From NCBI GenBank assembly GCA_038888615.1, contig JAWAID010000002.1, positions 689,654-753,653 on the forward strand: DNA of 64,000 bases, written 5' to 3'. The DNA is from Candidatus Korarchaeum sp. (GTDB taxonomy: Archaea > Korarchaeota > Korarchaeia > Korarchaeales > Korarchaeaceae). How positions within the stretch are numbered: position 1 is the stretch's first letter; each line of letters opens with the position of its first letter. The notes under the pieces were generated by a model. That model ran no database searches. It was not told the origin of the DNA and saw nothing but the letters and a program-made list of their open reading frames with translations. Shown piece after piece: positions 1-64,000 of this stretch. Position numbers and translations under genes: made by a program.

Positions 1-1
1 A

Positions 2-208
2 AAGTTGGCTCACAGCATCTTCTCCCATATAGTAAAGCTGAGGGATGAGATGAAGCTGACCTTCCTCATAATAGAGCATAGACTAGACATTGCGCTCAAG
101 TACGTCGACTTCGTGTACGCGATGCATCAAGGGAGAGTAATTGCCAGTGGGACCCCCGATGAGATCGCCAGGAACGAGCAGGTCAGGATGGTTTACGTGG
201 GTGGTTGA
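2..208 (+). CDS. livG: LivG-type ABC transporter ATPase, C-terminal part (cut by window edge)
   Basis: Only about the last 68 residues lie in the window. The frame is open to the left edge, so the TTG at 5 is an internal codon and not a start. The visible part has the ABC switch-loop histidine in IIEHRLDIA, followed by the usual tail of branched-chain amino-acid ATPases (GRVIASGTPDEI, then a short Y-V-G end). It is followed directly by livF, livH and livM on the same strand, so it is one of the two cytoplasmic ATPases of this importer. The Walker motifs and any substrate-binding protein would lie to the left of the window. Confidence 0.85.
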   Translation, partial: KLAHSIFSHIVKLRDEMKLTFLIIEHRLDIALKYVDFVYAMHQGRVIASGTPDEIARNEQVRMVYVGG

Positions 209-210
209 TC

Positions 211-915
211 ATGCTATCCGTAGAGGGATTGAACTCCGGCTATGGGAAGCTGCATGTGCTTTACGACGTTTCACTTGAGTGTGGGAGGAAGGAGATCGTC
301 TCGGTGATAGGCCCTAACGGGGCTGGGAAGACCACTTTATTGAACAGCATCTTCGGCATAGCGGACATCTACTCGGGTAGAGTTAAGCTGGATGGTGAGG
401 ACATATCAGGGCTCCCCCCGCATAGCATAGCGAGGAAGGGAGTTGCTTATGTCCTTCAGATGATAAACATATTCTCAGAGCTATCGGTTGAGGAGAACCT
501 GAGGATCTCGATGACCTTCTCTAAGACAGGAGAAGATGTCCTTGACTACGTATATGAACTCTTTCCGATCCTTAAGGAGAGAAGGAAGCAGAGAGCCGGT
601 ACTCTGAGCGGAGGAGAGCGTCAGATGCTCGCGATAAGCATAGGACTCGTGAGGAGCCCGAAGCTGCTGCTACTGGACGAGCCCACCGCGGGCCTGATGC
701 CCCTCTACGTTAACCTGATAATGAAGAAAATAGGTGAGATAAGGGATCAAAGGGATCTGAGCATTATCTTGGTTGAACAAAATGTCCAGAAAGCTCTTGA
801 AGTTGCTGATAAGGTATACGTATTGGTCAGCGGTCAGGTTGTTTTCAAGGGTCTCCCCTCTGAGCTGGTGAGCGAGAGGGAGATAATGAGGCTCTACTTA
901 GGGGTGGGTGATTGA
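211..915 (+). CDS. livF: Branched-chain amino-acid ABC transporter ATPase LivF
   Basis: Cytoplasmic ATPase that powers uptake of branched-chain or related amino acids with LivG, LivH and LivM. All ABC motifs are visible: Walker A GPNGAGKT (about residues 34-41), signature LSGGERQ (about 132), and Walker B LLLLDEP followed by TAGLMP, the LivF-type D-loop region. A TTG at 205 overlaps the previous stop, but the ATG at 211 gives the normal family N-terminus (MLSVEGLNSGYG) and is preferred. It abuts livG upstream and its stop touches the livH start, so the four genes are probably one transcript. The second liv operon at 34775-39457 has its own LivF with a different D-loop (SMGLAP). Confidence 0.93.
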   Translation: MLSVEGLNSGYGKLHVLYDVSLECGRKEIVSVIGPNGAGKTTLLNSIFGIADIYSGRVKLDGEDISGLPPHSIARKGVAYVLQMINIFSELSVEENLRISMTFSKTGEDVLDYVYELFPILKERRKQRAGTLSGGERQMLAISIGLVRSPKLLLLDEPTAGLMPLYVNLIMKKIGEIRDQRDLSIILVEQNVQKALEVADKVYVLVSGQVVFKGLPSELVSEREIMRLYLGVGD

Positions 916-1824
916 ATGCAGGCTGCGATATCTCCAGCTACACTCATATCCGCTTTAGTTTGGTCCTCCATCCTGTCGCTCACCGCAATAGGTATAACCC
1001 TACTCTACAGGACCACCAGGGTCCCTAACTTCGCTCACGCATCGTTCGTCACCACTGGGATATACGCCTCCACGATAGTTTGGGTCTTCGGGTTCCATCC
1101 TTACCTTGGGATCCCAGTAGGATTTGTACTAGGAGGTTTAGAGGCCGTCTTGTTATTCTATGCAATTCTAGAACCGCTTAGGAGAAGAAAAGCGTCTATA
1201 TTCCTCCTGATGATAGCTACTCTCTCGTTCGACATCCTGATGTACGGGGTCCTCAACGTCCTCGCCGATACTCTGCAATTCGAGTTCAAGATACTCTCGA
1301 GGAACATCTACTTCGTCCCGATGGACTTCAACATCGGTGGAATTCAGGGGGTGGTCCTGATCTCCTTCGCTACGTTCTTAGCGACCTTCATATCGCTCCA
1401 GTTGCTCCTCTACAGGACTAACTTAGGTGTCGCTTTGAGGGCATGCATGGAGAACCCCGCTTTAGCTCAGACACTGGGGGTCAATGTCTCCAGAATGCTC
1501 CTGCTCTCCTGGTTCATAGCGGGCGCTACTGCGGGAGTGGCCGGTGCGCTGATGCCCTTCTACCAGATGTGCAACGTCTTCACGGGCACGTACTACTTAG
1601 CGGAGATGTTCTGCGCTAGTATAATGGGAGGGCTGGATTACCTAATCGGAGCACCCATCGGTAGTTTCATATTGGGATTCGCTAAGATACTTCTCCTCTC
1701 GTTCTTAGCCTCAGTGATAGGTCCAGATATAATCAATTACATGATGATAATACCTCTAGGCGTCATGGTCATAGTGCTAGCGACTCTGCCGACGGGGATA
1801 GCCTCCCTGATCATGAGGAGATGA
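916..1824 (+). CDS. livH: Branched-chain amino-acid ABC transporter permease LivH
   Basis: Integral membrane permease of the liv importer, 302 residues, the usual family length. The N-terminal hydrophobic helix is followed by the LivH landmark N-F-A-H-A-S-F near residue 38, where most homologues have a similar N-x-A-H/Q-G motif. Six to eight more hydrophobic segments follow, with a cytoplasmic loop near residues 180-195 (ACMENPALAQTLGVNV) corresponding to the ATPase-contact loop. The ATG immediately follows the livF stop, which implies translational coupling. Substrate cannot be read from the sequence, since this family also includes urea and general amino-acid systems. Confidence 0.92.
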   Translation: MQAAISPATLISALVWSSILSLTAIGITLLYRTTRVPNFAHASFVTTGIYASTIVWVFGFHPYLGIPVGFVLGGLEAVLLFYAILEPLRRRKASIFLLMIATLSFDILMYGVLNVLADTLQFEFKILSRNIYFVPMDFNIGGIQGVVLISFATFLATFISLQLLLYRTNLGVALRACMENPALAQTLGVNVSRMLLLSWFIAGATAGVAGALMPFYQMCNVFTGTYYLAEMFCASIMGGLDYLIGAPIGSFILGFAKILLLSFLASVIGPDIINYMMIIPLGVMVIVLATLPTGIASLIMRR

Positions 1825-1834
1825 GGTGGTCATT

Positions 1835-2890
1835 ATGGAGCAGTTATTGGAGCAAATAATCCTTTTCGTCACCAGCTTCATCGCAGTGTACTCAGTTTAC
1901 CTCATATCCACGGTGAGCTTGAACATCCAGAGGGGTTTCGCCGGTATCCCGCAATTCGGCCTGATATTCTCAACGGCGGGGGCCGCCTACGTGATAGGCA
2001 ACCTTTCGCCCAGAATCGCCCTCTGGGTGCTCGGGATAAAGACGGATTTGGATCCTATAACTGAGAGCTCCGGTGTCTTAGCTTTGATAAATCCTCAACT
2101 GAACTCACAGCCCCTTCTCTCGATCGGGCTCTTCATACTCTTCTTGCTGATAGGGGCTATCGTCGGCGCCATTCTGGGTCTGATACAGGTAGCGCCAGCC
2201 ATAAGGTTGAGGATCGATTACCTAGCCATAACGCTGCTAGCCTTTGGTGAGATCGCTAACGTGATTGCTAGGGCGTATAAACCACTGATAGGAGGGGAAT
2301 ACGGTGTTCAAGTGCCTTCCCTATTCGGGTGGGCTGGCAAGAACACTATGACCGTCATGACGCTCTCGATGTTACTGATAGCGCTCCTCGTTTACGCCTA
2401 CGCCGAGTACCTGGGCAGCACCCCGATAGGGAGGACGATGAAGGCGATAAGGGATAATGAGGTCGCGGCCGCTGCGCTAGGGAAGAGTCTGGTCAAGTAC
2501 AGGGCCATAGCCATAGTTATAGGATCCGCTTTCTGCGGTATGGCCGGTGTTCTATGGGCCTTCTTCAACGGTAGTGTGATGCCAGGACAGTTCGTCAGGT
2601 TCAACTGGACCTTCCTACCGTGGCTCATGCTTCTACTAGGGGGCATCGGCAACAACAGGGGGGCTCTCCTGGGCGCTACAGTGTTCGTCATACTCGATAG
2701 GTTCATAACGTACTACAAGCATGAGCTCGTCGGCGTACTACCTTTCGACGTCATATGGCTCTATCAAATCCTACTGGGACTCATAACGGCTATAATACTC
2801 ATCTATAGGCCCCAGGGACTCCTTCCGGAGAGGCCTCGCATACCCAAGGATGTCAGGGAGAGGTTCAGGAGAGCTCAGGCGACGAGTTAA
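1835..2890 (+). CDS. livM: Branched-chain amino-acid ABC transporter permease LivM
   Basis: Second membrane permease of the liv importer, pairing with LivH. It is about 351 residues with many hydrophobic helices. A GFAGIPQFG motif after the first helix and a loop containing RTMKAIRDNEVAAAALGKS mark it as LivM. A GTG at 1826 is possible, but GAGGTGGT at about 1824-1831 is a good ribosome-binding site for the ATG at 1835. It is the last gene of this operon; a T-rich stretch and a new promoter follow before the hydroxyproline gene. Confidence 0.92.
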   Translation: MEQLLEQIILFVTSFIAVYSVYLISTVSLNIQRGFAGIPQFGLIFSTAGAAYVIGNLSPRIALWVLGIKTDLDPITESSGVLALINPQLNSQPLLSIGLFILFLLIGAIVGAILGLIQVAPAIRLRIDYLAITLLAFGEIANVIARAYKPLIGGEYGVQVPSLFGWAGKNTMTVMTLSMLLIALLVYAYAEYLGSTPIGRTMKAIRDNEVAAAALGKSLVKYRAIAIVIGSAFCGMAGVLWAFFNGSVMPGQFVRFNWTFLPWLMLLLGGIGNNRGALLGATVFVILDRFITYYKHELVGVLPFDVIWLYQILLGLITAIILIYRPQGLLPERPRIPKDVRERFRRAQATS

Positions 2891-2993
2891 TTTTGCCTAA
2901 AGCAACCTCACCCCTTTTTAATCTAACACAGATTTTCCCCATGCCCCGAGGAGCCTTTTAATTTTTCAGCCATAGACACGATCGGTGTAGCCC

Positions 2994-4037
2994 ATGAGAG
3001 CGCTCGATAGGATGAGGGACTGGGTGCCGCCGAGTGAGTGGTTGGCGGTGACCACGATAGAGACTCACACGGCGGGGGAGCCCCTGAGGATAGTGACCTC
3101 AGGCATTCCCGAGATTCCGGGGAGGAGCGTGCTGGAGAAGAGGAGGTACTTCATGGAGAACCTTGATCACCTGAGGAGGGCCCTTATACTGGAGCCGAGG
3201 GGGCACGCTGACATGTACGGTGCTGTGATAACTGAGCCCTCGTCGAAGGAAGCTCACTTCGGTGTCATATTCATGCACAACGAGGGCTACAGTACCGGTT
3301 GCGGACACGCTGTAATCGCCTTAGCTAAGGTCGCTGTCCTCACTGGTATAGTGGAGGTAGCTGAGCCCACGACCGAGGTGAGGATAGAGACCCCCTCCGG
3401 TCTGGTAAGGGCCTTCGTCGAGGTGAGGGATGGCAAGGTAGGTGGGGTGAGGTTCCAGAACGTACCCTCATTCGTTTACGCTCTGGATAATGAGGTGGAG
3501 GTCGATGGTATCGGAAGAGTGAGGTACGATCTAGCTTTCGGAGGGGCATTTTACGCCTTCGTTAACGCTGAGGATCTGGGATTGAGGTGCGTTCCCGATG
3601 ACTACAGGAGGCTCATAGATGCGGGGATGAGGGTTAAGAGGGCTGTCATGAGGAGCCTCGAAGTGAGGCATCCGTTTGAGGAGGACCTCAGCTTCCTTTA
3701 CGGGACCATATTCGTCTGCCCTCCTGAGAGTGAGGGCTCTCACAGCAGACACGTGACTGTGTTCGCTGAGGGCGAGGTCGATAGATGCCCCACAGGTACT
3801 GGAGTGAGCGCTAGGCTACCTATACTTCTGGCCAGAGGTGAGGTGGGAGTGGGGGAGGAGCTGGTCTTCGAGAGCATAATAAACACGAAGTTCACCGGGA
3901 GGATAGTCGGTTTGGTGAGATACGGTCCCTACGATGCTGTAATACCGGAGGTAGGGGGAGATGCACATGTGATCGCGAAGAACACGTTCCTACTGGACCC
4001 GGAGGACCCTCTCAGGTACGGTTTCCTCTTAAGGTGA
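2994..4037 (+). CDS. trans-3-hydroxy-L-proline dehydratase (proline racemase family)
   Basis: Cytosolic enzyme of the proline racemase superfamily, 347 residues. The family start motif (TTIETHTAGEPLRI, about residues 20-33) is clear. Proline racemase and hydroxyproline epimerase use two catalytic cysteines. Here the first is present (Cys103 in GYSTGCGHA), but the second site reads DRCPTGTG with Thr267 in the cysteine position. In characterised members a Cys/Thr pair marks trans-3-hydroxy-L-proline dehydratase (giving pyrroline-2-carboxylate), so dehydration rather than racemisation is inferred. It lies between an amino-acid importer and a permease, consistent with catabolism of imported hydroxyproline. 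A TATA-like CTTTTAATTT lies near 2953. Confidence 0.85.
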   Translation: MRALDRMRDWVPPSEWLAVTTIETHTAGEPLRIVTSGIPEIPGRSVLEKRRYFMENLDHLRRALILEPRGHADMYGAVITEPSSKEAHFGVIFMHNEGYSTGCGHAVIALAKVAVLTGIVEVAEPTTEVRIETPSGLVRAFVEVRDGKVGGVRFQNVPSFVYALDNEVEVDGIGRVRYDLAFGGAFYAFVNAEDLGLRCVPDDYRRLIDAGMRVKRAVMRSLEVRHPFEEDLSFLYGTIFVCPPESEGSHSRHVTVFAEGEVDRCPTGTGVSARLPILLARGEVGVGEELVFESIINTKFTGRIVGLVRYGPYDAVIPEVGGDAHVIAKNTFLLDPEDPLRYGFLLR

Positions 4038-4196
4038 TGCTAAAATTTTTTATCATAGGACGGGCGGACGCGCTCAACCCAGGGACCACCGAGCCCCTGG
4101 GCTCCCTGAGACTCATTCATCGGTCCGGCCTGAGTTGGACGATGGTGAAGTAAGAGGTCATATGTTAAGATTTTTTCCAGTTAGAGAGGCGTAATC

Positions 4197-4203
4197 TTTA
4201 TAA
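4197..4203 (+). promoter_or_regulatory. TATA box of the amino-acid permease gene
   Basis: TTTATAA, centred at 4200. Archaeal transcription usually starts about 26 bp downstream, here near 4226. That lies after the first available ATG (4207) and so argues for initiation of the permease at 4243. Confidence 0.55.
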
Positions 4204-4242
4204 GAAATGCAAAGAAGTTCGGGTAACCCCACGGTAGTGGTG

Positions 4243-5886
4243 ATGCGAATGCCTTCCGAGGGCGGTGGTATAGTACCTAAGGAGGTCTTCGCCAGAAGAG
4301 CGAGCGGTCTAGTTAGGGAGGCTAGCCTCATAGACGCTTTCTCCTTCGGCTTCTTGAATCAAGGACCGGCTGTTGCGATATGGACCCTGCTGAGCTGGGG
4401 AATATGGCTCTTCCCATCCGGGGATCTACTCAACTCGGTATGGATAGCCACCTTCTTCGGCGTCTTCGGTGCAGCACTGGTCTGGGGCATTCTAGGGGCC
4501 TCGATGCCCAGGAGCGGAGGAAGTTACGTCTACAACACCAGGATATTGCATCCGGCCATAGGTATGGCGGTGAGCTTCGCTGAGTACTTCGTCTGGTGGC
4601 TCTGGGGTATAATACTCTCACCCTGGGTAGCCGATCCCGGCTTGACGACTCTCTTCGGCATGTTGGAGATGCCTGAGGCCGCTGAGTGGTGCGCCTCACC
4701 ACTGGGCATGTTCATAGTAGCCTCCATAGTCAACTTCCTAGGTTACCTCTTCACCTTCTACGGACTGAGGTGGTACCTGTGGCATCAGAGGACGATGATG
4801 GTCCTCTCCATAATATTCCTCTCGGTAGTCGGAATCGTGCTGGGCATGCACTCCCACGAGGAGTTCGTGGCCGCTTGGAACGCGATGGCAGCCCAATACG
4901 GCTCCCTCGACTACGAGAGCATGATACAGGCCGCTATGGAGGCCGATCCAAGGGTGTTCGCTCCCGCGGCTGGGGTCCTCTGGGGGACCATGGGTCTAGT
5001 GGTGGTGAACGCCTGGTGGGCTAGGTACGGCTTAGATCTGAACGTGATGGCCGGGGAGATAAAGAGGCCTCAGAGGAACATAATGATAGCTCAGGTGAGC
5101 TCCGTAGTTGCTCCAGCTGTATTCGTCCTGATATTCGCTACGCTCTTCCCGAGCGTCGTTGGAAGGGACTTCATGTATGCCCTAGCCGTGGCTGACAACG
5201 TCGGGCTCGAGGGCTACAACATGCCTTTCCCGCCGAACTTCATGGGAGTCACCAGGGTCTTCCTGGACATAACGAACCCGCTAGGTTACACTCTGGCTTT
5301 GATAGCGGCCCTTAGCTTCATAATATGCGATTACATGTACATACCGCTGGGCTACGTGGCCGCCAGCAGGATAGCCGTGGCCTGGGGCATGGACAGGATG
5401 GGGCCGAGGTGGTTCTCGGAGGTTAACCCGAGGTGGGCATCCCCAGTTAAGAACCTGACGTTCTTCTTCATCGCTTGTGAGTTAGGGATAGCGCTTTACT
5501 GCTTCGGAGGAGCGGGTCCCATATCCTCACTCGACTGCCCAGCCACCGAAGGTATGTCTTTGTGGGGAGTCACCGCATTAGGTGCTTTGATATTCCCGTT
5601 CGTCAGGAAGGTCAGGTCCATATGGGAGACCTCTCCCTACAGGAACTGGCGCATAGGGCCAATTCACATAATCTCGATCGCAGCGATAGTGGACCTGATA
5701 AACGTGGCCATAATAGAGTACTTCTACTACACCACTCCCGAGCTGGAGGGCATCTCGATCGAGGGATTGATAGCGTTCATCTTCGTCTGGACCGGCGGGA
5801 TGCTCTGGTGGGCCTACTGGAGGTGGAGGAACAAGAAGGAGGGCATAGATATAGATCTGGCCTGGAAGGAGTTGCCCCCAGAATGA
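4243..5886 (+). CDS. APC-family amino-acid permease
   Basis: Cytoplasmic-membrane amino-acid transporter with about 12 hydrophobic segments. Family hallmarks are visible: PRSGGSYVYNTRILHP (about residue 85) after the second helix, and AGEIKRPQRNI (about 270), the APC loop motif. I chose the ATG at 4243 because a TATA box at 4197-4203 would place the RNA start after the ATG at 4207; a GGTGGTG stretch precedes 4243, and 4249 is also possible. It follows the 3-hydroxyproline dehydratase on the same strand after 170 bp with its own promoter. The substrate is not readable, but imino or amino acids for the neighbouring catabolic enzyme would be reasonable. Confidence 0.88.
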   Translation: MRMPSEGGGIVPKEVFARRASGLVREASLIDAFSFGFLNQGPAVAIWTLLSWGIWLFPSGDLLNSVWIATFFGVFGAALVWGILGASMPRSGGSYVYNTRILHPAIGMAVSFAEYFVWWLWGIILSPWVADPGLTTLFGMLEMPEAAEWCASPLGMFIVASIVNFLGYLFTFYGLRWYLWHQRTMMVLSIIFLSVVGIVLGMHSHEEFVAAWNAMAAQYGSLDYESMIQAAMEADPRVFAPAAGVLWGTMGLVVVNAWWARYGLDLNVMAGEIKRPQRNIMIAQVSSVVAPAVFVLIFATLFPSVVGRDFMYALAVADNVGLEGYNMPFPPNFMGVTRVFLDITNPLGYTLALIAALSFIICDYMYIPLGYVAASRIAVAWGMDRMGPRWFSEVNPRWASPVKNLTFFFIACELGIALYCFGGAGPISSLDCPATEGMSLWGVTALGALIFPFVRKVRSIWETSPYRNWRIGPIHIISIAAIVDLINVAIIEYFYYTTPELEGISIEGLIAFIFVWTGGMLWWAYWRWRNKKEGIDIDLAWKELPPE

Positions 5887-5949
5887 CACATCCCCTTATA
5901 TTATTTTTATGATGCCCTCCACTGAGTTATCCGTGAGGCGGGTGATCTC

Positions 5950-6882
5950 ATGACCAGGATCCTGTTCATTACGGACGTGCACGGGTCCGAATACGTATTT
6001 AGGAAGTTCCTGAACGCTATACCGATATACAAGGCTGACGTGGGCATCCTACTCGGGGACCTGGCTGGAAAGCTCATAATACCCATAGTGAGGAACCCAG
6101 ATGGCACTTACATCAGCACGTTCTTCGGAGGTACTTACAAGTTCAAGGAGAAGGAGCTGGATGACGTGAAGAAGAGGATCTCGATAGCCGGTTACTACCC
6201 GATAATCGTAACGAAAGACGAGCTGGATGAGATAGAAAAGAACCCTGAGCTCAAGGACAAGCTGTTCGTGGAGAACATAAAGGCCAGGCTGAGCAGCTGG
6301 ATGAGGTTAGCTGAGGAGAGGTTGAGGGGGAAGAACGTCAGGATATTCGTAGCTGCCGGTAACGATGACCCATTCGAGGTAGAGGAAGTGCTGAACAGTA
6401 GCGATTTCGTCATCAATGCTGGTATGAAGAGGGTCTGGGTCGACGATCACCACGAGATGATAACGCTACCCTACTCCAACCCCACCCCCTGGAGGACCCC
6501 TAGGGAAGTGCCTGAGGAGAGGCTCGAGGATCTCATAGAGGAGTTGGTTAAGCAGGTGGAGAACATGGAAAATGCGATATTCAACTTCCACGTCCCTCCA
6601 TATGACTCAGGCCTTGACCTAGCTCCGAAGCTCTCCAAAGATCTGACGCCATCCGTGAGCGAGATGATCCCCGTGGGTAGCGTAGCCGTCAGGAGGGCCA
6701 TAGAGAGGTACCAGCCCATGATGGGGCTTCACGGGCACATACACGAATCCAAGGGCGTCTGTAACATAGGCAGGACGGTGTGCTTCAACCCGGGAAGCGA
6801 GTACGGGGAGGGGATCCTGAAGGGGGTCCTCATAGACGTGGAGAGGGGTAAGGTTAAAGCCTACTCCTTCGTATCGGGGTGA
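5950..6882 (+). CDS. Calcineurin-like metallophosphoesterase
   Basis: A 310-residue phosphoesterase with the complete dinuclear metal site: D9 and H11 (TDVHG), D37 (LLGDLAG), N138 (AAGNDD), H214 (FHVPP), and H261/H263 (HGHIHES). This family hydrolyses phosphomono- or phosphodiesters; the substrate is unknown. The N-terminal half has an insertion (about residues 55-125, charged and helical) between the second and third motifs. Only four bases separate it from the downstream nucleotidyltransferase-fold gene, so the two are almost certainly co-translated and may act on the same nucleic acid or nucleotide substrate. It lacks the deeper motifs that would identify it as Mre11 or a cyclic nucleotide phosphodiesterase. 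Confidence 0.85.
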   Translation: MTRILFITDVHGSEYVFRKFLNAIPIYKADVGILLGDLAGKLIIPIVRNPDGTYISTFFGGTYKFKEKELDDVKKRISIAGYYPIIVTKDELDEIEKNPELKDKLFVENIKARLSSWMRLAEERLRGKNVRIFVAAGNDDPFEVEEVLNSSDFVINAGMKRVWVDDHHEMITLPYSNPTPWRTPREVPEERLEDLIEELVKQVENMENAIFNFHVPPYDSGLDLAPKLSKDLTPSVSEMIPVGSVAVRRAIERYQPMMGLHGHIHESKGVCNIGRTVCFNPGSEYGEGILKGVLIDVERGKVKAYSFVSG

Positions 6883-6886
6883 GAGC

Positions 6887-7693
6887 ATGAAGAGGTTCAG
6901 GTTGCCCTCCGAGATACCGATAGAGGAGTACCCCTCTCCCGAGGAGTTCATAGAGGAGGCTCAGGCCATAGTGGAGGGAGCTAGGGAGAGGGGGATAACC
7001 CTGAGGGTGATAGGGGGAATGGCCATCTACATGCACAGCAGGGAGTACGAGGACCTTTGGAAGAGGCTGAAGAGGTTAGGAGCTAAGGTTTTCACCGACA
7101 TAGACCTAGCTGGCTACTCGAAGGAGAGGGAAAAGATAGCTAAGTTCCTATCCGAGAGGGGTTACGAGGTCGACCAGAGGCTGCTGATGTACTACGGTAG
7201 GGTCAGGCAGATATACTACAGCGATAGGATACCCATGGTCGAGGTCTTCCTGGACAGGTTAGCGATGAACCACACTATAGAGTTCAAGGGGAGGCTTGAG
7301 AAGGACCCCCTAACGTTACCCCTAGCTGAGCTCCTCCTTGAGAAGCTGCAGATAGTTAAGATGAACGATAAGGACTTCAAGGACTCGATAGTACTGCTGA
7401 GGGCTCATGAGCTAGGTTGGGACGATGACGATAAGGTGAACCTGGAGGCTTTCAAGTTGCAGGGGTTGTTCGATGACTGGGGATTCTGGTACACCGTAAC
7501 TACGAACCTCCAGCTTTTAAGGAGCAAGATGGATGAGTACGATATTGAGGAGTCGCATAAGGTCGTGGTGAAGTCGAGGATAGATGAGCTCCTGAGGTAC
7601 TTGAACGAGACGCCCAAGTCGAAGAGGTGGGAGAAGAGGGCCAAGGTGGGGACGAAGGAGAAGTGGTACAATGAGGTGGAGGAGTGGCACTAA
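6887..7693 (+). CDS. Nucleotidyltransferase-fold protein (AbiEii/MNT-like)
   Basis: A 268-residue protein with a pol-beta nucleotidyltransferase core: a GG motif (RVIGGMAIYMHS, about residues 40-51) followed by D71-x-D73 (TDIDL). The region LLLEKLQIVKMNDKDFKD (about 150-167) is the helical segment typical of AbiEii-type and related transferases. The family transfers nucleotides to proteins, RNA or antibiotics; some members are type IV toxins. It is in tight operon with the metallophosphoesterase, which could remove what this enzyme adds. The C-terminal third is charged and unlike anything I recognise. The stop overlaps that of the convergent MFS gene by four bases. Confidence 0.72.
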   Translation: MKRFRLPSEIPIEEYPSPEEFIEEAQAIVEGARERGITLRVIGGMAIYMHSREYEDLWKRLKRLGAKVFTDIDLAGYSKEREKIAKFLSERGYEVDQRLLMYYGRVRQIYYSDRIPMVEVFLDRLAMNHTIEFKGRLEKDPLTLPLAELLLEKLQIVKMNDKDFKDSIVLLRAHELGWDDDDKVNLEAFKLQGLFDDWGFWYTVTTNLQLLRSKMDEYDIEESHKVVVKSRIDELLRYLNETPKSKRWEKRAKVGTKEKWYNEVEEWH

Positions 7694-8805
7694 TGCCTCC
7701 TCACGAGGGGTAGCGGTGCCACCAGCATCAGGGAGAAGGCCAATGCGAAGGGGACCACCGGGTGAAGGACCTCCCAGATGATCCCGCCCAAGTAGGAGCC
7801 CACTGAGTGGGATAAGCCCGATATAACTGTGACGATCCCGAATGCCGTGGCCCTGTTCTCCCTAACCGTGAGCTCGCTGAGGAAAGTGCCGAACGCCACT
7901 TCAGCGAAGGCGAAGAGGGAAGCGTAATAAAGTGAGAGGAAGATGAAGGCCGCATACGACCTGGAGAACGCCCATATAAGTGAGAACATCCCAGAGAACA
8001 CGAAGGAAATCACTAAGCCCTTGAGACCGCCGATCCTAGCCACGAAGGAGCCCGCTATCAAGCTCGAGAGTGATGTGAGCAGCTGGGCCGCGAAGAACAT
8101 CAACTGGACCTCCGTTAAATCGAATCCCATGAGCTTCTCAGCGTAAAGCGGTATTAAAGGCGAGATCACCCCGTTAGCTAATTGGAATATCACTATAGAC
8201 AGTGAGATGGGTAGGAAGACCGTTTTATGGGAGTGGTTAACTCTCTCGCTTGAGAAGGGAGGTTCAGAGAGGAGAGTCGCTCTGATGAGCAAGCAGGCGG
8301 TTGATACCAAGACTCCCGCGATGAAGAGGGAGTCGAACCCGAGGGAGGGTATCACGAAAGCGCCGATGAGGGGGCCTACGGCCCATCCCAAGTTCATCAG
8401 GAAGTTGTAGAAACCGAAGGCCCTCGCTATCCCGAATCTCCCCGATGACTCAGCTATCATGGAGCTGAAGGACGGGTTCTGGAGACCGGCGAAGAAGGAG
8501 GATAGCGTGACCGCTACCGTGACCGAGACCCAGTCCTTGAGGAATATCATGGATGCGTAGAAGGGGATGAAGGTCGATGTGGAGGTGAGTATCAACCTCC
8601 TCCTGCCGAACCTATCGGACATCATACCACCTGGTAGCTGCGAGAGGGCCCATGCTAGGCCTATCAGGGCGTAGCAGAGCCCGACATCGGAAACGCTAGC
8701 CCCTAATCCCTCTAAGTAGAGCGGAAGGATCATCCACCAGGAGCCGAACGTGACGTCTATTGCGAACGATGTGAGGGACAGCACGGTAACGTTCTCCTTC
8801 AGCAC
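7690..8805 (-). CDS. Major facilitator superfamily transporter
   Basis: Membrane transporter of 371 residues with about 12 hydrophobic helices. The MFS loop 2-3 signature is present (GGMMSDRFGRRRLIL, about residues 59-73), with a weaker repeat in the second half (SFVARIGGLKG). This places it among drug or small-solute antiporters; the substrate cannot be named. The start is a GTG at 8805 preceded by a purine-rich stretch; no in-frame ATG is available upstream. It converges on the nucleotidyltransferase gene and diverges from lysY, so it is probably a single-gene transcript. Confidence 0.85.
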   Translation of the reverse strand: MLKENVTVLSLTSFAIDVTFGSWWMILPLYLEGLGASVSDVGLCYALIGLAWALSQLPGGMMSDRFGRRRLILTSTSTFIPFYASMIFLKDWVSVTVAVTLSSFFAGLQNPSFSSMIAESSGRFGIARAFGFYNFLMNLGWAVGPLIGAFVIPSLGFDSLFIAGVLVSTACLLIRATLLSEPPFSSERVNHSHKTVFLPISLSIVIFQLANGVISPLIPLYAEKLMGFDLTEVQLMFFAAQLLTSLSSLIAGSFVARIGGLKGLVISFVFSGMFSLIWAFSRSYAAFIFLSLYYASLFAFAEVAFGTFLSELTVRENRATAFGIVTVISGLSHSVGSYLGGIIWEVLHPVVPFALAFSLMLVAPLPLVRRH

Positions 8806-8934
8806 GCTGCATCCCCCAACTGAGGTTTTACCGCTCGGTGAAGTGCCCCTTGACCACTAAAAACACCGCGGTCGGCTTGCTGGAGCGCATCTGATACTAC
8901 CTTCGAGTGAGTTGATCATCTATTCGTAGGTAAA

Positions 8935-8974
8935 GGTTTAAATTAGGGGAGTAAAACCCCATTAAATTAGGTGA
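8935..8974 (+). promoter_or_regulatory. lysY promoter and Shine-Dalgarno region
   Basis: A TATA-like GTTTAAATT sits at about 8935-8943. A GGGG(N7)CCCC inverted repeat (8946-8960) lies between two TAAATTA direct repeats, and AGGTGA (8969-8974) is a Shine-Dalgarno site. The predicted RNA start is near 8965. The Shine-Dalgarno position fixes translation start at about 8981, where there is no ATG, GTG or TTG in frame. Confidence 0.5.
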
Positions 8975-8980
8975 TTCGTA

Positions 8981-9994
8981 CTGAGAGTAGCGATATTCGG
9001 AGCATCGGGGTACGCAGGAGGCGAGCTCCTCAGGATACTCCTGAACCACAGGGAGGTTGAGATAGTAGCTGTCACATCGAAGGAGCATGCAGGTAAGCCC
9101 GTGCACTTGGTTCACCATCACCTCAGGGGTTTACTCAGACTGGGCTTCTCCTCCCTTGAGGACGCGATGAGGAGTGATCACGACTTAGCTTTCCTCTCCC
9201 TACCACACGGGGTCTCCGCGGGGGTGGTGCCCAGGCTCCTCGAGGAGGGTAGGAGGGTCATTGACCTCAGCGCCGACTTCAGGCTGAGGGACCCCGAGCT
9301 CTACCGCAGATGGTACGGTTGGGAGCACCCCGCGCCCGAGCTACTCGAGAGGGCTGTCTACGGGATCCCCGAGTTCGAGAGGGAGAGGATAAGGGGTGCT
9401 CAGCTAGTAGCTGTGCCCGGCTGCAATGCCACGTCCACCCTCCTGGCCTCAGTGCCCCTCGCCAAGCTCGGTGCGAGCTACCTGATAGCCGACCTCAAGG
9501 TGGGGAGCAGCGAGGCCGGATCGAAGCCTTCCAAGGGCACGCATCATCCGGAGAGGAGTCATGCCATCAGGGCTTACTCACCTTCGGGTCACAGGCACCA
9601 GGTCGAAGTGATGCAGGAGCTGGTCGAGATCACCGGGAGGGAGGTCAAGGTCAGCATGGTGCCTCACTCAGTGGGTTCCGTGAGAGGGTCTTACGCGAGC
9701 GTCCACTCCATGCTGGAGGTGGATGAGGATGTCCTGATCAGGGAGCTGGTGAGGCTCTACGCCAGAGAGCCCTTCGTTAGGATAATGCCAAAGGGCACTT
9801 ACCCTGACGTGAGGAACGTGTTAGGCAGCAACTTCGCTGATTTGGGATGTTCTACGGGCGATAGTAGAGCTTCATGCTTTGCAGCGATAGATAACTTAGT
9901 CAAGGGGGCCTCGGGCCAGGCTGTACATTGCATGAACCTGATGATGGGCTTCGATGAGACCGAGGGGTTGTTGATCCCACCCCTCAGGCCCTGA
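8981..9994 (+). CDS. lysY: LysW-aminoadipyl/glutamyl phosphate reductase LysY (CTG start)
   Basis: NADPH-dependent reductase of the ArgC/LysY family. It reduces the acyl-phosphate made by LysZ on the carrier LysW to the semialdehyde. The frame is open from 8975 and begins with the Rossmann motif GASGYAGGE at residues 7-15, so the gene must start near 8981. The nearest conventional start, GTG at 9101, would delete the NADP-binding motif. CTG at 8981 is six bases after AGGTGA and is the only plausible initiator. The catalytic Cys148 is in VAVPGCNATS, and the asparagine after the Cys is common in LysY. About 337 residues, normal for the family. It forms an operon with lysZ. Confidence 0.9.
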   Translation: MRVAIFGASGYAGGELLRILLNHREVEIVAVTSKEHAGKPVHLVHHHLRGLLRLGFSSLEDAMRSDHDLAFLSLPHGVSAGVVPRLLEEGRRVIDLSADFRLRDPELYRRWYGWEHPAPELLERAVYGIPEFERERIRGAQLVAVPGCNATSTLLASVPLAKLGASYLIADLKVGSSEAGSKPSKGTHHPERSHAIRAYSPSGHRHQVEVMQELVEITGREVKVSMVPHSVGSVRGSYASVHSMLEVDEDVLIRELVRLYAREPFVRIMPKGTYPDVRNVLGSNFADLGCSTGDSRASCFAAIDNLVKGASGQAVHCMNLMMGFDETEGLLIPPLRP

Positions 9995-9998
9995 GGTG

Positions 9999-10778
9999 AT
10001 GCCCTTGCTGATAGTGAAGCTGGGTGGAAGAACACTTAGGAACTTGAGCGAGATAGTTAGGGATCTAGCGAATTACGAGTTCCTAGTCGTCCATGGGGGC
10101 GGAGACGAGGTCAGCGAGGTCTCCAGGAGGATGGGAATAGAGCCGAAGTTCGTGACCTCCCCCTCGGGGGTGAGGAGCAGGTATACGAATGAGGAGGAGC
10201 TGAAGGTTTACGTGATGGTGATGTCACTGATAAATAGGAGGATCGTCAACGAGCTCCTCAACCTGGGACTGAGCGCTCTGGGGATATCGGGGGTTGATGG
10301 ACCCACGCTGATAGCTGAGAGGAAGGAGAGGATAGTCGTGGAGGAGAGGGGGAAGAGATTCGCGATGCCCGGGGGATACACCGGGAGGATAAGCGAGGTG
10401 AGGGTAGAGCTGATACGCTATCTGATGGACGCTGGTTACAGGTTAGTGCTTTCACCGATAGCCAGGGGGACTAAGGGAGAGATGCTGAACGTGGATGCCG
10501 ATCAGGCCGCGGTGAGGCTAGCAGATGCTCTACTCCCTGAGGCCCTCGTGATACTCACCGATGTCGATGGCGTCATCGTGAACGACGAGGTGAGGAGGAG
10601 GATCCATCCAAGTGAGTTGAGCTCGATATTGAGCGAAGTGGGAGCTGGGATGAACAGGAAGCTCCTCCTCATCAAGGAGATAGCCGATAGGGTGAGGGTC
10701 ATCGTGGCTAACGGATTGAGGGACGAACCCGTTACGAGAGCGTTGAACGGGGAGGGCACTTCCGTAACCATCTATTAA
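9999..10778 (+). CDS. lysZ: LysW-aminoadipate/glutamate kinase LysZ
   Basis: Amino-acid kinase-fold enzyme (ArgB relative) that phosphorylates the side-chain carboxylate of LysW-bound aminoadipate or glutamate. About 259 residues. Visible motifs are the N-terminal VKLGGRTL, VHGGGDE for phosphate binding, the substrate-side loop SGVRSRYT, NVDADQAAVRLA, and ILTDVDGV near residue 185. The ATG at 9999 lies within GAGGTGATG immediately after the lysY stop; the GTG at 9996 is an alternative. It is the last gene before the separate lysW promoter. Whether the substrate is aminoadipate (lysine), glutamate (arginine) or both cannot be settled from the sequence. Confidence 0.92.
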   Translation: MPLLIVKLGGRTLRNLSEIVRDLANYEFLVVHGGGDEVSEVSRRMGIEPKFVTSPSGVRSRYTNEEELKVYVMVMSLINRRIVNELLNLGLSALGISGVDGPTLIAERKERIVVEERGKRFAMPGGYTGRISEVRVELIRYLMDAGYRLVLSPIARGTKGEMLNVDADQAAVRLADALLPEALVILTDVDGVIVNDEVRRRIHPSELSSILSEVGAGMNRKLLLIKEIADRVRVIVANGLRDEPVTRALNGEGTSVTIY

Positions 10779-10803
10779 AATTTTTACCATTATTTAACGA
10801 TTT

Positions 10804-10821
10804 TCGTACCTATAGGTACGA
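10804..10821 (+). promoter_or_regulatory. Palindromic operator 1 upstream of lysW
   Basis: A perfect 18-bp palindrome TCGTACCTATAGGTACGA, of form TCGTAC-N6-GTACGA, lying just upstream of the lysW TATA box (TTTTAAA, 10830-10836). A second copy lies 43 bp downstream, centre to centre, on the other side of the TATA box. The arrangement suggests cooperative binding of a dimeric or tetrameric regulator such as an Lrp/LysM-type protein; the regulator's identity is inferred. Confidence 0.65.
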
Positions 10822-10829
10822 CGATAAGG

Positions 10830-10836
10830 TTTTAAA
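10830..10836 (+). promoter_or_regulatory. lysW TATA box
   Basis: TTTTAAA preceded by purines (AAGG), between the two operator palindromes. The predicted RNA start is at about 10859, which supports the lysW ATG at 10867 and excludes the ATG at 10840. Confidence 0.6.
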
Positions 10837-10846
10837 GCGATGTCAT

Positions 10847-10864
10847 TCGTATCGCTGGGTACGA
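10847..10864 (+). promoter_or_regulatory. Palindromic operator 2 overlapping the lysW transcription start
   Basis: TCGTAT-CGCTGG-GTACGA, the same half-sites and six-base spacer as operator 1 with one mismatch, ending two bases before the lysW ATG. It would cover the predicted transcription start, as expected for a repressor site. Centre-to-centre distance to operator 1 is 43 bp, close to four helical turns. Confidence 0.6.
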
Positions 10865-10866
10865 AC

Positions 10867-11037
10867 ATGGAGGCAACGTGTCCGGTGTGCGGGTCCCCCG
10901 TGAGGCTACCAGACGACGTCATCGCGGGGGAGCTGGTGGACTGTGACTCGTGCAACGCGGTGCTCGAGGTCTTCGAGGAGGGAGGTAGTTACGCCCTGAG
11001 GGAAGCTCAGGGGGTGCTGGAGGACTGGGGAGAATGA
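10867..11037 (+). CDS. lysW: Amino-group carrier protein LysW
   Basis: A 56-residue acidic carrier. Biosynthetic intermediates are attached through their alpha-amino group to the gamma-carboxyl of its C-terminal glutamate, which protects the amine during lysine (or ornithine) synthesis. Four zinc-ribbon cysteines are visible (C5, C8, C26, C29), and the protein ends in the diagnostic EDWGE, with E56 as the attachment residue. An upstream in-frame ATG at 10840 would add nine residues, but the predicted transcription start lies after it and family length fits 10867. Its stop overlaps the lysX start (ATGA). Confidence 0.95.
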   Translation: MEATCPVCGSPVRLPDDVIAGELVDCDSCNAVLEVFEEGGSYALREAQGVLEDWGE

Positions 11038-11870
11038 GGATCGCCTTGGCCTACGAGAGGGTCAGGGAGGAAGAAGCCCAGTTGATGAGGGCCGTTGAGA
11101 GGTTGGGCCATGAGCTCTCCTTACTGCACCTCACCTCCGATAACTATTTTTTCCTGGAGGAGAAGGTCTTGAAGAGCGATGTAGCTCTGATAAGAGCCAT
11201 TAGTCAGACTAACGCTTTGCTCTCCTCCGAACTACTCACCCACATGGGTTTGAGGTGCGTGAACCCTCCTGAGGTCCTGAGGGTCTGCGGCAATAAGCTC
11301 GCAACTTCGATGAAGCTACTTGAAGCGGGAGTGCCAACTCCGAGGACGGCTATAGCCTTCTCCCTCGAGGGAGCCCTTCGAGCGGCTAGGAGCATCGGCT
11401 TCCCCGTCGTCGTGAAACCCATCAACGGGAGCTGGGGGAGGTTGGTTTCCTTAGCTAGGGATGAGGAGGAACTCAGGGCCATAGTGGAGCATAGGGAAGC
11501 TATGGGATCACCTTACTACAGGGTGCACTACATTCAGGAGTACGTGAGGAAGCCGGGGAGGGATATAAGAGCTTACGGAACTGAGGAAAGGTTCATAGCA
11601 GCTATATACAGAATCTCAGACCACTGGATAACTAACACAGCCAGAGGAGGAAAAGCTGAGCCTGTTAAAGCTAGTGAGGAGCTTGAGAATATCGTTGTGA
11701 GGACTTGCAGAGCTCTGGGCGGAGGTTTCCTGGGGATCGATATAGCGGAGGATGAGAGGAGGGGTTTGCTCGTGATAGAGGCCAACGCCACCACGGAGTT
11801 CAAGAACGCAGCTAGGGTGACTGGAGTTGACATAGCCGCGGAGATAGTTAAGTACGCGTTGGGGAGTTGA
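11034..11870 (+). CDS. lysX: LysW aminoadipate/glutamate ligase LysX (ATP-grasp)
   Basis: ATP-grasp ligase that joins the alpha-amino group of aminoadipate (or glutamate) to the C-terminal glutamate of LysW. 278 residues. The ATP-grasp core is visible in FPVVVKPINGSWGR (about residue 124), the hinge YIQEYV, NTARGGKAEPV, and the metal-binding end GIDIAED followed by VIEANATTEFKN. The start codon overlaps the lysW stop, so enzyme and carrier are co-translated. LysX and ArgX homologues differ in substrate; one ligase may serve both pathways when only one is present, and this window shows only one. Confidence 0.93.
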   Translation: MRIALAYERVREEEAQLMRAVERLGHELSLLHLTSDNYFFLEEKVLKSDVALIRAISQTNALLSSELLTHMGLRCVNPPEVLRVCGNKLATSMKLLEAGVPTPRTAIAFSLEGALRAARSIGFPVVVKPINGSWGRLVSLARDEEELRAIVEHREAMGSPYYRVHYIQEYVRKPGRDIRAYGTEERFIAAIYRISDHWITNTARGGKAEPVKASEELENIVVRTCRALGGGFLGIDIAEDERRGLLVIEANATTEFKNAARVTGVDIAAEIVKYALGS

Positions 11871-13007
11871 ATGATCTCGCTGATTAGGTTTCAGGAGGGG
11901 AGAGGGCTCAGGATAGTCAGGGGGGAGGCTCAGTACGTCTGGGACTCGGAGGGTAAGAGGTACTTAGATGCTCACACGGGTCACGGGGCTGCCTTCCTGG
12001 GGCACAGACCACCCAGGGTCGTGAAGGCCCTTAAGGAACAGATTGAGAGACTCATGGTCTGCTCCACAGCTTTCTCCAGTGAGGCAATGGATCTTTGTCT
12101 GAGCAGCTTATCTGAAGTGCTTCCAAACGCTCTGAAGAACGTTTACTTTCAGAACAGCGGGACCGAGGCGGTTGAGCTAGCTCTCAAGCTCGCGTTCAAG
12201 GCGACAGGGAGGAATCGCATCCTAGCTTTCCAGGGGAGCTTCCACGGCAGGACCATCGGCTCGCTCTCGGTCACCTGGAACCCCAGGTACAGGAGGGGAT
12301 TCCCGTCACTCGAGGTGAGGTTTGCCCGCTTCAATGAGGTGGCCTCAGCCGATGCCGTGGACGAGGGTACTGCTGCGGTGATAGTGGAGCCCGTGCAGGG
12401 TGAGGGAGGTATAAGGCCCGCTAAAGCTGAGTTCCTGAGGGAACTAAGGAGAGCATGCGATGAGAGAGGAGCTGTCCTTATCTTCGATGAGGTTCAGAGC
12501 GGGTTCGGAAGGACCGGGTTCGTCTGGGCGCATTGCAGTAGAGGGGTTGAGCCCGATGTTATGGTGGCGGGTAAGTGCGTGGGAGGAGGCTTTCCAGTCA
12601 GCTTAGTGGCTGCTAGGGATTGGGTCTTGGAGGGGATCGAGGGAGGGGAGCACGGGAGCACTCACGGTGGTAACCCCTTGGCTTGCGCAGCCGTACATGG
12701 AGGGGTGAGGACTCTAATAGAGGAGGAGGTGCCCAGGAGAGCCTCTAAGGCGGGAAGCACTTTGATCTCTATGCTTAGGGAGCTGAGAGGGCCCGTCAAG
12801 GAAGTGAGGGGGGAGGGGTTGATGATAGGCGTGGAGCTGGAGGGACGAGTGGATCCCATCGTGATGGAGCTTCAGAAAAGGGGTGTTTTGGTAGCTAAAG
12901 CTGGGAGCAACGTCATCAGAATCCTCCCACCATACATGGTGAGCGAGGAGGACATCTCCTTCTTGGTTAGGAACCTGGAGGGGATCTTGGTTGAGCAGGG
13001 TAGCTGA
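11871..13007 (+). CDS. lysJ: LysW-lysine/ornithine aminotransferase LysJ
   Basis: PLP-dependent class III aminotransferase that converts LysW-bound aminoadipate semialdehyde to LysW-lysine (or the ornithine equivalent). 378 residues, full length. Landmarks are NSGTEA (about 95-100) for PLP phosphate binding, D206 in FDEVQSG, and the Schiff-base lysine K235 in VAGKCVGGGFP. The ATG directly follows the lysX stop. It belongs to the acetylornithine aminotransferase group and is clearly distinct from the larger aminotransferase at 33287. Its 3' end overlaps lysK by 17 bases. Confidence 0.93.
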   Translation: MISLIRFQEGRGLRIVRGEAQYVWDSEGKRYLDAHTGHGAAFLGHRPPRVVKALKEQIERLMVCSTAFSSEAMDLCLSSLSEVLPNALKNVYFQNSGTEAVELALKLAFKATGRNRILAFQGSFHGRTIGSLSVTWNPRYRRGFPSLEVRFARFNEVASADAVDEGTAAVIVEPVQGEGGIRPAKAEFLRELRRACDERGAVLIFDEVQSGFGRTGFVWAHCSRGVEPDVMVAGKCVGGGFPVSLVAARDWVLEGIEGGEHGSTHGGNPLACAAVHGGVRTLIEEEVPRRASKAGSTLISMLRELRGPVKEVRGEGLMIGVELEGRVDPIVMELQKRGVLVAKAGSNVIRILPPYMVSEEDISFLVRNLEGILVEQGS

Positions 13008-14004
13008 GGTCCTCCTCAGGCTCCTCAGGATCTACAGTCCTAACGGTGGGGAGAGAGCGCTCGAGGACGAGCTAGTGAGGATAGCGAGGGAGCTGGGGCT
13101 TGAGGCCCACTCGGACTCCGTGGGCAACGTGATAATCGAGAAGGGGGAGGCCCGCGTGGCCCTGATCGGTCACTACGATACCGTGCCCGGCGAGCTGGAG
13201 GTGGCCTCGGGGAGGGAGATCAGGGGGAGGGGCGCTGTGGATGCGAAGGGCCCCCTCGCCTCCATGCTGGTAGCAGCTTCCCTCTCGAGCTATCCCGTGA
13301 TGGTGGCGGCCCTTGTGGATGAGGAGGGGGAGAGCAAGGGGGCTTTGAGCCTGCTGAAGCGCGGTATCCCGAGCTACGTGGTAGTGGGGGAGCCGTCCAA
13401 CACGACGGGCGTCGTCATCTCCTACAGGGGAAGCGCTAGGTTGGTGGTCGAGTGTCGCGGTAAGGGAGGGCACTCCTCCCACATCGGGGACTCGGCCTTG
13501 GATAAGCTGCTGGACAGCTTGAACGCCATCAGGAGTTACAGCTTTCCGGGGGCCAGCTTGAACGTGATAAGGGTGTGCGGAGGGAGTTCCTTCAGCGTCC
13601 TCCCTAAGTCAGCCTTGGCGGAGGTCGACTTTAGGTTCTCCGAGCGGAACGATGCCATGTCGATACTCGGGGAGATCGCGAGACTGGTGCGTGAGGGCTG
13701 CAGGGTCGAACTTCATAGGATCACAAATCCCATCTCAGTTAAGCCGAGTGATCCAGTCCCTAGGGCCCTTGTGAGAGCGATATTATCTTCTGGAGCTGAG
13801 CCTAAGCTTTTGAGGAAGTACGGGACGAGTGATATGAACTTACTGGCTGAGGGAGCGAGGAGCATAGCGGCTTACGGTCCAGGGAGGAGCGAGCTTGCCC
13901 ATACCGATGATGAGGCTGTCTCAGCCGATGAGCTCGAGTTCGCCGTTGGAGTCTACCTAAGGGCGATAGAACAGCTCCACACGACCGCCTTACGAGCTCC
14001 TTGA
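12991..14004 (+). CDS. lysK: LysW-lysine/ornithine hydrolase LysK
   Basis: Zinc M20-family carboxypeptidase-like enzyme that releases lysine (or ornithine) from LysW in the last pathway step. 337 residues from a TTG start inside the end of lysJ. Metal and catalytic residues are visible: H61 and D63 (IGHYDTVPG), D84 (GAVDAKGP), E111/E112 (VDEEGESKG), and the downstream GEPSN. It completes lysYZ-WXJK. The earlier aminoadipate-forming genes (homocitrate synthase and others) are not in this window. A GAGCTC inverted repeat straddles its stop codon. Confidence 0.92.
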   Translation: MSRVAEVLLRLLRIYSPNGGERALEDELVRIARELGLEAHSDSVGNVIIEKGEARVALIGHYDTVPGELEVASGREIRGRGAVDAKGPLASMLVAASLSSYPVMVAALVDEEGESKGALSLLKRGIPSYVVVGEPSNTTGVVISYRGSARLVVECRGKGGHSSHIGDSALDKLLDSLNAIRSYSFPGASLNVIRVCGGSSFSVLPKSALAEVDFRFSERNDAMSILGEIARLVREGCRVELHRITNPISVKPSDPVPRALVRAILSSGAEPKLLRKYGTSDMNLLAEGARSIAAYGPGRSELAHTDDEAVSADELEFAVGVYLRAIEQLHTTALRAP

Positions 14005-14076
14005 GAGCTCTCGGAGGTCCCCGAAGGGAAGTCTTCTCGTGAAAAGTAAAATAGCTGATCTCGAAGATTCTCCAAT

Positions 14077-15207
14077 GTGGGGTTAGTCGATCTCTTAGAG
14101 CTCAAGCGGGAGCTCAGGAGCTGGATAGGGATGAAGCTCTCCTCTAAGGAGAGGAGGGAAGCTCTAATGGATCCTCATTCCAGACGAGAACCTAGGATGT
14201 GCGGTCTCACGGTCCACCCAGCGAGAGGCTGCAGTTTCGGTTGTAAGTATTGCTACATAGAGGACATGGGGTTCAGCGGAGCCCCTAGAGTCTCGAAGCT
14301 GAACGGTTTGCAGCTAGCTTATGCCCTCCTCTCCAACCCTCACGTACTACCGTCCGAGGGAGGGACGTTGCTCGCTTTCGGATCGGTCACGGAACCCTTC
14401 CTCCCCGGAGTGAGGGAGAGGACCCTCGAGTACCTGAGGGTCGTTAGGGGCGTCCTGAGGAATCCGGTGCAGATCTCCACGAAGAGTTACCTCAGTCAGG
14501 AGGATGCATCGGAGTTAGCTGAAGCGGATCCCGACCTTAGCGTCCTGGTTACGATTCCAGCTCTAGGTTACGCGAGCAGGGTAGAGCCATTTGCCCCCAA
14601 GCCTGAACTCAGGTTCCGGACGATTGAGAACCTGGCGAAGAAGTCCCTTCACGTCTCCGTCTTCCTCAGGCCCCTGATACCGGGGGTGGCTGAGGAGGAT
14701 GGTCCCGGGATACTGGAGCTGGCGAAGGGATCGGGGGCGAGGGGAGTCGTACTGGGGACCCTCAGAGTTACTCCTAAGATCTTAGAGAGGATGAGAGGGG
14801 CTGAGATCCATCTGGAGGACCTCCTCAGCGATAAGAATTTGAGAAGCGGTAGGCAGGTTCCAATAGATGCCTCACTCATCAAGTCATCGCTTAGGAGGAT
14901 CTCAGCTAAGCTGGGCCTGAGGGTTTTCCCGGCCGCCTGCTCAGCCAACATGGACGCCCACTCCCTGGGCTGTCATGCGTGCGATCTCGGGCCCTGCCAG
15001 GGGGATCTGCCCCCAGTAGATACTCACGACCTCGAGGAGGGGCTTAGGCTATGCGGCATCGAGGCCGAGGTGGTTCGAGCCGATGAGGAGCTCAGGGTAA
15101 TCGTGAAAGGAGGCGTTAAGAAGGAGAGGGTAGCGAGGTCCTTGGTAAGAGCCGCATCTAGGAGGAAGGTCTCCTCCGGAAGGTTTAAGGGGCTTCAGAG
15201 TCCCTAG
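14077..15207 (+). CDS. Radical SAM protein with C-terminal cysteine cluster
   Basis: A 376-residue radical SAM enzyme. The 4Fe-4S motif is C52-x3-C56-x2-C59 ([11 protein letters not shown]), in the spore-photoproduct-lyase-like style. SAM-domain strands are visible in FGSVTEPF and QISTKSY. Near the C-terminus a second cluster of four cysteines ([24 protein letters not shown] region, positions about 289-304) could ligate an auxiliary iron-sulfur cluster or zinc. The start is GTG at 14077; the overlapping ATG at 14075 is in another frame. Substrate unknown. It is convergent with the L13e gene, with a four-base stop overlap. Confidence 0.82.
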
Positions 15208-15416
15208 GTTCCCCTCAACCTAGTTAGAGCTTCTACGTTCCACTCGTGGACGGTCTTCCTTCTCCTATCAACGTAGATTCCTAACTTCTTAGCTTCGGAG
15301 ATGCTGATCCCTGCCCTCTCCAACTCCCCTAAGCTGAATCCCCTGCCGATCTTCTTCCTCTTCCACTCCCTCGTTGAGGTCAACACGAGGGGGCTCAGGG
15401 GTCTCATATCGCTCAA
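15204..15416 (-). CDS. rpl13e: Ribosomal protein L13e
   Basis: A 70-residue basic protein matching the L13e family: [13 protein letters not shown] followed by [22 protein letters not shown]. It is a large-subunit ribosomal protein shared by eukaryotes and mainly TACK archaea and is generally absent from Euryarchaeota, which helps place the organism. The first residues (MSDMRPLSP) match the family length, and the alternative start at the second Met would remove three residues. It is transcribed alone, away from an AT-rich region. Confidence 0.85.
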
Positions 15417-15439
15417 TCACTGCCAGAATTGATAAAACC

Positions 15440-15645
15440 TTCGCCTCAGCTGTTTCTAAAATTTTCTCTTTTAAGGAATTATTATTAAATATTATTAACA
15501 TAATTTGATCTTGAATGGAAAATTATGTATGAAAAGTCGGAATTATGCTAATTTAACTGGTAGTTAAGTCAGTACTTCGTATATAATTCAAATTTATTAT
15601 ACGATTTAGACATTAATAATTTATCCAGAAACACCGTTAAGGTTT
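15440..15645. other. AT-rich island upstream of L13e and the ATP-cone gene
   Basis: About 200 bp that is clearly much richer in A+T than its surroundings, with runs such as TTATTATTAAATATTATT. It separates two divergent genes and must hold the L13e promoter on the minus strand and possibly that of the ATP-cone gene. No gene, tRNA or clear repeat was seen in it. No replication initiator gene (orc1/cdc6) is nearby, so an origin is not supported. Confidence 0.4.
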
Positions 15646-15682
15646 ATTAGAAGGAGCTCTCCCCTCCCCTGGGTGATTCGGT

Positions 15683-15958
15683 GTGCAGGTGACGGTGGTG
15701 AAGAAGGACGGGAGGAGGGAGGAGTTCTCACCGGAGAAGCTGGTGGTCAGTTGCATGAAAGCAGGAGCCCCGCTCGATGTCTCGAGGAAGATAGCTAGGA
15801 TCGTTGAGTGTGACCTCCTCAGCAGAGGGGTCACTGAGGTGACGACTAAGGAGCTCATGAGGAGCGTCCTCTCGCTGCTGAGGAGGGAGAATGAGGAGTG
15901 GTATCAGAACTGGATAGTCTTCGATAGGGCCGTCAAAAAGAGGAAGGTTGAAGACTGA
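15683..15958 (+). CDS. Free-standing ATP-cone domain protein
   Basis: A 91-residue protein that is essentially one ATP-cone domain, the ATP/dATP-sensing module normally fused to ribonucleotide reductase or NrdR. The family pattern is present: VVKKDGRREEFSPEKL at the start, CMKAGAPLDVSRKIA, then TTKELMRSVLSLL and a final aromatic-rich helix (WYQNWIVFDRAVK). There is no zinc ribbon, so it is not NrdR, and no reductase lies nearby. It may be a detachable nucleotide sensor acting on another protein. GTG start preceded by GGTG. The role is inferred from the domain only. Confidence 0.75.
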   Translation: MQVTVVKKDGRREEFSPEKLVVSCMKAGAPLDVSRKIARIVECDLLSRGVTEVTTKELMRSVLSLLRRENEEWYQNWIVFDRAVKKRKVED

Positions 15959-15973
15959 TCCCAGCTTCCCCCC

Positions 15974-16552
15974 TCACCCGATTATCTCACCTAGCCTCAC
16001 GAGTATAGCCCCTTCCCTCAGCATCTCCAACTTAGCGGAATCTCCCGCCTCCTCGGAGATACCCTTCACCGCTTCCTCGACGATCAGCACCTCGTAACCG
16101 AGCTTCAGAGCATCTAGGACCGTGGCCTTGACGCAGTACTCTGTGGCTACCCCTCCCACGAGGATCCTCCTCACCCCGAGCCCTCTGAGGATGGAGTCCA
16201 GGTCCGTGCCCTCGAACCCGGAGTAGGCTTCCCTATCCCTCTCGGTCGCTTTGGATACGATTATCGCATCGGGAGGCACCGCTAGGGATGGGTGGAACTC
16301 GGCGCCTTCACTACCCGCGACGCAGTGCGGGGGCCAAGGACCTCCCCTATCCCTGAAGGAGATGTGATCGGGAGGGTGCCAGTCCCTAGTCAGGACTATC
16401 GGGAGCCTCCTACCCTCGAACATCCTCAACAGCTCGTTCAGGGGCCCCACGACCGAGTCCCCCTTCGGCACCGGGAGGGAACCCCCTGGCATGAAGTCCC
16501 TCTGAACGTCGACGATCACGAGGGCCGATCTGCTCGTCAGGGCCACCCTCAT
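15974..16552 (-). CDS. pncA: Nicotinamidase (isochorismatase family)
   Basis: Cytosolic amidohydrolase that converts nicotinamide to nicotinic acid in NAD salvage. 192 residues. The catalytic triad is visible: D15 (VDVQRDF), K101 (VSKATERD), C140 (GVATEYCVKAT). Metal-binding residues D57, H59 and H63 are in TRDWHPPDHISF, and WPPHCVAGSEGAEFHP is the nicotinamidase-specific stretch. This separates it from generic isochorismatase-like hydrolases. Convergent with the ATP-cone gene. The upstream neighbour on the same strand is unrelated by sequence. Confidence 0.92.
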   Translation of the reverse strand: MRVALTSRSALVIVDVQRDFMPGGSLPVPKGDSVVGPLNELLRMFEGRRLPIVLTRDWHPPDHISFRDRGGPWPPHCVAGSEGAEFHPSLAVPPDAIIVSKATERDREAYSGFEGTDLDSILRGLGVRRILVGGVATEYCVKATVLDALKLGYEVLIVEEAVKGISEEAGDSAKLEMLREGAILVRLGEIIG

Positions 16553-16583
16553 GGCTACCCTAGTTAAGCCACGGGATCAACTT

Positions 16584-16955
16584 TTAAGTTTCCGGGACCA
16601 CTACTCTCACTACCCCCTTACCGCTGAAGCTCCTGACCAACTCACCCGCCCTCCTCAGGCCCCTCATCAGGCTCTCGAAGTAGTCCTTGGGGCTAGTCCC
16701 CAGCATCCTGGAGGACTCGACCAGCTCGCTCGCCCCTCTTACCCAGATGGAAACAGCTTCCTCGTAAACACCAGCCCTTATGTGAGTCGGTACGGGTAAC
16801 CCAGCTGGAAGAAAAGCGTAACCCTCAGCTCTCAGACTCGTTACGAATCCGATGGACTCCATCTCGGAGATAAGCCTGGAGACGAGGTATCCCAATTCCC
16901 GCCTCGGGAGGTGAGCGTAGATCTCGACCTTGAGGAGCGTCTCCTCGAACCCCAT
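16584..16955 (-). CDS. Hypothetical protein
   Basis: A 123-residue soluble protein I do not recognise. It has no cysteines, no signal peptide and no membrane segment. The first half is a mixed alpha/beta region (KVEIYAHLPRRELGYLVSRLI, split helix-strand pattern) and the second half is mainly helical, ending in a short strand VVRVVVPET. It ends 31 bases before the pncA start on the same strand, so the two may be co-transcribed. The reading frame and codon use resemble the neighbours, which supports a real gene. Confidence 0.6.
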   Translation of the reverse strand: MGFEETLLKVEIYAHLPRRELGYLVSRLISEMESIGFVTSLRAEGYAFLPAGLPVPTHIRAGVYEEAVSIWVRGASELVESSRMLGTSPKDYFESLMRGLRRAGELVRSFSGKGVVRVVVPET

Positions 16956-17012
16956 TAGGGAGCATCGCGCATCATCGATAAAAAGTTGACGGAGCGGTGT
17001 GAAGCCCGAGGA

Positions 17013-18134
17013 TCAGCCGCCTCTTATGATCCCGATCGACTTTAGGTTCAACCGCCTCAATTCCTCGGGTATGGGTGCATAGCCCTTGAGCATTTTCCCC
17101 TGCCCCTCCGTGTTCACGTACTCTATGAGCCTCCTTATGGCCCAGGCCTTAGCTGGATCCGAGTAGGTGGTGTAGAAGAGTAGGTGGCTGAACGAGGTTA
17201 TGGGATAGGAGTCCCTTCCGGGGGCGAAGAGCATCGCGTCCAGATCCCCGCTGAAGTCCCCATCCGGACTGTCGGGGAGTGAGGCCGCGACTCCCTTAGC
17301 CGCGCTCATCATCGTAGACTCATTGGCCTCGACGAACTCACCCTCCCTGTTCCTTATGAGGGCAGTCGGCATGTTCATCTCCAGGGCGTAGTTGAGCTCT
17401 ACGTAACCGATGGAACCTGGCGTGGTCCTGAGGACCTCAGCTACTCCCTGGTTTCCCTTACCACCTACCCCGTTGCCCCTCTTGTCCACGGGCCACTCTA
17501 TCGACTTCCCAACCAGCTCCTTCGGCCAAGCCTGGGGGGCGGCCTTGTGGAGGAACCTGGTGAACACGTCAGTTGTGCCACTGGAATCCGACCTGTGAAC
17601 AGCGATTATCCTCCTTTCGGGCAAGTTTAGCCCTGGGTTCAGCCTCCTTATCCTCTCATCGTTCCACTGCTGGATCTCACCCCTGTAGATCAGAGCTATC
17701 GTCTCAGCGTCAAGCCTCAGCCTGGCACTCAGCTCAGGTAGGTTGTAGGTCACCACCACGGCGCCTATGAGGAAGGGCATCTGGACGAGCTTCCCCCTCC
17801 AGGATTCCCACTTCTCCCTTGAGATGGGAGGATCGCTCGCCGCGAAGTCAACTACACCTGAGAAGAACTGTTCTTGACCCGTTCCACTGCCGGTGGGGTT
17901 GTAGTTTATCGTGATGTTGGGGTACCTCCTGCTGAGGTCATCTATCCAAGCTGCTATCTGCGGGTAGGGGAAGGTGGCTCCCGACCCGAGCAGGTTGACC
18001 TTGGGCGTCGTCTTCACGGTTGTCGCGGGTTGTGTCGTCTTAGTCGTCTCAGTTGGCTTAGGTGAGAGCAGAAACACCGCGGCCACCGCCAGTATTAGTA
18101 TTAACACCGCCAGCGCTATCAGGTAGCTCCTCAT
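17013..18134 (-). CDS. pstS: Phosphate-binding protein PstS (membrane-anchored)
   Basis: Extracytoplasmic phosphate-binding protein of the Pst importer. From the ATG at 18134 (GAGGTGGCGA upstream) it starts with one hydrophobic anchor (about residues 4-25), then a Thr/Pro-rich linker, then the binding domain with GSGATFPYP, YNPTGSGTG, DFAASDPP and HRSDSSGTTDVFT, all phosphate-contact regions in PstS. A longer frame to 18179 is unlikely because it would put charged residues before the signal. No pstC, pstA or pstB follows; the membrane and ATPase parts must be elsewhere. It is divergent from an AbrB-PhoU regulator. Confidence 0.92.
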   Translation of the reverse strand: MRSYLIALAVLILILAVAAVFLLSPKPTETTKTTQPATTVKTTPKVNLLGSGATFPYPQIAAWIDDLSRRYPNITINYNPTGSGTGQEQFFSGVVDFAASDPPISREKWESWRGKLVQMPFLIGAVVVTYNLPELSARLRLDAETIALIYRGEIQQWNDERIRRLNPGLNLPERRIIAVHRSDSSGTTDVFTRFLHKAAPQAWPKELVGKSIEWPVDKRGNGVGGKGNQGVAEVLRTTPGSIGYVELNYALEMNMPTALIRNREGEFVEANESTMMSAAKGVAASLPDSPDGDFSGDLDAMLFAPGRDSYPITSFSHLLFYTTYSDPAKAWAIRRLIEYVNTEGQGKMLKGYAPIPEELRRLNLKSIGIIRGG

Positions 18135-18196
18135 GGGGATCGCCACCTCACCCAAATGGGAAATTTTATAAACATACATTCCCTATTTTTCGTAAA

Positions 18197-18226
18197 GGAA
18201 TTATAAGTATTTAAGTAAGTAATTCC
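18197..18226. promoter_or_regulatory. Inverted repeat between pstS and the PhoU-type regulator
   Basis: Arms GGAATTA and TAATTCC separated by 16 bp that contain TAAGTA repeats, in the 140-bp AT-rich divergent promoter region. A candidate operator for the AbrB-PhoU protein encoded next door, which would make the pair self-regulating; this is inference. Confidence 0.4.
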
Positions 18227-18278
18227 GCCGTTAGGTAAGTAGATAGATAGATCTTATGGAAAACTATATATTTTAGTC

Positions 18279-19298
18279 ATGGGGTTGCGCTGGATGAGCA
18301 GGCTGTACGTGAGGAACCTGCAGCTGACGGGCAACGCCACCTACACCGTCTCCATACCTAAGGACTGGGTTAGGAACCTGGGCCTCGGGAAGGGATCGAG
18401 GGTCTACTTGGAGTTGATGAACGACGGCTCCCTGAGGATCTACGGCAACCCCCCGGGGAGGCCCTCGGGAGCCAGCAAGTCCTTCGAGTTATGGAGGGGC
18501 GATGATCCCGATAACCTGGTGAGGAAGATAATAGCCGCTTACCTTGCCGGCTTCTCGATCGTCACGCTCAACTTCGATCCAGAACTGAAGGAGTTAGCCT
18601 CTGAGGTGAGGAGGTCCCTGGAGTCCTCTGTCCTCGGATTCAGCGTGCTCAAGGAGAGCAGATCCGAGTTCACCTTCTACACGGTGATAGATGAGGGGAG
18701 CATGAGGCTATCCGACGCCCTAACTAAGCTCAGGGAGAACGCGCACCACATGCTCGAGGACACCTACTCCGGGATGAGTAACGCCGATATCAGGGTCCTC
18801 GAGAGGGTGATAGAGGAGGATCAGATAGTGGATAAGCTTTACCTGCTGATTACCAAGCAGGTGACGAGTATACTGATGAGGCCCTTCGGGGTGGAGGAGC
18901 ACGGGCTCCGGAGCGCCGCCGAGATGCCTCACGTGTTCCTAGCAGCGAGGTCAATGGAGAGGGTGTCTGACCACGCCGTGCTGATGGCTAGGGAATCCAT
19001 AGACCTCATCTCCTCGGGGGAGAAGGTGCCCGTTTGGTTACTCGACGACTTTAGGACGATCATAGACCTCTTCGAATCCTCCACGAGGGCCCTATCGGAG
19101 CTCGACGAGCTGGAAGCCGAGGAGGCGGCTAGGAGGATAGATGAGGTTACCAAGCTCATCAGGAGAAGGGAACCCGGGAACAGTAGGGTTCAGATGCTCT
19201 TGAACAGCATGGAGAGGGTCCTGGGTTACAGCATGAACATAGTGGAGGCGGTCGTGGATATAGTGATGATAAGGGAGTTCATCGAGCTCTCGGGTTAA
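18279..19298 (+). CDS. phoU: Phosphate uptake regulator (AbrB domain + PhoU domain)
   Basis: A 339-residue archaeal PhoU-family protein. The N-terminus is a SpoVT/AbrB-type swapped-hairpin DNA-binding domain (YTVSIPKDWVRNLGLGKGSRVYLEL, split about 22-46), followed by helical PhoU repeats (from about residue 145: LTKLRENAHHMLEDTY, and from 215: AARSMERVSDHAVLMARE). Known archaeal members control phosphate transport genes. It is divergent from pstS with a shared inverted repeat, so direct regulation of pstS is likely. The ATG at 18294 is an alternative start that trims five residues. Confidence 0.88.
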   Translation: MGLRWMSRLYVRNLQLTGNATYTVSIPKDWVRNLGLGKGSRVYLELMNDGSLRIYGNPPGRPSGASKSFELWRGDDPDNLVRKIIAAYLAGFSIVTLNFDPELKELASEVRRSLESSVLGFSVLKESRSEFTFYTVIDEGSMRLSDALTKLRENAHHMLEDTYSGMSNADIRVLERVIEEDQIVDKLYLLITKQVTSILMRPFGVEEHGLRSAAEMPHVFLAARSMERVSDHAVLMARESIDLISSGEKVPVWLLDDFRTIIDLFESSTRALSELDELEAEEAARRIDEVTKLIRRREPGNSRVQMLLNSMERVLGYSMNIVEAVVDIVMIREFIELSG

Positions 19299-19334
19299 CT
19301 TAATCTTATCCCATCATGTCCTTCCGGGATTCCC

Positions 19335-20141
19335 ATGAGGTTGGACGGTAAGGTGGCTCTGGTTACGGGAGCATCCAGAGGGATAGGGAGAGCCATAGCA
19401 CTTGCTTTCGCTAGGGAAGGGGCTAATTTAATCGTTAACTACTCCAGGAACGATTCTAAAGCCAAAGAGGTGGTAAATTCAGCCAATTCCCTAGGAGTAA
19501 GGGCATTGATGGTTAAGGCTGACGTCTCGAACCCCCTGCAGATCGAGGGGATGGAGAGGGTCGTCAGGGAGGAGTTTGGGAGGCTCGACCTGCTCGTCAA
19601 CTCCGCCGGCGTGACGGTGAGGCGCCCCCTGGAGGAGGTCCCCTACGACGAGTGGGTGAGGGTGATCGATGTCAACCTGAACGGTACCTTCTACGTGATG
19701 AGGACCTTTTTCAAGCTGATGGTCGAGTCCGGTGGGGGCAGCATAATAAACATAGCTTCCGTCGCGGGAATACTCCCCATGGTGGGCTCGGGGGCATACA
19801 GTCCATCCAAGGCGGGCGTCATAATGTTGACGAAGCAAGCCGCGGCCGAGTGGGCCAGGTACGGGATAAGGGTTAACGCGATATGCCCGGGCCCCGTGGA
19901 GACGGACATGCTGAGGGAGGAGTTCACCGAGGAGCAGCTCGAGATAAGGAAGAAGCTGATCCCACTAGGGAGATTGGGAAATACTGACGATGTGGTGAAG
20001 CTCGCTCTCTTCCTAGCATCCGATGATTCCAGTTACATAACGGGTGAGGCCTTCTGCGTTGACGGGGGAATGGCTGTGAGCTACTACTCGCTCGTGGAGA
20101 GGTTCCTGAGGATGGGGAGACCCCCTCACGAGATCCCCTGA
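19335..20141 (+). CDS. Short-chain dehydrogenase/reductase (FabG-like)
   Basis: NAD(P)-dependent oxidoreductase, 268 residues. The cofactor motif TGASRGIGRA is at about residues 11-20, NSAG at about 89, catalytic Ser in NIASVAG, and the Tyr/Lys pair in YSPSKAG. The C-terminal region LASDDSSYITGEAFCVDGG is the standard SDR substrate/tetramer end, with about 20 extra residues beyond it. FabG-like proteins in archaea, which lack bacterial fatty-acid synthesis, act on varied alcohols or ketones, so substrate is open. It follows the PhoU gene after 36 bases and may be cotranscribed. Confidence 0.88.
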   Translation: MRLDGKVALVTGASRGIGRAIALAFAREGANLIVNYSRNDSKAKEVVNSANSLGVRALMVKADVSNPLQIEGMERVVREEFGRLDLLVNSAGVTVRRPLEEVPYDEWVRVIDVNLNGTFYVMRTFFKLMVESGGGSIINIASVAGILPMVGSGAYSPSKAGVIMLTKQAAAEWARYGIRVNAICPGPVETDMLREEFTEEQLEIRKKLIPLGRLGNTDDVVKLALFLASDDSSYITGEAFCVDGGMAVSYYSLVERFLRMGRPPHEIP

Positions 20142-20322
20142 ACTTGAATGCGATCGATCCGCAATTATCCTGCTCCACCATTTTTTCAGATGAATTATTA
20201 TATTAAGTTGCTAAATTTATAAATTATTATGCATGATAAGGCCCTTATATCACATAAAGTCATGCGGATGCCGCGGCTCACTCGCTTTTTTATAGGAGGG
20301 GGACCAACACCTCGGGGTCAGG

Positions 20323-21243
20323 ATGGAGGTCACCGATCCGCTCTTCTGGATCGCTTTCCACGTGGTAATAGCGATCTTCCTCATCGTAGACCTGAGGCAC
20401 TACCAACACGGGGAGGTTTCATTCAGGGACAGCGTCAAGTGGACGATAATATGGATCTTACTCGGTTTAGCGTTCTCAGTATTCGTACTCGAGTTCTACG
20501 GTTTAGAGGAGTTCATTAAATACATCACAGCTTATGCTACTGAGAAGCTGCTCTCCGTCGATAACCTCTTCGTCTTCCTAGCCATATTCACTTACTTCGC
20601 TGTCCCTTACAACGCTAGACCCCTTGTCCTCTTCGCCGGGATAGTGTTCGCCATAGTGCTGAGGTGCGCCTTCATATTAGCGGGAGTGGCCCTGCTCCAG
20701 ACCTACCACTGGATGGTCTACGTCTTCGGCGCCGTGCTCATATACTCTGGTTACAAGATGGCGAGGGGAGGGGCTGAGAGCATAGATCCATCGAAGAATA
20801 GGGTGGTGATCATCGCTAAGAGATTTTTACCGCTCACTCACGAGTACCACGGACAGAGCTTCACCGTTAAGCTGTCGTCCGAGAGGGTCTTCACCCCCCT
20901 GATCCTGGTCCTGCTCGCTATAGAGACCACCGATATCATGTTCGCCTTCGACTCGGTTCCAGCGGTGCTAGCGATAACTAGGGAGTTCTTCACGGCTTAC
21001 ACATCAAACGTGATGGCTATACTCGGGTTGAGAGCGCTCTACTTCGTCATAGAGCACGGAGTTAGGAAGTTAAAGAACCTGGGGAAGGGTTTGGCCATCT
21101 ACCTAGTCTACCTTGGGGTCGCGTTCATGCTATCGGCGTTCCACATACACGTACCGGAGTGGGTGTCCCTGCTCTTCATAATCACGATCCTGCTCTACGC
21201 CTTCCTCACCTCCGAGAAGGGAGATGTTCACAAAGCCGAGTGA
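20323..21243 (+). CDS. TerC family integral membrane protein
   Basis: A 306-residue membrane protein with eight or so hydrophobic helices. TerC hallmarks are SVDNLFVFLAIFTYF (about residue 79) and ETTDIMFAFDSVPAVLAI (about 202), containing the conserved acidic residues in membrane helices thought to bind metal. The family is linked to metal ion (manganese) efflux and tellurite resistance. The start ATG has GGGTCAGG upstream, and TTTTTTATAGG near 20284 is a likely TATA box. It is monocistronic or ends just 33 bases before the peptidase, which has its own TATA-like stretch. Confidence 0.9.
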   Translation: MEVTDPLFWIAFHVVIAIFLIVDLRHYQHGEVSFRDSVKWTIIWILLGLAFSVFVLEFYGLEEFIKYITAYATEKLLSVDNLFVFLAIFTYFAVPYNARPLVLFAGIVFAIVLRCAFILAGVALLQTYHWMVYVFGAVLIYSGYKMARGGAESIDPSKNRVVIIAKRFLPLTHEYHGQSFTVKLSSERVFTPLILVLLAIETTDIMFAFDSVPAVLAITREFFTAYTSNVMAILGLRALYFVIEHGVRKLKNLGKGLAIYLVYLGVAFMLSAFHIHVPEWVSLLFIITILLYAFLTSEKGDVHKAE

Positions 21244-21276
21244 ACCCTTTTATTTCCCATTCACTACCGTAGATGC

Positions 21277-23157
21277 ATGAGGCCCGCTGAGCTGGAGGAC
21301 TTCTCCAGGATCGTCCTCTTAGGACCTCCCCTGCTGAGGGAGGATGGCAGTTCAGTAATCTTCAGGGCTGGTAGGGCTCTGGTGGATGACGATGCATATG
21401 AGTATAGGATTTGGGGCCTTCAGCTAGGCGAGACCGATCCTATCCCCCTCACAAGAGGTCCCAAGGACAGTAACCCGTCCTGGGAGCCCCGGGAGAGCAG
21501 GTTCATCTTCCTGAGGAAGGAGGAGAGGGGGGACTCCCTGATCCTCTGGACACCCGCTGAGGAGTATCCAGCTTTCAGTTGGGAGAGCGGGATCAAGGAG
21601 ATAGAGTGGGCATCGGGTAGGGTTGCGTTGGCTTTACTGAGGGAGGGGAAGAGGGAGGATGACGTTAAGACGATAAGGAGCATACCTTTCTGGGAGAACG
21701 GGGAGGGGTGGACCTACTGGTTCACCAGCGGGCTGCACTGTGTTGACCTGATGACGGGCGAGCACTGGCCCATATCTCAGCGGGGTTTAGAGGTACTGGA
21801 CTTCAAGGTATCACCTGAAGGTAAGAGGGTAGCCTTCCTAGCCCTGAAGGACAAGCAGAAGCCGTTGAACGTGAGCCTCTTCATCTCGAACCTGGAGGGA
21901 GAGGCCTACGAGCTAGGTGACGGGAGCTGGTACTTGAGGAGGGTCTGCTGGAGATCCGAATCCAGGCTGGGGGTAGTGGGACACGATAGGAGGAGAGGGC
22001 TCGTGACGAACTCTCACCTATTCGAGATCCCCATCGAATCCTGGGATCCCGTAGATCAGTTGAGTTGGGACAGGAGCGTAGGGAACTCGCTCAACAGCGA
22101 TGTAAGAGGGGGGATGAACCTGAGGCCCATATGGCACGAAGGTTGGTGGTACGGTGTGATACACGATCGGAAGTCGGCCCCCCTCTTCAGGTTCAGGGAA
22201 GGGCATTTGGAGAGGGTTAGCTCTCCCGAGATCTCCATTGAGGGGTTCGATATTAAGGGAAAGAGGATAGCCTTGACTGCGATGAGTTTCGATAAGCCAG
22301 CTGAGCTCTACTTGATCGAGGGTAGCGATATGAGGGCCTTGACCAGGATGAATGAGGGCTTCACCTCAAGAGTGAGCCTCAAAAGGCCTGAGGGGTTCAG
22401 CTTCACGGCTTCGGATGGTGCTGAGGTGGAGTGCCTCTACTTAGCCCCTGAGGGTGAGCCCCCTTACCCGACGATACTTTACGTTCACGGGGGACCAGCT
22501 ACCGCCTTCGGTGAGGCGTTCATGCACGAGCTCCAGTTCCTATGTCAGAGGGGCTACGGCATCCTCTTGGTGAACTTCAGAGGGAGCGAGGGATACGGAG
22601 AGGAATTCAGGGATATAAGGGAGCATTACGGTGAGAGGGATTACTTAGATCTGATGGAAGCTTTGGATGAAGCTCTGAGGAGGGGATACGCCGATCCGGA
22701 GAGGCTAGCTGTGATGGGGGGAAGTTACGGGGGCTTCATGACGAACTGGATAGTGGGCCACAGCGATAGGTTCAAGGCAGCCGTGACCATGAGGAGCATA
22801 TGCAATTGGATAAGCGATTACGGAACAACCGATATAGGGTTCTTCTTCAATCCGGATCAGATAGGAGGCCACCCCTGGGATAACTTCAACAAGTACTGGG
22901 AGAAGAGCCCGTTAGCTTACGTTAAGAACGTCAAGACCCCAACCCTGATACTGCACAGCGATGAGGACTACAGGTGCTGGCTGGACCAAGCTCTTCAGCT
23001 CTTCATCGCCCTGAAGGTTATGGGGGTGGAGTCGGAGCTAGTCATATTCCCGAAGGAGAATCACGACCTGAGCAGGAGTGGGAAACCGAAGCACAGGATT
23101 GAGAGGTTGAGGAAGATAGCGGATTGGTTAGACAAGCACCTTAAGGCCACACCTTGA
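21277..23157 (+). CDS. S9 family acylaminoacyl/prolyl oligopeptidase
   Basis: A 626-residue serine peptidase. The N-terminal two-thirds is a beta-propeller rich in W/F-strand repeats that filters substrates by size, and the C-terminal alpha/beta hydrolase domain holds Ser483 (GGSYGGFMTNW), Asp562 (HSDEDYR) and His596 (ENHDLSRSG). This arrangement is typical of archaeal acylaminoacyl-peptidases, which trim short peptides in the cytosol. It suits an organism living on peptides imported by the opp system in the same window. There is no signal peptide. Its last 17 bases overlap the convergent serine dehydratase gene. Confidence 0.92.
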   Translation: MRPAELEDFSRIVLLGPPLLREDGSSVIFRAGRALVDDDAYEYRIWGLQLGETDPIPLTRGPKDSNPSWEPRESRFIFLRKEERGDSLILWTPAEEYPAFSWESGIKEIEWASGRVALALLREGKREDDVKTIRSIPFWENGEGWTYWFTSGLHCVDLMTGEHWPISQRGLEVLDFKVSPEGKRVAFLALKDKQKPLNVSLFISNLEGEAYELGDGSWYLRRVCWRSESRLGVVGHDRRRGLVTNSHLFEIPIESWDPVDQLSWDRSVGNSLNSDVRGGMNLRPIWHEGWWYGVIHDRKSAPLFRFREGHLERVSSPEISIEGFDIKGKRIALTAMSFDKPAELYLIEGSDMRALTRMNEGFTSRVSLKRPEGFSFTASDGAEVECLYLAPEGEPPYPTILYVHGGPATAFGEAFMHELQFLCQRGYGILLVNFRGSEGYGEEFRDIREHYGERDYLDLMEALDEALRRGYADPERLAVMGGSYGGFMTNWIVGHSDRFKAAVTMRSICNWISDYGTTDIGFFFNPDQIGGHPWDNFNKYWEKSPLAYVKNVKTPTLILHSDEDYRCWLDQALQLFIALKVMGVESELVIFPKENHDLSRSGKPKHRIERLRKIADWLDKHLKATP

Positions 23158-24649
23158 ACTTGGCTGCCGATGGACAAGCCGCGAGCCCACCCATCGCTGT
23201 GCACTTGAGTTCGCTCGGCAGCATCCTTCCCACCGAGTATACGGCATCCACCGTCTCATCGAACGGTATGGGGTTATCGTAACCTCCCATCACTAGGTCA
23301 GCGTTCACGAAAGCTGAAGCAGCTGCTACGGCGTTTCTAGTGTGACAAGGAACCTCAACGTATCCTCCTACAGGATCGCAGACCATACCAACGATGTTCT
23401 GAAGTGAGATAGCTGCTGCATTCAATGCCTGCTCGCAGGAGCCTTTGAACGCCTCGATAACGAGGGCTGAGGCCATGGCGCCGGCGGCACCTATCTCGAC
23501 TTGGCACCCCGCTTCCTCAGCCGCGAAGGTCGCCCTGCTCCCTATGAGGAGACCCACGGCACCGGCTGCGAACAAGCACCTGACCAAGTCACGCTCCGAT
23601 AGGCCCTTCTCCTCCTCTAGCGTAGCTAGAACACCGGGGATGACGCCTGCGGAACCCCCGGTCGGGGCCGCCACCACGAGGGCGTTGGAGTTGCAAGCGT
23701 GCATCACTGCCATGGCTAGGGCCGCAGCTCTCGAGTGAGGCCCTCCAACTGGAAGCTCCTTCCCCACTAGCTTCCTATAGATAGAGCTAGCTGAGGGCTT
23801 GAGGGTCCTCAGGGAGACTTTATCACTCATACCGTACTCAATTGAGCTCTTCATCACCTCATATCTCTTTAGCATGAGCTCAGCTACTTCCTCCTCTTCG
23901 ATACCAAGCAGCTCCGACTCGTACTTCATACCGGCCTCCCCTAGGCTCATCCCTTCCCTCTCGCAGAGGGTCCTCAGCTCTTCTGCGTTAGAGAAGATCG
24001 GTTTTCCCCTTAGGGGGAGGAATATGGGTTCTATCACCTTGGAGTCAGCTCGACCCCCATCTAGACCCTCCTTCCTCTCGGAGCTCCCGATGATGACCAT
24101 GAAACGGTCCCCCAGCGGAATCACGCTACCGTAACTCAGCTTGGGAGGGGCTTCCGATGTCTCGTAAGCGTAGAGGTACTCGTCCCCCGTCAATCTCACC
24201 CTAACACCGTTAAGTTCGATTATCTCAAACATACCTCCTCCTATGGATCTCGCTCTCACCCTAAGCTCCTTCCTTCTTCCCTTGAGCTCTATTAAGACTT
24301 CGTTAGGGTGAGGAGCCTCCCCTAGGTTTCCTAATCGGAATTTCACCTTAACTCCGAGCTCTTGAGATGCTTCAATAGCTCTCCTGAAGGACTCGTCCTC
24401 TAGATTCAACCCTAAAAGTCCTGAAACGAAAGCTAGATCACTAGCTTCTTGCTTGTAGACCTTAGCATAAGAACCTCCCTCATCGAAGGTAACGGTAGCT
24501 TCGCAGAGCTCGTCTAAGAGGAGCTCCCTAGCCAGTTTCCCTATGAAGTAAGAGGCGCCCGTGTGGGAGCTCGAGGGACCCCTTATCACGGGACCTATCA
24601 CGTGGTTGAGTACGCTGAGCGTCACGAGCTCAGGGGTTAGGGGAAGCAT
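23141..24649 (-). CDS. sdaA: L-serine dehydratase, fused beta-alpha form (iron-sulfur)
   Basis: Converts L-serine to pyruvate and ammonia using a 4Fe-4S cluster. 502 residues. The N-terminal beta domain has VIGPVIRGPSSSHTGA (about residues 15-30), and the alpha domain has HSRAAALAMAVMHACNSNALVVA, APTGGSAGVIPG and the cluster-binding cysteines in GCQVEIGAAGAMA, GMVCDPVGG and LKCTAMGGLAACPSA. Many bacteria split these domains into two genes; here they are one chain. It would feed serine from peptide breakdown into central metabolism. Divergent from uppP with a short promoter region between them. Confidence 0.92.
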   Translation of the reverse strand: MLPLTPELVTLSVLNHVIGPVIRGPSSSHTGASYFIGKLARELLLDELCEATVTFDEGGSYAKVYKQEASDLAFVSGLLGLNLEDESFRRAIEASQELGVKVKFRLGNLGEAPHPNEVLIELKGRRKELRVRARSIGGGMFEIIELNGVRVRLTGDEYLYAYETSEAPPKLSYGSVIPLGDRFMVIIGSSERKEGLDGGRADSKVIEPIFLPLRGKPIFSNAEELRTLCEREGMSLGEAGMKYESELLGIEEEEVAELMLKRYEVMKSSIEYGMSDKVSLRTLKPSASSIYRKLVGKELPVGGPHSRAAALAMAVMHACNSNALVVAAPTGGSAGVIPGVLATLEEEKGLSERDLVRCLFAAGAVGLLIGSRATFAAEEAGCQVEIGAAGAMASALVIEAFKGSCEQALNAAAISLQNIVGMVCDPVGGYVEVPCHTRNAVAAASAFVNADLVMGGYDNPIPFDETVDAVYSVGRMLPSELKCTAMGGLAACPSAAKFKVWP

Positions 24650-24690
24650 AAAAACGGAACGTTTTTAAAACTACCTCGCGAGGGTCGCTG

Positions 24691-25470
24691 ATGGACCTAT
24701 GGGAGGCTTTGCTCCTCGGCGCTATCCAGGGCTTGACCGAGTGGCTCCCCATAAGCAGCTCGGCTCACCTGGTCATACTTCAGGAACTCCTCTCGTGTAG
24801 ATCCGTGTTGCTGGATGCGGTGGTCCACGGCGGGACACTGCTCTCCGTGCTCTTAACCTCAAGGGCCGATGTGATCAGGGTCCTGAAGGGTTTCTTCAGG
24901 AGCCTCGCTGAGGTAAGAGCTAAAGAAGATCTACCTCATGAGAGCAAGTTAGCTTGGTACCTACTGATAGCCACGATACCAGCTGCTTCAGTAGGCCTAC
25001 TGCTGGCTGATCGTGTTGAGGCCGCTTTCAATCCGCGTACCGCTGCCCTGGGCCTTCTCCTAAACAGCTTGATACTCTACTCAACTAAGTGGGCCAGGGA
25101 AAGGGGTTCGCTCGACCTCAAGAGGGCTCTCCTGATAGGTCTTGTGCAAACGGCTTCCTTACTGCCGGGAATATCCAGATCCGGATCGACGATATCCGCT
25201 GGACTCCTCTCCGGCTTGAGGAGGGAGGAGGCCGTGGGATTCTCCTTCCTCCTCTCCGTGCCGATCATAGCTGGAGCGCTGATCCTGGAGGTACTGAGGT
25301 CCCCCCTGAACGAGGTCCTGAGCACGGTGACCATCGCCGGATTCCTCTCATCCTTCGTAGTGGGACTAGCAGCGATAAGGTTCCTCATCTCCTCGGTGAG
25401 GAGGGGTAAGCTTCACTGGTTCTCTTACTACTGCCTCCTCCTAGCTATAGCAACGCTGAGCCTCAGCTAG
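24691..25470 (+). CDS. uppP: Undecaprenyl-diphosphatase-type lipid phosphatase UppP/BacA
   Basis: A 259-residue integral membrane phosphatase. Both family signatures are intact: LTEWLPISSSAHLVILQE near the N-terminus and LLPGISRSGSTISAGLL near residue 160, which hold the active-site residues. In bacteria it recycles undecaprenyl diphosphate; in archaea the substrate would be a polyisoprenyl (dolichyl-type) diphosphate used in protein or surface glycosylation (inference). Preceded by a TATA-like TTTTTAAAA at about 24661. Two tiny genes follow closely on the same strand. Confidence 0.9.
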   Translation: MDLWEALLLGAIQGLTEWLPISSSAHLVILQELLSCRSVLLDAVVHGGTLLSVLLTSRADVIRVLKGFFRSLAEVRAKEDLPHESKLAWYLLIATIPAASVGLLLADRVEAAFNPRTAALGLLLNSLILYSTKWARERGSLDLKRALLIGLVQTASLLPGISRSGSTISAGLLSGLRREEAVGFSFLLSVPIIAGALILEVLRSPLNEVLSTVTIAGFLSSFVVGLAAIRFLISSVRRGKLHWFSYYCLLLAIATLSLS

Positions 25471-25476
25471 CTTTAT

Positions 25477-25746
25477 ATGCTGGAGCCTCCCGAGTCCCGC
25501 GTGATCGAGCTGAGGGAAGGGGACCTGGTCGTAAGCTTAGCTGTTGGGCAGGAAGGCAGCAAGCTATTGCTCGATCTGGAGCTCAGAAGGGAAGGTAGGT
25601 TATGTTTGAAGATTCATGAGAGGCTATCAAGTCTTGAGGAAATAAAGACCTTGATAGAAAGGCCTAGATGGTTAGGAAGGGAATCTGATGAGTTAATTAG
25701 GAGGGCACTCAAGCTGGCCTTGGAGGGGAAGCATGAGGAGGCTTGA
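25477..25746 (+). CDS. Small hypothetical protein
   Basis: An 89-residue charged protein I do not recognise. It starts six bases after uppP and its last 14 bases overlap the next small gene, an operon arrangement that supports it being real. It has alternating strands in the first half (DLVVSLAVGQEGSKLLLDLEL, split by charged residues) and two helices in the second. No cysteines, signal or membrane segment. Confidence 0.5.
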   Translation: MLEPPESRVIELREGDLVVSLAVGQEGSKLLLDLELRREGRLCLKIHERLSSLEEIKTLIERPRWLGRESDELIRRALKLALEGKHEEA

Positions 25747-25996
25747 GGTGGTGGAGAGGATCGATATGGTCTGCAGAGGGGCTTGGAGGGTGGATGAGTA
25801 CAGGGCTGAGGGGTACCTAGTCAGGGACCCGCCCGGGTACTTAATACTGATCGTGGAGAGAGGATCTACACCCTACATCTGGCTGGGGGAATTCTCCAGT
25901 TACGAGGAAGCTAGGAACTCACTGAGGGATACTCTTTACAACATAGGGAGGAGGGAGGACAGGGGCTTCGGCTGCTACGAGGCCCCCGGTCGTTAA
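25733..25996 (+). CDS. Small hypothetical protein
   Basis: An 87-residue soluble protein with no family I can name. Pattern is mixed strand and helix: VVERIDMVCRGAWRVDEYRAE, then GYLILIVERG, then SSYEEARNSLRDTLYNIG. It overlaps the preceding small gene by 14 bases and may form a unit with it. It ends the uppP transcript; a 500-bp gene-free stretch follows. Confidence 0.5.
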   Translation: MRRLEVVERIDMVCRGAWRVDEYRAEGYLVRDPPGYLILIVERGSTPYIWLGEFSSYEEARNSLRDTLYNIGRREDRGFGCYEAPGR

Positions 25997-26498
25997 CATG
26001 AGTTGAACTAACACGGAGAGCAGCTAGCTTACAAGCCCCAATCTCCCTTAAGAAATCATTTTAGCAGTGACGCGAATACTCCCATTGAACAACGGCTTCG
26101 AGGAAATCCGGACATACTTTGGACCGCTGATGACTACCTGTAGTCTCCTAGGGGATCAGAAGGAAGCGTGGAAGGGTTTAGGATGTCTGGACATCGGAGC
26201 TCTGGGGGATCTCGTTCAAGCGGTGATGTAGCTTCAGGTAGCTTCTCCGTACATCTGATCCGGGAAGTTGACCCTTACGACGCTCATGCCCTTCGGATCC
26301 CCGATTGCAGAGGAGGCTCGCTGAGACGATAGACCCTCCCCCATCGCGACTCGGGCCTCTCATCGAACAGCATTTCTCCCCGGAGACGTAATATGGTGTA
26401 GAGATTTGGTTTCCTGAACAGATATCCCACCCCTATGGTCATCAAATCGGAGATCTCTGAGATGAAGGATCCTCCCTAACGTATACGTTCGATGAGCT
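25997..26498. other. Gene-free stretch
   Basis: About 500 bp with only short overlapping frames in all readings and none with family resemblance. I saw no tRNA-like fold, repeat array or inverted repeat of note. It may be decayed coding sequence or hold an unrecognised RNA. Confidence 0.4.
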
Positions 26499-27260
26499 TC
26501 AGTCTAAAGTGCTCATGTTGAACATCCTAGCTGACACTAGGGAGAGCGCTGATGCCATAACCGCCAGGATCAGGACGTCCAATGTCGGGGATACCGCTGA
26601 AATGCCGACCATGAGGTACCTCACGAGGTCCACCGAGTAGGTCAACGGGTTTAGGTAGAAGAGGGGCTTCACTACCTGCGGTAAGTTGCTAATCGGGTAG
26701 AAGGCCCCGCTCAGGAATATCAAGGGGAGCATTAGGAGGTTAGCTATGAGCTGGAAGCCCTCAGGGCTCCTCATCCTAGAAGCTATAGCTATGCCCAGGT
26801 TATTGAAAGCTAGCGATGTCAGGAAGCAAACGGCCAGTGAGGGAAGCAGTCCTGGTAAGTTGAGGGGAGCCACAGCGTATATGAGTAACATTATCAGGAG
26901 CGCTTGGAGAATCGATGCGAATGAGTCCCCTAGGGACCTACCCACTATAGCGTAGCTCCTGCTAGCAGGAGCCACTAGCACTTCCTTGAGGAAGCCGAAC
27001 TCCCTATCCCATATGACGGAGATACCGCCTATGAAGCTGGCTGAGAAGGTGGTCATAACAACTATGCCCGGAGCGAGGAAAGCTAGGTAGTCCACGCCCA
27101 GGCTCGCCGATAACCCCCTCATCGACGCGTTGAAACCCATGCCCAGGAAGAGGAAGAAGATGAGGGGGTTCACTATCGTACCCACTATCCTCGACTTAGC
27201 TCTGAAGTACCTCTTCACCTGCCTGTAGAACATCGCATACAATATCTTTCCCTCGTTCAT
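26499..27260 (-). CDS. ABC-2 type exporter permease
   Basis: A 253-residue membrane permease with six hydrophobic helices, typical of the ABC-2 (DrrB-like) class. It has the N-terminal amphipathic stretch (FYRQVKRYFRAKSRIVGT) and the C-terminal signature region LSGAFYPISNLPQVVKPLFYLNPLTY, split across helices 5-6, characteristic of drug or lipid exporters. It pairs with the ATPase four bases upstream and is in the operon headed by the PadR repressor. The substrate is unknown. Confidence 0.9.
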   Translation of the reverse strand: MNEGKILYAMFYRQVKRYFRAKSRIVGTIVNPLIFFLFLGMGFNASMRGLSASLGVDYLAFLAPGIVVMTTFSASFIGGISVIWDREFGFLKEVLVAPASRSYAIVGRSLGDSFASILQALLIMLLIYAVAPLNLPGLLPSLAVCFLTSLAFNNLGIAIASRMRSPEGFQLIANLLMLPLIFLSGAFYPISNLPQVVKPLFYLNPLTYSVDLVRYLMVGISAVSPTLDVLILAVMASALSLVSARMFNMSTLD

Positions 27261-27264
27261 CCTC

Positions 27265-28263
27265 TCACCTCATCCTAACTAGGTGCCTCATCCTCACGGC
27301 TTCCCTCCAGTCCGCTTCATCGTCTCTCATCTCCCTCCCCGTGAGGTGGAGGAAGACGTCGCTCAACGTGGGCTGTGCGTACTTCACCTCCTCTATCCTC
27401 ACCCCAAGCCTAGAAGCCACTTCGAAGACCAGTGGTATCGCCCTCGAAGCGTTACTCACGCTGAGAGCTGAGAGACCGTTCATCTCCCTGTAACTGGTCA
27501 CGAATCCCCCCTCAATGAGTTCCTCGATCAGGGCCCTGGCCTTGGATGGTTCGCTTAGTCTTAAGTAGAGGACGTCCTTCCCAATACCGCTCCTCAGCTC
27601 ATCAGGACTTCCTATAGCTACTATCCTCCCGCGATCTATTATCGCCACCCTATCGCAGAGCCTCTCGGCTTCCTCTATGTAGTGGGTGGTCAGGAAGACC
27701 GTGACACCTCCCTCCTCCCTCAGCCTCCCGACGTACTCCCATATCCTAGCCCTGGTCTGGGGGTCCAACCCTATCGTGGGCTCGTCCAGGAAGAGTACCT
27801 CGGGCCTGTGCATCAACCCCCTAGCTATCTCGAGCCTCCTCACCATCCCACCGCTGTAGTTCTTGACCTCAACGTCCTTGAACTTAGTGAGCTCAGCGAA
27901 CTCTAGGGCTTCTTCCACCCTCCTCTTGAGCTCCTCCCCACTCAACCCATAGATCAGGCCGTGGACGTAGAGGTTCTCCCATCCCGTTAAGTTCCTGTCC
28001 ACGGAGGTGTCCTGGAAGACTATCCCTATCCTCTCCCTGACCTTCACGGGCTCCTCAACCACGTTGTAGCCGGCTACGTAAGCCTCACCGCTAGTGGGCC
28101 TCATCAGGGTCACTAGGATATTTATCGTAGTCGTCTTCCCAGCCCCGTTAGGTCCTAAGAAGCCGAATATCTCCCCTCTCCTCACCTCGAAGGACACGCC
28201 ATCTACAGCTACCAGTGAACCGAATCTCTTAGTCAGGTCCCTCACGACTATGGCTTCCATCAC
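27265..28263 (-). CDS. ABC exporter ATPase (DrrA-like)
   Basis: A 332-residue ATPase. Walker A GPNGAGKT (about residue 36), signature YSGGMVRRLEIARGL (about 138), Walker B VLFLDEPTIGLDP (about 158), and H-loop TTHYIEEAE. A C-terminal domain of about 100 residues after the core, as in daunorubicin-resistance ATPases, probably binds the permease. Its start overlaps the end of padR by 35 bases, so repressor and pump are one transcript. The start is one of two adjacent ATGs (28263 or 28260). Confidence 0.92.
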   Translation of the reverse strand: MMEAIVVRDLTKRFGSLVAVDGVSFEVRRGEIFGFLGPNGAGKTTTINILVTLMRPTSGEAYVAGYNVVEEPVKVRERIGIVFQDTSVDRNLTGWENLYVHGLIYGLSGEELKRRVEEALEFAELTKFKDVEVKNYSGGMVRRLEIARGLMHRPEVLFLDEPTIGLDPQTRARIWEYVGRLREEGGVTVFLTTHYIEEAERLCDRVAIIDRGRIVAIGSPDELRSGIGKDVLYLRLSEPSKARALIEELIEGGFVTSYREMNGLSALSVSNASRAIPLVFEVASRLGVRIEEVKYAQPTLSDVFLHLTGREMRDDEADWREAVRMRHLVRMR

Positions 28264-28699
28264 CTATCACTCTCCTCAACTCCTCCTCCAGCCTCAGGAA
28301 AGCCCTCCTAACGGCTTCTCTCTCCTCCTGAGTGAGCTCATCACCGATGAGGAGGATCCTCTCGACCAACGGGAATAAGCTAGCGGGTATCATCTCCTTA
28401 GCTCTAGAGAATTTTCTGTGCCTCTTCAGGAAGAAATTAAGCTCATCCTCACGGCTCCTCAGGTACTTAAGCCCCTCCTCAGTTATCCTGTAGATCCTCC
28501 TCCTTCCCTCTAGCTCCGAGCTTATCAGACCACTCTCCTCCAGGAACTGGAGAGTGGGGTATACTATGCCGGGGCTCGGGGTATAGTCGAGCGTGCTGCT
28601 CATCCTCCTCATTATCTCGTAGCCGTGCAGAGGCTCCTCCTTGAGGGAGTCGAGTATCAGCAACCTCAGGAATCCCCTCACGGCCGGCCTGGGTAACAT
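28229..28699 (-). CDS. PadR family transcriptional regulator
   Basis: A 156-residue winged-helix repressor. The N-terminus (LRLLILDSLKEEPLHGYEIMRRMS) and the wing (GIVYPTLQFLEESGLISSE, RRIYRITEEGLKYL) match PadR, and the C-terminal helices form the dimerisation arm. PadR proteins typically repress a linked efflux pump until a toxic ligand binds; here the linked pump is the ABC-2 exporter. The start ATG lies at the edge of a near-perfect palindrome, implying a leaderless mRNA whose start is covered by the operator. Confidence 0.92.
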   Translation of the reverse strand: MLPRPAVRGFLRLLILDSLKEEPLHGYEIMRRMSSTLDYTPSPGIVYPTLQFLEESGLISSELEGRRRIYRITEEGLKYLRSREDELNFFLKRHRKFSRAKEMIPASLFPLVERILLIGDELTQEEREAVRRAFLRLEEELRRVIGDGSHSREGPD

Positions 28700-28727
28700 A
28701 TATCTTCAGATATATCTGGAGATATAT
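28698..28727 (-). promoter_or_regulatory. PadR operator: 30-bp near-perfect palindrome
   Basis: ATATATCT-TC-AGATATATCT-GG-AGATATAT, symmetric except for one mismatched pair. It spans the padR start codon and the predicted transcription start. A TATA-like TTTAAATA lies just upstream on the minus strand, inside the last codons of cofE. The nested AGATATATCT core looks like overlapping binding half-sites, consistent with autorepression. Confidence 0.75.
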
Positions 28728-28729
28728 TG

Positions 28730-29497
28730 TTATTTAAACTTTTTCCACTTCCCTGCGAGGGAGCCGTAGAGGGGTCTGAAGTAGGCGCAGAGCTCGGGGC
28801 TTATCTTGACCTCCTCCGGGTCAAAGTCCCCCAGCTCAACGGGGGCTCCCCTTATCACCACTAGGGGAACGAGGTCATCCCCCTCCCCCATCAGGAGGTG
28901 GGCTGCTGAGGCCAGGTCATCGGCCACGTTCAAGGTAGTCACCAGTATCCTCTTACCGTAGAGGTCCCTCCTTCCCCTGAAGTCCCTTATCGCCCTGAAG
29001 CCAGCTATACCTAAGGCGAAGCCGGTGGTTCCCATCCTCAGTGGGGAGAGCCTGCTGTCCACTATTATAACACCCACCCTCTTTCCCGTCCTCCTCTCTA
29101 TCTCATCCCTTATCCTCCTAGCTTCTAGATTCGGGTCCTCGGGCCAGAGGGCTGCCTTACCCTCAGGAGCGTTCTTATGATCTATACCCGCGTTAGCAAC
29201 GAGTATACCGTCCTTGACACTGAGTATGGTCCTCAGAGAGGTGCCTATTATTGCATCAGAGCTCCTTATCACGAGCTCAGCGAACCCCGGCTCGAGACCA
29301 GATTCCATTGCGAGCTTCAAAGCTTCCTCCGAGGGACTTAGGTTCTCATAGTCGATGAACCTGCCTTCGCTTGCTGCTATTACCTTATCGGAGATGGCCA
29401 CCACGTCACCGTCCTGGAGCTCGAACGATGAGATCAGCGTAGCAACTACGTCATCCCCCTCCCTTATCAGAGGGGTCCTGATGGGGATCACCTCCAT
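28730..29497 (-). CDS. cofE: Coenzyme F420 gamma-glutamyl ligase CofE
   Basis: Cytosolic GTP-dependent ligase that adds L-glutamate to coenzyme F420-0. 255 residues, family length. Visible motifs are the N-terminal VIPIRTPLIREGDD, the conserved DGDVVAISDKVIAASEGR, ILVANAGIDHKNAPEGK, VIIVDSRLSPLRMGTTGFALG, and the end LCAYFRPLYG. It overlaps mptE by 10 bases, placing it in a pterin cluster, so it may also, or instead, glutamylate a tetrahydromethanopterin-like cofactor (inference). Its 3' end contains the padR promoter. Confidence 0.9.
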   Translation of the reverse strand: MEVIPIRTPLIREGDDVVATLISSFELQDGDVVAISDKVIAASEGRFIDYENLSPSEEALKLAMESGLEPGFAELVIRSSDAIIGTSLRTILSVKDGILVANAGIDHKNAPEGKAALWPEDPNLEARRIRDEIERRTGKRVGVIIVDSRLSPLRMGTTGFALGIAGFRAIRDFRGRRDLYGKRILVTTLNVADDLASAAHLLMGEGDDLVPLVVIRGAPVELGDFDPEEVKISPELCAYFRPLYGSLAGKWKKFK

Positions 29498-30162
29498 GAG
29501 GCACCGACCTCCAGAGGGCAGCCCATCTTAATCGCTATTCCAATGAGCTCCTTAGCTATTTTAAGCTTCTCCCTCTTCCTATAGATGTCCTTACCAGCTA
29601 CTATATCGTAATCCGAGATGGAATCGAAGTCGAAGCCAGCCAGCCTTATGGAACTCGCGCCCGCCGCGCAAGCTAGGAAGACGGCCCTATCCCCGTCAGT
29701 GAACCCGCCGAAGTTGTGGACCCTGGGGGTGGGCTCAACCTGAGTTGTGGCCACCAGTTCCCTTAGCTTAGGGACCGCCCTCAGCAGCTTAGCCATGTTG
29801 TCACCGTGGGCGTGCACTACCTTGATAGAACGCATCCCGAGTATCTCGGGAGGTCCATCTAAGTCGCTCACTATCACATGAGGCTCCCTCCGAGTCAAGG
29901 TGAGGTAGGAGTGAGCTGCCGCATCAGCCGCTACCACCAGGCCTTCACTCAAGTCCGCTTCCCTCAAGGAAGGACCGTTTCCGATAACCAGAACCCTCTC
30001 GCCCCTCATGAGGTCCTCTAAGGAGTCGGTCAGGTCCCTCTTCCCCTCCATCAGGAGGTCCATCAGTCTCGTCGCGCACCTATCGGCTGCCACATCCAGC
30101 TTGAGCCTCTCAGCTATGCTGAAGTATATAGGAAGCCAGAAGGCCAGGTCCACCTCCCTCAC
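29488..30162 (-). CDS. mptE: 6-hydroxymethyl-7,8-dihydropterin pyrophosphokinase MptE
   Basis: Archaeal enzyme of the DUF115 family that pyrophosphorylates 6-hydroxymethyl-dihydropterin, replacing bacterial FolK. 224 residues. Family motifs are visible: VLVIGNGPSL (about residue 56), VVAADAA, VIVSDLDGPP (about 96), VVHAHGDN (about 115), FGGFTDGDRAVFLA (about 151), and LAGFDFD (about 174). It sits between cofE and a DHPS-like gene, with mptA beyond, the expected neighbours in tetrahydromethanopterin or archaeal folate-like synthesis. Confidence 0.92.
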   Translation of the reverse strand: MREVDLAFWLPIYFSIAERLKLDVAADRCATRLMDLLMEGKRDLTDSLEDLMRGERVLVIGNGPSLREADLSEGLVVAADAAAHSYLTLTRREPHVIVSDLDGPPEILGMRSIKVVHAHGDNMAKLLRAVPKLRELVATTQVEPTPRVHNFGGFTDGDRAVFLACAAGASSIRLAGFDFDSISDYDIVAGKDIYRKREKLKIAKELIGIAIKMGCPLEVGASWR

Positions 30163-30211
30163 ACGGGACCCCTGAGCTCACCACTTATATCCTCGACTTC
30201 CACTAAGCGAT

Positions 30212-31429
30212 ATGTTCCTGAGGGCTGATCTCTCAGGGGTGAAGGTAGGGCTCGGGGAACCAGTTAAGGTGATGGGAGCCATAAACTTGAGTCCTGAGTC
30301 CTTCTACAAGGGATCAGTAGCTAGTAGCGTTGAGGAGGCCCTCTCGATAGCTGAGAGGATGGTCGAGGAAGGGGCTTCGATCGTAGACGTCGGGGGTATG
30401 AGCACGGCCCCCTACCTAGAGACCTACGTCAGCGTCGATGAGGAGAGGAGTAGGGTCCTTCCCGTCATCAGGAAGCTAAGGGATTTGGGCGTCCCCATAT
30501 CGGTTGACACCCATAGGTATGAGGTAGCCTCAGCTGCTGTGGATGCCGGAGCCACCATAGTTAACGACGTCTCCTGCCTCGCGGACGGAAGGATAGCTGA
30601 TCTGGTGGCTTCGATGGACCTCTCCCTGATCCTAGGGGCTAGGGGAAGACCCGAGAGCTCGGATCCCCTGAGGGAAGTTAGGAGGTTCCTCAGGGAGGGG
30701 TTGAGGAGGGCTTCAGGTGTTAGGGAGGAGAGGATCGTCGTTGATCCCCTGATAGGGTTCTTCAGGGACGCTAGCATACCTTGGTACGTCTGGGACTCCC
30801 TGGTCCTGAGGAGGTTGAGGGGGCTCCTGATGCTGGGCAGGCCGATCTGCGTGGCCGTCTCCAGGAAGTCCTTCATAGGGGAGATAGCTGGTGAGAGGGA
30901 TCCAGCCAATAGGTTAGCCGGAAGCATAGCAGCTACAGCCATAGCCGTCTACAACGGAGCTAGCTTGATAAGGACGCACGACGTCAAGGAGACTGTTCAA
31001 GCGGTTAAGGTAGCTGAGTTCATGAGGAGGGATTTGGATCAAGCTAGATGCGGTGAAATTGAGGCTTACCAGCTCACCTTCGACCTCACCGCCGATGACT
31101 TCGAGGACATGTTCCTCACGATAGGGGCCCACCCCCAAGGGGCCAAGTTGATGTCTCAAAAGTCCGAGCTCAGGGTGATATACCTGAGGAACGTCAGGAA
31201 CCCCGTTGCCCTGGTGGTGAAGCAGGAGATGCTCGCCTCCGGTGGGGAAGCGGCCCTCCCCTCAAGCTCCATAGTCTTCGGGAGCGATAGGGTGGACCTA
31301 GTGATAGTGGCTAACCTGAGCCAACTGAGGAGGCTCGTTGGGAAGATGGAGATGAACGCTAAATGGGGGGGCAGTTTAGCTGACGAGTTCTCATCCGTTA
31401 GGGAGGTCCTCTCCCAACTGATCAAGTAA
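30212..31429 (+). CDS. Dihydropteroate synthase-like pterin enzyme with C-terminal extension
   Basis: A 405-residue protein. The first about 270 residues form a DHPS-type TIM barrel: MGAINLSPESFYKGS (residues about 22-36), IVDVGGMSTAP, PISVDTHRYEVA and IVNDVSCLADG. The remaining about 135 residues form an extra domain like that of archaeal DHPS-related proteins (for example MJ0107), believed to join the pterin diphosphate to the arylamine moiety of methanopterin. The normal DHPS C-terminal sulfonamide-site motif is absent. It starts 49 bases from the divergent mptE and overlaps the convergent mptA by 39 bases. Confidence 0.85.
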   Translation: MFLRADLSGVKVGLGEPVKVMGAINLSPESFYKGSVASSVEEALSIAERMVEEGASIVDVGGMSTAPYLETYVSVDEERSRVLPVIRKLRDLGVPISVDTHRYEVASAAVDAGATIVNDVSCLADGRIADLVASMDLSLILGARGRPESSDPLREVRRFLREGLRRASGVREERIVVDPLIGFFRDASIPWYVWDSLVLRRLRGLLMLGRPICVAVSRKSFIGEIAGERDPANRLAGSIAATAIAVYNGASLIRTHDVKETVQAVKVAEFMRRDLDQARCGEIEAYQLTFDLTADDFEDMFLTIGAHPQGAKLMSQKSELRVIYLRNVRNPVALVVKQEMLASGGEAALPSSSIVFGSDRVDLVIVANLSQLRRLVGKMEMNAKWGGSLADEFSSVREVLSQLIK

Positions 31430-32281
31430 CTCGGCCCTCAGCTCACCCACAGTCGATCTCACCTCCGCATATATATCGTGCGCGTGCACGCTCTCCAAAC
31501 TCCTGACAGCCGCCAGAAGAGTGGCCTCATCCGGTACCGAGGGGAACTCCCTTAGGAAGAGGAGGACCATCTCCCTAACCACGTCCTCAGCCAGCTTGGG
31601 GTTCCTCAGCGAGCTCATGACGAGCGATGCCTCATCCGGCCTCCTGGTCAGCGTCATCAGAGGGGAGCTCATGGCCCTCTCTATAATCAGAGCCAGCTTC
31701 CCCCTATCCGGGTGCTTCCCCCTGAGGGACACCTCCATTATCCCAAGGCTCCTCTGGGTGTGCGTCGCTATTAGCGAGGCTACCTCCCCGATAGAGCTCA
31801 TGTAAGCCCTTATCAGCTCCATCGTGCAGGGGCAGGAGGTCATGCCGAGGAGCTCGACCCTGGTGCCGCTGACCTCGCTCTCCGCTGACGCCAGGGCGCT
31901 GACCTCGGCCCTATAGGACTTGCGGGAGTCAAGTAAAGGGGCTTCGAATCTAACCGAAACCCCAGCCGAATCAGCGTAGGGTAAAAGATCGATGAGCAAC
32001 TTCACTGACTCCCTAACGAGGACTTCGGGCTCCTTAGGTGGCTCTGAAAGACTGTAAACAGCTTTAACCTGCCTGCTCAGGTCGACCCCCCTTCTGCCGG
32101 CGGGTAGGCTGACCCATGCATCGGCCTCAGCCAGTGTGAGAAGCCCACCCACGACCACTGGGACCTTCAGACCGAAGCTCCCCACCTTACCCAGCCTTAT
32201 CCTGATGGAAGGTTCCTCCGAGTGTACATCACGCGCCCTCTCCAGTATTTCAGCTGGAAACCTCATGAGGGGGAATGCCAT
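31391..32281 (-). CDS. mptA: GTP cyclohydrolase MptA/FolE2 family
   Basis: First enzyme of archaeal pterin synthesis, opening the GTP ring. 296 residues. FolE2/MptA landmarks are visible: SVRFEAPLLDSRKSY (about 104), GMTSCPCTMELI (about 146) with metal-site cysteines, ATHTQRSLG (about 171) with a metal-ligand histidine, and ESVHAHDIYAEV (about 267). In archaea the MptA form uses iron and gives the cyclic phosphate, but FolE2 cannot be excluded by eye. The last 39 bases run antisense to the 3' end of the DHPS-like gene, a tight convergent overlap between two enzymes of one pathway. Confidence 0.88.
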   Translation of the reverse strand: MAFPLMRFPAEILERARDVHSEEPSIRIRLGKVGSFGLKVPVVVGGLLTLAEADAWVSLPAGRRGVDLSRQVKAVYSLSEPPKEPEVLVRESVKLLIDLLPYADSAGVSVRFEAPLLDSRKSYRAEVSALASAESEVSGTRVELLGMTSCPCTMELIRAYMSSIGEVASLIATHTQRSLGIMEVSLRGKHPDRGKLALIIERAMSSPLMTLTRRPDEASLVMSSLRNPKLAEDVVREMVLLFLREFPSVPDEATLLAAVRSLESVHAHDIYAEVRSTVGELRAELLDQLGEDLPNG

Positions 32282-33244
32282 ATCATCAGATAAAACCGTT
32301 ACACAGAACCGTGGTCGTTGGGTGTTGGGTTAGCCGGGGGGATGAATGCGATTGAGGAGGTCATTGGTCCCAGGGAGAAAAGGTTGACCCCATGAGTAAG
32401 CCCTCTCACGATTCCCGATAAAGGTGGGGCTTCCGAGCTCCTCAGCTGGAGAGGGAGAGGCCCGTGGGAGGACCTCGCTTGAGAGGCCGTATGATGAAGA
32501 GGGATCGAGAATAAGATGGCCAAGCCGCGTAACCCCGGAGGACGGGGTCATCATTGTCGGGGGGCATTGTGCTGATCGGGAGGGCTAAGATCTGAGAGGG
32601 GACTGTCGTAGTCGCCCATTGCAGTAGCCCTTTGAGTGAGTAAAAGTGAGGATATCGTTGAAGAACGGAAATCGTGCCCGTTGGAGACCTATCTCTTGGT
32701 ATTACCAACTCATTAACCCACCTCGGTTTTCTTCGAGAACGCAGGCTTCTTAAGAACTAAGTCACCTACTCAAGCTCCACACTGACTTAGGGTCGAGAAG
32801 GTATCTCGAGGATCTTTTTAGGAGGGCTCACGCGTTTGTAGAACTTAATCGCCTTACTCATGTGGATGAGCTATCTGAGGGGCCCCTATCGGGTTTACAC
32901 GGTGAAACCGTGGCAAGTTGCCTCCTAAGTTCGAAGGTGAGCTTCGGGCCCTCATGGCCCTGCGCTGACCGACGAATGACCGCCTGAAACAACCACCCTG
33001 CCGTCATATGGGGTCATGCCGGTCAGCGGATGAACCGTCGCGCTCGAAGGGCTCTCAAACGTCGCTCTCGAAGTATCGCCAATGTTATTTAATAAATCGC
33101 CTTGAAAAGTAAGATTTTTATCATTTATTGCGCCGTTTTGATCAAAAATATTTTTTGGTTATAGGTATGCGATGGAAGACCAATTTGATGAGTTGAAAAT
33201 ATGCTGGGATTCGAGATGAGATCTAAATCGTAAGCTTTTATTAT
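32282..33244. other. Gene-free stretch of about 960 bp
   Basis: No frame here resembles a known protein. Short open frames on the minus strand (32300-32710) overlap each other and have no support. Small inverted repeats occur (GTTTACACGGTGAAAC near 32896), and composition shifts from GC-rich to AT-rich after 33080. The last 70 bp hold the promoter of the next gene (TTTTATTA near 33237). It could be a decayed gene or mobile element, or an unannotated RNA, but I cannot name it. Confidence 0.4.
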
Positions 33245-33286
33245 TTGAGGTCGATGTACCGCAACTCCTACGCGGGGGGAGGCTTC

Positions 33287-34594
33287 ATGCCCAAGTTATC
33301 TCGGAAGGATGTGATAGAACTTGCCAACTCCTACATGATGACGAACGTTTCTAGGTGGTGGGAGGACGATCCCATAGTGATAGAGTCGGGGAAAGGTGCT
33401 GTCCTGAGGGACATGGATGGGAGGGAGTACATAGACCTTCATTCCATGCACGCGGTAGCTTCTCAGGGGTACTCGCATCCCAAGATAATACAGGCCGTTA
33501 AGGAACAGTTGGAGAAGATATTCGTCGTAGCCACGGACTTCTATAACGAACCTCAGAGCCTCCTAGCTAAGAAATTAGCTGAGATAACACCTGGTAAGCT
33601 CAAGAGGAGCTTCTTCGTTAACTCCGGTGCTGAAGCGGTGGAAACCGCGGTTCTTCTAGCTAAGAGGTATACGGGGAAACCTGGGATAGTATCGCTCTGG
33701 ATGGCCTTTCACGGTAGGACGCACATGCCCAGGACCCTAACCGGCTTCTCGAAGTACAAGAGAGGGATGGGGCCCTTTCCTTACGGTGTGCTCCACATCC
33801 CAAACTACTACTGTTACCGCTGTCCCATAGGTCAGGAGTATCCCTCATGCAATCTGCAGTGCGCCAGGATGCTGGACGACGCGCTCAAGTATGCGGCGCC
33901 TGAGGAGATAGCCGCCTTCATAGCGGAGCCGATACAAGGCACGGCTGGGAACATAGTGCCACCGGATAACTACTTCAGGGTCGTTAAAAATATCCTGGAT
34001 CAGTATGGGATACTCTTCATCGCCGATGAGGTCATAACGGGATTCGGGAGAACGGGCAAGCTATTCGCGATAGAGCACTTCGGTGTGGAACCCGATATAA
34101 TGACGCTGGCCAAGGCCTTAGGAGGGGGGTTTCCCGTAGCGTGTGCGATAGCGAGTGAGGAGGTCGGCACCTCCTTCAAACCCCTGGATCACTACTCCAC
34201 CTACGGGGGGAACCCCCTGGCGATGGCCGCGGCCCTCGCCGCTATAGAGGTCATAGAGGAGGAGGGGCTAGTGGAGAGATCGGCGAGGAATGGGGAGTAC
34301 ATGCTCGGCAGGTTGAGGGAGTTAATGGATAAGCACGAGATAATAGGTGAGGTCAGCGGAAAGGGGTTGCTCATAGGTATGGAGTTGGTGAAGGACAGGA
34401 GGACGAAGGAGCCTGCTGTTGAGGAGACAGTCAAGTTCAGATCGGAACTCAGGAAGAGAGGCGTTATAATAGGTCCTCCTGGATGGACCGGATCGAGGGT
34501 CAGGATAAACCCACCTCTCGTCATAGAGAGGGACCAAATAGATAGGGCAGTAGATGCGATAGACGAATCCTTAGCAGCATTAAGGAAAAAATAA
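33287..34594 (+). CDS. Class III (GABA/ornithine-type) aminotransferase
   Basis: PLP-dependent omega-amino-acid aminotransferase, about 435 residues. Landmarks are VNSGAEAVETAV, WMAFHGRTH, the PLP Asp in FIADEVITGFGRTG, and the Schiff-base lysine in TLAKALGGGFPVA. A cysteine-rich insert (YCYRCPIGQEYPSCNLQCAR) occurs after the active-site strand, seen in a thermophile subgroup. I chose the ATG at 33287 (GGGGGAGG upstream) because the TATA box near 33237 predicts an RNA start near 33265; 33254 is a less likely start. It lies upstream of a liv operon and may use its imported amino acids. Confidence 0.88.
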   Translation: MPKLSRKDVIELANSYMMTNVSRWWEDDPIVIESGKGAVLRDMDGREYIDLHSMHAVASQGYSHPKIIQAVKEQLEKIFVVATDFYNEPQSLLAKKLAEITPGKLKRSFFVNSGAEAVETAVLLAKRYTGKPGIVSLWMAFHGRTHMPRTLTGFSKYKRGMGPFPYGVLHIPNYYCYRCPIGQEYPSCNLQCARMLDDALKYAAPEEIAAFIAEPIQGTAGNIVPPDNYFRVVKNILDQYGILFIADEVITGFGRTGKLFAIEHFGVEPDIMTLAKALGGGFPVACAIASEEVGTSFKPLDHYSTYGGNPLAMAAALAAIEVIEEEGLVERSARNGEYMLGRLRELMDKHEIIGEVSGKGLLIGMELVKDRRTKEPAVEETVKFRSELRKRGVIIGPPGWTGSRVRINPPLVIERDQIDRAVDAIDESLAALRKK

Positions 34595-34774
34595 AATTGT
34601 ATTAGGCTAATTTCTATCAAATTTTTTCCTTAACATGTCCTCACACCTTGATATTTTTATTGAAAAAATATAAAACTTCTCCTGCATACTTCTCTAATTT
34701 TTTATACCTAAACGCTTTTATTTTGTAGAGTAGGTAGGCGGTAGCCATCTTCATGCATAGACAGGGGTGGTTCC

Positions 34775-36127
34775 TTGAATAGGAATGCGTTGATACTGGG
34801 GATCGTTCTACTCTTAGTGGGCGTGGCGATAGGTTATCTCATCTCCCCCACCGGTCAAGTGAGAACCGTGACTGAGACTGTGACGCAAACGGTTACCGCA
34901 CCTCCAACCACAGCACCCCCTGCCAAGGAGGTGGAGATCAAGGTGGGAGTTCTACTTCCGCTATCCGGAGGCTCTGCCTTCGATGGACAGGAGGACCTGA
35001 GGGGGATCCAGTTAGCTGCCCTACACATAAACCAGAGTAAGTATCCCAACATAAGGTTCAAGATAAAGCTCGTGATAGCGGATACCCAGACCAGGCAGGA
35101 CGTGGGTGTTACCGAGCTGAGGAGGCTCGATCAAGCGGGTGTTGCGGCCGTAATAGGGGCCTATAACTCGGCGGTCACTTACCCCACCGCGGGCGAGGCC
35201 GAGAAAATCGGGCTACCTTACGTGGTACCGGAGGCCGTAGCCGATAGGATAACAGCCCAAGGGTGGAAGTACGTCTTCAGGACATGCGCTAACGCTAGCA
35301 AGTATGCATACGATACTCTTTGGGCGTTGGCCGACATGGCGAAAGCCAAAGGGGTTGAAATCAAGACCGTAGCTTACATATATGAGAACTCCGACTTCGG
35401 CGTCTTCACGGTGGAGGGGCTCAAGAAGTTCCTGAACGTGCTCATCCCGAACGCTAGAGCGGTATATGAGGAGAGCTATCCGGCTGAGACAGTCACTAGC
35501 ATGGACGATATGGTGGCGAAGCTCAAGGCAGCAAATCCGGATGTGGTCTTCCACGTCGCATACCTCAAGGATGCGGTGCTCTTCGTTCAAACGATGAAGA
35601 AGCTGGGTTGGTATCCGAAAGCCTACATAGGGGCTGGTGCGGGAGGACAGACTAGGGTCGAGTTCATCGAGCAGTTGGGGAAGGACGCTAACTTCGTCTA
35701 CACTCAGACGGAATGGCAACCCGACTTCCTCACCTCCAAGGCCCTAGCTAAGTGGGCTTGGATAGATGAGGACTTCAGGAAGATTTACGGAAGGAGCATG
35801 GTAGGAAGCAGCGGTCTGAACTACGTCGGAACTTACGTGTTAGCTGTCGCAATTCAGAAGGCGCTCGATTCAGGTGCTGATCCAAGCGATTTAGCCGGTT
35901 TCAGGAGGGCCATAAGGAATGCGCTCGAAAGCATCAAGATACCCGCCGGCGAGCTCCCCCTGATGCCCTGGGGAGTTGACTTCACCTCAGCGCCGAACCA
36001 CCAGAACCCTGAGGCCGCTGTAGCGATGGCGCAGATATTGGACGGCAAGTTCCGCGTCGTTTGGCCCATAGAATTCGCACCTGTGGAGCCTGTTCTACCG
36101 GCTCCCTCATGGGGGGCTAGATCCTAG
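34775..36127 (+). CDS. livK: Branched-chain amino-acid ABC transporter binding protein LivK
   Basis: Extracytoplasmic substrate-binding protein of 450 residues. An N-terminal hydrophobic anchor (about 5-25) is followed by a Thr/Val/Pro-rich linker and a periplasmic-binding-protein fold type I starting at VEIKVGVLLPLSGG. Ligand-pocket landmarks follow (VIGAYNSAVTYPTAGEAEK, YIYENSDFGVFTVEGLK). The anchor rather than a cleaved signal suits an archaeal cell with no outer membrane. The start is TTG at 34775 with GGTGG upstream; a TATA-like TTTTATTTT lies near 34716. It heads the livKHMGF operon. Confidence 0.92.
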   Translation: MNRNALILGIVLLLVGVAIGYLISPTGQVRTVTETVTQTVTAPPTTAPPAKEVEIKVGVLLPLSGGSAFDGQEDLRGIQLAALHINQSKYPNIRFKIKLVIADTQTRQDVGVTELRRLDQAGVAAVIGAYNSAVTYPTAGEAEKIGLPYVVPEAVADRITAQGWKYVFRTCANASKYAYDTLWALADMAKAKGVEIKTVAYIYENSDFGVFTVEGLKKFLNVLIPNARAVYEESYPAETVTSMDDMVAKLKAANPDVVFHVAYLKDAVLFVQTMKKLGWYPKAYIGAGAGGQTRVEFIEQLGKDANFVYTQTEWQPDFLTSKALAKWAWIDEDFRKIYGRSMVGSSGLNYVGTYVLAVAIQKALDSGADPSDLAGFRRAIRNALESIKIPAGELPLMPWGVDFTSAPNHQNPEAAVAMAQILDGKFRVVWPIEFAPVEPVLPAPSWGARS

Positions 36128-36171
36128 CCTCAACTCCAGCCTTTTTTCGTAACTCGATCGGAGGGATGTGC

Positions 36172-37065
36172 GTGATAGAGTGGAGCTCGGCTTACGCTCA
36201 ACTGATAATATCCTATGCGATCCTGGGAGGAGTGTATGGGCTAACGGCGTTGGGCTTATCCCTGATATGGGGAGTGATGAGGGCAGTGAACTGGGCCCAC
36301 GGAGATCTCCTAATGCTTGGGATGTACACCGCTTACTGGATGGTGATCATCTCCGGGGTAGATCCCCTACTGTCTGCCATAGTTGCCTTCTGCCTCTTAG
36401 GCGGCTTGGGCGCGATACTGCACCTCATAGCGATAGAGCCCGTCATCGAGAAGCCCGGTGGTCATGAAGCCACTCTACTGACCACTTTGGGTATATCGCT
36501 CACTATTCAGAGCATCGCTCTGATCCTCTGGTCACCGAGCCCGAGGTCATACGATAACCTCTATAAGTACATCTACTTGGAGCTTGCTGGGATCAGAACG
36601 AGCTTGGCTGAGGTCATAGCTTTCTCCCTCTCGCTAATAGCGATATTCTCGGTGGATCAATTCATGAGAAGATCGAGGATAGGTAAGGCTATAAGGGCCG
36701 TATCTCAAAACCCGGTGGGAGCTAGGGTCGTGGGAATAGACGTCCCGAGGATAAGGTTGCTGACCTTCGCATTGGGCGTGGGTTTGGCCGGTGTCGCCGG
36801 AGTCCTCGTCTCCACCTTCTACCCGAACATAAGACCGCTCGCGGGCTACGTTTGGGATATAGCATCTTACGTGGTAGTCATATTCGCCGGTCTCGGATCG
36901 ATTTACGGGGTCATATTCTCCGGGATAATAATAGGAACGATAGAGGGGTTGGGCACGATATTCTTCACCAACGCTTTCAGGCAGATCCTCGTTTACTTCG
37001 TGTTCCTGATCACGCTGCTAGTGAGACCGGAGGGCCTATTTGGGAGAGCTATGAGGAGGGTCTGA
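36172..37065 (+). CDS. livH: Branched-chain amino-acid ABC permease LivH
   Basis: Membrane permease of about 297 residues with eight hydrophobic helices. The LivH landmark VNWAHGDLLMLGMY is near residue 39, and the ATPase-contact loop is IGKAIRAVSQNPVGARVVGID. The GTG at 36172 is preferred, since GGAGGG lies six bases upstream, whereas the ATG at 36166 would touch it. It is more canonical than the LivH at 916 (NWAHGD against NFAHAS), so the two operons probably carry different substrates. Confidence 0.92.
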   Translation: MIEWSSAYAQLIISYAILGGVYGLTALGLSLIWGVMRAVNWAHGDLLMLGMYTAYWMVIISGVDPLLSAIVAFCLLGGLGAILHLIAIEPVIEKPGGHEATLLTTLGISLTIQSIALILWSPSPRSYDNLYKYIYLELAGIRTSLAEVIAFSLSLIAIFSVDQFMRRSRIGKAIRAVSQNPVGARVVGIDVPRIRLLTFALGVGLAGVAGVLVSTFYPNIRPLAGYVWDIASYVVVIFAGLGSIYGVIFSGIIIGTIEGLGTIFFTNAFRQILVYFVFLITLLVRPEGLFGRAMRRV

Positions 37066-37068
37066 ATC

Positions 37069-38019
37069 ATGCTCAAAAACCTGAGGTTCGTAACGGCCTT
37101 TCTGATACTAGTCCTGTCCTTAATTCTCCCCATGTTCCTGGATGAGTTCTTCCTCACGATACTAGTTCAAATGCTGATGTGGGCCTACCTTGCGATGGCC
37201 TGGGACGTCATAGGAGGATACGGTGGCCAGTTCTCCCTGGGACATGCTGCGTTCCTGGGTCTGGGAGCTTATACGTCCACTTTACTCCTTGAAAACTACG
37301 GTATCTCGCCTTGGCTGGGTATGTTCGCGTCCGGAGCGATCGCAGCCATCGCCGGAGCCTTCGTGGGTTTCGCTTCTTTGAGGCTCAGGGGGCCTTTCTT
37401 CGCCCTGGGAACCATAGCGTTCGCTGAGCTGACCCAGTTGCTCCTCACGTACCTGAAGGACGTGACCGGAGGACCGCTCGGCATAATGATAAACAGGACG
37501 GGGATCGAGTACATGCTGTTCGAGAAGCAGCTCCACTACTACTACTTAATACTCGCCTTCGTCATATTCGGCACGCTGTTCCTGAGGTACTTCGAGAACT
37601 CGAAGTTCGGGATGGCGCTGATGGCCCTCAGGGAGGACGAGGACGCTGCTGAATCGATCGGTATAAATGTTTATAGATCTAAGGTCTTAGGAGCGACGAT
37701 AAGCGCATTCCTCACCGGATTAGGGGGTACATTTTACGCTCAATGGATACACTATATCAGACCGGATACAATCGTCAGGCTGGATTTTTCCGTTCAAATG
37801 GCCGCCATAGATGTCGTGGGTGGAGCAGGGAGCCCTTATGGTGGGATAATAGGGGCTCTGATACTCGTGCCCATTTCCCTCTACCTGAACGCGATTTTCG
37901 GAGGGATGATAGCTGGCCTGAGCACAGTGCTCTATGGCATAATACTCCTCGTGGTGGTGGTGACCATGCCCGGAGGGATATACGGCATCATCAGGAGGAG
38001 GTTTCCCGCTGGGAGGTGA
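37069..38019 (+). CDS. livM: Branched-chain amino-acid ABC permease LivM
   Basis: Second membrane permease, 316 residues. The LivM signature GGYGGQFSLGHAAFLGLGAY is at about residues 45-64, and the cytoplasmic coupling loop ALMALREDEDAAESIGINV is near 183. The ATG follows livH by three bases, and the stop TGA overlaps the livG ATG (TGATG), giving tight translational coupling. Confidence 0.93.
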   Translation: MLKNLRFVTAFLILVLSLILPMFLDEFFLTILVQMLMWAYLAMAWDVIGGYGGQFSLGHAAFLGLGAYTSTLLLENYGISPWLGMFASGAIAAIAGAFVGFASLRLRGPFFALGTIAFAELTQLLLTYLKDVTGGPLGIMINRTGIEYMLFEKQLHYYYLILAFVIFGTLFLRYFENSKFGMALMALREDEDAAESIGINVYRSKVLGATISAFLTGLGGTFYAQWIHYIRPDTIVRLDFSVQMAAIDVVGGAGSPYGGIIGALILVPISLYLNAIFGGMIAGLSTVLYGIILLVVVVTMPGGIYGIIRRRFPAGR

Positions 38020-38750
38020 TGTTCTTGCTCGAGGTCAGGGGGGTGACTAAGAGGTTCGGTGGCATAGTGGCATTGGACGGGGTGAGCCTGTCGGTGAGTA
38101 AGGGTGAGCTCTGCGGTTTAATAGGCCCTAATGGTTCGGGAAAAACGACGCTATTCAACGTGATCACGGGATTCTACAGGCCTGAGGCCGGAAGCGTGCT
38201 GTTCAAGGGATCGGACATAACGGGAATGAGACCGCATAAGATCGCTAGGATGGGGATAGCGAGGACCTTTCAGATCCCCAAGCCCTTCGGAAGGATGACC
38301 GTCCTGGAGAACGTTATGGCAGCAGCTTTCTACGGGGGAAGGGTATCCTCGAGATCTGAAGCTAGGGAGATAGCCGGGAATTGGATAGAGTACGTTAAGC
38401 TGAAGGATAAGATGCATGTTGAAGCCAGGACCCTCAATGTCGTTGAGAGGAAGCTAATGGAATTGGCTAGAGCTCTATCGATGAAACCGGAGATGCTGCT
38501 ACTGGATGAGGTCTTAGCTGGACTGAGCCCCTCAGAGATGATGGAGATCGCCCGTTTAGTGAGGAAACTGGTGGATGAGATGGGATTAACCATAATGATG
38601 GTGGAACACGTTATGAGGGCCGTCATGGCGGTCTCGGATAGGGTGTTCGTGCTCCACAGGGGGATCAAGCTGGCCGAGGGAACGCCCAAGGAGGTGTCTA
38701 CGGATCCCAAGGTGATAGAGGCCTACTTAGGGGAGAAGGTGGGATCATGA
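38019..38750 (+). CDS. livG: Branched-chain amino-acid ABC ATPase LivG
   Basis: Cytoplasmic ATPase of 243 residues. Walker A GPNGSGKT (about 37), a Q-loop region RTFQIPKPFGRMTVLENVM typical of LivG, a signature region LNVVERKLMELARAL, Walker B LLLDEVLAGLSP, and H-loop VEHVMRAV. The signature reads N-V-V-E-R in place of LSGGQ, with Walker B E and H-loop intact; other LivG proteins read LSYGQQ, so this is a notable departure. An upstream in-frame extension to 37743 is only antisense-free readthrough of livM and is not used; GGGAGG precedes the ATG. Confidence 0.9.
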   Translation: MFLLEVRGVTKRFGGIVALDGVSLSVSKGELCGLIGPNGSGKTTLFNVITGFYRPEAGSVLFKGSDITGMRPHKIARMGIARTFQIPKPFGRMTVLENVMAAAFYGGRVSSRSEAREIAGNWIEYVKLKDKMHVEARTLNVVERKLMELARALSMKPEMLLLDEVLAGLSPSEMMEIARLVRKLVDEMGLTIMMVEHVMRAVMAVSDRVFVLHRGIKLAEGTPKEVSTDPKVIEAYLGEKVGS

Positions 38751-39457
38751 TCGTTTTAGAGGTGAAGGACCTGGATGCTGGATACGAGGACCTCCAGGTC
38801 CTCTGGGGGATAAGCATGAACGTGAGGAGGGGCGAGATAGTTAGCTTGCTGGGGAGCAATGGGGCGGGAAAGACGACCACCTTGAGGGTCATAGCGGGGC
38901 TCATCAAGCCCTTCAAGGGGGAGATCCTGCTGAGGGGTGAGAGGATAACGGATCTCCCGAGTTATAAGAGGGTTTCCCTGGGCCTCTCCTTGGTGCCAGA
39001 GGGGAGGCAACTCTTCCCAATGATGACCGTGATGGAGAACTTGGAGATGGGAGCTTACACACCTAAAGCGAGGGAGAAGTTCATGGATAGCTTGGAGTGG
39101 GTCTTCAGCCTCTTCCCGGTGCTGAGGGAGAGGAGGAACCAGCTGGCTGGAACCATGAGCGGAGGGGAGCAGCAGATGCTAGCCATAGCCAGGGCCCTGA
39201 TGAGCAGGCCCGAGATACTCGCGCTGGATGAACCATCCATGGGGCTGGCGCCCAGGCTCGTGAGCGACATATTCCACACGCTGGGGAGGATGAGGGAGGA
39301 GGGTGTCACGATACTCCTGGCGGAGCAAAACGCGAGAGCTGCCCTGGAGATATCGGACAGGACTTACATACTGGAGACCGGGAGGATAGTGAAGGAGGGT
39401 ATTTCGAGCCAACTCATCGAGATGGAGGAGGTGAGAAGGGCATACCTAGGGATGTGA
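38747..39457 (+). CDS. livF: Branched-chain amino-acid ABC ATPase LivF
   Basis: Cytoplasmic ATPase of 236 residues with a canonical set: Walker A GSNGAGKT (about 36), signature MSGGEQQMLAIARAL (about 134), Walker B ILALDEPSMGLAP (about 155), and H-loop LAEQNARAAL. It overlaps livG by four bases (ATGA). It is the final gene of livKHMGF. Its intact signature contrasts with the altered one of its partner LivG. Confidence 0.93.
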   Translation: MIVLEVKDLDAGYEDLQVLWGISMNVRRGEIVSLLGSNGAGKTTTLRVIAGLIKPFKGEILLRGERITDLPSYKRVSLGLSLVPEGRQLFPMMTVMENLEMGAYTPKAREKFMDSLEWVFSLFPVLRERRNQLAGTMSGGEQQMLAIARALMSRPEILALDEPSMGLAPRLVSDIFHTLGRMREEGVTILLAEQNARAALEISDRTYILETGRIVKEGISSQLIEMEEVRRAYLGM

Positions 39458-39876
39458 GGGTCCATGCTAGGCCAGTGACCTGAGATCCTCCAAACTCCTC
39501 ATCCGTTGATGGAGCTGCCGAGCGCTGGGAGGGACGCTCGGCCCACATCACTTGACCCTCATAGGGGTGACGTCTAATGCGCTTGAGCTGAGGGGAAGCT
39601 CGACGCTACTTCAGCGTGGGGCGATACCCTGCTCCGGGCCCAGTGGTGGAACCTCAGGATATGGAAGAACCGCATCCCCTAGCTCTGAAAGAACCTCTCC
39701 AGGGCTTTAACGGAGACCCATTGTTGGAGCGAGCCTCTCCCGAAACGGGGGGCCATCTCGATGAGCGCTCAGACCTGAGCTCCGTCTTCAATCCTCCAAA
39801 CTAAAGGCCGACTTAGCGGAGCTGAATCCTCAGTGAATCGCCAAAAGTTAAATCCTTCTAAAGAGGGGTTTGTGAG
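39458..39876. other. Gene-free stretch of about 420 bp
   Basis: No supported gene. A frame at 39616-39804 has no start context or recognisable product. An inverted repeat (CCGAGCGCTGGGAGGGACGCTCGG, split arms CCGAGCG/CGCTCGG at about 39519-39542) could form a hairpin 60 bases after livF and might act in 3'-end processing or as part of an RNA. The last 40 bases hold the HEPN gene promoter. Confidence 0.4.
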
Positions 39877-40281
39877 ATGCCTAGGAGGGAGGAAGTTGAG
39901 TTGATGAAGAGGAGGGCTCTCGCCTTCCTAGACTTAGCGAGGTACTCGATGGAGAAAGGTAATCATGATATAGCCGCCTTCAACGCGGAGCAGTCCGCTC
40001 AGCTCTACTTGAAAGCCACCCTGCTCGAACTGATCGGGGACTACCCGAGGACTCACTCGATAATATTCCTCTTAAACGAGTTGAGGAGGGTCCACGAGGA
40101 GGAGGTGAGTAGCTTCATTAAGGAGAACAAGAGGGGACTACATAACTTAGAGGACGCCTACTTAATGAGCAGGTACTTCTACAAGTCCTTCGACAGAGAG
40201 GATAGCGAGTATCTCATATCCTTAGCCGAGAGGGTGAGGGAGCTCTGTGAGAAGCTTAGATCTAGCTTGGGACAGGGCTAG
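39877..40281 (+). CDS. HEPN domain protein (toxin-type partner)
   Basis: A 134-residue helical HEPN protein. The N-terminal pattern (LMKRRALAFLDLARYSMEKGNHDIAAFNAEQSAQLYLKA, split over two helices) and HSIIFLLNEL are typical of archaeal HEPN proteins paired with MNT nucleotidyltransferases. The strict RNase motif R-x4-6-H is not obvious, though RTHSI offers a candidate Arg/His. It overlaps the downstream MNT gene by 35 bases, the standard HEPN-then-MNT order of type VII toxin-antitoxin modules. Confidence 0.82.
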   Translation: MPRREEVELMKRRALAFLDLARYSMEKGNHDIAAFNAEQSAQLYLKATLLELIGDYPRTHSIIFLLNELRRVHEEEVSSFIKENKRGLHNLEDAYLMSRYFYKSFDREDSEYLISLAERVRELCEKLRSSLGQG

Positions 40282-40594
40282 GATCCTGAGGGAGTGGAGG
40301 AGTTGGGCTGATAGGATAGCGAGAGCTGCCGAAGGAGTGTTAGGGGAGGGCCTGACTGGGGTCTTCGTGTTCGGCAGCGCGGTCTCGGGCGGGATTGTGG
40401 CGTCCTCGGACGTGGATATCCTGATAGTCGCCGGGAACCTACCGAGACTGGCCTCAGCCAGATCCGAGCTGAAACGGAGGATACTGGAGGAGGCCGGCTT
40501 GTCGCTCGTCCACCCGTTCGAGATTCATCTGGTGGATGGGGAGGAGGCCCTCATCTACTTCGATCACATCAGAGAACTCTTGAAGCTGAGGTAA
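40247..40594 (+). CDS. MNT-type nucleotidyltransferase (antitoxin-type partner)
   Basis: A 115-residue minimal nucleotidyltransferase with the family motif G-S-(N)10-D-V-D (FVFGSAVSGGIVASSDVDILI, split: GSAVS and SSDVDIL at about residues 43 and 55). Known partners AMPylate or otherwise modify the HEPN toxin to silence it. The start is GTG at 40247 inside the HEPN gene. A hairpin with a T-run follows the stop, so the pair is a closed two-gene transcript. Confidence 0.82.
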   Translation: MRSLDLAWDRARILREWRSWADRIARAAEGVLGEGLTGVFVFGSAVSGGIVASSDVDILIVAGNLPRLASARSELKRRILEEAGLSLVHPFEIHLVDGEEALIYFDHIRELLKLR

Positions 40595-40602
40595 ATAAAC
40601 TG

Positions 40603-40626
40603 AAAACCTTTCCTGAGGGAGGTTTT
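40603..40626 (+). terminator. Hairpin with T-run after the HEPN/MNT pair
   Basis: AAAACCTTTC and GGGAGGTTTT form a 10-bp stem with two G-T pairs around a CTGA loop, ending in TTTTT, nine bases after the MNT stop. It looks like an intrinsic terminator; archaea mostly use the T-run alone. Confidence 0.55.
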
Positions 40627-40707
40627 TGGACTCTCGAGCGTTGTAACGCTACCTCAGCGATCCGCATCGGGCCCTCAGATAGGCTTGTCCTGACGGCATT
40701 AAGTAGC

Positions 40708-41538
40708 TTGGGAGGTGATTGTTCACTCAATCAGACGATTAGATGCGCTCAGCTTTTTAGCTCCGAGGTTCCCAGCGACCCCGTGTACGATCCCATCGAG
40801 CTAGCTGAAGCGACGAGGAGGACCGTCGAGGTGGGGGACAGGAGGAAGTACTACAGGTTCAGGGGAGGGAGGTGGTACGGGGGCATAGCTACCGCTGATT
40901 GCGTCGGCTGCAACCTCAGGTGTGTGTTCTGCTGGAGCAACTTCCCCAGGGACAATCCCCAAGCTAATTGGGACCTCTACAGCCCCGATGAGGTCTACTC
41001 GAGGCTATCCAGCATAGCCTCTAGGGAGGGCTACGAGCTGCTCAGGGTCTCCGGCAATGAGCCCACCATCTGCTGGGATCACCTGATCGAGTTGCTCGAG
41101 CTCATCGAGAGCGACGGCAGATTCAGGTTCATACTGGAGACGAACGGCATCCTCATAGGGAGCGATAGGTTGAGGGCTCGAAAGCTCTCCTCCTTCACCA
41201 GGCTGCATGTGAGGGTCTCATTGAAGGGAGCCTGCGAGGAGGAGTTCTCCTTGCTGACCGGAGCCAAGCCTGAGGCCTTCGAGCTCCAGCTGAGGGCCCT
41301 GGAGAACTTAGCTGATGAGGGGGTGTCGGCACACCCCGCTGCCATGCTCTCCTTCTCGAGCGGGGAAAGCATCAGGAAGCTGTTGAGGAGGATCGAGGAG
41401 ATAGAACCAGCTTACTTGAGGAGATTTGAGGAGGAATACGTTTTCCTATATCCTCACGTTAAGGAGAGGTTGAGGAGAGCTGGAGTAACCCCAAAGATGG
41501 CTTACGAACCTGAGAGCATACCAGAGGAGCTGAGATGA
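40708..41538 (+). CDS. Radical SAM protein
   Basis: A 276-residue radical SAM enzyme with motif CNLRCVFCW, preceded by an extra cysteine (DCVGC) four residues before the first cluster Cys. SAM-binding GNEP (LLRVSGNEPTICWDHLIELL region) and ETNGILIG follow, as in activase-like members. The first 55 residues form an unusual extension that includes C6 and C13. The start is TTG at 40708, and GGAGGTGA occurs just after it, so a later start is possible. No partner glycyl-radical enzyme is nearby; substrate unknown. Confidence 0.8.
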   Translation: MGGDCSLNQTIRCAQLFSSEVPSDPVYDPIELAEATRRTVEVGDRRKYYRFRGGRWYGGIATADCVGCNLRCVFCWSNFPRDNPQANWDLYSPDEVYSRLSSIASREGYELLRVSGNEPTICWDHLIELLELIESDGRFRFILETNGILIGSDRLRARKLSSFTRLHVRVSLKGACEEEFSLLTGAKPEAFELQLRALENLADEGVSAHPAAMLSFSSGESIRKLLRRIEEIEPAYLRRFEEEYVFLYPHVKERLRRAGVTPKMAYEPESIPEELR

Positions 41539-41902
41539 AGCTCAAGTAACGTAAAAATCTGCGACTGCTGGGCCCTTGTGCGGAGTTAAGTCGCTCGCGA
41601 ACTCACGACGGAGCCAGGCCTCGGGTGCTAAGCGCCTGAAGTTTGTGGGAGGCGATGGAAGAGCTGTTAGTACTGTGAATTTCAATGAGAAGGGTGAGGT
41701 GCGGAGTGATGCGGTAAGACCACTGAGGATCGCTCGACCTTCTTATCCCGCTTCCGCTCTTCATCCTCAGTCTCCCAGATCCTCCTGGTTTCGGGTCGTG
41801 ATTTAAATGTGGGAAACTGATCCGTTCGGTCAGATCAAATCATCACTCCCACCCGAGTTCCCCTTCCCCCATCGAACGCGATGGTTCTCTCAGTACACAT
41901 GC
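41539..41902. other. Gene-free stretch of about 360 bp
   Basis: A plus-strand frame at 41576-41806 (76 codons, Arg/Ser-rich) has no family resemblance and no ribosome-binding site; it could be an eroded reading frame. The sequence lies between convergent genes, so no promoter is required here. Nothing else recognised. Confidence 0.35.
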
Positions 41903-43885
41903 TCACGGTTTCACGTGATCACCGGTCCTCGGACCCGTCCCCAGGGCAATGACCTCGCTAACCTCAACCCTCCCGTTCCCGTTCAGGTCTCTCCACTCAA
42001 CCAGAGAGGAATTTCCGGTGAAACCGTTGGTCCTCAGCCATAGAAGAGCCGCCTCGGTCCCGTACCTATGGGTCCCCATCACGTAAACCTTCCCCTCCAT
42101 GTACAGGATCAGCCCGTAATCCGATCTTCCCCAGGAGCTCCTGTAACGGATTCCGTTCAGAATAAGCTCATCCCTAGTGAACTTAACACCGTACCTCTCA
42201 ACAACACCGCTCCTCCTGTTCGCCAGGGGCCCGCCGACGACTAAGTTGGCTCCGGGGGCTATGATCGCTGAGGGGAAGAGGGAGCTAGCTATGGCCCTAT
42301 CCACCTCGGAGCTCGCATCTATCAGATCGAAGCTCGGGCTCCTCGCTATCGGACTCCTGAGCTCCCCTCCTATGTAAGCCCTGTAAGCCTCCCCGAACCC
42401 ATCGTTCTCATCCCAGAATATCCAGACACCAAGCATCTTCCCAGATCCCCTGACCAACTCCAGCTTCCTTCTCATCCCGCTAAGCCACTCATCAGAGCTG
42501 CTAGCGTTCCAATAACCCGTCACTATCATCTGCTTCTTCGCTAGATCGCAGTAGGATGCTAGCATCGATGGTGAGTAAAGCTCCGTGACCAAGGTCACGT
42601 TCAGGTGATCAGCGGCCTCGATTATGCCGGAGTTCAGGGCCTCCTCAACGAACCCCTCGTCCAACCATAACCAGAGCGAGCTCCTGACGTCCTCGGGCAA
42701 TGAGCGGTAGAACCTCCTCAGTTCCTCCGGATCCATTCCCCTGTCCCTCCAGCCGTACCAGACCGCCACTCCCACTGTGGAACTCAGCTTAGAGAGGAAC
42801 CTCATTGTGGATACCAGCACCTCGTTCACCCTACTCCCCGTCTTGAGGTAGTCCTCCTCGGGCCCGTAATCCGCCTTGGGAAAGATGGCGTAGAGCACAC
42901 CCATTCCGCTCGAGGAGGCTATGTCATCCAGCAGCCGGGCGTTCCTCCTGAAAAGAGGGGAGTCGCTCAATGGAACCACCAGGATCACGAAGTTGTACCT
43001 CGAGGATATGAGGGCGAAGTCCCTCCTCAGATGGGTCTCGTAACTCCTCAGATCCGACTTCACGTAGAAGTAGATCCTATCGCCGAAGGAGCGCTGCCAG
43101 TGAGGTGAGGAGACGCCGCTCGGGAGTATGTAGACGATGCCCGCGTATGGGATGAAGGTCCCCGAGGGATCGGCCGTGAGCCTCACGCCCATCCCGTAGA
43201 ACCTGTTTAATATCAGCTCAGCCACGTAGAGGAAGCCAAAGCTCTCACCTAGAGTCGCTGAGACTTTCACGAAGAGACCTCTTCCTACTCTAACAGCGCA
43301 GGGATCTAGAAACCTCCTACCGTTCAGCTCAGCGATCCCATAGGCTTCATAATCCAGGCCGGCTAGCTCTCCCGCATCGAAGGGCCTCATGCTCAGGAAC
43401 CGCTTGAGGCTCGGTATGTACTTCGCTCCCGCCTCGGTGGGTCTAACGGCGACCCCTTCATCCACTGCAGACGTGATTCGCTTACCCAGAAGCTTATCGG
43501 TGCCGCAGTACCTCATCGAGCCGTTAGCGTGGCCCACGTAGTAGAGCTCCCAGTCGCCCGTCCACACCAGCACGCCCCCGCGCTTGATCCAGCTCAGGAT
43601 GATTGCATCGTCGCTGCAGTCCCATACGGTGTCCGGAGCGATGTCGCTCGTGAACACAACTATTCCATTTCCGCTCATCATGAAGTCCCTCAGCTCATCA
43701 GCGTTGAGGACGCGATAGGGTACCCTGAACTCCCCCATGATCCTCCTGAGGTATTTCAGGAAGGGCTCTGGTTCGACCCAGTTGCTCGGGTACCTCTCAT
43801 CGTAATATATGATTAGCTCCCCACCCGCTGAGCCAACGGCGATCGGCAGTAGGAGGAGCACCATGAGGACAACTGATGCTCTCAT
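41903..43885 (-). CDS. Large secreted protein with surface-type C-terminal domain
   Basis: A protein of about 660 residues that I cannot assign to a family with certainty. A signal peptide is clear (MRASVVLMVLLLLPIAVGSA), so it starts at 43885, or at the ATG at 43891. Next comes an alpha/beta domain (IIYYDERYPSNWVEP, VLVWTGDWELYYVG), then a long glycosidase-like barrel region (AVWYGWRDRGMDPEELRRFY, LGVWIFWDENDGF). The C-terminal part has NLVVGGPLANRR and VYVMGTHRYGTEAALLWL, then DLNGNGRVEVSE, a dockerin/EF-hand-like calcium loop. It is probably exported to the cell surface. It shares a G-x-x-R-Y/F-G-T motif with the secreted protein at 45514. Confidence 0.7.
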   Translation of the reverse strand: MRASVVLMVLLLLPIAVGSAGGELIIYYDERYPSNWVEPEPFLKYLRRIMGEFRVPYRVLNADELRDFMMSGNGIVVFTSDIAPDTVWDCSDDAIILSWIKRGGVLVWTGDWELYYVGHANGSMRYCGTDKLLGKRITSAVDEGVAVRPTEAGAKYIPSLKRFLSMRPFDAGELAGLDYEAYGIAELNGRRFLDPCAVRVGRGLFVKVSATLGESFGFLYVAELILNRFYGMGVRLTADPSGTFIPYAGIVYILPSGVSSPHWQRSFGDRIYFYVKSDLRSYETHLRRDFALISSRYNFVILVVPLSDSPLFRRNARLLDDIASSSGMGVLYAIFPKADYGPEEDYLKTGSRVNEVLVSTMRFLSKLSSTVGVAVWYGWRDRGMDPEELRRFYRSLPEDVRSSLWLWLDEGFVEEALNSGIIEAADHLNVTLVTELYSPSMLASYCDLAKKQMIVTGYWNASSSDEWLSGMRRKLELVRGSGKMLGVWIFWDENDGFGEAYRAYIGGELRSPIARSPSFDLIDASSEVDRAIASSLFPSAIIAPGANLVVGGPLANRRSGVVERYGVKFTRDELILNGIRYRSSWGRSDYGLILYMEGKVYVMGTHRYGTEAALLWLRTNGFTGNSSLVEWRDLNGNGRVEVSEVIALGTGPRTGDHVKP

Positions 43886-44052
43886 AGGCATTAGATCATC
43901 TTGAGGATCAACTTTTAATCCTTGATCGGGTTTTGTGATCCTTCTACGAGCAGAGCATCTCGACACGCGAACTTTGGTTCTCATAATGAACCATTTCTTT
44001 ATATTTTCAATACTTTAAATATTGTACTAAAGATACGTCGGGAGGCGGCGGT

Positions 44053-44466
44053 ATGGTAGACGTAACGGTTGACATCGTCAAACCCTGGGTAGTGGAGACC
44101 AAGGCTGAGAGGCATGGGAGCTTCTTGGAGGTGAGGAATGTCCTGACTTCGATCTGGAGGGTATCCTTATCCGGAAAGAAGAGTTATCTAGTGCCAGTCA
44201 GGATGGAAATAGTCTCGAGGGGGCTCTTCGTCATGTACCTCTCCAACGTTCCGGATGGCGACGGCTATCAACCCGTGGCTAAGTGCGCGGCTGTGGAAGC
44301 GGCTGAGAAGTGCTTGAGGGAGCTTATGGAGAGGTACCCTGACTTCGAACCGGATGCTAGCACGATAGCGAGTATCATAGAGGGATGCGTCTCCGAGAGG
44401 CTTAAGGGGAAGCTGGGTTCCTTCGCTACGGCTAAGGTGAAGTGTGGAGCTATAAGCACGGAGTAA
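44053..44466 (+). CDS. Hypothetical protein
   Basis: A 137-residue soluble protein I do not recognise. A run of strands fills the first 75 residues (VDVTVDIVKPWVVETKAE, YLVPVRMEIVSRGLFVMYL), then two helices. Three cysteines (two in KCAAVEAAEKC) lie in the helical half. A strong Shine-Dalgarno (GGGAGGCGGCGG) and a TATA-containing imperfect palindrome (44008-44024) precede it, so expression is likely. It is surrounded by minus-strand genes. Confidence 0.55.
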   Translation: MVDVTVDIVKPWVVETKAERHGSFLEVRNVLTSIWRVSLSGKKSYLVPVRMEIVSRGLFVMYLSNVPDGDGYQPVAKCAAVEAAEKCLRELMERYPDFEPDASTIASIIEGCVSERLKGKLGSFATAKVKCGAISTE

Positions 44467-44480
44467 CTTCTTCCGTTTTT

Positions 44481-45512
44481 TCAAGAAGCTCCTTTAGGCG
44501 ATATCGTCAGATAAGCTATTCCTCTCTCCTTGAAGGGCCAAGGCACCGCGCTGACCTCGGATCCCCTGTCCAGCCTCATCATACCCGCTCTCTCCTGCTG
44601 AACCATCCAGATCTCGGGAGCCGAGGGGTAGAACGCCAGGAACCTCATCACCTTGTTCCTCAACTTTGCCCCCTTTAGCTCGAACCTCCTCCTCAGGCTC
44701 CAGTCCGATAGCTCCCTGGAGAGCTGATCCAACACCTCAACCATCCTGCTGTCCACGTTCAGCTTAGCGTAGACGAACCTCTTCATCGTGCTCATTATGG
44801 AGCTCTTCAGCTCCCTATAGCTCTCATTTATCCTCTGAGCCATCAGGAGGAGATCCATCGACTCCTGTCTCGGGGAGGGGAGCTTAATGCAGTAGTCCTG
44901 GTTCGGGGCCACCACCCTCGAGAGGACCTGCTTAGGCGCCTTCTCCAGCAGCTCCTGAGACACGTACTCCCTCATCAAGGTTGAGAAAGCCAAAGGATAA
45001 AGGACGAGCTTCAATAACACGTCTAAATCCTCCTTCGTCTTGAAGAAGTCCTCCATACCGAGGCTGAAGAGGGAAAAAGCTTCCCTAGCCCTCTCCCCCC
45101 ATATCAATGAGCACTCCCTCATTAACCTCAGGTAAGTGGCTCTCAATCCCTCTAGATCGAGCCCCTGAGCGACCCCCATGTTCAGGAGCCTCCAAGCCAG
45201 TGAGAAGAGGACCACGCCCTTGAAGGGGTTCGGGAACCGAGATCCCCTCACGTCGAAGAGCCTTATCACCTCCTCGTTATGGAGCCTCATCAGGTCCTTC
45301 TCCCTCATACCGGTCTCCCTCTCGTTGAAGGGTAACGCCGGGGGGCCCGTTAATATCAGCGATTCGGAGAGGGATGTACCTGAGTGCCTGGTCCAGAGCA
45401 CGGATTCCTCAAGCTCGGGATTGAAGTGCCTGACCGAGATCGCCTTACCCCTGAGGAGCTCCCTCATGAATTGGAGGACATCTAGCCAGAGCTCATCCTG
45501 GTGCTTATCCAT
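44481..45512 (-). CDS. Hypothetical protein
   Basis: About 343 residues, soluble and mainly helical, no family recognised. The ATG at 45512 (MDKHQDELW) is chosen because the longer frame to 45542 overlaps the secreted gene more deeply. Features include a basic helical segment with MSTMKRFVYAKLNVD and a C-terminal APEIWMVQQERAGMM region. No signal peptide, so unlike its neighbours it stays inside the cell. It follows the secreted 166-residue gene with an essentially zero gap, suggesting a shared role with it. Confidence 0.6.
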   Translation of the reverse strand: MDKHQDELWLDVLQFMRELLRGKAISVRHFNPELEESVLWTRHSGTSLSESLILTGPPALPFNERETGMREKDLMRLHNEEVIRLFDVRGSRFPNPFKGVVLFSLAWRLLNMGVAQGLDLEGLRATYLRLMRECSLIWGERAREAFSLFSLGMEDFFKTKEDLDVLLKLVLYPLAFSTLMREYVSQELLEKAPKQVLSRVVAPNQDYCIKLPSPRQESMDLLLMAQRINESYRELKSSIMSTMKRFVYAKLNVDSRMVEVLDQLSRELSDWSLRRRFELKGAKLRNKVMRFLAFYPSAPEIWMVQQERAGMMRLDRGSEVSAVPWPFKERGIAYLTISPKGAS

Positions 45513-45513
45513 C

Positions 45514-46014
45514 TTACCCGCCCATTGAAGCGGGAATAACAACTATAGCGGCTCTCGGGGACTGCATGTAAGCTCTTAGCTCCCTGATCCCCCTAACTAA
45601 GAATGCGTTAGCCGCTCTGTAGGTCCCGAACCTGTCGTTCCCAGCTACTATGACCAGGTACTTCCCGAACCTAGTCTTGATGAAGTAGTAGGCGTAGCCC
45701 CTCCTCTCCAAATTGGCCCTCTCCTCACCCGATAGCAGGGGAGCTACTAGATCCCCTATACCCTCGGGGGCCCTGTGACCGCCCAGTATCACGATGAACT
45801 GAGCGTAGTTCACAGCTGCATTGAAGCTCTCGGGCGGGAATATGGCTACCTCGAAGCCCATCGACTCCAGGGAGGACCTGAGTCTCTCGGCAGTGGCCAT
45901 GTCTATCCCATTCGAGATTATGGCTACGGGGCCGGTTAGCTCAACTGAGGCGATGGGGAAGGAGCTTGCCGCGAGGATCGAGAGGAGCATCAGAGGGGCC
46001 AAGTATCTGAGCAT
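45514..46014 (-). CDS. Secreted protein with S-layer-like domain
   Basis: A 166-residue exported protein with signal peptide (MLRYLAPLMLLSILAASSFPIA). The rest is one alpha/beta domain: GPVAIISNGIDMATAERL, AQFIVILGGHRAPEGI, and VIVAGNDRFGTYRAANAFL near residue 130. The segment G-N-D-R-F-G-T-Y-R-A-A resembles G-T-H-R-Y-G-T-E-A-A in the large secreted protein at 41903 and the repeat seen in several archaeal S-layer and cell-surface proteins. A surface role is inferred. It is the first gene of a likely operon with 44481-45512. Confidence 0.68.
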   Translation of the reverse strand: MLRYLAPLMLLSILAASSFPIASVELTGPVAIISNGIDMATAERLRSSLESMGFEVAIFPPESFNAAVNYAQFIVILGGHRAPEGIGDLVAPLLSGEERANLERRGYAYYFIKTRFGKYLVIVAGNDRFGTYRAANAFLVRGIRELRAYMQSPRAAIVVIPASMGG

Positions 46015-46185
46015 CGATTGATGCTGCTTGAAGCAAATAAATACTTATCGTTTCACTACCGATCCCTCAGTACCATTCCTGACTCCGCAAACGTTAATAA
46101 GGGGTTCCGGGGAAGCTTATCGGGCCGATGATGAGGATTCCTTTAACTTAGCCGTGAGGAGAGACGGGCGGTCTGATGGCCTCAA

Positions 46186-46869
46186 CTACCTAGAGCCCGT
46201 CCTAGCCCTAACGTACCTGTAAACATAATCAGCTAGAGCTCTAGGGTTCCTAGTCTGCATGTAGACTCTCCCAGGGCCCTTCAGATCCACCACTATACCC
46301 TCACCCCCGAGCACAGCCGACTTCAGTCCGCTGAAGAGCTTAGCGTCCCAGCTTACGGTTGAGTCCATCGCCACCAAGTGAAAGTTATCTATCGTAGCTC
46401 CCTCGTCGACTTTGAGCTCCCTCGCCTCCAAGGCCCCGTAGCTCCCCAGCCAAACGACGCCCTTACCGCTCAGCTTGAGCCAGAAGAGCTGCCCCTCCGC
46501 TAACAGCCCCCTGATCCCCGTGAAAACTATACCTATGTCGATGTCACCTGAGTGAGCTAGGTAGCTCGTGTCCTGAACTATCAGATCCTTCTTACCGTCG
46601 ATCTCCACTGTCGCTACATCGCCCGGCAGCTCCGGAGCGAGCCATAACTCCCCCTCTCCCTTAGCTGTGAAAGTGTTCAGGAAGAGGGATTCCCCGCCCA
46701 GGAATGCCCTCTTCAGGGAGCTGGTCACTCCGCCATAAGCTTGAGTCCTGACCTCGAGGCCGGGGCTCATGAATATCATGGAGCCGGCTTCGGCCGTGAC
46801 ACTCTCCCCGGGGCTCAGGCTGATCTTGAGGATGCTGTAGCTAGGCCTAGACGTAATTTCGTACCTCAA
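46186..46869 (-). CDS. AIM24/TIGR00266 family protein
   Basis: A 227-residue all-beta protein of the AIM24 (DUF124) family. Characteristic features: LSPGESVTAEAGSMIFMSPGLEVRTQ near the N-terminus, then FLGGESLFLNTFTAKGEGELWLAPELPGD, and a C-terminal GEGIVVDLKGPGRVYMQTRNP. Family function is not settled (the mitochondrial member affects membrane organisation). It is on the same strand as the DUF4013 membrane gene, 27 bases downstream of it, and these two may form one transcript concerned with the cell envelope. Confidence 0.85.
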   Translation of the reverse strand: MRYEITSRPSYSILKISLSPGESVTAEAGSMIFMSPGLEVRTQAYGGVTSSLKRAFLGGESLFLNTFTAKGEGELWLAPELPGDVATVEIDGKKDLIVQDTSYLAHSGDIDIGIVFTGIRGLLAEGQLFWLKLSGKGVVWLGSYGALEARELKVDEGATIDNFHLVAMDSTVSWDAKLFSGLKSAVLGGEGIVVDLKGPGRVYMQTRNPRALADYVYRYVRARTGSR

Positions 46870-46896
46870 TCAGACCACCTAGTCATGATACAGAAG

Positions 46897-47541
46897 CTAA
46901 GGCTGCTTGAACTCTAGCTCATCGAGTATGAGCGCCAGGGACTTCCCGAAGAAGACCCCGAAGAAGACCCCCGCTATGGCCCCACCTACCCAGGGGATCA
47001 CGGAGCCTATCGCCCCGATTATGAGGAGTATTACGAACATTATTACAAGCCATATCAAGTACCTTGCGAAGCCGATCCTCTCTATAAGCCCCCAGTTCTC
47101 GCTGAAAGCGAATATCTTCGAGAAGTTCCCGGTCCTCACCATGTTCCCTATTGCGATCACCCCCATGAACATGAAGGCGAAGAGGAGTATCAAGCCGATG
47201 ATGAGGAAGGGCGTGAAGATCAGGGACGACATGACCCCTCCATAGCTCTCTCGCGGGAGAGTGAGGCCTATCCCTCCAACCATCATTATCAACGCTGGGA
47301 TTAAAGCATATATCAAAGCCGCTATGAATATTAGGAGGCCGTCAACGAATAGCTTCCCGTAGTCGGACAGTTTGGGAGGATCCTCAGGGCTCTCCCTGAT
47401 TATCTTAGCCATGTATCCTGTGAAGATGAAGTTAACTAACGGTATCAAGTTGATGACTATCAGGAGGATCAGGTTCCCTATATCGCTGAAGAGCTTACCC
47501 GTGAAGGATGCCGCTCTATTCAGGTTCTCGCTTAACTCCAT
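46897..47541 (-). CDS. DUF4013 membrane protein
   Basis: A 214-residue integral membrane protein with about five hydrophobic segments. The N-terminus (FSDIGNLILLIVINLIPLVNFIFTGYMAKIIRES, split) and PKLSDYGKLFVDGLLIFIAALIYALIP match the DUF4013 family, found in archaea and some bacteria with no known function. It precedes the AIM24-family gene on the same strand. A long AT-rich region upstream (47542-47716) holds its promoter. Confidence 0.78.
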   Translation of the reverse strand: MELSENLNRAASFTGKLFSDIGNLILLIVINLIPLVNFIFTGYMAKIIRESPEDPPKLSDYGKLFVDGLLIFIAALIYALIPALIMMVGGIGLTLPRESYGGVMSSLIFTPFLIIGLILLFAFMFMGVIAIGNMVRTGNFSKIFAFSENWGLIERIGFARYLIWLVIMFVILLIIGAIGSVIPWVGGAIAGVFFGVFFGKSLALILDELEFKQP

Positions 47542-47716
47542 AACAACCCCTTTTTGTTTAAGCCCGCTTTTATATAAAGTTTTCAGGTCAACTGCCGTGT
47601 TAAATTTTTACATTTAAGTGGTGAAACTGAGAGATAATAAGATTTAATCTGTTTCGAAGCTGAAGCAGACTATTAAAATTCCTATTTTTAAGACCTTCAT
47701 GTGAAATATTTTTGAA

Positions 47717-48355
47717 TTATTCTGGGATCCCCAGCCTCCCTTTGAAGTAATCCAAGGAGTATATGGCGGCAGCAGGGTTATGCCCCGTCACCCTGTCCTT
47801 CGCGATTAAGTACGTTACTGGAGCCTTAGAGCTCATCATGAAGAGGGTATCGTGCCCCACGCATAATCCGATCACCACGTTCAACTGAGTACCGATGCTG
47901 TTCAACAGTTCAGCTTGAACTAGGGGATTGCAAATGGATTCATGCTTCCCGGGCTCGAGCTTATCACTCTCACTCAAACCTAACGAGCTCTTATCCACGC
48001 CTCCGCACTTACAGCAAACTGAGTGAACATCGAAGCCCTTGCTCTCTAAGTACTCGTGCACCCTCTCGGCTTCCCAGCTCAGCCCTATGCAGAAGGCGAT
48101 CCCTATCCTCTTGAAGCCAAGTCTTTCAGCGAACTCAGCTACTTCTCTGAGCCTGGGCCAGAAGCAGTAACCATCCTTCTCTATCTTAGAGGCAGCTTCA
48201 TGCATCTTCCTCACTTCTTCGCTCTCATAACCCCTCATCGCTCTAGCTATGACCTCGGGGTACGCTTTGATGGGGCAGTAGTTGGGTACCTCGGGGGGAT
48301 TCGAGTAGCAGTTCTTCACCCTACAGAGAGCGCACTTAAGGGCTTCTCGGGGCAC
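47717..48355 (-). CDS. DUF1847 metal-binding protein
   Basis: A 212-residue cysteine-rich protein of the DUF1847 family. Cysteines cluster at the N-terminus (KCALCRVKNCYS, NYCP), then FCIGLSWEAE, CCKCGG near residue 118, ICNPL, and GLCVGHDTLF. The arrangement suggests binding of zinc or an iron-sulfur cluster. The function is unknown. It is on the same strand as the M24 peptidase upstream with 46 bases between, with its own AT-rich surroundings. Confidence 0.82.
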   Translation of the reverse strand: MPREALKCALCRVKNCYSNPPEVPNYCPIKAYPEVIARAMRGYESEEVRKMHEAASKIEKDGYCFWPRLREVAEFAERLGFKRIGIAFCIGLSWEAERVHEYLESKGFDVHSVCCKCGGVDKSSLGLSESDKLEPGKHESICNPLVQAELLNSIGTQLNVVIGLCVGHDTLFMMSSKAPVTYLIAKDRVTGHNPAAAIYSLDYFKGRLGIPE

Positions 48356-48400
48356 TTAGGTCACTTCATCGTCCCCTCGGGAGTAATTAATAAAAATGCG

Positions 48401-49504
48401 CTAGAGCGTCACCAACTCCCTAGTTGCCTTAGTGAGCCTCTCCCCTCTCCCACTGACGATGGCCACGTCGTCCTCTATCCTAACTCCGAACTCCCCCTCT
48501 AAGTACACTCCGGGCTCTATGGTGAATACCATACCGTTCCTCAACTCGGTCTCACTGTTGGGAGCTATGTAAGGCTCCTCATGTATGTCAAGACCTAAGC
48601 CATGCCCGGTCCTGTGGGTGAAATACTCACCGTACCCCTTGGTAGTTATCAAACCTCTAGCTACGGAATCCACCTCCCTAGCCATCGCACCCTCCCTGAC
48701 AGCTTGAAAGGCTTCCTCTTGAGCTTCCTTGACGATCTCATAAACTTCAGAAGCCTTCTTAGATGGCTTACCGATCGAGAAGGTCCTGGTTATATCTGAG
48801 CAGTAACCCTTGTACCTAGCCCCGAAATCGATTATCAGGATATCACCTTCAGTTATCCTCCTCTCCCCGGGGGTATGATGGGGATTGGCTCCATTCGGCC
48901 CTGATGCGACTATGGCATCGAAGGAGAACTTATCAGCCCCCAGATCTACTATCGCATTTTCTATCATTCTAGCAACTTCTCTCTCCTTCTTTCCCTCAAG
49001 ATCCTCGCTGATTATCCTCTCTATAGTTTTATCAGCTATTCTAGCAGCTTCCCTCATCAAAGCTATCTCGCTCTCATCCTTCACCACCCTGAGCTTCGAG
49101 GTCAGTTGACTTAGAGGTCTCAGATCGTAATTCCTCAGGAAATCGTAGATCCTGAGGAGATGAGCAGCCTGCATGTGATCATCCACCGCTATGCTTCCTG
49201 ATCTCCCGAAAAGCCTCTCGATCAGACCTTTTATTATCTCATAGGGGTTCTCTGAATCGCTCCATATCCTCACGTCCCTTATCCAAGTCTCCTTTAGCTC
49301 GTTCTCGTACAACTTGGGTGCTAGGAGGGACACATCACCATCGGATGATATTAAGAGGGCGAAGAGCCTCTCTAAGGTAGCTGATGGGGACAGCCCCGTT
49401 AGGTAGAGTAGGTTCGTCCCAGGGACCACTATAGCCCCTGCCAATCCGGATTCCTTCATCGAGTTGACCAACATATTCAACCTGCCCTCGAAGGGAGCTA
49501 CCAT
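48401..49504 (-). CDS. Xaa-Pro dipeptidase/aminopeptidase (M24 family)
   Basis: A 367-residue metallopeptidase cleaving X-Pro bonds. The C-terminal pita-bread domain carries all five metal ligands: two Asp in DFGARYKGYCSDITRTF, His in HRTGHGLGLDIHEEP, Glu in TIEPGVYLEGE, and Glu in VRIEDD. The N-terminal half is the creatinase-like domain. It is cytosolic and would finish the proline-containing peptides brought in by the opp transporter; with the hydroxyproline dehydratase this points to collagen-like or proline-rich peptides as food (inference). Confidence 0.93.
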   Translation of the reverse strand: MVAPFEGRLNMLVNSMKESGLAGAIVVPGTNLLYLTGLSPSATLERLFALLISSDGDVSLLAPKLYENELKETWIRDVRIWSDSENPYEIIKGLIERLFGRSGSIAVDDHMQAAHLLRIYDFLRNYDLRPLSQLTSKLRVVKDESEIALMREAARIADKTIERIISEDLEGKKEREVARMIENAIVDLGADKFSFDAIVASGPNGANPHHTPGERRITEGDILIIDFGARYKGYCSDITRTFSIGKPSKKASEVYEIVKEAQEEAFQAVREGAMAREVDSVARGLITTKGYGEYFTHRTGHGLGLDIHEEPYIAPNSETELRNGMVFTIEPGVYLEGEFGVRIEDDVAIVSGRGERLTKATRELVTL

Positions 49505-49591
49505 GGGACCACCGATCGATCGGGATCCTGAAAGATATAAAAGGGAGGGGATTCCCTCGCCCCTCGTAAGTTAAAAAGATGTGAGATTCCC

Positions 49592-49927
49592 TTAGAGCTT
49601 TATCTTCGGTGCTAAAACCCAGAGGACCCTGACCTCCTCATCCCCTATGTTCTCGATGTAGTGAGGTGTCCCCTTGGGGTTGAGCAGGAGGTCTCCGGGC
49701 CTAAGCACTAGCTCCTCCTCATCCGTGCAGAACTTAAGCGTTCCGGATATCATGAAGGATAGCTCATCGCTCTCAGAGTGCGAACTGAAGCCCTTGGGAG
49801 GATACCTCTCCCCAGGCTTTATCACGGCCACCCCGGACTGCAGTATATCACCCGTCAGTAGCTCGAGCACATGCTCCTTGACCCCACTCCAGAACTCATC
49901 CGACAGGTTCATCCTCTTGACTCCCAT
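49592..49927 (-). CDS. Cupin domain protein
   Basis: About 111 residues forming one cupin barrel: GERYPPKGFSSHSESDELSFMISG then LRPGDLLLNPKGTPHYIENIG, giving His and Glu metal-ligand candidates (H in SSHSES, E in SDELS, H in TPHYIE). Start at the ATG 49927; a GTG at 49936 would overlap the hyuB stop. It directly follows hyuB and may be a sensor or a small accessory enzyme for the hydantoinase reaction. Confidence 0.8.
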   Translation of the reverse strand: MGVKRMNLSDEFWSGVKEHVLELLTGDILQSGVAVIKPGERYPPKGFSSHSESDELSFMISGTLKFCTDEEELVLRPGDLLLNPKGTPHYIENIGDEEVRVLWVLAPKIKL

Positions 49928-49929
49928 AC

Positions 49930-51687
49930 TCAACACCCTCTCTCCCTCATCTCCTTTCTTAGCCTCTCAGTAGCTTCGAAGTCCACTTCTAGCGTCTCGG
50001 GATTTATCACAACCCCGTATATCTCCCTAGCCTGCTGAACCGTTACGTAACGGTTCAAGACATCCCATTGAACGAGCTTCGGATCCCTTTCGAGGGGCCT
50101 CCCCCAGCCCCCACCTCCCCCGCTCCTTATGCTCACGATATCACCCTTCAGTAACCTCATATTGAACGCTCTCCCACCGTCCCAGATGACCTTATCATCC
50201 CTGAGGACCACGATGTGATTGCAGGATCCGGGTAAGCCACCATCAACCCCCCACGGAGGGTAGCTTATCCTGTTTATCGAGCAGACGAGCTCAGCTCCCT
50301 CAGCCAGTATCCTGTAGTCCTTCCTCATACCGAACCCGCCTCTGAACCTCCCATGTCCCACGCCATCCTCCAAGTTGAGCCTCATGCACTCGACCCTTAT
50401 GGGGTACTCCCTCTCTATCACCTCAGCAGGGTGCGCGTAGGTCTCACCGTCAGCTGAAGCCACTAGTACGGACTCACCGTCCCTATCGATAGCTGCTCCC
50501 CATCCTCCGGGGTTCGGCTCAACTAAGATCTTGTACTTCTTATCCCTGGGGTCTATCATGCTCAGTGTCTCCGCTACCACTGATAGGAAGTGCCCTGCGG
50601 TGAGCCTCTCGGGTATGTGAGGAGCGAGAGCCTTCCAGATAAGGTCTACAGCATAGAACATGGTCTCCCAGTAGCAACTGGTGGCTGCTGGAGGCACGGC
50701 ATTGAATATGGTACCTTCGGGAGCTATTACTTTAACGGGGTCGAAGTAGCCTTCGCTCACTGAGACGTGAGGATCCGTCACCGCTACGAAGGCTATCGTA
50801 GCCGAAGCGTAAGTTCCTGGGAGTGTCGTATTTATAGGAGCCCTGACCTGCGGCGGGTTCTCCGTGAAATCTGCTATGAATTCATCCTCAGTTATCTTCA
50901 CCCTAACCGTTATCCTTATGTCCTCATCCATCCCCTCGTACTTCTCTATATGCTCCTCAGCGAAGTACTCCCCTTTGGGAAGCTTCTGGAGGTTCTTCCT
51001 CGCTAGCACCCTCCCCTCACTGAGTTTATCCTCCATAGCCTCTCTCACTGTATCAGCACCGTACTTATCACAGAGATCAACTATCCTGCGTTGAGCGTAC
51101 CTCAGAGCTGCAGCCAGAGCTTCTATATCGCCATGTACGTAATCAGGTATCCTGCTATTTCGTAGAACCAGCCTCAGGACATCTATATTGAGCTCGCCCC
51201 TCCTGTAAAGGCGGACGCCGGGTATTATTATCCCCTCCTGATATATCTCTGTCGCGTTTGGACCCCAGCTACCCGGGTTCATGCCTCCAACATCGTTCAC
51301 ATGCCCTCTTATCGCACCTATAGCCATGAGCTTCTCCCTGTAGAATAGGGGCATCACTAAGCCGACGTCGTTCAGGTGGGTACCAGCTATATAGGGATCG
51401 TTCACTAAGTAGATGTCACCAGGCTCCATTCTAGAGCCTTGCTCCTCCAGTAGTTTCATCATGTTCCTTGACATTATCGGGAGTATATCTATGAAGACCG
51501 GAAGCCCTGTCCCTATCGCTATCAGTCTTCCCTCCGCATCGAGGAGAGCGGGTGAGAAGTCGTAAGTCTCGTATATTATGCTGCTTTTAGCTGACCTTAT
51601 GGTGGTGTAGAACATCTCCTTAGCGATGCTCGAAAGGACATTCTTTATTATTTGAATCGTAACAATATCCCTACTCATCAGGACCAC
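49930..51687 (-). CDS. hyuB: Hydantoinase/oxoprolinase beta subunit HyuB
   Basis: The 585-residue B subunit of an ATP-dependent hydantoinase-type enzyme (N-methylhydantoinase, 5-oxoprolinase or acetone-carboxylase-like family). Recognised by GDIYLVNDPYIAGTHLNDVGL (about 91-111), AIGAIRGHVNDVGG, and the C-terminal GGGGWGRPLERDP. It overlaps hyuA by 10 bases, so the two subunits are co-translated. The exact substrate (hydantoins, 5-oxoproline or ketones) is not given by the sequence; near peptide transporters, 5-oxoproline or cyclic imides are plausible. Confidence 0.9.
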   Translation of the reverse strand: MVLMSRDIVTIQIIKNVLSSIAKEMFYTTIRSAKSSIIYETYDFSPALLDAEGRLIAIGTGLPVFIDILPIMSRNMMKLLEEQGSRMEPGDIYLVNDPYIAGTHLNDVGLVMPLFYREKLMAIGAIRGHVNDVGGMNPGSWGPNATEIYQEGIIIPGVRLYRRGELNIDVLRLVLRNSRIPDYVHGDIEALAAALRYAQRRIVDLCDKYGADTVREAMEDKLSEGRVLARKNLQKLPKGEYFAEEHIEKYEGMDEDIRITVRVKITEDEFIADFTENPPQVRAPINTTLPGTYASATIAFVAVTDPHVSVSEGYFDPVKVIAPEGTIFNAVPPAATSCYWETMFYAVDLIWKALAPHIPERLTAGHFLSVVAETLSMIDPRDKKYKILVEPNPGGWGAAIDRDGESVLVASADGETYAHPAEVIEREYPIRVECMRLNLEDGVGHGRFRGGFGMRKDYRILAEGAELVCSINRISYPPWGVDGGLPGSCNHIVVLRDDKVIWDGGRAFNMRLLKGDIVSIRSGGGGGWGRPLERDPKLVQWDVLNRYVTVQQAREIYGVVINPETLEVDFEATERLRKEMRERGC

Positions 51688-53771
51688 CTCCTATTCGGAA
51701 TCAGGATAATATTCCCAAAATCATCGTGACGGGCTTTAAAGTTCTTGGTGACGACGGTTGTGGCTGTATCTCCCTCAATTATGCAGGGCCCCTCTACAGC
51801 GACCCCGGCTGGTAGGAGCTCTTTCTTGTAAACCGGGACGTTGAACTCACCCCCATCCACGAATAGCACCCTCTCCCCTAGGAAAGCTCGGTTAAGCGAA
51901 CCCGTAGTGCTGATCCTCGATAGCTCCGGGGGCCTCACTCTATGGATCCCCACCACATGGAAACCAACTATCTCCATCCCGCTATCCGGTAAGCTGAACC
52001 CGTACTCATCGTAGTGAGCCTTATGGAACCTTTCAGCAGCTTCCTTAAGATGCTCAATACCTACCCTCCCATTGTAGCAGGGTACCTTGAGAGTATGGGC
52101 CTGTCCCTCGTACCTTATGTCCAAGTACCTCTCTATCATAACACTAGATGGATCCACACCTTCCAGCTTGAACATCTCCCTAACCCTGGACTCCAGTTCC
52201 TCGAACTTCGAGTTCACATAGTTGGTATATGCTTCATCTAGCTTAAGCGATGATATATCAGTCAAGGATAGCTCGTGCCTTATGTCAAGCCCGATCATCC
52301 CCCAGCTATTGAAAACTCCGCTTGGAATAGCTGGAACTATTATCTCCGGTATCCTGAGCTCCTCTGCTATGAAGGGAGCGAACATCGGGCCTGCTCCACC
52401 GTGAGCTATTAGAGTGAATTCCCTAGGATCATACCCCCTCTTAACAGAAATTTGCCTTATGAGGTTTGCAGCGTTATCGTTAGCTAACCTCACTACCCCG
52501 TAAGATGCTTCTCTCTCATCTAAGTTCAGTTTCTTAGCGATGCTCGACATCGCTCTGTGAGCGAGTTCCTTGAAGACCTTAAGCCTCCCGCCTAGCAGGT
52601 ACTCAGGGTTGAGGAAGCCCGAGAGCACGTAAGCATCTGTTAGCGTGGGTTTATCTCCCCCTTGCCCGTAGCATGCAGGACCAGGTCTGGCGCCTGCAGC
52701 ATGAGGCCCTACTCTGAGGTTCCCTGCATCATCGATCCAGACTAAGCTAGTTCCCCCTAAACCTATCTCAGTTATGTCGAGCGTAGGTACTCTTAAGGGG
52801 TAACCTGCATTCCAATCGTCCTGCTCTATCCAGTACTCAGTGTAAACTTTAGGAGTGAGTTCCTTAGCGAGTCCGGCTTTGGTAGTCGTGCTTCCACCAT
52901 CTATCACTATTATGTTCCTTCCCCCTAGGATCGACGATAGCCTGATGCCCCCTATTATCCCAGATATAGGCCCCCCCTCTATGGTGAATATCGGGTACTT
53001 CTTAGCGTACTCTGAGGTGACCATACCCCCTGCTGAGAGGGTTATATAGAATACCCCATTGAACCCTCTCTCGCTTAGGGCATTTTCTAGTTTCTGAATG
53101 TACTTTACAAAGATTGGTTGAACGTACGCATTTAAGACCGCTGTATTGAACCTCTCATATTCCCTCCATTCACGGTTGAGTTCGCTGGAGGCGGTTACAT
53201 ATGGGGTTATACCTCTCTCCCTCAGAACGTCCTCCACGATCTTCTTAGCTCTCAGCTCATGCTCTGGGTTTATATAGCTATTTATGAAGCCGATCGCGAA
53301 GGATTCAGCGCCTTTCCTAACTAACGATTCAACAGCGTTTCTGACAGCCTCTTCGTCTAGGGGTTTATAGATGCTTCCGTCCGAATCGATACGCTCCGGG
53401 ATCCACTCAGTCATGTACCTAGGGACGAAGGGTGTTGGTTTCCTGTACCTAAAGTTGAAAATATCTCTCCTATTAGCTCTTTGAATCTCCAACGTGTCGA
53501 AACCTTCTGTGGTTATGAAGCCGACTCTCGCACCGGTTCTCGTGGTGATAGTGTTTATGACTACCGTCTGTCCGTGGATCACTTGAATCATATCCTTCAC
53601 GTTTACGCCCCTGCTCTCGAGCTCCTCTACTCCCTCTATCACACCCTTCTCGAAATTCGGCGGAGTGGATTCTATCTTTATCCACCTCTCTTCGTGAGCT
53701 CCCTCGACCGTGACGGCGTAGAGATCCGTGAAAGCCCCTCCTATATCGATACCGACCTTCCATCTTACCAT
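51678..53771 (-). CDS. hyuA: Hydantoinase/oxoprolinase alpha subunit HyuA
   Basis: The 697-residue ATP-binding A subunit. N-terminal Hydant_A_N motif KVGIDIGGAFTDLYAV (about 4-19) and HGQTVVINTITTRTGA (about 65), then the ATPase core with VIDGGSTTTKAGLA, GLGGTSLVWID, and AGARPGPACYGQGG near residue 355. Its upstream region is AT-rich and carries the promoter for hyuAB and the cupin gene. Archaeal hydantoinase pairs act on varied cyclic amides, and none is fixed here. Confidence 0.92.
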   Translation of the reverse strand: MVRWKVGIDIGGAFTDLYAVTVEGAHEERWIKIESTPPNFEKGVIEGVEELESRGVNVKDMIQVIHGQTVVINTITTRTGARVGFITTEGFDTLEIQRANRRDIFNFRYRKPTPFVPRYMTEWIPERIDSDGSIYKPLDEEAVRNAVESLVRKGAESFAIGFINSYINPEHELRAKKIVEDVLRERGITPYVTASSELNREWREYERFNTAVLNAYVQPIFVKYIQKLENALSERGFNGVFYITLSAGGMVTSEYAKKYPIFTIEGGPISGIIGGIRLSSILGGRNIIVIDGGSTTTKAGLAKELTPKVYTEYWIEQDDWNAGYPLRVPTLDITEIGLGGTSLVWIDDAGNLRVGPHAAGARPGPACYGQGGDKPTLTDAYVLSGFLNPEYLLGGRLKVFKELAHRAMSSIAKKLNLDEREASYGVVRLANDNAANLIRQISVKRGYDPREFTLIAHGGAGPMFAPFIAEELRIPEIIVPAIPSGVFNSWGMIGLDIRHELSLTDISSLKLDEAYTNYVNSKFEELESRVREMFKLEGVDPSSVMIERYLDIRYEGQAHTLKVPCYNGRVGIEHLKEAAERFHKAHYDEYGFSLPDSGMEIVGFHVVGIHRVRPPELSRISTTGSLNRAFLGERVLFVDGGEFNVPVYKKELLPAGVAVEGPCIIEGDTATTVVTKNFKARHDDFGNIILIPNRRWS

Positions 53772-53956
53772 TGGTCAACCTCCCGCTGCGACATAGAGCA
53801 CATTATAGCTCCCGATAGGAACATAATAAAAACATTTTGGTCTTCAAAAATAAAAAAGTTTGATAGTCTACGGTAAATATTATAAACTATATTACACTTA
53901 TACTCATGAGGAGAATGAAATTGCGTCGTAATGGTTCCCCTCAACCTCTCCGAGTA

Positions 53957-54925
53957 TCACCTCCCCGCTAAGTGACATGCAACGATATGTGATGAGTCCC
54001 CCCTCACTACCTCCAGTTTTGGTTCCTCATTCCTACAGATATCCTCCACGAAAGGACATCTAGTGTGAAACCTGCATCCTGGGGGTGGGGATATCGCACT
54101 GGGTATCTCCCCTACGGATCTAACTTTCCTGGGTTTGAGTTTCCTCTCCTCCTCCGTGAGTACCGGTATTGAGGAGAAGAGCATCATCGTGTAGGGATGC
54201 AGGGGGTTAGTGAATAGCTCATCGGATGCCGCCAGTTCTACTATCTTACCCAGGTACATCACAGCTATTCTCTTAGAAATATTCTTAGCTACGGCCAGAT
54301 CGTGTGTAATGAATATGTAGGTTAGCTTCATTTCCTCTTGGATCCTGAGTAAAAGCTTGACTATCTTCGCTTGGGTGATCACGTCTAACGCTGAAGTAGG
54401 CTCGTCTAGGACTATGAGCTTAGGACTCGTGGAGAGCGCTCTAGCTATAGCTATAGCTTGCAGCTCTCCTCCACCGAGTTCCCTGGGCTTCCTGTACATG
54501 TAGCTCTCTGGAGGAAGATCAACGCTCTCTAGTAATTTTGCAACTCTCTCCTCAAGCTCATAGTCATCCTTAATACCCTTCAGCTTCAATTGAGCTGTTA
54601 TTATGTCTTTAACATACTTAGAGGGGTTCAACGATGATGCCGGATCTTGGAAGACTATCTGTATCTCATGCCTCACTTCCCTAGGCCTCTTATCTGCAAG
54701 GGAGGAGATGTCCTTATCTCTGTATAAAATTTTACCTGAAGTTGGGGCATACATACCGACTATGAGGTGTCCCGTAGTGCTCTTCCCCGAGCCGGATTCC
54801 CCCACCAAACCGAAGGTCTCCCCCTCCTTGACATTGAAGGTTATATCATCTACCGCCTTAACTGTTCCATAATTTGTATTGAAATACTTCTTTAAATTTA
54901 GGATTTTTAGTATATCTTCCGTCAT
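53957..54925 (-). CDS. oppF: Oligopeptide ABC transporter ATPase OppF
   Basis: The 322-residue second ATPase of the peptide importer. Walker A GESGSGKS (about 39), Walker B LIVLDEPTSALDV (about 173), and H-loop FITHDLAVA are normal, and the C-terminal FeS/Zn-like C-x5-C-x6-C region (GCRFHTRCPFVEDIC) is the Opp hallmark. The ABC signature reads LGGGELQ, with Gly where the phosphate-contacting Ser of LSGGQ is expected. The partner OppD has a normal LSGGMRQ, so one ATP site may be weakened. Last gene of the oppABCDF run. Confidence 0.92.
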   Translation of the reverse strand: MTEDILKILNLKKYFNTNYGTVKAVDDITFNVKEGETFGLVGESGSGKSTTGHLIVGMYAPTSGKILYRDKDISSLADKRPREVRHEIQIVFQDPASSLNPSKYVKDIITAQLKLKGIKDDYELEERVAKLLESVDLPPESYMYRKPRELGGGELQAIAIARALSTSPKLIVLDEPTSALDVITQAKIVKLLLRIQEEMKLTYIFITHDLAVAKNISKRIAVMYLGKIVELAASDELFTNPLHPYTMMLFSSIPVLTEEERKLKPRKVRSVGEIPSAISPPPGCRFHTRCPFVEDICRNEEPKLEVVRGDSSHIVACHLAGR

Positions 54926-54936
54926 CTAACATCACC

Positions 54937-55920
54937 CTAATAGTTGTAGCAAGCAACCCAATGGGTCTCGGAGATCCGCTGGAGCGGGGGTCTAGATAGG
55001 GCACAGCGAGGTTTACGCGTCTCGAAGTACTTACACCTCGATTGGAACCTGCAGCCTTGTGGAGGGTTGATGTAGTCGGGTACCCTCCCGAACAACGCTT
55101 CGGCTTCCCACCTTCCCGTTAACTTAGGTGCTGAAGATACTAAAGCCCTTGTATAGGGATGAAGTGGGTCATTGAATACTTCCTCTGTTCTCCCAACTTC
55201 CGCTATTTGGCCAGCGTACATCACGTACACTCTATCCACGAACTCGCTTAGCATACCTAAGGCATGTGACACCAATATCACAGAGAGCCTCCTCTCATTG
55301 ACTAAGTCCCTGAGGAGATTCAGTACCTGCTCCTGTATTGTGACATCCAAGTTCGTTGTCGGCTCATCTGCAAGCAATAGTTCATTCGCTCGGGTTAGAG
55401 CGAGAGCTATGCAGACCCTCTGTCTCATCCCCCCGCTTAGCTGGAAGGGGTAGCTGTCGAGGACCCTCTCGGGATCTGGTAGAGCTACCTCCTTGAGTAA
55501 CCTTATGCTTACCTCTCTTAGATCCTCCTTCCTCAGGGCCTCAGCACTACCGAACATCTTCGAGTACTTTATCGCATCATACAGCTGATCCCTCACCCTC
55601 AGGAATGGATTCAGAGCACTCATCGGATCCTGGAAGATTATACCGATGCTCTCCCTCCTCACCTCATTGAGGATGTCTTTGCTAGCGTCCAGCATGTTTA
55701 CATCCTTGAAGAACACCTTCCCGGAGTATATGATAGCGTTAGGAGGTAATATCCTCAGTATAGACCTGAGTAAAGTCGTCTTACCGCATCCGGTCTCTCC
55801 TACTACCCCTATCTTCTCTCCTTTCGAAACCTCTATAGCTACGCCATCCAGGACCTTCGAGGGCCCTCTATACGTCCTGTAACCTACTGAGAGATCCTCC
55901 ACCCTGAGTAGACTCTCCAT
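54937..55920 (-). CDS. oppD: Oligopeptide ABC transporter ATPase OppD
   Basis: The 327-residue ATPase partner of OppF. Walker A GETGCGKT (about 40), signature LSGGMRQRVCIALAL (about 162), Walker B LLLADEPTTNLDV (about 180), H-loop SHALGML, and the C-terminal cysteine set (PPQGCRFQSRCKYFETRKPRC). It stands 11 bases from oppF and 11 from oppC. Together the two ATPases drive uptake of short peptides. Confidence 0.93.
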   Translation of the reverse strand: MESLLRVEDLSVGYRTYRGPSKVLDGVAIEVSKGEKIGVVGETGCGKTTLLRSILRILPPNAIIYSGKVFFKDVNMLDASKDILNEVRRESIGIIFQDPMSALNPFLRVRDQLYDAIKYSKMFGSAEALRKEDLREVSIRLLKEVALPDPERVLDSYPFQLSGGMRQRVCIALALTRANELLLADEPTTNLDVTIQEQVLNLLRDLVNERRLSVILVSHALGMLSEFVDRVYVMYAGQIAEVGRTEEVFNDPLHPYTRALVSSAPKLTGRWEAEALFGRVPDYINPPQGCRFQSRCKYFETRKPRCALSRPPLQRISETHWVACYNY

Positions 55921-55931
55921 CTCTATTCACC

Positions 55932-56831
55932 CTAATAGCGTTCCTCTGAGAACACGTCCTTTATTCCATCTCCCAGCAAGTTGAATCCCAAGATTATTAT
56001 TGAGATCGTCATCGCGGGGAATATGGTGACCCACCAGCTCGCGGGGAGTAGGTGCGATCCCTCAGCGACCATGGTCCCTAGGTCAGGAGTTGGGGGTTGC
56101 GCTCCGAGACCGATGAAGCTCAGAGCCGCTCCAACTAAGATCACCCAGCCTACATCCAGCGTTGCCTTCGTAAGTATCGGACCTAGGCAATTGGGCAGTA
56201 TCTCCTTGAACATTATAGCCAGCTTGTTCACCCCTGTTATCTCTGAGTATATCACGTAGTACTCGTTCTTGAGGGAGGAGACTGTCGAGTAGGCCAAGCG
56301 AGCGTACCAAGGCCACCAAGTCAGGGAGACAGCTATCATTGAGTTTATCATGCTGGGCTTCATCACAGATGCTATCGCGAGTGCCATCACGAGCGGAGGA
56401 ACGGAGACGAAGATATCCGAGAGCCTCATCACTATGTGGTCTATTAAGCTACCTCTGAAGTACCCTGCTAGCACGCCTAGGATGACTCCTGTAGGTATCA
56501 CCAGCGGTAGCACGACTCCTACGAGTATGAAGGAGTACCTCATCCCGAAGATAACCCTACTCAATACATCCCTACCGTAGTGGTCAGTACCGAACGGGTG
56601 CTTGAGGCTGGGAGGTTGTAAAGCTTCATCTAAGTTCACGTACCACCCGGCGTGCTCAGGATACGGAGCAATGAACGGTGCTAATACCGCGAGCAATACG
56701 CAGGTGGCTGAGATAGCGAAACCAACTATCGATAGCGTACTTTTCGAGAATCTGAACCACCACTTCTTAAGCGTCTCTCTCCAAAGCTCGAATTTGCTTA
56801 TTTCTCTCTCTTTAATTTTAAACTCCTGCAT
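55932..56831 (-). CDS. oppC: Oligopeptide ABC transporter permease OppC
   Basis: About 299 residues, with an N-terminal helix and six transmembrane segments. The OppC landmark HPFGTDHYGRDVLSRVIFGMR is at about residues 79-99, and the EAA-like coupling loop is EITGVNKLAIMFKEILPN. The ATG at 56831 is preferred over the GTG at 56840 because GAGGTGAT lies at the right distance. It pairs with OppB to form the channel. Confidence 0.92.
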   Translation of the reverse strand: MQEFKIKEREISKFELWRETLKKWWFRFSKSTLSIVGFAISATCVLLAVLAPFIAPYPEHAGWYVNLDEALQPPSLKHPFGTDHYGRDVLSRVIFGMRYSFILVGVVLPLVIPTGVILGVLAGYFRGSLIDHIVMRLSDIFVSVPPLVMALAIASVMKPSMINSMIAVSLTWWPWYARLAYSTVSSLKNEYYVIYSEITGVNKLAIMFKEILPNCLGPILTKATLDVGWVILVGAALSFIGLGAQPPTPDLGTMVAEGSHLLPASWWVTIFPAMTISIIILGFNLLGDGIKDVFSEERY

Positions 56832-56841
56832 GATTATCACC

Positions 56842-57873
56842 TCAAGAACTCCTCACACCGTGTCTTATCCTTGGATCGAGCCATATCACCATCAGATCCA
56901 CGATAAAGTTAGCTATTGCGTAAACAACACCGACTACGAGGACCACAGCCACTATAGCATTCAGGTCCTTGTTCAACATGGCGGTGACCCCGTACCTCGA
57001 GAACCCCGGCCAGTTGTACACGTTTTCGACGAGGAACGCATTAGCTAGATCGGCACCTACGCTCATACCCATCGCCGTGATGGCGGGAATTGAGGCGGGC
57101 TTCAGCTGATACCTGAGGACCCTCAACCTGAAGGGTAGCCCAAGAGCATCGCCAAGAAGCATGAAGTCCTTCCCCCTGATATCGGTCATACCCATCCTGA
57201 GAATCCTCGCGTTCTGCATCATCGAGCCAAATGACAGGGAGAGTGCGGGTAGTATCGTATGGTGAAGCGCATCCATGAAGCAATCGAGCCTCCCTGAGAT
57301 CAAGGAGTCGAGCATTATGAACCCGGTTATCTGAGGTGGAGGGATTACCTCGGGGCTTAATTGCCCTCCGGCTGGGAACAGTGGGATAGCACGAGCAAAT
57401 ATGAGTTGTAAGATGATTGCCCAGACAAATGCGGGCATTGAGATAGCTACGTAAGCTAAAACTCTCACTACGTTGTCCGGCAACCTGTAGGGGAACGCCC
57501 CCGCAAGCGTACCTAAGATTATTCCCCCGAGGATCGAGAATATCTCTGTGAGTAGTATGAGCTCCAGCGTCTTAGGAAGGTACTGCATTGCATCTATGGT
57601 AACGCTCCTCCTCGTGTAGATAGAGTAACCGAGATCCCCCTTAAGTACATCACTCAACCAACTTACGTACTGCAGGGGTAGTGGTTTGTCCAGACCCAGC
57701 TTCTTCCTCATGGCTTCTACTGCGTAATCCGGAGCCGCCCATCCCGCAGCCATCCTCGCGGGATCTCCCGGGAGAACCCTTGCTAGTACGAAGATGAGCA
57801 CCGATAGACCGAAGAGAGCGAATAGTATCAAGAGTATCCTGCTGGCGATAAACCTCATGAGATCTCTTCTCAT
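56842..57873 (-). CDS. oppB: Oligopeptide ABC transporter permease OppB
   Basis: About 343 residues with six transmembrane helices. The N-terminal MRRDLMRFIASRILLILF and the loop with MTDIRGKDFMLLGDALGLPFRLRVLRYQLKP (EAA-type coupling loop) identify OppB. The ATG at 57873 has GGGGAGAAGG upstream; the longer frame to 58023 would add 50 residues of antisense-like leader and is rejected. It lies after oppA with an 82-bp AT-rich gap that may hold a secondary promoter. Confidence 0.92.
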   Translation of the reverse strand: MRRDLMRFIASRILLILFALFGLSVLIFVLARVLPGDPARMAAGWAAPDYAVEAMRKKLGLDKPLPLQYVSWLSDVLKGDLGYSIYTRRSVTIDAMQYLPKTLELILLTEIFSILGGIILGTLAGAFPYRLPDNVVRVLAYVAISMPAFVWAIILQLIFARAIPLFPAGGQLSPEVIPPPQITGFIMLDSLISGRLDCFMDALHHTILPALSLSFGSMMQNARILRMGMTDIRGKDFMLLGDALGLPFRLRVLRYQLKPASIPAITAMGMSVGADLANAFLVENVYNWPGFSRYGVTAMLNKDLNAIVAVVLVVGVVYAIANFIVDLMVIWLDPRIRHGVRSS

Positions 57874-57955
57874 ACCCTTCTCCCCGCTCCCACATAACCA
57901 TAAATATTTAACAAATTTTATCATAAAAGAATAAAAGGGGATTTTATGAAGGGGA

Positions 57956-59665
57956 TCATCCCTTAAGTTCCATGAACCTGAAGTCGTACATGTACTGTAC
58001 TGCATAAGGCGGTTTGCCCTCACCGGCTGGCCAGCTGATTATATAGTCCTTCCTGTAAAGCACCGCCATTCCGTAGTCAAAAGCAACTATCTCAGGCACC
58101 ATAGAGTTTATAACTTCGAGAATATTCTTGTACTTACTGAATCTCGCGCTCTGATCCACTGTCGATAGAGCATCGTCTATCATCTTATCGATCGTTGAGT
58201 TCAGGAGCCAAGATACATGGATCAGCGACTTACCTGCGTACTTTGAATGGAACTTCAGCTCTAGGTAACTTCCAACCTCGGGGAACCATGGTGTGGAGAG
58301 CAGGACCGTAATATGAGGTGTCGATTCTACTTTGAATGTCGCATCATATATGGATGCCCATGGTTTCTTGACGACCTCTATCTTCAACTTAGGATCGAGC
58401 TCCATGACCGAAGTGGCGAAGACTACCGAGGGTTTCTCCTCGAACGCCGCCTCAGCACACCACCATAGTTCTATCGGATATTTATCGAGTTCGTTGTAGT
58501 ACTTCGACTTCCTGAGCTCTTCCCTTGCTAACGCTAAATTCCTAGTGTAGTAAGTGACATCCTTTGGCGCACCTGGAATGTACCTTGCCACAGGACCTAT
58601 GGCGGGTTGGCTGAACTCCTCCAGGAAGGCCTTTCTAGCTTGCTCATAGTCTAGAGCGTAGGCTAGAGCCCTCCTAATATGGACGTCATCTAACGGGGGC
58701 CTCTTCGTATTCAGGACGAATACGAACTGCTGCCCGAAGAGTTGGTTAGATACCCCTACACCCTCCCTTCCCATCATCTCCTTAATTGTCTCCGCTGGTA
58801 ATGTGTAAGTTATATCTATCTCCTTCCTCAGCAACATGCTAACCTGAGTCGCTGCCTCAGGCGCAGGGAGTATCGTTACCTCGTCGGGAGCGTTCGGATT
58901 CACATAGCCCCAGTAATCCTTGAACCTCTCTAAGACGAGCCTCTCGCCCACTAAGTGCTCCTTTATCTTATAGGGCCCGGAACCAGCGTCATGTGTGAGA
59001 AGCCACTCCTTCCCATAGTCACCCATCTCCCCGTACTCGCCAGTGGGTTTGATGTGCTGCTTAACCTCCTCACTATCCAACACGTAGAACGTACTGAGAG
59101 CGTACAGGAAAGGTCCGTACACTTGCTTCATTTTTATCTCAACTGTGTAGTCGTCTATCGCCTTTATGCTATCTACTATCGGAGCGAATATCGCTGCAGG
59201 CCCTTGGCCGATCTTCAGAAGCCTCTCCATCGAGAATACAACGTCCTTCGACGTAAGTTCTCTGCCGCTGTGGAACTTCACACCCTTCCTGAGGTAGAAC
59301 TTATAGGTCAGACCATCGCTTGAGACATCCCACCTCTCGGCGAGACCCAGCTTCGGATCTATATCGCCCGCAAGGCCCAGTCTGACGAGCGTATCATAAG
59401 TATTTTGAACAGATTGGTAACTTGCCCAATCTAGTATTACCGCAGGATCCATTTGAATTGGAGCTGTTAGGAATACCCTAAGTGTCTTCTTAGCTGGAAC
59501 TGTAGTTGTTGGGGGAGTGGTCATCTCGGTAGGTGTTGTTGTGGGCGTAGTCGTTGGAGATGTTGGCGTTGGAGTTGCTGCGGGAGGTAGTGTTAGGAAG
59601 TAGGCTGCGGCTCCAATTATGATAATCAGAACAAGGATCGCTAAGATTAACTGAGTTCGAGTCAC
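57956..59665 (-). CDS. oppA: Oligopeptide-binding protein OppA (membrane-anchored)
   Basis: The 569-residue extracellular peptide-binding protein. An N-terminal anchor (LILAILVLIIIIGAAAYFL) is followed by a Thr/Pro-rich linker of about 35 residues and the SBP family 5 fold (DLVRLG region, LAERWDVSSDGLTYKFYLRKGVKFHSGRELTSKDVVFS, split). The family signature is at about residues 116-150. It has the same anchor-plus-linker build as LivK and PstS in this window. It heads the opp operon and is probably controlled by the palindrome at 59693. Confidence 0.93.
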   Translation of the reverse strand: MTRTQLILAILVLIIIIGAAAYFLTLPPAATPTPTSPTTTPTTTPTEMTTPPTTTVPAKKTLRVFLTAPIQMDPAVILDWASYQSVQNTYDTLVRLGLAGDIDPKLGLAERWDVSSDGLTYKFYLRKGVKFHSGRELTSKDVVFSMERLLKIGQGPAAIFAPIVDSIKAIDDYTVEIKMKQVYGPFLYALSTFYVLDSEEVKQHIKPTGEYGEMGDYGKEWLLTHDAGSGPYKIKEHLVGERLVLERFKDYWGYVNPNAPDEVTILPAPEAATQVSMLLRKEIDITYTLPAETIKEMMGREGVGVSNQLFGQQFVFVLNTKRPPLDDVHIRRALAYALDYEQARKAFLEEFSQPAIGPVARYIPGAPKDVTYYTRNLALAREELRKSKYYNELDKYPIELWWCAEAAFEEKPSVVFATSVMELDPKLKIEVVKKPWASIYDATFKVESTPHITVLLSTPWFPEVGSYLELKFHSKYAGKSLIHVSWLLNSTIDKMIDDALSTVDQSARFSKYKNILEVINSMVPEIVAFDYGMAVLYRKDYIISWPAGEGKPPYAVQYMYDFRFMELKG

Positions 59666-59692
59666 ATATATCCCCCCATATTGGCTTCAGCA

Positions 59693-59714
59693 TAGGGAGT
59701 CACGTGACTCCCTA
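59693..59714 (-). promoter_or_regulatory. 22-bp perfect palindrome upstream of oppA
   Basis: Half-site TAGGGAGTCAC followed by its exact reverse complement GTGACTCCCTA. It lies 28 bp upstream of the oppA start codon. A minus-strand TATA-like TTATATTA is at about 59734-59742, which puts the predicted RNA start near 59712, inside the palindrome. Either a repressor site or a 5'-terminal mRNA hairpin; repressor is the more likely. Confidence 0.7.
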
Positions 59715-59974
59715 GCCGCTGCACTTCACCTTGATTAATATAAATGTTTCCAGCTCGATTTTCGTCTTAATCTTGCAAAATAATTTTCTTTAATTATGTT
59801 TTGTTCACTACATTATATCACCAATAATGAATTTTAAGGAAATTTTATTTTGAATAGTTGCTGTTATTCCACAGTAATTTAATGAAAAACCAAGATTTTT
59901 ACTAAAAAATTTTTAAAAAGAGGTCGCTTGACATGAGTCATAGGGAGTTCCTCCGAGGGAGTCTTGAGAGAATT
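59715..59974. other. AT-rich intergenic stretch
   Basis: Very AT-rich and gene-free. It holds the oppA promoter on the minus strand (near 59738) and, on the plus strand, a TATA-like AATTTTTAAAAAG near 59908-59920 whose predicted RNA start (about 59940) would transcribe the riboswitch fragment that follows. Confidence 0.45.
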
Positions 59975-60059
59975 CTAAGAGAGCAGCTTGTGCGCTGCCG
60001 ACCCCTAGAACCTGATCCGGGTAATGCCGGCGTAGGGAGAGCGCCCTTCTCCTTATGCT
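59975..60059 (+). ncRNA. Truncated TPP riboswitch copy (relic)
   Basis: A 77-bp block (59983-60059) is identical to 61631-61707 of the intact TPP riboswitch, and similarity extends a further 8 bp to the left with two mismatches. It retains the side hairpin GCAGC-(N6)-GCTGC, CCTGATC, GGGTAATGCC, CGTAGGGA and even the expression platform with its ATG. It lacks the 5' half: the P1 strand, the 5' P2 strand and most of the GGCTGAGA element (here CTAAGAG). It therefore cannot fold the full thiamine pocket. No thiamine gene follows; the ATG at 60055 opens only 24 codons. Confidence 0.8.
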
Positions 60060-60223
60060 TCACGCGAAAATAATCTCTTATCATCCTGTAAGGGTTTTTG
60101 GTCAAGGGCAGAGCCCAGTGCCGATATAGAGATCTGCAACTTCCCCTCCAAATACTCAACATGCTTCTTACACCCCTTGCATACTACGAAGTGCTTGCTC
60201 GTCTTAGGGGAGCGGATTCCCCG
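60053..60223 (-). other. In-frame open stretch after the serK-like stop
   Basis: Downstream of the TGA at 60224 the same minus-strand frame stays open for about 57 codons to a TAA at 60053. It contains KTSKHFVVCKGCKKHVEY, which looks like a small zinc-ribbon beginning, but it has no start codon of its own. It could be the remnant of a separate gene cut short by the riboswitch fragment, or chance. Confidence 0.25.
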
Positions 60224-60520
60224 TCAGGCCACCCTGATCACATCCTCCTTCGAGATCGAGCAGTCATCCCTCCAAGCTTCCACGCATATATCATCCGATC
60301 CATAGTCCACTAGCACTACTGGAATGAACTCGCATCCCAATTCTCTCAACGCTTGGAGTCTGTGATGGCCGTCTATCACTATCATCGTCCTCCCATCGGC
60401 TAGAATGGGTCTCCTCAACTTTCCCTCCCTCAGGATGTCCCCCTTAATTTCCTTAATCCTCTCCCTTTCAGTCATCTCATGGACCCTGAGCACGCTGATC
60501 CTGAGGAGGACCGCCCTCAT
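60224..60520 (-). CDS. SerK-like ParB-fold protein (free serine kinase type), short form
   Basis: A 98-residue ParB/sulfiredoxin-fold protein. It aligns with the catalytic half of the ADP-dependent serine kinase SerK of Thermococcus kodakarensis: a Glu in RVHEM (E15, matching the catalytic Glu), PILADGRTMIVIDGHHRLQALRELG with the DGHHR motif (50-54), then VVLVDYGSDDICVEAW. SerK makes O-phosphoserine for cysteine synthesis, and a cysteine synthase gene starts 64 bp away in the opposite direction, which supports the call. SerK is about 240 residues, so this one lacks the C-terminal domain. A plain ParB-like protein is the alternative. Confidence 0.65.
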   Translation of the reverse strand: MRAVLLRISVLRVHEMTERERIKEIKGDILREGKLRRPILADGRTMIVIDGHHRLQALRELGCEFIPVVLVDYGSDDICVEAWRDDCSISKEDVIRVA

Positions 60521-60583
60521 GGAACCACTGGGATATAACGATAGATATAGTGATAAGCGGGCTGTACCGCAGGGCCTAGCGGC

Positions 60584-61517
60584 ATCATTGATCTGATAGG
60601 CAGAACCCCTCTAGTTAAGATTAAATATATTGAACCCCAACCCCAAGGTCGAGATCTACGCTAAGCTGGAAGGTCTCAACCCGGGAGGCTCCGTAAAGGA
60701 TAGGATCTGCTTGAGGATGATAGAGGAGGCTGAGAAGGAGGGCAAGCTCACTAGGGACAAGGTGATACTGGAGCCCACCTCGGGCGACACGGAGATCGGT
60801 CTGGCCATGATAGCTGCGGCTAGGGGTTACAGATGCCTGTTGGTGATGCCCGCTAGCGTCAGCCTGAGGAGGGTCCTCATGCTGAAGGCTTACGGTGCTG
60901 AAGTGATACTCACTCCCCCGGAGAGGCGGACGGCGCTACACTCGAGGCCAAGCGCATCTACGAGCGGGATCCGAATTCCTACTTCATGCCCGATCAGTTC
61001 GATAATCCAGCTAACCCGAGGGCCCATTATGAAACCACGGGGCCTGAGATATGGCAGGACACCGATGGCAGGGTAACTCACTTAGTCGAGGGTTGGGGAC
61101 CAGCGGTACCTTGATGGAGCCGGGAGGTACCTCAAGGAGAGGAAGTCCAGCGTTCAGCTGGTGGCTGCTGAACCCGAGCTGGGGCATAGGATACAGGGAC
61201 TGAAGAACATGAGGGAGGCCATCGTTCCAAAGATATACGACGAGTCCCTGGTAGATAAGGAGATAGAGGTGAGCACTCAGGTAGCTTACGAGTGGACGCT
61301 CATGCTAACGAGGCAGGAGAGTATATTCGCTGGTCAGTCGTCGGGCGCCGTTATGTATGCGGCCGCTAAGGTATCTGAGGAGCTGGATAGCGGGTTGATA
61401 GTGGCGGTCCTCCCGGACTCCGGGTTCAAGTACCTGAGCGGTCCTCCTTACTACGATGAGGAGATCGTGAGGAGGTTCCTGGAGGCTAGGGGGAGAGGTG
61501 TTAGCGTGAGGATCTGA
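60584..61517 (+). pseudogene. Cysteine synthase (O-phosphoserine/O-acetylserine sulfhydrylase), frameshifted
   Basis: Homology to a full PLP-dependent cysteine synthase runs through four reading-frame changes near 60632, 60926, 61091 and 61115. Pieces in order: [39 protein letters not shown] with the PLP lysine; [20 protein letters not shown] and [20 protein letters not shown]; and GAGRYLKERK to the end, including IFAGQSSGAVMYAAA. No standard start codon opens the first frame. The substrate loop reads SGDTE instead of the usual SGNTG. Many lesions plus an altered active-site loop favour a true pseudogene; base-call errors clustered here are the alternative. Confidence 0.82.
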
Positions 61518-61561
61518 GCGTCCATAGCTATGGACGCTCAACTCGCGAATGAGCTGGAAAA

Positions 61562-61570
61562 CTTTTTAAG
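61562..61570 (+). promoter_or_regulatory. TATA box of the thiamine operon
   Basis: CTTTTTAAG, centred near 61566. The predicted transcription start is about 61592, exactly at the 5' end of the riboswitch P1 stem. Confidence 0.55.
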
Positions 61571-61592
61571 TAAATGCTACGCGAAACCTCAG

Positions 61593-61707
61593 AGGGCGCC
61601 GGGGGAGCTGGGGGAAACCCGGCTGAGAGGGCAGCTTGTGCGCTGCCGACCCCTAGAACCTGATCCGGGTAATGCCGGCGTAGGGAGAGCGCCCTTCTCC
61701 TTATGCT
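61593..61707 (+). ncRNA. TPP (THI-box) riboswitch
   Basis: Complete TPP aptamer at 61593-61695. P1 pairs AGGGCGC (61593-61599) with GCGCCCT (61689-61695). P2 pairs GGGG with CCCC. The conserved CTGAGAG, ACCTGATC, GGGTAATGCC and GCGTAGGGA elements are present, with an extra P3a hairpin GGCAGC-TTGTGC-GCTGCC. An alternative hairpin GGAGA (61684-61688) with TCTCC (61696-61700) abuts the ATG at 61703 and competes with aptamer folding, so control of translation initiation is likely. TPP is expected to turn the operon off. In archaea this element was known mainly from Thermoplasmatales. Confidence 0.93.
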
Positions 61708-63013
61708 GGCTATCCCCCTCCGGCGTCTTCTGGAGGGGAAGGACGTGGAGAGGAGAGGGTTCCTGAGAGCTCCGCCTGAGTGGGGAATCGAGCCGGTCAG
61801 CGAGGAGGTGAGGGTACTCAGGGGGATAGACTTTTTCTTCCTCTGGTTCAGCCTGGGAGTCGGCTTACTCGTCCTACAGGCAGGAGCCCTGCTAATACCA
61901 TCCCTCACGATAGGGCAGGCGTTCGCTGTATCGCTAGTGGGCTCCCTGATAGGAAGCCTTCTGCTCGCTCTAGCTGGCACAATAGGATCAAAGCACGGAG
62001 TTCCTACGATGGTCTCGCTAAGACCGATCTTCGGTACCTACGGCTCCTATCTAGCCACCTCGCTGAACTTCCTCCAGCTCGTGGGCTGGACTGCCTTTGA
62101 GCTGAAGGTGATGGCGGACTCCGCCTCGCTCATATGGGGTGGAGAGGGCCTCAGAGCCCTATGGCTCATCCTCTTCTCACTCATCGTTTATGGCCTGTCG
62201 TTAGGAGGGCCTCTCGCCTTCGTAAGGAAGTGGATAGAGAGGTTCGCTGTCTGGCTAGTTATAGCCTCGACCCTATGGATAACTTACCAGGTCTCAACTC
62301 AGGAGGTAAGCTCAGCTGCCACCGGCGAAATCCCCCTCACGCTAGCTCTAGATCTTGTAATAGCAATGCCTATCTCCTGGATGCCCCTGGTATCTGACTA
62401 CAACAGGTTCGCTAGCAAGGTGAGGTCCGGCTTCCTAGGAACCTTGGCAGGTTACACAGCGGCCAACACCTGGTTCTACTTCCTGGGAGCAGCTCTAGCA
62501 GCTATCTCGGGCCAGGAATTCGTAGCTGCCTCCATACTCGGGCTATACCTGGGAAGTGTGGCTCTGCTAGCGATACTCGTCGACGAGACCGATAATGCCT
62601 ATGCTGACGTCTACTCCTCGGCCCTCTCCCTTCAGAACGTCTTCCCGAAGTTGAGGCAGTGGAAGATAATGCTGGCCGTGATAGTGGTATCGGCTGCCCT
62701 AGCCTACTCGGTGCCTTTAGCTAACTACGAGTGGTTCCTCCTGATGATAGGAGCTTCCTTCGTTCCGCTGTTCGGAGTAGTCATCTCGGATTACTTTTTG
62801 GTGAGGAGGGCTGGCCTCAACGTTGAGGAGTTCTACGGGGGAGCCCCTAAGCTCGTTTGGAGGTCCATCCTCTCCTGGCTCCTGGGCCTTCTCACCTACT
62901 TCGCTATTGCGTTATACGCGCCTGAGCTTGGAGCAAGCTTACCCTCCTTCCTCGTCTCGCTAGCCGCTCAATACGTGATGGGGAGGTGGAAGCGTGGTTT
63001 GGATAGATCTTAA
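61703..63013 (+). CDS. cytX: NCS1-family transporter, CytX-like (thiamine precursor uptake)
   Basis: A 436-residue membrane transporter with about 12 helices of the nucleobase-cation-symport-1 family. Recognisable stretches are the amphipathic start ([27 protein letters not shown], split) and [15 protein letters not shown] near residue 230, the NCS1 signature. Preceded directly by a TPP riboswitch and followed by thiD-thiN, it probably imports hydroxymethylpyrimidine (as CytX does) or thiamine. The ATG lies inside the riboswitch expression platform. Its 3' end overlaps thiD by 20 bases. Confidence 0.88.
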
Positions 63014-64000
63014 GAGGGTTCCAGTCGCCTTAACGATAGCTGGAAGCGACTCCGGGGGAGGTGCGGGAATACAGGCAGATCTCAAGACATTCGCTGCCCT
63101 TGGGGTGCATGGCACCGTGGCAATAACATCGATAACTGCCCAGAACACGAGAGAAGTTACTGCGGTTCAGGACGTGAGCGTTGATGTCATAAGGGCCCAG
63201 ATAGAGGCTGTGGTTAGTGACATAGGCGTTGATGCCGCTAAGACCGGGATGCTTCACACATCGGAGATAATAAGGGCCGTGGCCGAGGAGGTCAGGAGGC
63301 ACCGTTTCCCCCTGGTCGTTGACCCCGTCATGATAGCGAAGAGCGGCGCCCCTCTCCTTAAGGAGGAGGCGGTGAAATCCCTTATCGAGGAGCTCCTCCC
63401 CCTTGCTGAGGTCGTCACGCCGAACGCGAGGGAAGCGGAGGTCCTCTCAGGCATCAGCGTGAGGAGCTTGGATGACGCTAGGAGGGCAGCTAAGCTGATA
63501 GCGGAGCATGGGCCGAGGGCTGTGATAGTGAAGGGAGGCCACTTGGAAGGAGGCGAAAGTATAGATGTGCTCTATGATGGTGATTTCACGGAGCTCAGGG
63601 CTGAGAGAGTGGGGAGCAGGAACACGCATGGGACGGGATGCTCCTTCTCAGCTGCTATAGCTGCTGAGCTTGCTAAGGGGAGGAGCATCAGGGAGGCTTT
63701 CAGAACAGCGAAGCTCCTCGTCACCGAGGCCATAAGGTACGGATTGCCTGTGGGAAAGGGGCATGGCCCTCTGAACCCAATGGCCCTTCTTTACAAGGAA
63801 TCGGAGAGGTATAGCACGATCCTAAGGGTAACTGAGGCTGTCAGGATACTTGAGAGCATAGATGACGCGACGAAGATAACTCCTGAAGTCGGTATCAACG
63901 TTGCAATGAGCTTACCTTACGCTAGCAGCCCGCAGGATGTAGCCGCTATCCCGGGGAGGATGCACCTCGTCGGAAGGAAGCTCAGGGCCTCAGCTTACCC
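62994..64000 (+). CDS. thiDN: ThiD-ThiN bifunctional thiamine synthesis protein (3' truncated by window)
   Basis: Starts at GTG 62994 with GGGAGGTG upstream, inside the end of the transporter gene, and runs off the right edge with at least 335 codons. Residues about 8-255 are hydroxymethylpyrimidine (phosphate) kinase Thi[41 protein letters not shown], and [11 protein letters not shown]. From about residue 275 a ThiN domain (thiamine-phosphate synthase type, [34 protein letters not shown], split) begins. The fusion makes HMP-PP and joins it to the thiazole, completing a two-gene salvage operon with the upstream transporter. Confidence 0.93.

What the first reader, a model, noticed from the sequence alone, without database searches (positions are those of the whole stretch)
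59975..60059. Truncated identical copy of the TPP riboswitch without a thiamine gene
77 bp identical to the intact element, including the platform ATG, sits 1.65 kb upstream between unrelated genes, and its 5' half is gone. Either a recent segmental duplication is being lost, or the copy still folds its hairpins and acts as a decoy, sponge or competitor.
Basis: seen in the sequence. Interest (0 to 1): 0.7.

Follow-up and report, generated by a model that had tools for sequence, protein, structure and literature searches.

The report
Decayed duplicate of a thiamine riboswitch
A dead second copy of a vitamin-B1-sensing RNA switch lies 1.65 kb from the working one in a Korarchaeum-like archaeon; two sister species carry the same relic in different states of decay, so it is most likely an old duplicate whose shared half was copied over from the working switch, and not a new regulator.

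Summary
The repeat is real: 59975-60059 matches 61623-61707 at 83/85 positions, with 77 bp exact. The second copy (T) even scores 55.2 bits as a TPP riboswitch, just above Rfam's cut-off of 54.3. The 5' half is not cleanly gone. A weakly detectable remnant remains, but P1 and P3 no longer pair and the ligand motif CUGAGA reads CUAAGA. T also lacks the Shine-Dalgarno hairpin of the intact leader (I) and is followed by no thiamine gene. It is not an assembly artefact: two sister species carry T at the same place, next to a SerK-like/CysK gene pair. In G005 the 5' half has been replaced by a fusion into a hydantoinase gene; in G011 the core has drifted to 85% identity. No species keeps the ligand-binding parts, which argues against a TPP decoy or sponge. 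T is nearly identical between G000 and G005 although the adjacent flank differs by about 25% (P about 1e-5 for neutral drift). This points to gene conversion from I in an old relic, not to a recent duplication. The 'platform ATG' is probably not the permease start; in G011 its frame ends after 14 codons. Ordinary genome decay; low interest.

The parts
59945..60056 (+). T: decayed second copy of the TPP riboswitch (full extent matched by the Rfam model)
   Evidence: cmscan RF00059, 55.2 bits, gathering 54.3
59945..59974 (+). T, decayed 5' part: place of the 5' strand of P1 and P2 and of P3; weak similarity to the intact element, pairing mostly lost
   Evidence: shuffle tests 24/2000 and 9/500; pair check
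59975..60059 (+). T, preserved 3' part: 83/85 identical to 61623-61707, exact from 59983
60030..60058 (+). Stem-loop GCGUAGGGAGAG-CGCCC-UUCUCCUUAUGC, predicted to compete with the aptamer and the dominant fold of T
   Evidence: identical copy at 61678-61706
60089..60520 (-). ParB-fold, SerK-like gene remnant; reading frame broken after 98 aa, homology continues to 60089
   Evidence: tblastn of G005 protein, 74% over 145 aa; weak Pfam ParB_N match, below cut-off, in the G005 copy
60615..61517 (+). CysK-like pyridoxal-phosphate enzyme, frame broken (pseudogene)
   Evidence: tblastn; TSGNTG of G005 reads TSGDTE here
61591..61704 (+). I: intact TPP riboswitch aptamer
   Evidence: cmscan RF00059, 76.1 bits; aligned with 18 further leaders
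61715..61738 (+). Hairpin CCCCTCC...GGAGGGG containing a Shine-Dalgarno-like GGAGGGG; probable expression platform of I, absent from T
   Evidence: position; alignment of 19 leaders; role inferred
61703..63013 (+). Permease of the cytosine/purine/thiamine family (PF02133); true start probably GTG 61745
   Evidence: Pfam; homologues align from residue 11 in G005 and G011
62994..63998 (+). ThiD-ThiN fusion (phosphomethylpyrimidine kinase plus thiamine-phosphate synthase), cut by window end
   Evidence: Pfam PF08543 and PF10120

Best explanation
T is a dead relic of a TPP riboswitch, left when a segment carrying a SerK-like/CysK gene pair and the permease's riboswitch came to lie together in the ancestor of three Korarchaeum-like species. 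It has since decayed separately in each. In G000 the 5' half drifted beyond function while the 3' half was overwritten by gene conversion from the intact copy 1.65 kb away. In G005 the 5' half was replaced by a fusion into a hydantoinase-B gene at a short shared sequence. In G011 the whole copy drifted and a transposon destroyed the neighbouring genes. Shown: the repeat, the orthologous position, the three states, and the loss of pairing and of the ligand motif. Inferred: gene conversion, the microhomology-mediated deletion, absence of function, and how the duplicate first arose.
For: Same fragment, orientation and neighbours in three genomes: G000, G005:C18:4208-4283 and G011:C31:7726-7766; right flanks homologous (0/500 shuffles for G000/G011 and G005/G011). 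A class-wide search of 26 genomes finds no other fragment away from contig ends except a 30-bp chance match at G005:C13. In G000 P1 and P3 are mispaired and CUGAGA is CUAAGA; G40 and G42/A43 of this motif contact TPP (PMC7824784). T_G000 and T_G005 differ at 2 of about 59 positions, whereas the adjacent flank differs at about 25% (P about 9e-6 for neutral drift). T matches its own genome's I at the variable site TAGAACC (G000) or TCGAACC (G005), and in G000 also in the variable loop. The SerK-like and CysK genes beside T are broken in G000 and destroyed by an IS607-type element in G011.
Against: Gene conversion rests on few informative sites: one substitution, plus the loop in G000. The G005 loop may derive from the hydantoinase gene. 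Selection on T in G000 and G005 would give the same level of conservation. The coding neighbour SerK differs by only 11-14% between the two; against a 13% rate the P value is 0.013, not 1e-5. The weak 5' similarity could be chance (P about 0.01-0.02). G005 is a 63%-complete assembly.
Confidence: 0.8

Rival explanations
1. T is under selection as a functional RNA (decoy, sponge or competitor for TPP or for the intact leader).
For: 77 bp exact identity; conserved in G000 and G005 against a diverged flank; still above the Rfam cut-off.
Against: Ligand-binding half lost in G005 and altered in G000; core drifted in G011. Predicted fold of T is the alternative hairpin, with near-zero probability for aptamer helices P1, P2 and P3. 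No gene downstream on the + strand until the CysK remnant at 60615.
Confidence: 0.05
2. A recent segmental duplication in the G000 lineage alone, now being lost.
For: Near-identity of T and I in G000.
Against: T is present at the same place in G005 and G011; outside the 85 bp no similarity beyond the weak 5' remnant is found between the flanks of T and I.
Confidence: 0.07
3. The 3' half of the riboswitch is an attachment site: an integrated element carrying the SerK-like/CysK pair left direct repeats on both sides.
For: T and I are direct repeats flanking the pair; G010 (K. cryptofilum-like) and G012 have cupin-TPP-permease without the pair.
Against: No integrase or other mobility gene seen between the copies in G000 or G005; no other partial copies in 26 genomes; G001 and G004 keep the pair elsewhere without a riboswitch.
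Confidence: 0.08

Closest known systems
TPP riboswitch (THI element, Rfam RF00059)
   Same: The 3' half is identical to a functional-looking TPP aptamer; Rfam model matched end to end.
   Different: P1 and P3 lost, ligand motif changed, no expression platform, no target gene.
Pseudogenes homogenised by gene conversion with a functional paralogue (general phenomenon, from my own knowledge)
   Same: Decayed copy with a tract identical to the working copy in the same genome.
   Different: Here the unit is a riboswitch leader, not a gene; I found no paper describing such a case, but that search was small.
SerK (archaeal free serine kinase, ParB fold; PMC5120207)
   Same: The neighbouring ParB-fold gene pairs with a CysK-like gene, as would suit cysteine synthesis from O-phosphoserine.
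   Different: Only about 145 aa in G005, weak Pfam match (20.7 bits, cut-off 26.3); the assignment is by inference.

Membership tests
TPP riboswitch RF00059 (copy T) | Covariance-model score at or above the gathering cut-off | tested here: met
   55.2 vs 54.3 bits, carried mainly by the identical 3' half
TPP riboswitch RF00059 (copy T) | Closing helix P1 pairs | tested here: not met
   3 of 5 P1 pairs non-standard, predicted probability 0
TPP riboswitch RF00059 (copy T) | P3 helix and CUGAGA pyrimidine-binding motif | tested here: not met
   2 of 5 P3 pairs broken; CUAAGA instead of CUGAGA
TPP riboswitch RF00059 (copy T) | P4/P5 arm with GCG pyrophosphate-binding motif | tested here: met
   sequence identical to I, though not the predicted fold
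TPP riboswitch RF00059 (copy T) | Expression platform and thiamine-related gene downstream | tested here: not met
   homology stops at 60059, before the hairpin found at 61715-61738 in I; next gene is on the other strand
TPP riboswitch RF00059 (copy T) | Binds TPP | not testable with these tools
   needs in-line probing or SHAPE
TPP riboswitch RF00059 (copy I) | Score, helices, motif and downstream thiamine-type gene | tested here: met
   76.1 bits; only one P1 pair and one P2 position off; PF02133 permease and ThiD-ThiN follow

The most novel reading that the evidence does not exclude
T links the SerK-like gene to the thiamine permease by antisense. The SerK-like gene runs on the minus strand towards T (its stop lies 24 nt from T in G005), so read-through transcripts would carry about 75 nt complementary to the aptamer of the permease leader and could silence or unlock it in trans.
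Probability: 0.03. Interest if true: 0.6.

Novelty: new member of a known kind. Interest (0 to 1): 0.2.

Why it matters
It is a small natural experiment on how a riboswitch dies: one relic in three sister species, drifted in one, cut in another, and half-overwritten by the working copy in the third. It also warns that a riboswitch call just above the Rfam cut-off can be a relic. It changes nothing about known riboswitch mechanisms.

Tried and rejected
Assembly artefact: rejected, because three separate assemblies carry the copy at the same place. Mobile or att-site fragment: no further copies in 26 genomes of the class; the G005:C13 hit is a 30-bp chance match inside what looks by reading like an LSm-type gene. 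Downstream peptide starting at the copied ATG: only 24 codons in G000, and ACG in G005. Covariation test of the alternative hairpin: not run, because the paired columns hardly vary within the genus and the sequence is not kept in G022 and G023. Which arrangement is ancestral (with or without the inserted segment) could not be decided: G010 and G012 lack the SerK-like gene, the close CysK and hydantoinase B, while G001 and G004 keep the SerK-like/CysK pair elsewhere. Literature searches for riboswitches in Korarchaeota or for pseudo-riboswitches gave nothing relevant. One hmmscan call failed for a wrong frame and was redone; one script failed and was redone.

Full report
Observation. The window lies in a 1.67-Mb archaeal genome (G000). 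Its relative G010 is a single contig of 1,590,757 bases, the size I recall for Candidatus Korarchaeum cryptofilum OPF8, so I call the group Korarchaeum-like; the name itself was not checked. The repeat is as described: 59975-60059 and 61623-61707 are 98% identical over 85 bp, 1648 bp apart, with 77 bp exact from 59983 to 60059 and no identity beyond. Rfam calls both copies TPP riboswitches: 76.1 bits for the intact copy I (61591-61704) and 55.2 bits for the second copy T (59945-60056), against a cut-off of 54.3.

The 5' half of T. It is decayed rather than cleanly absent. Left of the repeat, weak similarity to the intact 5' half remains (local test 24/2000 shuffles, anchored test 9/500; 0/500 when the first eight bases of the repeat are included). 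Pairing is lost: three of five P1 pairs and two of five P3 pairs are non-standard, and the aptamer's P1, P2 and P3 helices have predicted probability of about zero. T folds instead into the hairpin at 60030-60058. The ligand motif CUGAGA reads CUAAGA; G40 hydrogen-bonds and G42/A43 sandwich the pyrimidine of TPP (PMC7824784), and the motif is described as universally conserved (PMC9544697).

The intact leader. I precedes a PF02133 permease and a ThiD-ThiN fusion. The conserved CTCCTTATGC at its 3' end pairs with GCGTAGGGAG and so probably forms the alternative hairpin. The next hairpin, 61715-61738, holds a Shine-Dalgarno-like GGAGGGG before a GTG at 61745. The 'platform ATG' at 61703 is probably not the start codon, since in G011 its frame stops after 14 codons and permease homologues in G005 and G011 align only from residue 11. 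T ends before the second hairpin, so it lacks this platform. The mechanism of I is inferred from folding and alignment only.

Relatives. A DNA search of the genus finds T-like fragments in two sister genomes. In G005:C18 the fragment lies 24 bp from the end of a SerK-like gene (minus) followed by CysK (plus); a separate contig, G005:C7, holds the end of CysK, then the intact riboswitch and permease. In G011:C31 a 41-bp core at 85% identity lies beside a remnant of the same gene end. Right flanks are homologous (0/500 shuffles for G000/G011 and G005/G011). So T predates the split of these species. In G005 its 5' half is replaced by hydantoinase-B sequence, joined within GCAGCTGGTGGCTGC, which resembles both the gene (GCAACTGGTGGCTGC in G000) and the riboswitch loop (GCAGCTGGTGTGCTGC): a microhomology deletion is the likely cause. 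In G011 an IS607-type TnpA/TnpB element has replaced most of the SerK-like gene and the start of CysK. In G000 both genes are broken, and the CysK motif TSGNTG has become TSGDTE, which looks like real decay and not only sequencing error.

Why the identity. T_G000 and T_G005 differ at 2 of about 59 core positions, while the next 164 bp differ at about 25%. Neutral drift at that rate would give two or fewer differences with P about 9e-6; at the 13% rate of the SerK coding region P is 0.013. T carries its own genome's base at the variable A/C site in G000 and G005, and its own loop in G000. Gene conversion from I fits best, because only the 3' half is preserved and because G011's copy drifts. Selection on T cannot be excluded formally.

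Origin. G010 and G012 have the cupin gene next to riboswitch and permease, without the SerK-like gene, the close CysK or hydantoinase B. G001 and G004 keep the SerK-like/CysK pair elsewhere. A tandem duplication of a unit ending at the riboswitch, followed by loss of its left part, would put T where it is; this is inference. No other T-like fragment was found in 26 genomes of the class, which speaks against a mobile or att-site element.

Verdict. A non-functional riboswitch relic, probably refreshed over its 3' half by gene conversion.

Noticed in passing
61678-61738, L001, alignment A1: Leaders of this genus share an aptamer, a competing hairpin (GCGTAGGGAG with CTCCTTATGC) and a hairpin covering a Shine-Dalgarno-like motif, ahead of permease or solute-binding-protein genes: a plausible translational TPP switch. 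No paper on it was found in the library.
   Followed up: partly
61515-61540 and 59693-59714: Two perfect palindromes: TGAGCGTCCATAGCTATGGACGCTCA at the end of the CysK remnant, and TAGGGAGTCACGTGACTCCCTA in front of the solute-binding-protein gene (possible operator).
   Followed up: no
49930-59665; G000:C2:188495-198974; G014:C64:3637-15287: A hydantoinase A/B plus peptide-type ABC transporter cluster; a second set at about 46-50% identity occurs elsewhere in G000 and in G014; G010 and G012 have no hydantoinase B.
   Followed up: partly
L045:7296-8758, L046:2645-4109: The SerK-like/CysK pair is divergently arranged in G001 and G004 too, with a ThiF/MoeB-like gene (by reading) next to it in G001.
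   Followed up: no
L026:5842-7603 (-): IS607-type element (MerR-resolvase TnpA plus TnpB) inside the former SerK-like/CysK region of G011.
   Followed up: yes
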